From: Nocardioides sp.
GTDB taxonomy: Bacteria > Actinomycetota > Actinomycetes > Propionibacteriales > Nocardioidaceae
DNA length: 19,355 bases
Assembly: GCA_021166815.1 (NCBI GenBank)
Contig: JAJPEO010000020.1
Span: forward strand, 1-19,355
Direction of reading: 5' to 3'
Shown here: in pieces, positions 1-19,355 of the stretch
Numbering within the stretch: position 1 is the first letter of the stretch
Layout of the letters: each line of letters begins with the position of its first letter
Notes under the pieces: generated by a model
The model's database searches: none
The model's input: the letters and a program-made list of their open reading frames with translations, nothing else
What the model was told of the DNA's origin: nothing
Program-made: the position numbers and the translations under genes

Positions 1-463
1 CGCCGACGGGGAGCCGTTCGTCCTCGCGGACGAGACGGACAAGCCCCTCACGCTGCTGTTCTTCGGCTACTCCCACTGCCCCGACATCTGCGGGCAGGTC
101 ATGTCCACCCTGGCCGGGACGATGACCCGCCTCAGCGACGCCGACCGCGAGCGCGTCGACGTCGTCGTCGTCACCACCGACCCCGCGCGTGACACCCCCG
201 AGGTCATGGGTGACTACGTCGCGGCCTACGACCCCACCTTCACCGGGGTGACCGGTGAGCTGCAGGACATCGTCGAGCTCGGGCTGAGCGTGGGCGTCGG
301 CATCGAGCAGGGCGAGAAGATGCCCAGCGGTGGCTACGAGGTCACCCACGGCACGCAGATCCTCGCCGTCGACGGCGACGACGAGGTGCCGGTCTACTGG
401 AACGAGAGCATCTCCCAGGCCCAGCTGGCCCAGGACGTCCACCTCCTCCTCGCCGAGTGGTGA
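1..463 (+). CDS. SCO1/SenC family copper-binding protein (3' part only)
   Basis: The frame is open from base 2, so the gene begins before the window and only about 153 C-terminal codons are present. The thioredoxin-fold copper motif CPDIC is seen, with its cysteines at 77-79 and 89-91, inside YSHCPDICG. The third copper ligand of the family, a histidine in THGTQ, is at 347-349. The segment TTDPARDTPEVM is also typical of SCO1/SenC. Family members deliver copper to the CuA site of cytochrome c oxidase or act as thiol reductases on the outer face of the membrane. The signal peptide or anchor would lie upstream and cannot be seen. The gene ends 7 bases before lgt, so the two are probably co-transcribed. 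An ATG at 101 is internal, because the first cysteine lies upstream of it. Confidence 0.9.
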   Translation, partial: ADGEPFVLADETDKPLTLLFFGYSHCPDICGQVMSTLAGTMTRLSDADRERVDVVVVTTDPARDTPEVMGDYVAAYDPTFTGVTGELQDIVELGLSVGVGIEQGEKMPSGGYEVTHGTQILAVDGDDEVPVYWNESISQAQLAQDVHLLLAEW

Positions 464-470
464 CCGCGCC

Positions 471-1340
471 GTGACCCTGCTGACCATCCCCAGCCCGGCC
501 GAAGGGGTCTGGTACCTCGGCCCCGTCCCGCTGCGCGCCTACGCCCTGTGCATCATCGCCGGCATCGTGTTCGCCATCTGGTGGGGCGAGCGACGTTGGG
601 TGGCCCGTGGGGGTCGCCCGGGGGAGGTCAGCGACCTGGCGCTGTGGGCCGTCCCGTTCGGGCTGGTGGGTGGTCGGCTCTACCACGTGGCCACCGACTG
701 GCAGCTCTACTTCGGGGAGGGACAGAACCCTGTCACCGCCCTCTACGTGTGGCGCGGCGGCCTCGGCATCTGGGGTGCGATCGCACTGGGCGCCCTCGGC
801 GTGTGGATCGGGGCCCGGCTACGAGGCATCAGGGTGCTGCCACTGCTGGATGCGCTGGCGCCCGGTGTGCTGGTCGCCCAGGCGCTGGGCCGGTGGGGCA
901 ACTGGTTCAACCAGGAGCTCTACGGCCGCGAGACCGACCTCCCGTGGAAGCTGGAGATCGACCGGATCGGCCCGGACGGCTCCGTGATCGGGCACACCTA
1001 CCATCACCCGACGTTCCTCTACGAGTCGCTCTGGTGCCTGGCCGCCTTCGCCGTGCTGATCTGGGCCGACCGCCGGTTCCGCCTGGGACACGGCCGGGTG
1101 CTCGCCCTCTACGTCATGCTCTACACGGCGGGTCGGGGCTGGATCGAGTATCTCCGGGTCGACGACGTGCAGATGGACGACGTCCTCGGCCTGCGCCTCA
1201 ACGTGTGGACGTCGATCGTGATGTTCGCGCTGGCGGCAGCCTTCTTCTGGTGGTCCGCCCGGCGTCACCCCGGCCGTGAGGACGTGGTGCGCCGAGGAGC
1301 CGACGAGACCCCCTCGGAGCAGGGCACAGCCGTCTCCTGA
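471..1340 (+). CDS. lgt: Prolipoprotein diacylglyceryl transferase
   Basis: Lgt moves a diacylglyceryl group from phosphatidylglycerol to the lipobox cysteine of prolipoproteins, the first step of lipoprotein maturation, in the cytoplasmic membrane. The product is 289 residues, normal for the family. The Lgt signature GRWGNWFNQE is at residues 140-149, several hydrophobic membrane segments are present, and the C-terminal YTAGRGWIEYLR region is typical. I chose the GTG at 471, 7 bases after the preceding stop, because it gives the usual N-terminus (TIPSPAEGVW, then PLRAYALC). The open frame extends back to 330, but that part overlaps the SCO1 gene and is arginine-rich shadow sequence. No clear ribosome site precedes the GTG, which suggests coupling to the upstream gene. 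The lipoprotein encoded at 9828 would be a substrate. Confidence 0.96.
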   Translation: MTLLTIPSPAEGVWYLGPVPLRAYALCIIAGIVFAIWWGERRWVARGGRPGEVSDLALWAVPFGLVGGRLYHVATDWQLYFGEGQNPVTALYVWRGGLGIWGAIALGALGVWIGARLRGIRVLPLLDALAPGVLVAQALGRWGNWFNQELYGRETDLPWKLEIDRIGPDGSVIGHTYHHPTFLYESLWCLAAFAVLIWADRRFRLGHGRVLALYVMLYTAGRGWIEYLRVDDVQMDDVLGLRLNVWTSIVMFALAAAFFWWSARRHPGREDVVRRGADETPSEQGTAVS

Positions 1341-1373
1341 GCCTGGGTGGAGGCGCCGCTGCTCGGGAAGTGG

Positions 1374-1457
1374 TAGGTTTTCCGGGCTTGGGCCAACGTC
1401 GTCCCTCGCGGAACCGCCCATCGAAGCGCTCTGCGGGCCACGGTCTCGCGAGCGCTG
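1374..1457 (+). promoter_or_regulatory. Possible gltB promoter element and leader inverted repeat
   Basis: The 138-base gap between lgt and gltB has a TAGGTT hexamer at 1374-1379 that could be a -10 box, giving a leader of about 90 bases; no convincing -35 box is visible. Inside that leader the arms AGCGCTC (1425-1431) and GAGCGCT (1450-1456) form a 7-bp inverted repeat with an 18-base loop, ending 22 bases before the gltB start. It could be an RNA hairpin or an operator. I see no recognisable GlnR box. This is a weak call made by eye. Confidence 0.25.
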
Positions 1458-1478
1458 TGACGACGACGGGAGAGTGCC

Positions 1479-4400
1479 ATGCACGCATTCCCTCCGGGCC
1501 AGGGTCTGTACGACCCCCGACACGAGAAGGACGCCTGCGGTGTCGCGTTCGTCGCGACCCTGACGGGTGTGGCCAGCCACGACATCGTGGCCCGGGCACT
1601 GACCGCCCTGCGCAACCTCGACCACCGCGGTGCCGCGGGAGCCGAGACGAACTCCGGCGACGGCGCCGGCATCCTGATGCAGGTTCCCGACGCCTTCTTG
1701 CGCCAGGCGGTCGAGTTCCCGCTTCCCGAGGCCGGTCACTACGCCGTCGGGACCGCCTTCATCCCGGGCTCGGCCGACGAGGTCGACGCCGTCCGCCGCC
1801 AGATCGAGACGATCGCCATCGAGGAGGGCCTCAAGGTCCTCGGCTGGCGCGAGGTCCCCACCGACGACGCGGTGCTCGGCGCCACCGCGCGCAGCGTGAT
1901 GCCCACGTTCGTCCAGCTCTTCGTGTCCGCGGGCGGGCGACAGGGGATGGAGCTGGAGCGCATGGCCTTCTGCCTGCGCAAGCGCAGCGAGCACGAGACG
2001 TCCGCGTACTTCCCGACGCTGTCCTCGCGGACCCTGGGCTACAAGGGCATGCTCACCACCGAGCAGCTCGACGAGTTCTTCCCCGACCTCCGCGACGAGC
2101 AGATGGCCTCGGCGATGGCCGTGGTCCACTCCCGCTTCTCGACGAACACGTTCCCGTCGTGGCCGCTGGCACACCCCTTCCGCTTCATCGCCCACAACGG
2201 CGAGATCAACACCGTGATGGGCAACCGCAACTGGATGCGGGCACGGGAGGCCCTGCTCGACAGCGACCTCATCCCCGGTGACCTCGAGCGGCTGTTCCCG
2301 ATCTGCACCCCGGGGGCGTCGGACTCGGCCTCCTTCGACGAGGTGCTCGAGCTGTTGCACATGGGTGGGCGCTCGCTGCCGCACTCGGTGCTGATGATGA
2401 TCCCCGAGGCGTGGGAGAACCACGAGGGGATGGACGAGGCCAAGCGCGCGTTCTACGAGTTCCACTCCGCGCTCATGGAGCCGTGGGACGGGCCTGCCGC
2501 GGTGGTCTTCACCGACGGCACCCAGATCGGCGCGGTGCTCGACCGCAACGGCCTGCGCCCGGCGCGCTACTGGGTGACCGACGACGACCTGGTCGTGCTG
2601 GCCAGCGAGGTCGGGGTGCTCGACATCGACCCCGCCCGGGTCGTGCGCAAGGGTCGCCTGCAGCCCGGCCGGATGTTCCTCGTCGACACCGCGGAGCACC
2701 GCATCGTCGAGGACGAGGAGATCAAGGCGGCACTCGCGGCCGAGCACCCGTACGCGGAGTGGCTGCACGCCGGGCTGGTCAAGCTCGACGACCTCGACGA
2801 GCTCGAGCACATCGTGCACACGCACGCCTCGGTCACCCGCCGCCAGCAGATCTTCGGCTACACCCACGAGGAGCTGCGCATCCTGCTGTCCCCGATGGCC
2901 AACGGCGCCGGGGAGGCCATCGGCTCGATGGGCACGGACACGCCGATCGCCGCGTTGAGCGAGAAGCCGCGGCTGCTCTTCGACTACTTCACGCAGCTGT
3001 TCGCCCAGGTGACCAACCCGCCGCTGGACGCCATCCGCGAGGAGCTGGTCACCAGCCTCAACGGCTCCATCGGGCCCGAGGCCAACCTGCTCGAGCCCGG
3101 CGCGTCCTCGTGCCGACAGATCGTGCTGCCGTTCCCCGTCTTCTCCAACGACGACCTGGCCAAGATCCGCCACATCAACCGCAACGGCGACATGCCGGGG
3201 TTCCAAGTGCACGTGGTCCGCGGCCTCTACGAGGTCGAGGGCGGGGGAGCGGCACTGGCGGCCCGCCTCGAGGAGCTCTGTCAGGAGGTCTCGGCCGCGA
3301 TCGCCGACGGCGCCCGCATCATCGTGCTGTCAGACCGCCACTCCACCCAGGAGCTGGCCCCGATCCCGTCGCTGCTGCTCACCGGCGCCGTGCACCACCA
3401 CCTCGTGCGCGAGAAGACCCGCACCCAGGTGGGCCTGCTCGTGGAGGCCGGTGACGTGCGCGAGGTGCACCACGTCGCCCTGCTGGTCGGGTTCGGCGCC
3501 GCCGCCGTCAACCCCTACCTGGCCATGGAGTCGGTCGAGGACCTCGCCCGACAGGCCTACTACGTGAAGGTCGACCCCGAGAAGGCCGTCGCCAACCTGA
3601 TCAAGGCGCTCGGCAAGGGCGTGCTCAAGGTGATGTCGAAGATGGGCGTGTCGACGGTCGCGTCCTACACCGGGGCGCAGATCTTCGAGGCGATCGGACT
3701 CTCCCCCGAGGTCGTCGACGCCTACTTCACCGGCACCACGTCCCGCCTGGGCGGCGTGGGCCTCGACGTCATCGCCGAGGAGGTGGCCCGGCGCCACGCC
3801 ACGGCCTACCCCCGGGGCGGGATCGCTCCCTGGAACCGTGAGCTGGAGATCGGCGGCGAGTACCAGTGGCGCCGCGGCGGCGAGCCGCACCTGTTCGACC
3901 CCGAGACGGTGTTCCGCCTGCAGCACTCCACGCGCACCGGGCGCTACGACATCTTCCAGCAGTACACCCGCCGCGTGAACGAGCAGGCGGAGCGGCTGAT
4001 GACCCTGCGTGGGCTCTTCCGCTTCCGTGAGGGCGTTCGGCCGCCGATCGACATCGACGAGGTCGAGCCGGTCTCCGAGATCGTCAAGCGGTTCTCCACC
4101 GGTGCGATGTCGTACGGCTCCATCAGCCAGGAGGCGCACGAGACGCTGGCGATCGCGATGAACCGTCTCGGCGCCAAGTCCAACACCGGCGAGGGCGGCG
4201 AGGACCCGGAGCGGCTGTACGACCCCGAGCGGCGGTCCGCGATCAAGCAGGTCGCCTCGGGCCGGTTCGGCGTCACCTCGGAGTACCTCACCAACGCCGA
4301 CGACATCCAGATCAAGATGGCCCAGGGCGCCAAGCCGGGCGAGGGCGGACAGCTGCCCGGTCACAAGGTCTACCCGTGGGTGGCCAAGACCCGGCACTCG

Positions 4401-6014
4401 ACGCCGGGCGTGGGGCTGATCAGCCCGCCGCCGCACCACGACATCTACTCCATCGAGGACCTGGCCCAGCTCATCCACGACCTCAAGAACGCCAACCCGG
4501 CGGCCCGCATCCACGTGAAGCTGGTCTCCGAGACGGGCATCGGCACGGTCGCGGCGGGCGTCTCCAAGGCCCACGCGGACGTCGTGCTGGTCTCCGGCCA
4601 CGACGGCGGCACCGGCGCCTCCCCGCTCACCTCCCTCAAGCACGCGGGCGGTCCGTGGGAGCTCGGCCTGGCCGAGACCCAGCAGACGCTGCTGCTCAAC
4701 GGGCTGCGGGACCGCATCGTGGTGCAGGCCGACGGCCAGCTCAAGACCGGGCGTGACGTGGTGATCGCGGCCCTGCTGGGCGCGGAGGAGTACGGCTTCG
4801 CCACGGCTCCGCTGGTGGTGAGCGGCTGCATCATGATGCGCGTCTGCCACCTCGACACCTGTCCGGTGGGCGTCGCCACCCAGAACCCCGTCCTGCGGGA
4901 GCGGTTCAGCGGCAAGGCCGAGTACGTCGTGAACTTCTTCGAGTTCATCGCCCAGGAGGTCCGCGAGCTGCTGGCCGAGCTGGGCTTCCGCAGCCTGGAC
5001 GAGGCCATCGGCCACGTGGGTGTCCTCGACGTCCAGCCCGCCGTCTCGCACTGGAAGGCGTCGGGCCTGGACTTGACGCCGATCCTGCACGAGGCCTCGG
5101 CCCACGGCAGCCACGGCCAGTTCGCCGGCCAGGACCTGCGCTGCACCAAGGCGCAGGACCATGCCCTGGACAAGGCGCTGGACAACCAGCTGATCCAGAT
5201 GTGCGCCCCGGCGCTCGACCACGGCGAGCCCGTACGCGGCCAGGTCGCGATCCGCAACGTCAACCGCACGGTGGGCACGATGCTCGGCCACGAGGTGACC
5301 AAGCGCTACCGCGGTGAGGGCCTGCCCGAGGGCACGATCGACCTCACCTTCACGGGATCGGCCGGGCAGTCGTTCGGCGCCTTCGTGCCGCGCGGCATCA
5401 CGCTGCGGCTCGAGGGCGACGGCAACGACTACGTGGCCAAGGGACTCTCCGGTGGTCGCATCGTGGTGCGCCCGTCCCGCGAGGCTCCCTTCGACGGCAG
5501 CGAGGAGGTCATCGCCGGCAACACGATCGGCTACGGCGCGACGTCGGGCCAGGTGTTCCTCCGGGGCCGGGCCGGTGAGCGCTTCGGCGTGCGCAACTCC
5601 GGGGCCAGCCTGGTCGTCGAGGGCGTGGGCGACCACGCCTGCGAGTACATGACCGGGGGAGTCGTCGTGATCCTCGGTCCCACCGGCCGCAACGTCGCGG
5701 CCGGGATGTCCGGAGGCCGGGCGTACGTCCTCGACCTCGACCCGGCCCTGGTCAACCTCGAGCTGGTCGACCTGTCTCCCGTCGCGGGCGACGCGGCGGA
5801 GGAGCTGCGCGCCCTGGTGGTGCAGCACGCCGAGGAGACCGGGTCCACCGTGGCAGCAGCGTTGCTGGCCGAGTGGGACGCCGCCCTGGCCCGGTTCACC
5901 GAGGTGATGCCGGGTGACTACAAGCGGGTGCTCGACGCCCGGACGGAGGCCCTCGAGGAGGGCCTCGACGAGGACGAGGCTGCGGCCCGGATCATGGAGG
6001 TGCTTCATGGCTGA
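1479..6014 (+). CDS. gltB: Glutamate synthase (NADPH) large subunit
   Basis: With GltD this enzyme converts glutamine and 2-oxoglutarate to two glutamates, the assimilation half of the GS-GOGAT cycle. The product has 1511 residues, the usual size. The order of parts is: a class II glutaminase domain from about 20 to 430, whose nucleophile is Cys20 in DACGVAF, exposed after removal of a 19-residue propeptide; a central domain of about 475-770; the FMN synthase domain of about 850-1225, containing [10 protein letters not shown] near 872; a 3Fe-4S cluster motif CX5CX4C at Cys1117, Cys1123 and Cys1128; and the GXGXG beta-helix domain of about 1260-1460. The ATG at 1479 has a GGGAG ribosome site a few bases upstream. 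The stop overlaps the start of gltD by 8 bases, so the two subunits are translationally coupled. No key residue that I checked is missing. Confidence 0.98.
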
Positions 6015-7464
6015 CCCCAAGGGTTTTCTCAACCACGGCCGAGAGGTGGCCCGCCGCCGCGACGTCGCGGAGCGCGTCAACGACTGGAACGAGGTCTACC
6101 CCGAGGGGGTCGGCCGGGCGCTGCTGCCGATCATCAAGACCCAGGCGAGTCGCTGCATGGACTGCGGCATCCCGTTCTGCCACCAGGGGTGCCCGCTGGG
6201 CAACATCATCCCGGAGTGGAACGACCTGCTCTGGCGCGATGACTGGGACGAGGCGATGGACCGCCTCCACCTGACCAACAACTTCCCGGAGTTCACCGGG
6301 AGGCTGTGCCCCGCACCGTGCGAGACCGCGTGCGTCCTGGGCATCAACCAGGACCCCGTGACGATCAAGAACATCGAGGTGTCGATCGTCGAGCGCGCCT
6401 GGGGCTCGGGCTACGTCCGTCCCCAGGAGCCGGAGTGGCACTCGGGTCGCACCGTGGCCGTCGTGGGGTCCGGGCCGGCCGGCCTGGCCGCGGCCCAGCA
6501 GCTCACCCGGGCCGGGCACACCGTCGCCGTCTTCGAGCGCGCCGACCGCATCGGTGGCCTGCTGCGCTACGGGATCCCCGAGTTCAAGATGGAGAAGAAG
6601 TTCCTCGACCGACGGCTGGACCAGATGCGCCGGGAGGGCACGATCTTCCGCCCGGGCGTCGACGTCGGCGGGGACCTGACCGGCCAGCAGCTGCTCACGC
6701 GCTACGACGCTGTCGTGCTCGCGATGGGCGCCACGGACGCTCGCGACCTCCCGGTCCCCGGACGCGACCTGGGCGGCATCCACCAGGCGATGGAGTTCCT
6801 GCCCCAGGCCAACCGCGCAGCGCTGGGCGAGGAGGTGGAGGGACAGATCCTCGCCACGGGCAAGGACGTCGTGATCATCGGTGGCGGTGACACCGGGGCC
6901 GACTGCCTCGGCACCTCCATCCGGCAGCGAGCCCGCTCGATCACCCAGCTGGAGATCCTGCCCCAGCCCGGGACCGAGCGTCCCGAGGGGCAGCCGTGGC
7001 CGACGTACCCGATGCTGTTCAGGGTGTCCTCGGCCCACGAGGAGGGCGGCGAGCGCGTCTACGCCGTGTCGACGCAGGAGTTCGTCGGCGACGCCGACGG
7101 CCACGTCGCCGGCCTTCGCCTGGTCGAGGTCGACGGCTCGTTCCAGCCCGTGCCGGGCACCGAGCGGGAGATCCCCGCCCAGCTGGTGCTGCTGGCGATG
7201 GGCTTCGTGGGGCCGGAGCGTGCGGGCCTGCTCGAGCAGCTCGACGTCGAGCTCGACGAGCGGGGCAACGTCCGTCGCGACGAGTCGTACGCCTCGTCGG
7301 TCGACGGGGTGTTCGTCGCCGGGGACGTCGGTCGTGGCCAGTCGCTGATCGTGTGGGCGATCGCGGAGGGGCGCGGGGCCGCGGCGGCGGTGGACGCCTA
7401 CCTCACGGGGTCGACCTCGCTGCCGACGCCGGTGCTGCCCCACGAGCGACCGCTCGTCGTGTGA
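6007..7464 (+). CDS. gltD: Glutamate synthase (NADPH) small subunit
   Basis: GltD oxidises NADPH on FAD and passes electrons through its iron-sulfur clusters to the FMN site of GltB. The product has 485 residues. The N-terminal cluster-binding domain has CX2CX4CX3C at Cys50, Cys53, Cys58 and Cys62, then CX3CX3C at Cys101, Cys105 and Cys109. The FAD-binding GSGPAG loop starts at residue 154 and the NADPH-binding GGGDTG loop at 292. The C-terminal [17 protein letters not shown] segment closes the FAD site. The start ATG at 6007 lies inside the last codons of gltB, with GGAGG at 5996-6000 placed six bases before it. This start is better than the long upstream extension of the frame, which runs inside gltB and lacks family features. 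Confidence 0.98.
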
Positions 7465-7475
7465 GAGCCCGTCCT

Positions 7476-7503
7476 TTGAACGTTCCAAGCCGTTGTCTAG
7501 GGT
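7476..7503 (+). promoter_or_regulatory. Promoter of pyk giving a leaderless mRNA
   Basis: TTGAAC at 7476-7481 and TAGGGT at 7498-7503 are separated by 16 bases, a close match to an actinobacterial housekeeping sigma promoter. Transcription starting about 7 bases after the -10 box would fall on the G of the pyk GTG at 7510. It lies in the 45-base gap after gltD, which shows no terminator hairpin, so some read-through from gltBD is also possible. Confidence 0.65.
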
Positions 7504-7509
7504 GGTCGG

Positions 7510-8958
7510 GTGCGTAGAGCGAAGATCGTGTGCACCCTCGGACCGGCAGTGGACTCCCCGGAGCGCATCCGGGCCCTCGTGGACGCAGGGATGGACGTCG
7601 CCCGGCTCAACATGAGCCATGGGCGGTACGCCGACCACGAGCGCCTGTACCGCCTCGTGCGCGAGGCGTCGGATGCCACCGGCCACGCCATCGGCGTCTT
7701 CGCCGACCTCCAGGGGCCGAAGATCCGGCTGGGGAGGTTCGCCGACGGGCCGGTGACACTGGTCGCGGGGGACCGGTTCACCATCACCACGCGCGACGTC
7801 CAGGGCGACGCGACGACCAGCGGCACGACGTACGACGGCCTGCCCGGCGACGTCGGCGTGGGCGACCAGGTGCTGGTCAACGACGGCAAGGTCAGGCTGC
7901 GCGTGCTGTCCGTCGAGGACCAGGACGTCGTGACCGAGGTCGAGGTCGGGGGACAGGTCAGCGACCACAAGGGCATCAACCTGCCCGGGGTCCCCGTCTC
8001 CGTGCCGGCGCTGTCGGACAAGGACGTGGCCGACCTGCGCTGGGCGTTGCGGCTCGGCGTCGACTTCGTGGCGCTCAGCTTCGTACGCAGCGCGGCCGAC
8101 GCCGCCGACGTGCGCCGGGTGATGGAGGAGGAGGGCGTCCTCGTCCCCGTCATCGCAAAGATCGAGAAGCCCCAGGCGCTGGACAACATCGACGAGATCA
8201 TCGACGCCTTCGACGGGATCATGGTGGCGCGCGGCGACCTCGGCGTGGAGTGCCCGCTCGAGGACGTGCCCGTCCACCAGAAGCTGCTGGTGGACAAGGC
8301 GCGGACCAACGCCAAGCCGGTCATCGTCGCGACCCAGATGCTCGAGTCGATGATCTCGGCGCCGGCTCCGACCCGGGCCGAGGCCTCCGACGTCGCCAAC
8401 GCCGTCCTCGACGGGGCCGACGCGGTGATGCTCTCGGGCGAGACCTCGGTCGGCGACTACCCGGTGGAGACGGTGGAGACCATGGGCCGCATCATCACCT
8501 CGACCGAGGCCCACGGACTGACCCACATGGCCGTGATCGACGCGGAGCCGCGGACCAGGGGTGGAGTGATCGCCAAGGCCGCCACCGAGGTGGCCAGGAG
8601 GGTCGGGGCGAAGTACCTCGTCGCCTTCACCTCCAGCGGCGACTCCGCCCGGCGGCTGGCCCGCTACCGCGGCGAGACGCCCCTGCTGGCCTTCACCACC
8701 ACCGATCGTGTCCGTTCCCAGCTGTCGCTGACATGGGGGATGGAGACGTTCAAGATGGCAGAGGTGGAGCACACCGACGAGATGGTGACCCAGGTCGACG
8801 AGGCGCTGCTGCACATCGGCCGGGTGGAGGAGGGCGACCTCGTCGTCCTCATCGCCGGGAGCCCGCCCGGCATCCCCGGGTCGACCAACGCCTTGCGGAT
8901 CCACCGCATGGGCGATGCCATCAACGCCCTCGCACCCGCCTACCGCCGGGAGCGCTGA
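7510..8958 (+). CDS. pyk: Pyruvate kinase
   Basis: This enzyme converts phosphoenolpyruvate and ADP to pyruvate and ATP at the end of glycolysis. The product has 482 residues, standard for bacterial pyruvate kinases. Seen in order are KIVCTLGPA at the N-terminus, [17 protein letters not shown], the IAKIEKPQ strand, [12 protein letters not shown], and the [12 protein letters not shown] segment near the active site. The variable B domain lies between about 70 and 165, and a C-terminal regulatory domain follows. The GTG at 7510 is used: the protein starts exactly at the conserved beginning, there is no ribosome site, and a strong -10 box sits 6 bases upstream. Its 3' end meets the 3' end of a minus-strand tRNA gene nine bases later. 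Confidence 0.97.
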
Positions 8959-8967
8959 GGACTGCGG

Positions 8968-9040
8968 TGCCCCGGGTGAGATTCGAACTCACACTGGCGG
9001 TGGTTTGAGCACCGTGTCTCTGCCGTTGGACTACCGGGGC
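8968..9040 (-). tRNA. tRNA with anticodon CAA (Leu by anticodon) and an atypical short variable loop
   Basis: Read on the minus strand this forms a full cloverleaf. The acceptor GCCCCGG pairs with CCGGGGC over 7 bp, followed by A73. T8 and A9 precede a D stem of GTC/GAC with a GG in the loop. The anticodon stem CGGTG/CACCG is perfect and encloses the loop CTCAAAC, so the anticodon is CAA, which reads UUG. The variable loop is only CCAGT. The T stem GTGAG/CTCAC encloses TTCGAAT. CCA is not encoded. Bacterial leucine tRNAs are normally class II with a long variable arm, so this is a leucine anticodon on a class I body; its D arm resembles Glu or Gln tRNAs. The true amino acid is therefore uncertain. 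A TAGGGT box at 9060-9055 on the minus strand, about 15 bases upstream, suggests that it is transcribed. Confidence 0.8.
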
Positions 9041-9054
9041 GAATCGGCTCCGAA

Positions 9055-9060
9055 ACCCTA
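9055..9060 (-). promoter_or_regulatory. -10 box for the minus-strand tRNA
   Basis: On the minus strand this reads TAGGGT, the same hexamer as in the pyk promoter. A start point near 9048 would give a primary transcript with about 8 bases before the mature tRNA 5' end at 9040. No good -35 box is visible at the expected distance. Confidence 0.5.
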
Positions 9061-9067
9061 TCCCGAC

Positions 9068-9073
9068 TAGCCT
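9068..9073 (+). promoter_or_regulatory. -10 box for pdtaR, probably leaderless
   Basis: TAGCCT lies 7 bases before the GTG start of pdtaR, so transcription would begin on or next to the start codon. There is no ribosome site. The -35 region of this promoter must lie over the tRNA promoter on the other strand, so the two promoters overlap back to back. Confidence 0.5.
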
Positions 9074-9080
9074 TGCCGTC

Positions 9081-9695
9081 GTGAGCCAGCCCGTGGAATC
9101 CCAGTCCGCCCCCGCCCGGCGCGTGGTGATCGCCGAGGACGAGGCGCTGATCCGCATGGACCTCGCCGAGATGCTCGCCGAGGAGGGCTACGACGTGGTC
9201 GGCCAGGCGGGCGACGGCCAGCGGGCCATCGACCTGGCCAGGGAGCACCGGCCCGACCTCGTGGTGCTCGACGTGAAGATGCCGGTCCTCGACGGGATCG
9301 CCGCTGCCGAGGTGATCGCCGGCGAGCGGATCGCTCCTGTGGTGATCCTGACCGCCTTCTCCCAGCGCGAGCTGGTGGAGCGCGCCCGGGACGCCGGCGC
9401 GATGGCGTACCTGGTGAAGCCGTTCCAGCGCACCGACCTGGTCCCCGCCATCGAGATGGCTCTCAGCAGGTTCGCCGAGATCACCGTGCTCGAGAGGGAG
9501 GTCTCCTCGCTCCAGGACTCCCTCGCCACACGCAAGGCGGTCGACCGGGCCAAGGGTGTGCTGCAGGAGCGCATGGGGCTCTCGGAGTCCGAGGCATTCC
9601 GGTGGATCCAGAAGACGGCGATGGACCTGCGGCTGTCGATGAAGCAGGTGGCCGACGGAGTCGTCGAGCACGGGCCGGGGCCGGACGTCCGATAA
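9081..9695 (+). CDS. pdtaR: ANTAR-domain response regulator (PdtaR-like antiterminator)
   Basis: The product has 204 residues. A receiver domain covers about 14-130, with acidic residues in AEDEA near 20, the phosphoacceptor Asp64 in VVLDVKMP, the conserved Thr in VVILTAF and Lys in YLVKPF. After a short helical linker (EREVSSLQDSL) comes an ANTAR RNA-binding domain at about 150-195, seen as RKAVDRAKGVLQERMGLSES followed by the final helices. In mycobacteria PdtaR is phosphorylated by the kinase PdtaS, dimerises and binds paired RNA hairpins to prevent termination. No kinase gene is adjacent here, which matches the unlinked arrangement in mycobacteria. The GTG at 9081 is preferred because a -10 box sits just upstream; a second GTG at 9093 is possible. 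Confidence 0.94.
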   Translation: MSQPVESQSAPARRVVIAEDEALIRMDLAEMLAEEGYDVVGQAGDGQRAIDLAREHRPDLVVLDVKMPVLDGIAAAEVIAGERIAPVVILTAFSQRELVERARDAGAMAYLVKPFQRTDLVPAIEMALSRFAEITVLEREVSSLQDSLATRKAVDRAKGVLQERMGLSESEAFRWIQKTAMDLRLSMKQVADGVVEHGPGPDVR

Positions 9696-9703
9696 TCGCC
9701 CAC

Positions 9704-9719
9704 TGTGCCACAGGTCACA
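9704..9719 (+). promoter_or_regulatory. CRP/GlxR-like operator upstream of the binding-protein gene
   Basis: The sequence TGTGC-CACAGG-TCACA differs at one base from the actinobacterial CRP/GlxR consensus TGTGA-N6-TCACA. It lies between pdtaR and the lipoprotein gene. If the weak TAGGTT at 9768-9773 is the -10 box, the site centre is about 68 bases upstream of the start point, a spacing that suits activation. A similar site lies before livH. The left part also forms the 11-bp palindrome CTGTGCCACAG. Confidence 0.45.
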
Positions 9720-9767
9720 ACTTGGCAACAGCCGCTGCGGCCCCCGCCCAGCGGCCCCTCCGCGGGC

Positions 9768-9773
9768 TAGGTT
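9768..9773 (+). promoter_or_regulatory. Possible -10 box for the binding-protein gene
   Basis: TAGGTT lies about 55 bases before the ATG at 9828, but no clear -35 box precedes it. A weak core promoter of this kind would fit one that needs an activator at the CRP-like site upstream. Low confidence, by eye only. Confidence 0.3.
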
Positions 9774-9827
9774 GACTCGCGGGTGCAGCATCCGCGCGCC
9801 CGCATCACCTGAATGACCGGAGGGTTC

Positions 9828-11147
9828 ATGAAGCTCAACAAGACGAGCGCCCGACTCGGGGTGCTTGCCGTCGCGAGTGCGCTCGTGCTGGCTGGCTGCG
9901 GTGGCGATGGAGACACGGACGAGGACACCAAGTCCGGCGACAGCAGCACCTCTGCCGAGGGAGCCCAGCTCTATTTCGTGGACGGCAACACTGCCGACTA
10001 CTCGGCCGACTTCGACGAGGGAACCCTCGAGGGTGTGCGGGCGACGTACCCCGGCGCTGAGCTGGGCGACTCGTTCCGCGAGCGCATGCTCGAGGTCGAC
10101 CCCGCGCTGAAGGACTTCACCTACGGTCCGGAGTCCTACGACGCCACGATCATCGCTGCCCTGGCCGCAGTCGCTGCCAAGACCGACAGCGGCAAGGCGA
10201 TCGGCTCCAAGCTCCAGGACGTCACCTCGGGTGGGGAGAAGTGCACCGAGTTCAAGGCGTGCGTGGACCTGCTCAACGACGGCAAGGACATCGACTACGA
10301 CGGTGTCTCCGGCCCCATCGAGTTCAACTCCACGGGCTCGCCGTCCTCGGCCACCATCGGCATCTTCCAGTACGGCGCCGACAACAAGTACGCCCCGGAG
10401 AGCTACACGACCGGTGAGATCCCCGACGTGGACAGCGTCGCCGACAACCAGAAGATCTCCGGCAACATCCCCAAGGGCGACGGCACGCTGACCGTCGGCA
10501 CGCTGCTGCCGCAGTCGGGTGACCTCTCGTTCCTCGGCCCCCCGGAGTTCGCAGGCGTCGACCTGGCCGTAGGGGAGATCAACGCCGCCGGCGGTGTCAA
10601 CGGCAAGGACGTCAAGCAGGTCAAGGCCGACTCCGGTGACGGCACGCCCAACATCGCGCCGTCCGAGGCCGGCAAGCTGATCCGCGGCAAGGCCGACGTC
10701 GTCGTCGGTGCGGCGTCCTCCTCGGTGTCGCTGTCGGTGATCGACCAGATCACCCAGGCGGGCGTGGCCATGATCTCCCCGGCCAACACCTCGACCGCCT
10801 TCGACACCTACGCCGACCAGGGCCTGTACTTCCGTACGGCTCCCTCGGACGTGCTGCAGGGCTCCGTCATGGCCAACCTGGTCCAGCAGGACGGCTACGA
10901 CAACGTCGCGATCCTGGCTCGCCAGGACTCCTACGGCGAGGCGCTGGCCAACAACGTCAAGAAGTTCTTCGAGGAGGCCGGCGGCACCGTCGTGTCCTTC
11001 AAGCTCTACGACCCCAACGCGGCGAACTACACCGCCGAGGTCAACGACCTGAAGGCGCAGGACCCCGACGCGATCGTCCTGATCTCGTTCGACGAGACCA
11101 AGAAGATCATCCCCGAGCTGATCAAGGTCGGCCTGGGCCAGAAGTGA
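9828..11147 (+). CDS. ABC transporter substrate-binding lipoprotein of the LivJ type, circularly permuted
   Basis: The product has 439 residues and captures a solute, probably a branched-chain amino acid or similar compound, outside the membrane for LivHMGF. Residues 1-24 are a lipoprotein signal with lipobox LAGC (Cys24), then an acidic Ser/Gly/Asp linker to about 45. The rest is the type I periplasmic-binding fold in the wrong order. Residues 46-202 (QLYFVDGNTADY, then SYDATIIAALAA, two cysteines at 139 and 145, SGPIEFN, IGIFQYGADNKY) match the C-terminal part of LivJ-like proteins. Residues 217-439 (TLTVGTLLPQSG, LGPPEFAGVDLAVGEINAAGG, VVGAASSSVSLS, SPANTST, DSYGEALANN, DAIVLISFDET) match the N-terminal part. 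Each part occurs once. The ATG at 9828 is used, with GGAGGG just before it; the ATG at 9813 would add five residues and has no ribosome site. A hairpin terminator follows. Confidence 0.9.
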   Translation: MKLNKTSARLGVLAVASALVLAGCGGDGDTDEDTKSGDSSTSAEGAQLYFVDGNTADYSADFDEGTLEGVRATYPGAELGDSFRERMLEVDPALKDFTYGPESYDATIIAALAAVAAKTDSGKAIGSKLQDVTSGGEKCTEFKACVDLLNDGKDIDYDGVSGPIEFNSTGSPSSATIGIFQYGADNKYAPESYTTGEIPDVDSVADNQKISGNIPKGDGTLTVGTLLPQSGDLSFLGPPEFAGVDLAVGEINAAGGVNGKDVKQVKADSGDGTPNIAPSEAGKLIRGKADVVVGAASSSVSLSVIDQITQAGVAMISPANTSTAFDTYADQGLYFRTAPSDVLQGSVMANLVQQDGYDNVAILARQDSYGEALANNVKKFFEEAGGTVVSFKLYDPNAANYTAEVNDLKAQDPDAIVLISFDETKKIIPELIKVGLGQK

Positions 11148-11157
11148 CCCAGTGACA

Positions 11158-11197
11158 GTGAAGGGCCCCCGGGACATCGTCCCGGGGGCCCTTTCAC
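11158..11197. terminator. Strong hairpin terminator between convergent genes
   Basis: The arms at 11161-11174 and 11180-11193 (AAGGGCCCCCGGGA and its exact reverse complement) form a 14-bp stem with a five-base CATCG loop. The pairing extends outward through GTG/CAC with one bulged base. There is no long T run, as is common in high-GC actinobacteria. It starts 11 bases after the binding-protein stop and lies 55 bases from the livF stop, so it can serve both strands. Confidence 0.85.
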
Positions 11198-11251
11198 GTG
11201 CGCTGGTGGTGAGTGGTGCGCCGCCCCGTCCCGAGCGAGGCGGGTCGCGCC

Positions 11252-12080
<829 letters not shown>

Positions 12081-12088
<8 letters not shown>

Positions 12089-13010
12089 GGTTGTCTCCGT
12101 CCTCCTCGAGTGCCTGGTGGCCCTCGGCCTCGAGCACGTCCTCGAGCTGGGTGATGTCGGTGTCGTGGTGGGCGCCGAGGTAGGCGTCGATGACCCGCTG
12201 GTCGGACATGATCGAGTCCGGCGGGCCCTCGGCGATGACCTTGCCCTGGGCCATGACGACGACCCAGTCGGAGATGTCACGCACCATGTCCATGTCGTGC
12301 TCGACGAAGAGCACGGTCATGCCGTCCTCGCGCAGGGACTTCACGTGTCCCAGGAGCGACTGCTTGAGGGCGGGGTTCACCCCGGCCATCGGCTCGTCGA
12401 GCATGACCAGCTCGGGGGAGACCATCAGGGCCCGGGCCATCTCCAGCAGCTTGCGCTGGCCGCCGGAGAGCGAGCCGGCGAAGTCCGACTCTTTGGCGTC
12501 CAGCTTGAACCTGGCGAGCAGCTCGCGAGCCCGCGTGGTGTTGGCGGACTCCTGACCGCTCCACAGGGCCCGGAACGGCGCCGCGAGGAAGCCCTCGCCG
12601 CGCTGGCCGGTCGCCCCGAGGCGCATGTTCTCGAGCACAGTGAGCTTCGAGAGCACCTTCGTCAGCTGGAAGGTGCGGACCATGCCCATGCGGGCGACCT
12701 TGTGGGGGGCGACCTTGTTCAGGCTGGTGCCGTTGAAGGACCAGTCGCCGGTGTCGGGCTCGTCGAATCCCGTCAGCAGGTTGAAGAACGTCGTCTTGCC
12801 GGCGCCGTTGGGTCCGATCAGGGCGGTGATGACGCCGCGCTGGATCTCCAGGTGGTCCACCGAGACCGCGCGCAGGCCACCGAAGGTGCGGGTGATGTTG
12901 TCGGCGATCACGATCGGGTCCGGCTTGGGGGCACCGGGCTCGCGGGGGACGTCGGCCAGTGCCGCAGCGGCTCGGCTGGGGGTGGCGGTCATGTCGCTCT
13001 CAGCGGGCAT
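12081..13010 (-). CDS. livG: Branched-chain amino acid type ABC transporter ATP-binding protein LivG
   Basis: This is the second ATPase of the cassette, with 309 residues. A flexible Ala/Pro-rich N-terminus of about 30 residues and an acidic C-terminal tail of about 30 residues flank the ABC domain. Walker A GPNGAGKTT is at 66-74, LSGGQRK is the signature, LVMLDEPMAGVNP is Walker B in the form typical of LivG, and the switch histidine is in FVEHDMDMV. The ATG at 13010 overlaps the livM stop by 11 bases and has AAGGAG upstream. An in-frame ATG at 12992 is an alternative that would shorten the protein by six residues. The overlaps on both sides show translational coupling within livHMGF. Confidence 0.94.
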
Positions 13011-13980
13011 CGAGGGCGATCTCCTTCCGGTCTCCGAAGAGGCCCTGGGGGCGATAGATCATGAGCAGCATGAGCACGAGGCCGACCACCATGAACCGGA
13101 CGTTGGATGCCTGGTCGGTGCTCATCATGCTCGGCGGGATGATCGGGTTGTCGCCCGAGGCGAGCTGGACCAGCAGGCTGCCGATGGCCGAGAGGGCCCC
13201 CCAGAACAGCACCGCTCCCACGACCGGGCCGAGGATGCGGGCCGCGCCGCCGAGGATGAGCATCGTGAACGCGATGAAGGTGAAGTCTGCGTTGAAGCTG
13301 TCCGGCTGCACCGACGCCAGGCCGAGGGCGCCGATGAAGCCGCCGAAGGCACCGATGACGCCACCGAGGATCAGGGCCTGCATCTTGTACCAGTAGACGT
13401 TCTTGCCGAGGGAGCGTACGGCTTCCTCGTCCTCGCGGATGCTGCGCAGCACGCGACCCCAGGGGGAGCGCATCAGCAGCCAGAGGTAGACGCACACGAG
13501 CGCCACCAGGATCCATCCGACCGTCATGACCCAGAGGTCGTTGCGGCTGAAGGTGGCGAAGCTGGTCATGGTGTCGGGGTACGGGTTGAGCGAACGGAAC
13601 GTGGCGGTGAACCCACTGACTCCGTCGCGGGCGTGGAAGTAGTCCTTGAACGACGTGGAGAAGATCAGGCGCAACACCTCCGCCGCCGCGAGGGTCACGA
13701 TCGCGAGGTAGTCACCGCGCAGCTTCAGCGTGGGGATGCCGAGGATCAGCGCGAGGATGACCGCCGCGAGGATGCCGAGCAGCAGCGCCAGCACGAACGG
13801 GATGTCGAAGGACGCGATGCCGACGGCCATGGCGTAGGCACCGACCGCGACGAAGCCGGCCTGACCGAAGTTGAGCAGGCCGGTGTAGCCGAAGTGGATG
13901 TTGAGGCCGATCGCTGCCAGCACGTACGACAGCGCGAACGGGGAGATGGCGTCGTGGAACGCTCCCTGCAGGATTTCCAT
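13000..13980 (-). CDS. livM: Branched-chain amino acid type ABC transporter permease LivM
   Basis: This is an inner-membrane channel subunit that pairs with LivH. The product has 326 residues with about eight to ten hydrophobic segments. The conserved N-terminal region (ALSYVLAAIGLNIHFGYTGLLNFG) and GQAGFVAVGAYAMAV are typical of the BPD_transp_2 family. The cytoplasmic coupling segment is near SIREDEEAVRSLG and YKMQALILGG, followed by GGAARILGPVVGAV and the C-terminal RPQGLFG motif seen in LivM proteins. The ATG at 13980 has GAGGAGG a few bases upstream. It starts 18 bases after the livH stop. Confidence 0.94.
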   Translation of the reverse strand: MEILQGAFHDAISPFALSYVLAAIGLNIHFGYTGLLNFGQAGFVAVGAYAMAVGIASFDIPFVLALLLGILAAVILALILGIPTLKLRGDYLAIVTLAAAEVLRLIFSTSFKDYFHARDGVSGFTATFRSLNPYPDTMTSFATFSRNDLWVMTVGWILVALVCVYLWLLMRSPWGRVLRSIREDEEAVRSLGKNVYWYKMQALILGGVIGAFGGFIGALGLASVQPDSFNADFTFIAFTMLILGGAARILGPVVGAVLFWGALSAIGSLLVQLASGDNPIIPPSMMSTDQASNVRFMVVGLVLMLLMIYRPQGLFGDRKEIALDAR

Positions 13981-13998
13981 GGGTAGTCCTCCTCAGCC

Positions 13999-15312
13999 TC
14001 AGCCGACTCGTTCCTTGCGCCCGAGCAGGCCCTGGGGCCGCACGAGCAGGATGATGATCAAGAGCATCAGCGCGCCGGCGTTCTTCAGGTCCGACGGGAT
14101 GACCAGCGTGGACATCTCGATCAGCACGCCGATGATGAGCGCGCCGACCAGGGCGCCCCACACCGAGCCGAGACCACCGACGGTCACGGCGGCGAAGAGC
14201 AGCAGGAGCACCAGCTGGCCCATCTGGAAGGTGACTCCCAGGGAGAAGCCGAGGAAGACGCCCGCCAGCGATGCCAGCGCGGTGCCGACGATCCACACGA
14301 GCGAGATGACGCGGTTGACGTTGATGCCCGTGGAGCTGGCCAGGGCGGGGTTGTCGGCCACCGCCCGGGTCGCCCGGCCCAGGCGCGTGCGGCTCAGGGC
14401 GAGGGTGACGACGGTGATCGCGATGACCGAGACCCCGGCCATGACCAGGTCACGGGTGGTCACGGTGACGCCCAGGAAGTCGTAGCCCGACGGCGTGACG
14501 TACTCGCGGTAGTTCTGGGTGCGGCCCTCGGTGAAGTACTGGAAGAGGTTGCGCAGGAAGAACATCAGGCCGATCGAGACGATCATCGTCGCGATCAGGC
14601 CGGTGCCGCGTCGGCGCAGCGGTCGCCACAGGCCGGCGTCCTGGGCCCAGCCGAAGAGGCCGCCCAGGACCACGGCCACCACCGCGGCGGCCGCGAACGG
14701 CCAGCCGAAGGTGGAGTTGAAGAGGAACGCGATGAGGGCGCCGAAGGTGACCAGCTCGCCGTGGGAGAAGTTCGTCAACCCGGTGGTGCCGAAGATCATC
14801 GACAGGCCGAGCGCGGCCATCGCCATGATGATGCCGAAGAGCAGGCCCTGGTAGAGCAGCTGGGGGACCCGGTCCCACTTGGTCTGCACCTGCCGCGTCG
14901 ACTCGCCGATCATGAAGGTGATCGGCACGCTGCCGAGCGAGCTCGGGGTGACCTTCTCCTCCGCCTCCTGGCCCTCGCGCAGTCCCACGTCGTCGGGGAG
15001 CGTGTCCTCGTCGATGGCGACGGTGTACTCGCCGTCCACGCGGGGGACCTGGATCTGGATGCGGCCGGAGTCGTCGGAGGTGCCCGTGAACTCCTCGCCG
15101 TCCGGCGTGGTCACGGTGATCTCGACGCCCGGGACCGGCTCACCCGCGTTGCGCATGGTGCCGGTGAAGGTGATGTCGCCCTCGGCCGGCGCTGCGGCGG
15201 ACGCGGGCACGCCTGCCCAGGCCACCAGGCCCAGGAGGAGGCCCACGACCACGGCGATGGCTGGGGCGACGCGACGTCGGCGGGGCCGGCGGTGATCGGA
15301 GGGTGGCTGCAT
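13999..15312 (-). CDS. livH: LivH-type ABC transporter permease with an N-terminal extracytoplasmic domain
   Basis: The product has 437 residues, about 140 more than ordinary LivH. It begins with an arginine-rich n-region and a hydrophobic stretch ending in ASAAA (about 1-42), which looks like a signal peptide or first membrane anchor. Residues of about 45-140 form a hydrophilic, beta-rich segment (DITFTGTMRNAGEPVPGVEITVTTPDG, then SDDSGRIQIQVP and GEYTVAIDE, shown here in pieces) like a carboxypeptidase-regulatory or CnaB-like Ig fold. The permease core starts near 150 with LLYQGLLFGIIMAMAALGLS and carries TGLTNFSHGELVTFGA, GVLIEMSTLVIPSD and the terminal RPQGLLG. I chose the ATG at 15312 because AGGA lies five bases before it; an ATG at 15324 would add four residues. 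It is the first gene of livHMGF. Confidence 0.92.
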   Translation of the reverse strand: MQPPSDHRRPRRRRVAPAIAVVVGLLLGLVAWAGVPASAAAPAEGDITFTGTMRNAGEPVPGVEITVTTPDGEEFTGTSDDSGRIQIQVPRVDGEYTVAIDEDTLPDDVGLREGQEAEEKVTPSSLGSVPITFMIGESTRQVQTKWDRVPQLLYQGLLFGIIMAMAALGLSMIFGTTGLTNFSHGELVTFGALIAFLFNSTFGWPFAAAAVVAVVLGGLFGWAQDAGLWRPLRRRGTGLIATMIVSIGLMFFLRNLFQYFTEGRTQNYREYVTPSGYDFLGVTVTTRDLVMAGVSVIAITVVTLALSRTRLGRATRAVADNPALASSTGINVNRVISLVWIVGTALASLAGVFLGFSLGVTFQMGQLVLLLLFAAVTVGGLGSVWGALVGALIIGVLIEMSTLVIPSDLKNAGALMLLIIILLVRPQGLLGRKERVG

Positions 15313-15377
15313 GTGGATCCTCATCGACGACGGACAGGGCCCGTGTGAAGCGGGGGTCTGGTGCGCTGAACGTGAGG

Positions 15378-15407
15378 AGCATACAGATCGCGGGTGATCC
15401 AGTTCAC
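15378..15407 (-). promoter_or_regulatory. Possible promoter of livHMGF
   Basis: On the minus strand GTGAAC (15407-15402) and TATGCT (15383-15378) are 18 bases apart, giving a leader of about 58 bases before the livH ATG. The -35 box lies inside the CRP-like site at 15393-15408, so binding there would more likely block than help this exact promoter; a start point a few bases further downstream would change that reading. Confidence 0.4.
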
Positions 15408-15431
15408 ATCCCATGGCAACGATCGGATCAC
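15393..15431. promoter_or_regulatory. CRP/GlxR-like site and inverted repeat upstream of livH
   Basis: GGTGA-TCCAGT-TCACA at 15393-15408 matches TGTGA-N6-TCACA except at the first base and has a perfect GTGA-N6-TCAC core. The left arm also takes part in a second symmetry, GTGATCC (15394-15400) with GGATCAC (15425-15431). The shared 7-mer TGGCAAC follows the CRP-like site both here (15414-15420) and before the binding-protein gene (9723-9729). The remaining bases from 15432 to 15531 show nothing I can name. Confidence 0.45.
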
Positions 15432-15531
15432 GAGTTGGATCGTCGATATCCGGACACGGCGAAGGGCAGGGTCGCGCCCCCGTGGCACCGGTGTCGTGGC
15501 GCCTCGGATGAGGGTTCTTCTTTCGTAGGAC

Positions 15532-15562
15532 TTGCCCACCGCCCGGGGACACGGCGTATGGT
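15532..15562 (+). promoter_or_regulatory. Possible promoter of the GNAT gene
   Basis: TTGCCC at 15532-15537 and TATGGT at 15557-15562 are separated by 19 bases, slightly long. The start point would be near 15569, about 60 bases before the chosen ATG. Confidence 0.35.
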
Positions 15563-15628
15563 CGTGGGAGTCGGTCGGGCCGGTCCCGATCACGGGGGTC
15601 GGCAGTCGACATGTTGTGGGAGCAGTGG

Positions 15629-16201
15629 ATGAGCCGTTCGCCGGTCACCGTGCGGTCTGTTGCGTCCGAGGACGTGGCTTCCCTCCGAGAGCTGTGGGTG
15701 GACATCCTGCGTCGGGGTGCCATCGACGAGCAGCTGACCGATGTCGCCGAGATCGTGGCTGCCGCCATCGCCGACCCAGACCGTGCGATCGCCGTCGCTG
15801 AGTACGACGGCCAGATCGCGGGTGCGGTCTTCCTCCAGGCCACCACGCTGACGCCGCTCAACCTGGAGCCGGCCGTGCTGGCCGTCTCGCCCCATGTCCT
15901 CCCGGCCTTCCGGCGCAAGGGAGTCGGGTCCGCCCTCATCGAGGCGGCCGTGCGGTTCGCCGAGCAGCGCGGCATCGCCCACGTCATGACGGCCGCCAAC
16001 TCCGACGCCCGCGACGCCAACCGCTTCATGGCCCGGTTGGCCTTCGCGCCCCAGGCCACGCTGCGAGCCGCGACGACCAGTGCCGTACGCGCTCGACTCA
16101 GCTCGCGCCGCTCGGCCTCGTTCGCGGCGAGCGCCACCACCCGTCAGATCGACCGGGTGCTGGCCGCGCGTCGCAGCCGGCGCGAGCGCGTTCCGGGCTG
16201 A
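15629..16201 (+). CDS. GNAT-family N-acetyltransferase
   Basis: The product has 190 residues. The N-terminal VTVRSVASEDVASLRELW is the usual first strand and helix of GNAT enzymes. A central strand pair (AVAEYDGQIAGAVFLQ) leads to the acetyl-CoA-binding motif A, seen as PAFRRKGVGSALIEAAVRFA, and then HVMTAANSDARDANRFMARLAF. The substrate cannot be told; small molecules, protein N-termini or lysines are all possible. After the domain there is an arginine-rich tail of about 45 residues, ending RRSRRERVPG, which is unusual and could bind nucleic acid or be disordered. The ATG at 15629 has GGGAG six bases upstream; the ATG at 15611 in the same frame would add six residues. It is convergent with the thioesterase gene, 21 bases away. 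Confidence 0.82.
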   Translation: MSRSPVTVRSVASEDVASLRELWVDILRRGAIDEQLTDVAEIVAAAIADPDRAIAVAEYDGQIAGAVFLQATTLTPLNLEPAVLAVSPHVLPAFRRKGVGSALIEAAVRFAEQRGIAHVMTAANSDARDANRFMARLAFAPQATLRAATTSAVRARLSSRRSASFAASATTRQIDRVLAARRSRRERVPG

Positions 16202-16222
16202 CCCGCCGCAGCCCCGCGCTGC

Positions 16223-16666
16223 TCAGATCCCCGGGTTGTCGAGCAGGGCGCAGGTGATCCTCGACGTGCAGAGCCGTCGTCCCTGCTCGTCGGTGATGAC
16301 GACCTCGAAGCACGTCGAGCTGCGCCCGAGGTGCACGGGGGTGGCGACGCCGGTGACGATCCCCGAGGTGGCGGAGCGGTGGTGCGTGGCGTTGATGTCG
16401 ACGCCCACCGCGATCTTGCTGGGGTAGCCGTGGAGCACCGACCCGATCGAGCCCAGGCTCTCGGCCAGCACCACCGACGCGCCGCCGTGGAGCAGTCCCA
16501 TCGGCTGGGTGTTGCCCTCCACGGGCATGGTCCCCACGATGCGCTCACGGGAGATCTCGACGAGCTCGACGCCCATCTTCTCGTTGAGCCCGCCCATGCC
16601 CTGGGGCATGAGCTCGAGGAACTGCTCGATGGTGAGGTCGTCGATCGAGATGGGGGAGTGCGTCAT
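16223..16666 (-). CDS. Hotdog-fold acyl-CoA thioesterase (PaaI / YdiI-MenI type)
   Basis: The product has 147 residues, a single hotdog domain that would act as a dimer or tetramer in the cytoplasm. The helix segment GLLHGGASVVLAESLGS (residues 57-73) contains the catalytic glutamate at 69, and INATHHRSA (91-99) is the typical next strand. The pattern closely resembles E. coli YdiI, which hydrolyses 1,4-dihydroxy-2-naphthoyl-CoA and other aryl-CoA thioesters. A role in menaquinone synthesis is therefore possible, but no men gene is nearby and related enzymes have other substrates. The ATG at 16666 has no ribosome site and may be leaderless. The gene diverges from polA across a 79-base gap. 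Confidence 0.9.
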   Translation of the reverse strand: MTHSPISIDDLTIEQFLELMPQGMGGLNEKMGVELVEISRERIVGTMPVEGNTQPMGLLHGGASVVLAESLGSIGSVLHGYPSKIAVGVDINATHHRSATSGIVTGVATPVHLGRSSTCFEVVITDEQGRRLCTSRITCALLDNPGI

Positions 16667-16733
16667 GTGCCCATTGTCGGGTACGCACCCGGCAACCGGT
16701 CATCCGCCACCTCGTGCCGTCGGTGCGGCCGGA

Positions 16734-16739
16734 TAGAGT
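16734..16739 (+). promoter_or_regulatory. -10 box for polA, probably leaderless
   Basis: TAGAGT is followed by six bases and then the GTG at 16746, the same geometry as at pyk. There is no ribosome site. A convincing -35 box is not visible. Confidence 0.5.
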
Positions 16740-16745
16740 CGCCGG

Positions 16746-19355
16746 GTGGCTGCACCGAGTGACTCGTCCCGTCCCCGACTCCTCCTCCTCGACGGCCACT
16801 CGTTGGCCTATCGGGCGTTCTTCGCCCTGCCGGTGGACAACTTCTCCACCGCGGAGGGCCAGCACACCAACGCGGTCTACGGGTTCACCTCCATGCTCGT
16901 CAACGTGCTGCGCGACGAGCAGCCCACCCACGTCGGCGTCGCCTTCGACCGGTCCCGCCAGACCTTCCGCCTGGAGGAGTACGCCGAGTACAAGGCCAAG
17001 CGCAACAAGACCCCGGACGAGTTCCGCAGCCAGCTGCCGCTGATCCAGCGGATGCTCGACTGCTTCCACATCGGCCACCTCGACATGGAGGGCTACGAGG
17101 CGGACGACATCATCGCGACGCTCGCGACGCAGGCCGGGGCCCAGGGCCTGGAGGTGCTGATCCTCACCGGCGACCGCGACTCCCTCCAGCTCGTCGACGA
17201 GGGCGTCACGGTGCTCTACCCCACGCGCGGCGTCTCGGAGCTGGCCCGGATGACCCCGGCGGCGGTGGAGGAGAAGTACGGCGTGCCTCCGCACCGCTAC
17301 CCCGAGCTGGCGGCGCTGGTGGGTGAGGACTCCGACAACCTCCCGGGCGTGCCGGGCGTGGGCCCCAAGACCGCGGCCAAGTGGCTGGTCCAGTACGACG
17401 GCCTCGACAACCTCATCGACCAGGTGGACCGCATCGGCGGCAAGGCCGGCGACAACCTCCGGGCCCACCTGGGCGACGTGATCCGCAACCGTCGCCTCAA
17501 CGCGCTGGTGCGCGACCTGTCGTTGCCCGTCGGGCCCGCCGACCTGGGGCGCAGCGAGTGGAACCGCGCGGAGGCCCTGCAGCTGCTCGACGAGCTGGAG
17601 TTCCGTGGCGAGCTCCGCACGCGCATCCTCGACGTGATCGATCCCGGCGTCGAGCCCGAGGTCGACCAGGGCGGGTTCGAGATCGACGGCACCGTGCTCG
17701 GACCGGGCGAGGTCGCGGCCTGGCTGGCCGAGCACGGACGGGACGGCCGCGTCGCGGTCGACGTCCACGGCACCTGGCGAGCGGGCACCGGGGAGGTGCG
17801 CTCGCTGGCGCTGGTGGCGGAGTCCGGGGCGGCCTGCTGGCTGGACGTCGCGGAGGTGACGCCGGACGACGACGCGGCGCTGGGAGCGTGGCTCTGCGAC
17901 CCGGCCGTGCCGAAGCTGGTCCACGATGCCAACGGACCCCTGCTGGCGCTGGCCGCCAGGGGCTGGGGCCTGGCCGGGCTGGAGGTGGACACCGCGGTCG
18001 CTGCCTACCTGGTCCGCCCTGACCAGCGCTCCTACGACCTCGCCGACCTCACCCTGCGCTACCTCAAGCGAGAACTGCGCTCCGACCAGGGCGACGCCGA
18101 CCAGCTCAGCTTCGACATGGACGAGGCCTCGACCGCGCGCGACGCCGCCATGGTCCGCGCACGAGCGGTGCTCGACCTCGCGGAGGTGCTCCTCGAGGAG
18201 CTCGAGGCCCAGGGCGCGACGTCGCTCATGAAGGAGGTGGAGCTCCCGCTGGTGCAGGTGCTGGTCGACATGGAGGCGGTCGGCATCGCCGTCGACACCG
18301 ACTACCTCGAGGGGCTCGAGGCGGAGTTCGCCGCGTCGGTGCGCCAAGCGGCCGAGGACGCCTACTCCGTCATCGGCAAGGAGATCAACCTCGGCTCGCC
18401 CAAGCAGCTGCAGGTGGTCCTGTTCGACGAGCTCGACATGCCCCGGACCAAGCGCACCAAGACCGGCTGGACCACCGACGCCGATGCGCTCCAGCAGCTG
18501 TTCGAGAAGACCGAGCACCCGTTCCTGCAGCACCTGCTGCGCCACCGGGACGTGAGTCGCCTGCGGCAGACGGTCGAGGGGCTGCTCAAGACCGTGGCGC
18601 CGGACGGGCGCATCCACACGACCTTCAACCAGATCATCGCCGCGACCGGGCGGCTCTCCAGCACCGACCCCAACCTGCAGAACATCCCGATCCGCACCGA
18701 GGCCGGCCGACGCATCCGCGAGGCCTTCGTCGTGGGCGAGGGCTACGCCTCGCTGCTGACGGCCGACTACAGCCAGATCGAGATGCGCATCATGGCCCAC
18801 CTCTCCGAGGACGCCGGGCTCATCGACGCCTTCCGTTCCGGCCTGGACTTCCACTCCGTCACCGCGGCCCGGGTGTTCGGTGTCCCCGCCGGGGAGGTCT
18901 CCACCGAGCAGCGCGCCAAGATCAAGGCGATGAACTACGGCCTGGCCTACGGACTCTCCGCGTACGGCCTGAGCCAACAGCTCCACATCACCCCGGGCGA
19001 GGCGCGCGAGCTCATGGACGAGTACTTCGAGACCTTCGGCGGGGTGCGCGACTACCTCGCCGGCGTGGTCGACGAGGCCCGCCGCTCGGGGTTCACCGAG
19101 ACCATCATGGGGCGGCGTCGCTACCTTCCCGACCTCACCAGCGACAACCGTCAGCGGCGTGAGATGGCGGAGCGGATGGCGCTCAACGCGCCGATCCAGG
19201 GTTCGGCCGCCGACCTCGTCAAGGTGGCGATGCTCCGCGTCGACCGGGCGCTCGCAGCCGACGGGCTGCGCTCGCGGATGCTGCTGCAGGTCCATGACGA
19301 GCTCGTGTTCGAGGTGTTCCCGGGCGAGGAGGAGCGCCTCGAGGCGCTGGTGCGG
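16746..19355 (+). CDS. polA: DNA polymerase I (3' end beyond the window)
   Basis: 870 codons are present and only the last few dozen are missing. The N-terminal 5'-3' exonuclease (about 10-300) has RLLLLDGHSLAYRAFFAL, GYEADDIIATLA, LTGDRD and the helix-hairpin-helix GVPGVGPKTAAKWL. The middle domain (about 310-500) is a degenerate 3'-5' exonuclease: the first motif reads D339-V-H341 where an active enzyme has D-x-E, so proofreading is probably lost, as in mycobacterial and Taq enzymes. The polymerase domain has motif A DYSQIE (Asp674), motif B ending in NYGLAYG with Tyr731 where E. coli has Phe762, and motif C QVHDELV (His850-Asp851). It fills gaps in repair and removes Okazaki primers. The start GTG at 16746 has a -10 box six bases upstream and no ribosome site. 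It diverges from the thioesterase gene. Confidence 0.97.
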   Translation, partial: MAAPSDSSRPRLLLLDGHSLAYRAFFALPVDNFSTAEGQHTNAVYGFTSMLVNVLRDEQPTHVGVAFDRSRQTFRLEEYAEYKAKRNKTPDEFRSQLPLIQRMLDCFHIGHLDMEGYEADDIIATLATQAGAQGLEVLILTGDRDSLQLVDEGVTVLYPTRGVSELARMTPAAVEEKYGVPPHRYPELAALVGEDSDNLPGVPGVGPKTAAKWLVQYDGLDNLIDQVDRIGGKAGDNLRAHLGDVIRNRRLNALVRDLSLPVGPADLGRSEWNRAEALQLLDELEFRGELRTRILDVIDPGVEPEVDQGGFEIDGTVLGPGEVAAWLAEHGRDGRVAVDVHGTWRAGTGEVRSLALVAESGAACWLDVAEVTPDDDAALGAWLCDPAVPKLVHDANGPLLALAARGWGLAGLEVDTAVAAYLVRPDQRSYDLADLTLRYLKRELRSDQGDADQLSFDMDEASTARDAAMVRARAVLDLAEVLLEELEAQGATSLMKEVELPLVQVLVDMEAVGIAVDTDYLEGLEAEFAASVRQAAEDAYSVIGKEINLGSPKQLQVVLFDELDMPRTKRTKTGWTTDADALQQLFEKTEHPFLQHLLRHRDVSRLRQTVEGLLKTVAPDGRIHTTFNQIIAATGRLSSTDPNLQNIPIRTEAGRRIREAFVVGEGYASLLTADYSQIEMRIMAHLSEDAGLIDAFRSGLDFHSVTAARVFGVPAGEVSTEQRAKIKAMNYGLAYGLSAYGLSQQLHITPGEARELMDEYFETFGGVRDYLAGVVDEARRSGFTETIMGRRRYLPDLTSDNRQRREMAERMALNAPIQGSAADLVKVAMLRVDRALAADGLRSRMLLQVHDELVFEVFPGEEERLEALVR

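Follow-up and report, generated by a model that had tools for sequence, protein, structure and literature searches.

The window analysed here, a stretch of 19,355 nucleotides from a Nocardioides sp. genome, carries a gene (9828-11147, + strand; 439 residues in an uninterrupted frame) whose product is very probably a true case of natural circular permutation in a lipid-anchored substrate-binding protein (SBP) of LivJ type (HAAT family), and the likely receptor of the adjoining LivFGMH importer. Its order of parts, its conservation, its position at an orthologous locus, its place in one Nocardioides clade and a confident fold model are established. Natural circular permutations are usually known between remote relatives alone, so that the event itself escapes study. 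In this case, sister species carry permuted and unpermuted forms of a single gene in the same neighbourhood, with a transporter of the same kind alongside, and the family shows further events of this sort. A swap that is real, common to many relatives and has arisen more than once is a natural experiment on how proteins come to be reshuffled and for what reason, and the Nocardioides allele pairs make the permutation route, its neutrality and the effect of the anchor move on the importer directly testable in cultivable soil bacteria.

Compared with LivJ-type binding proteins, the permuted chain runs from the lipobox into the C part (residues 46-198), then through a linker (199-217) into the N part (218-439). 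The features of the gene and its neighbours are these:

9081..9695, + strand: PdtaR-like response regulator with an ANTAR domain, upstream flank of the cassette (Pfam; synteny)
9828..9899, + strand: signal peptide and lipobox, residues 1-24 (LAGC, lipidated Cys24; C24 invariant in 116 aligned homologues)
9900..9962, + strand: low-complexity spacer, residues 25-45 (pLDDT below 50 for residues 1-42)
9963..10421, + strand: C part, residues 46-198, the canonical closing portion (QLYFVDGN ... SYDA ... SGPIEFN ... IGIFQYG ... YTTGEI; rotated alignment, HMM order)
10422..10478, + strand: linker between the old C and N ends, residues 199-217 (canonical proteins end before it)
10479..11147, + strand: N part, residues 218-439, the canonical opening portion, stop codon included, with the new C end GLGQK (Pfam; 3ipc residues 1-221)
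11252..12280, - strand: livF, importer ATPase, true start uncertain within the ORF (Pfam ABC_tran)
12081..13010, - strand: livG, importer ATPase (Pfam ABC_tran and BCA_ABC_TP_C)
13000..13980, - strand: livM, permease (Pfam BPD_transp_2)
13999..15291, - strand: livH, permease carrying an additional domain at its N terminus; start uncertain (Pfam BPD_transp_2, residues 147-415 of the scanned piece)
16223..16666, - strand: thioesterase, downstream flank of the cassette (Pfam 4HBT; synteny)
16746..19355, + strand: polA, downstream flank, running off the window (ORF; synteny)

We take LAGC to be the lipobox by its motif, and the ORF at 16746..19355 to be polA by its sequence family. Pfam Peripla_BP_6 matched residues 220-438 at model positions 1-217 of 343 (E 5e-35), and in the best solved relatives the first 200-220 or so residues matched the same stretch of the ORF. 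The portion with which the family normally opens thus comes last. In a rotated alignment with canonical orthologues, residues 46-198 corresponded to the closing portion, and canonical proteins ended where the permuted ones continue through the linker into the N part. The cut lies between the helix ending GLG and the strand QLYFVDGN. Measured against the HAAT / LivJ-type family (PF13458), homology extends over both lobes (the N part by Pfam, the C part by alignment with canonical orthologues), the protein is an exported lipoprotein (residues 1-24, C24), and it is encoded beside two BPD_transp_2 permeases and two ATPases. The canonical type I (Cluster B) topology, with lobe-1 strands first and closing strands last, does not describe it, as the C part precedes the N part.

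The original prediction had read this gene, in an open frame of uniform codon use, as encoding a LivJ-type lipoprotein so permuted that its new ends lie in lobe 2. The swapped order proved real by Pfam, by rotated alignment and in independent genomes; codon use is indeed similar in the C and N parts; and orthologues, gene neighbourhood, trees and structure model support the permutation itself. The short link that it placed between the old ends exists as well, but with limits of 199-217 rather than about 203-216; in the 17 permuted Nocardioides sequences it measures 17-19 residues (HMM coordinates).

Modelling, which the prediction had proposed, gave a confident fold with AlphaFold2 (pLDDT 85, pTM 0.83). 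The N part of the model matches 3ipc residues 1-221, with the cut after residue 221, a point that falls in lobe 2 by the topology of LivJ. Since the rows of the sequential structure aligners, VIA-align included, cover model residues 218-439 only, the list of structure matches is almost without the C part and says nothing on its fold; the C part was placed by sequence. Both parts would assemble into the usual two-lobed flytrap, which, judging by family and neighbours, would bind an amino acid or amide in its cleft and deliver it to LivHM. The lipid tether would enter lobe 2 instead of lobe 1, as follows from the new junction of lipobox and fold; any advantage in this move is speculation.

The gene might be a decaying relic, rearranged and no longer a working receptor. 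Against this, the frame is open, the invariant residues are present and mean column identity is 70% over 116 aligned homologues (alignments A1 and A2 comprised 116 and 83 of 121 proteins, respectively). The lipobox is intact, the fold model is confident and the gene is fixed in its clade beside an intact livFGMH, which makes decay most improbable.

The source genome is fragmented and MAG-like (400 contigs, 89.7% complete), and the prediction had warned that a rearrangement of the gene in assembly or data would have to be excluded, looking to related genomes for the same order. Of 215 genomes searched in the genus, 17 showed that order, our own included, as did many independent contigs and named isolates; six of the other 16 genomes are single-contig. 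An artefact is thus refuted, with practically no probability left to it. Each of the 17 genomes gave one match at E 1e-20 or better among the best 8 first-look candidates scored per genome, so that a diverged canonical paralogue may exist in permuted genomes. Matches occurred in 120 genus genomes; position served to class 62 loci among them, and in one genome, G216, the match lay outside the locus. By gene order, 17 of these loci are permuted and 45 canonical; the permuted order does not, therefore, hold throughout the family, an outcome that would have undone the prediction.

A scan of named genomes gave six permuted and 14 canonical loci among 20. Named permuted carriers include Nocardioides rubriscoriae DSM 23986 and Marmoricola sp. 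Leaf446, joined, by source name, by N. scoriae, N. donggukensis and N. dongxiaopingii. In two sequence searches (about 8,000 homologues scored in each), the C part preceded the N part in all 240 of the best listed matches, as it did in the 120 proteins listed by a third; these being the best matches to permuted queries, they are uninformative on the permuted share of the family. Elsewhere in Actinomycetota, beyond the genus, permuted relatives are widespread in a Micromonosporaceae-like family (a label taken from what homologues of up to 94% identity are called) and occur in Acidimicrobiia-type genomes (labelled after near-identical named MAGs), where the new ends lie 20 residues further on (cut II). 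The family of G439 contained 186 genomes with matches, 40 of them weak only (E 1.6e-48 to 5.9e-32) and outside the classed set. Source names of homologues give only substrate-binding protein or similar and the standard family model reports half a match; routine annotation thus hides the rearrangement.

The permuted gene occupies a conserved locus. The full row of pdtaR, SBP, livF, livG, livM, livH, thioesterase and polA was present in 16 of the 17 permuted loci, the remaining one being cut by a contig end, and pdtaR lay on the same stretch in all 45 canonical Nocardioides loci. In 22 of those 45 the SBP gene runs with pdtaR (the liv genes preceding it in four), and in the other 23 (L086-L096, L106, L111, L115-L124) the whole SBP-livFGMH cassette is turned round with respect to pdtaR and also to polA in the loci that have it. 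The locus therefore varies in orientation as well as in allele.

Permuted Nocardioides loci formed one clade both in the SBP tree (98) and in the LivFGMH tree (100). A tree of the flanking Pyk, PdtaR, GltD and PolA proteins, some of its rows gappy, instead scattered the permuted genomes over the genus, its well-supported branches forcing 10 changes. Because the core flanking genes scatter these genomes, the SBP gene and livFGMH appear to move together as one exchangeable unit. In the pair G209/G032, flanking proteins are 92-98% identical and cassette proteins 46-82%; the members of three near pairs of permuted genomes resemble each other across flanks and cassette. We infer that whole cassettes have been replaced by recombination in the flanks and that the permuted SBP is one of several alleles at the locus; it would have spread through the genus with livFGMH by recombination in conserved flanks, as the conflicting trees suggest.

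How often did the permutation arise? In a 69-row tree, the Nocardioides permutants nested inside Nocardioides canonical proteins (99), and the permuted or canonical label required four changes. This tree was a further selection of rows, including 14 Micromonosporaceae-like ones; an 87-row tree, which showed the same nesting, comprised 16 of the 45 canonical and 11 of the 17 permuted Nocardioides loci plus chosen others. All trees came from quick searches, and the Micromonosporaceae group has long branches. They give one origin within Nocardioides, where the permutation thus appears to have arisen once.

A single ancient permutation might instead be common to the Nocardioides, Micromonosporaceae-like and Acidimicrobiia-type proteins, with ends later trimmed differently and the canonical order regained or transferred in. 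The linkers are alike in length and look, the cuts are merely 20 residues apart, and a union of cut II with the Micromonosporaceae group was only weakly rejected (AU test, p 0.021). However, uniting the Nocardioides permutants with cut II (p 4.7e-95) or with the Micromonosporaceae group (p 8.5e-6) was rejected, the Nocardioides permutants nest among canonical proteins of their own genus, and a return to the canonical order would need a second permutation. We regard one ancient event as unlikely; the likeness of the linkers was considered as a hint of a single origin, and the trees spoke against it. With a shared origin of the Nocardioides form and either other group rejected, the same family has undergone permutation on at least two occasions.

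Support is good for two origins, and the likely number is three or four. Cut II as one clade was not rejected with 87 rows (p 0.49) but was with 69 (p 0.0037), the constrained search in the latter perhaps being stuck in a poor tree. The cut-II proteins of L148 and L150 (G588, G332) grouped with the canonical L190, apart from other cut-II rows (95), and may represent a further independent permutation. The recurrent cuts fall in neighbouring loops of lobe 2. That permutation is both recurrent and selected in this lipid-anchored family, at least three lineages (Nocardioides, Micromonosporaceae, the Acidimicrobiia type) having cut the chain open independently of one another, inside the same 20 residues of lobe 2, and each moved the tether to that lobe, is a tentative reading that in our judgement falls slightly short of probable. 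If true, either the geometry of the anchor relative to the permease is under selection, or this stretch is the sole place where the fold opens without loss.

A fusion of N and C parts from two different paralogues could mimic the permutation of one gene. At L102 (G049), an order-level relative, two neighbouring ORFs with SBP N-part matches do lie next to pdtaR; tandem copies thus occur at the SBP locus. Against a chimaera, each part taken alone placed the Nocardioides permutants with the same Nocardioides canonical proteins (N part, 15-row group, 99; C part, 12-row group, 84; L187 and L091 left out of these single-part trees), and we consider it very unlikely. For the permutation of one gene, the most likely route in Nocardioides would be a single event of in-frame tandem duplication followed by loss of the outer parts: tandem copies would have fused in frame across a short linker, after which the first copy would have lost its N part behind the signal peptide, and the second its signal peptide and C part. 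A search of 71 loci for duplicated intermediates gave no second C-part match and no fused or overlapping intermediate.

Permutation by duplication is a general model that predicts partly duplicated intermediates (PMC3320104). The Nocardioides protein is its expected product, with the same parts in rotated order, but the predicted intermediates were not found in the 71 loci and the signal peptide would have had to be kept or regained at the front. Within the open-licence PMC literature, as covered by titles and abstract openings (subscription papers being outside this scope), the sole natural permuted SBP found was TpMglB-2 (Tp0684) of Treponema pallidum, a lipid-anchored type I protein for which the name 'Type Ic / Cluster Bc' was proposed and which was shown to bind D-glucose and close on it (PMC4990184). 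Its permuted part is given as only 13% identical to the canonical counterpart, convergence being left open, and its authors also raised the idea of the tether shift as an advantage.

Both are circularly permuted, lipid-anchored type I SBPs, ours by rotated alignment and by a structure that is predicted, not solved. TpMglB-2 belongs to the glucose/galactose MglB family, whereas the Nocardioides protein is of the LivJ/HAAT family (Peripla_BP_4 E 0.14 versus Peripla_BP_6 5e-35). The new ends of TpMglB-2 lie in the N lobe, giving a fourth cross-over, and those of the Nocardioides protein lie in lobe 2, after 3ipc residue 221. The Nocardioides permutant, unlike TpMglB-2, has canonical alleles of about 60% identity in the matching gene neighbourhood in sister species, plus recurrence. 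New relative to TpMglB-2 are thus the family, the lobe, the cut, the unpermuted alleles at the same locus and the set of recurrent events. With solved LivJ / HAAT proteins (3ipc, Atu2422; 4gnr, LivJ) it shares homology of both parts, the lipobox and an adjoining livFGMH, differing in the swapped order, the anchor joined to lobe 2 and the extra linker.

The extra N-terminal domain of LivH (14890-15291, - strand) resembles a carboxypeptidase-regulatory (prealbumin-like) fold at E 3.4e-5, below the Pfam cut-off, and stands behind a likely signal sequence. Of 66 LivH frames, 59 gave a match to it (weakest E 0.07), each of these 59 from a Nocardioides cassette; the other seven, from outgroup-type loci and L105, gave none. 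A link between this domain and the permutation was rejected, as permuted and canonical Nocardioides cassettes carry it alike.

A perfect inverted repeat of 13 bases around a 3-base loop (11163-11191), found by eye, lies where the SBP and livF genes converge and resembles a two-way terminator; a terminator scan did not list it, because of its short T run. At L251, a Micromonospora-type permuted SBP gene (5804-7156) stands without liv genes, adjoining enoyl-CoA hydratase- and 3-hydroxyacyl-CoA dehydrogenase-like genes (named by eye). L145 and L146 are near-identical stretches from MAGs titled Chloroflexi and Flavobacteriales, and in one of the two cases the bin is probably contaminated or carries the wrong label.
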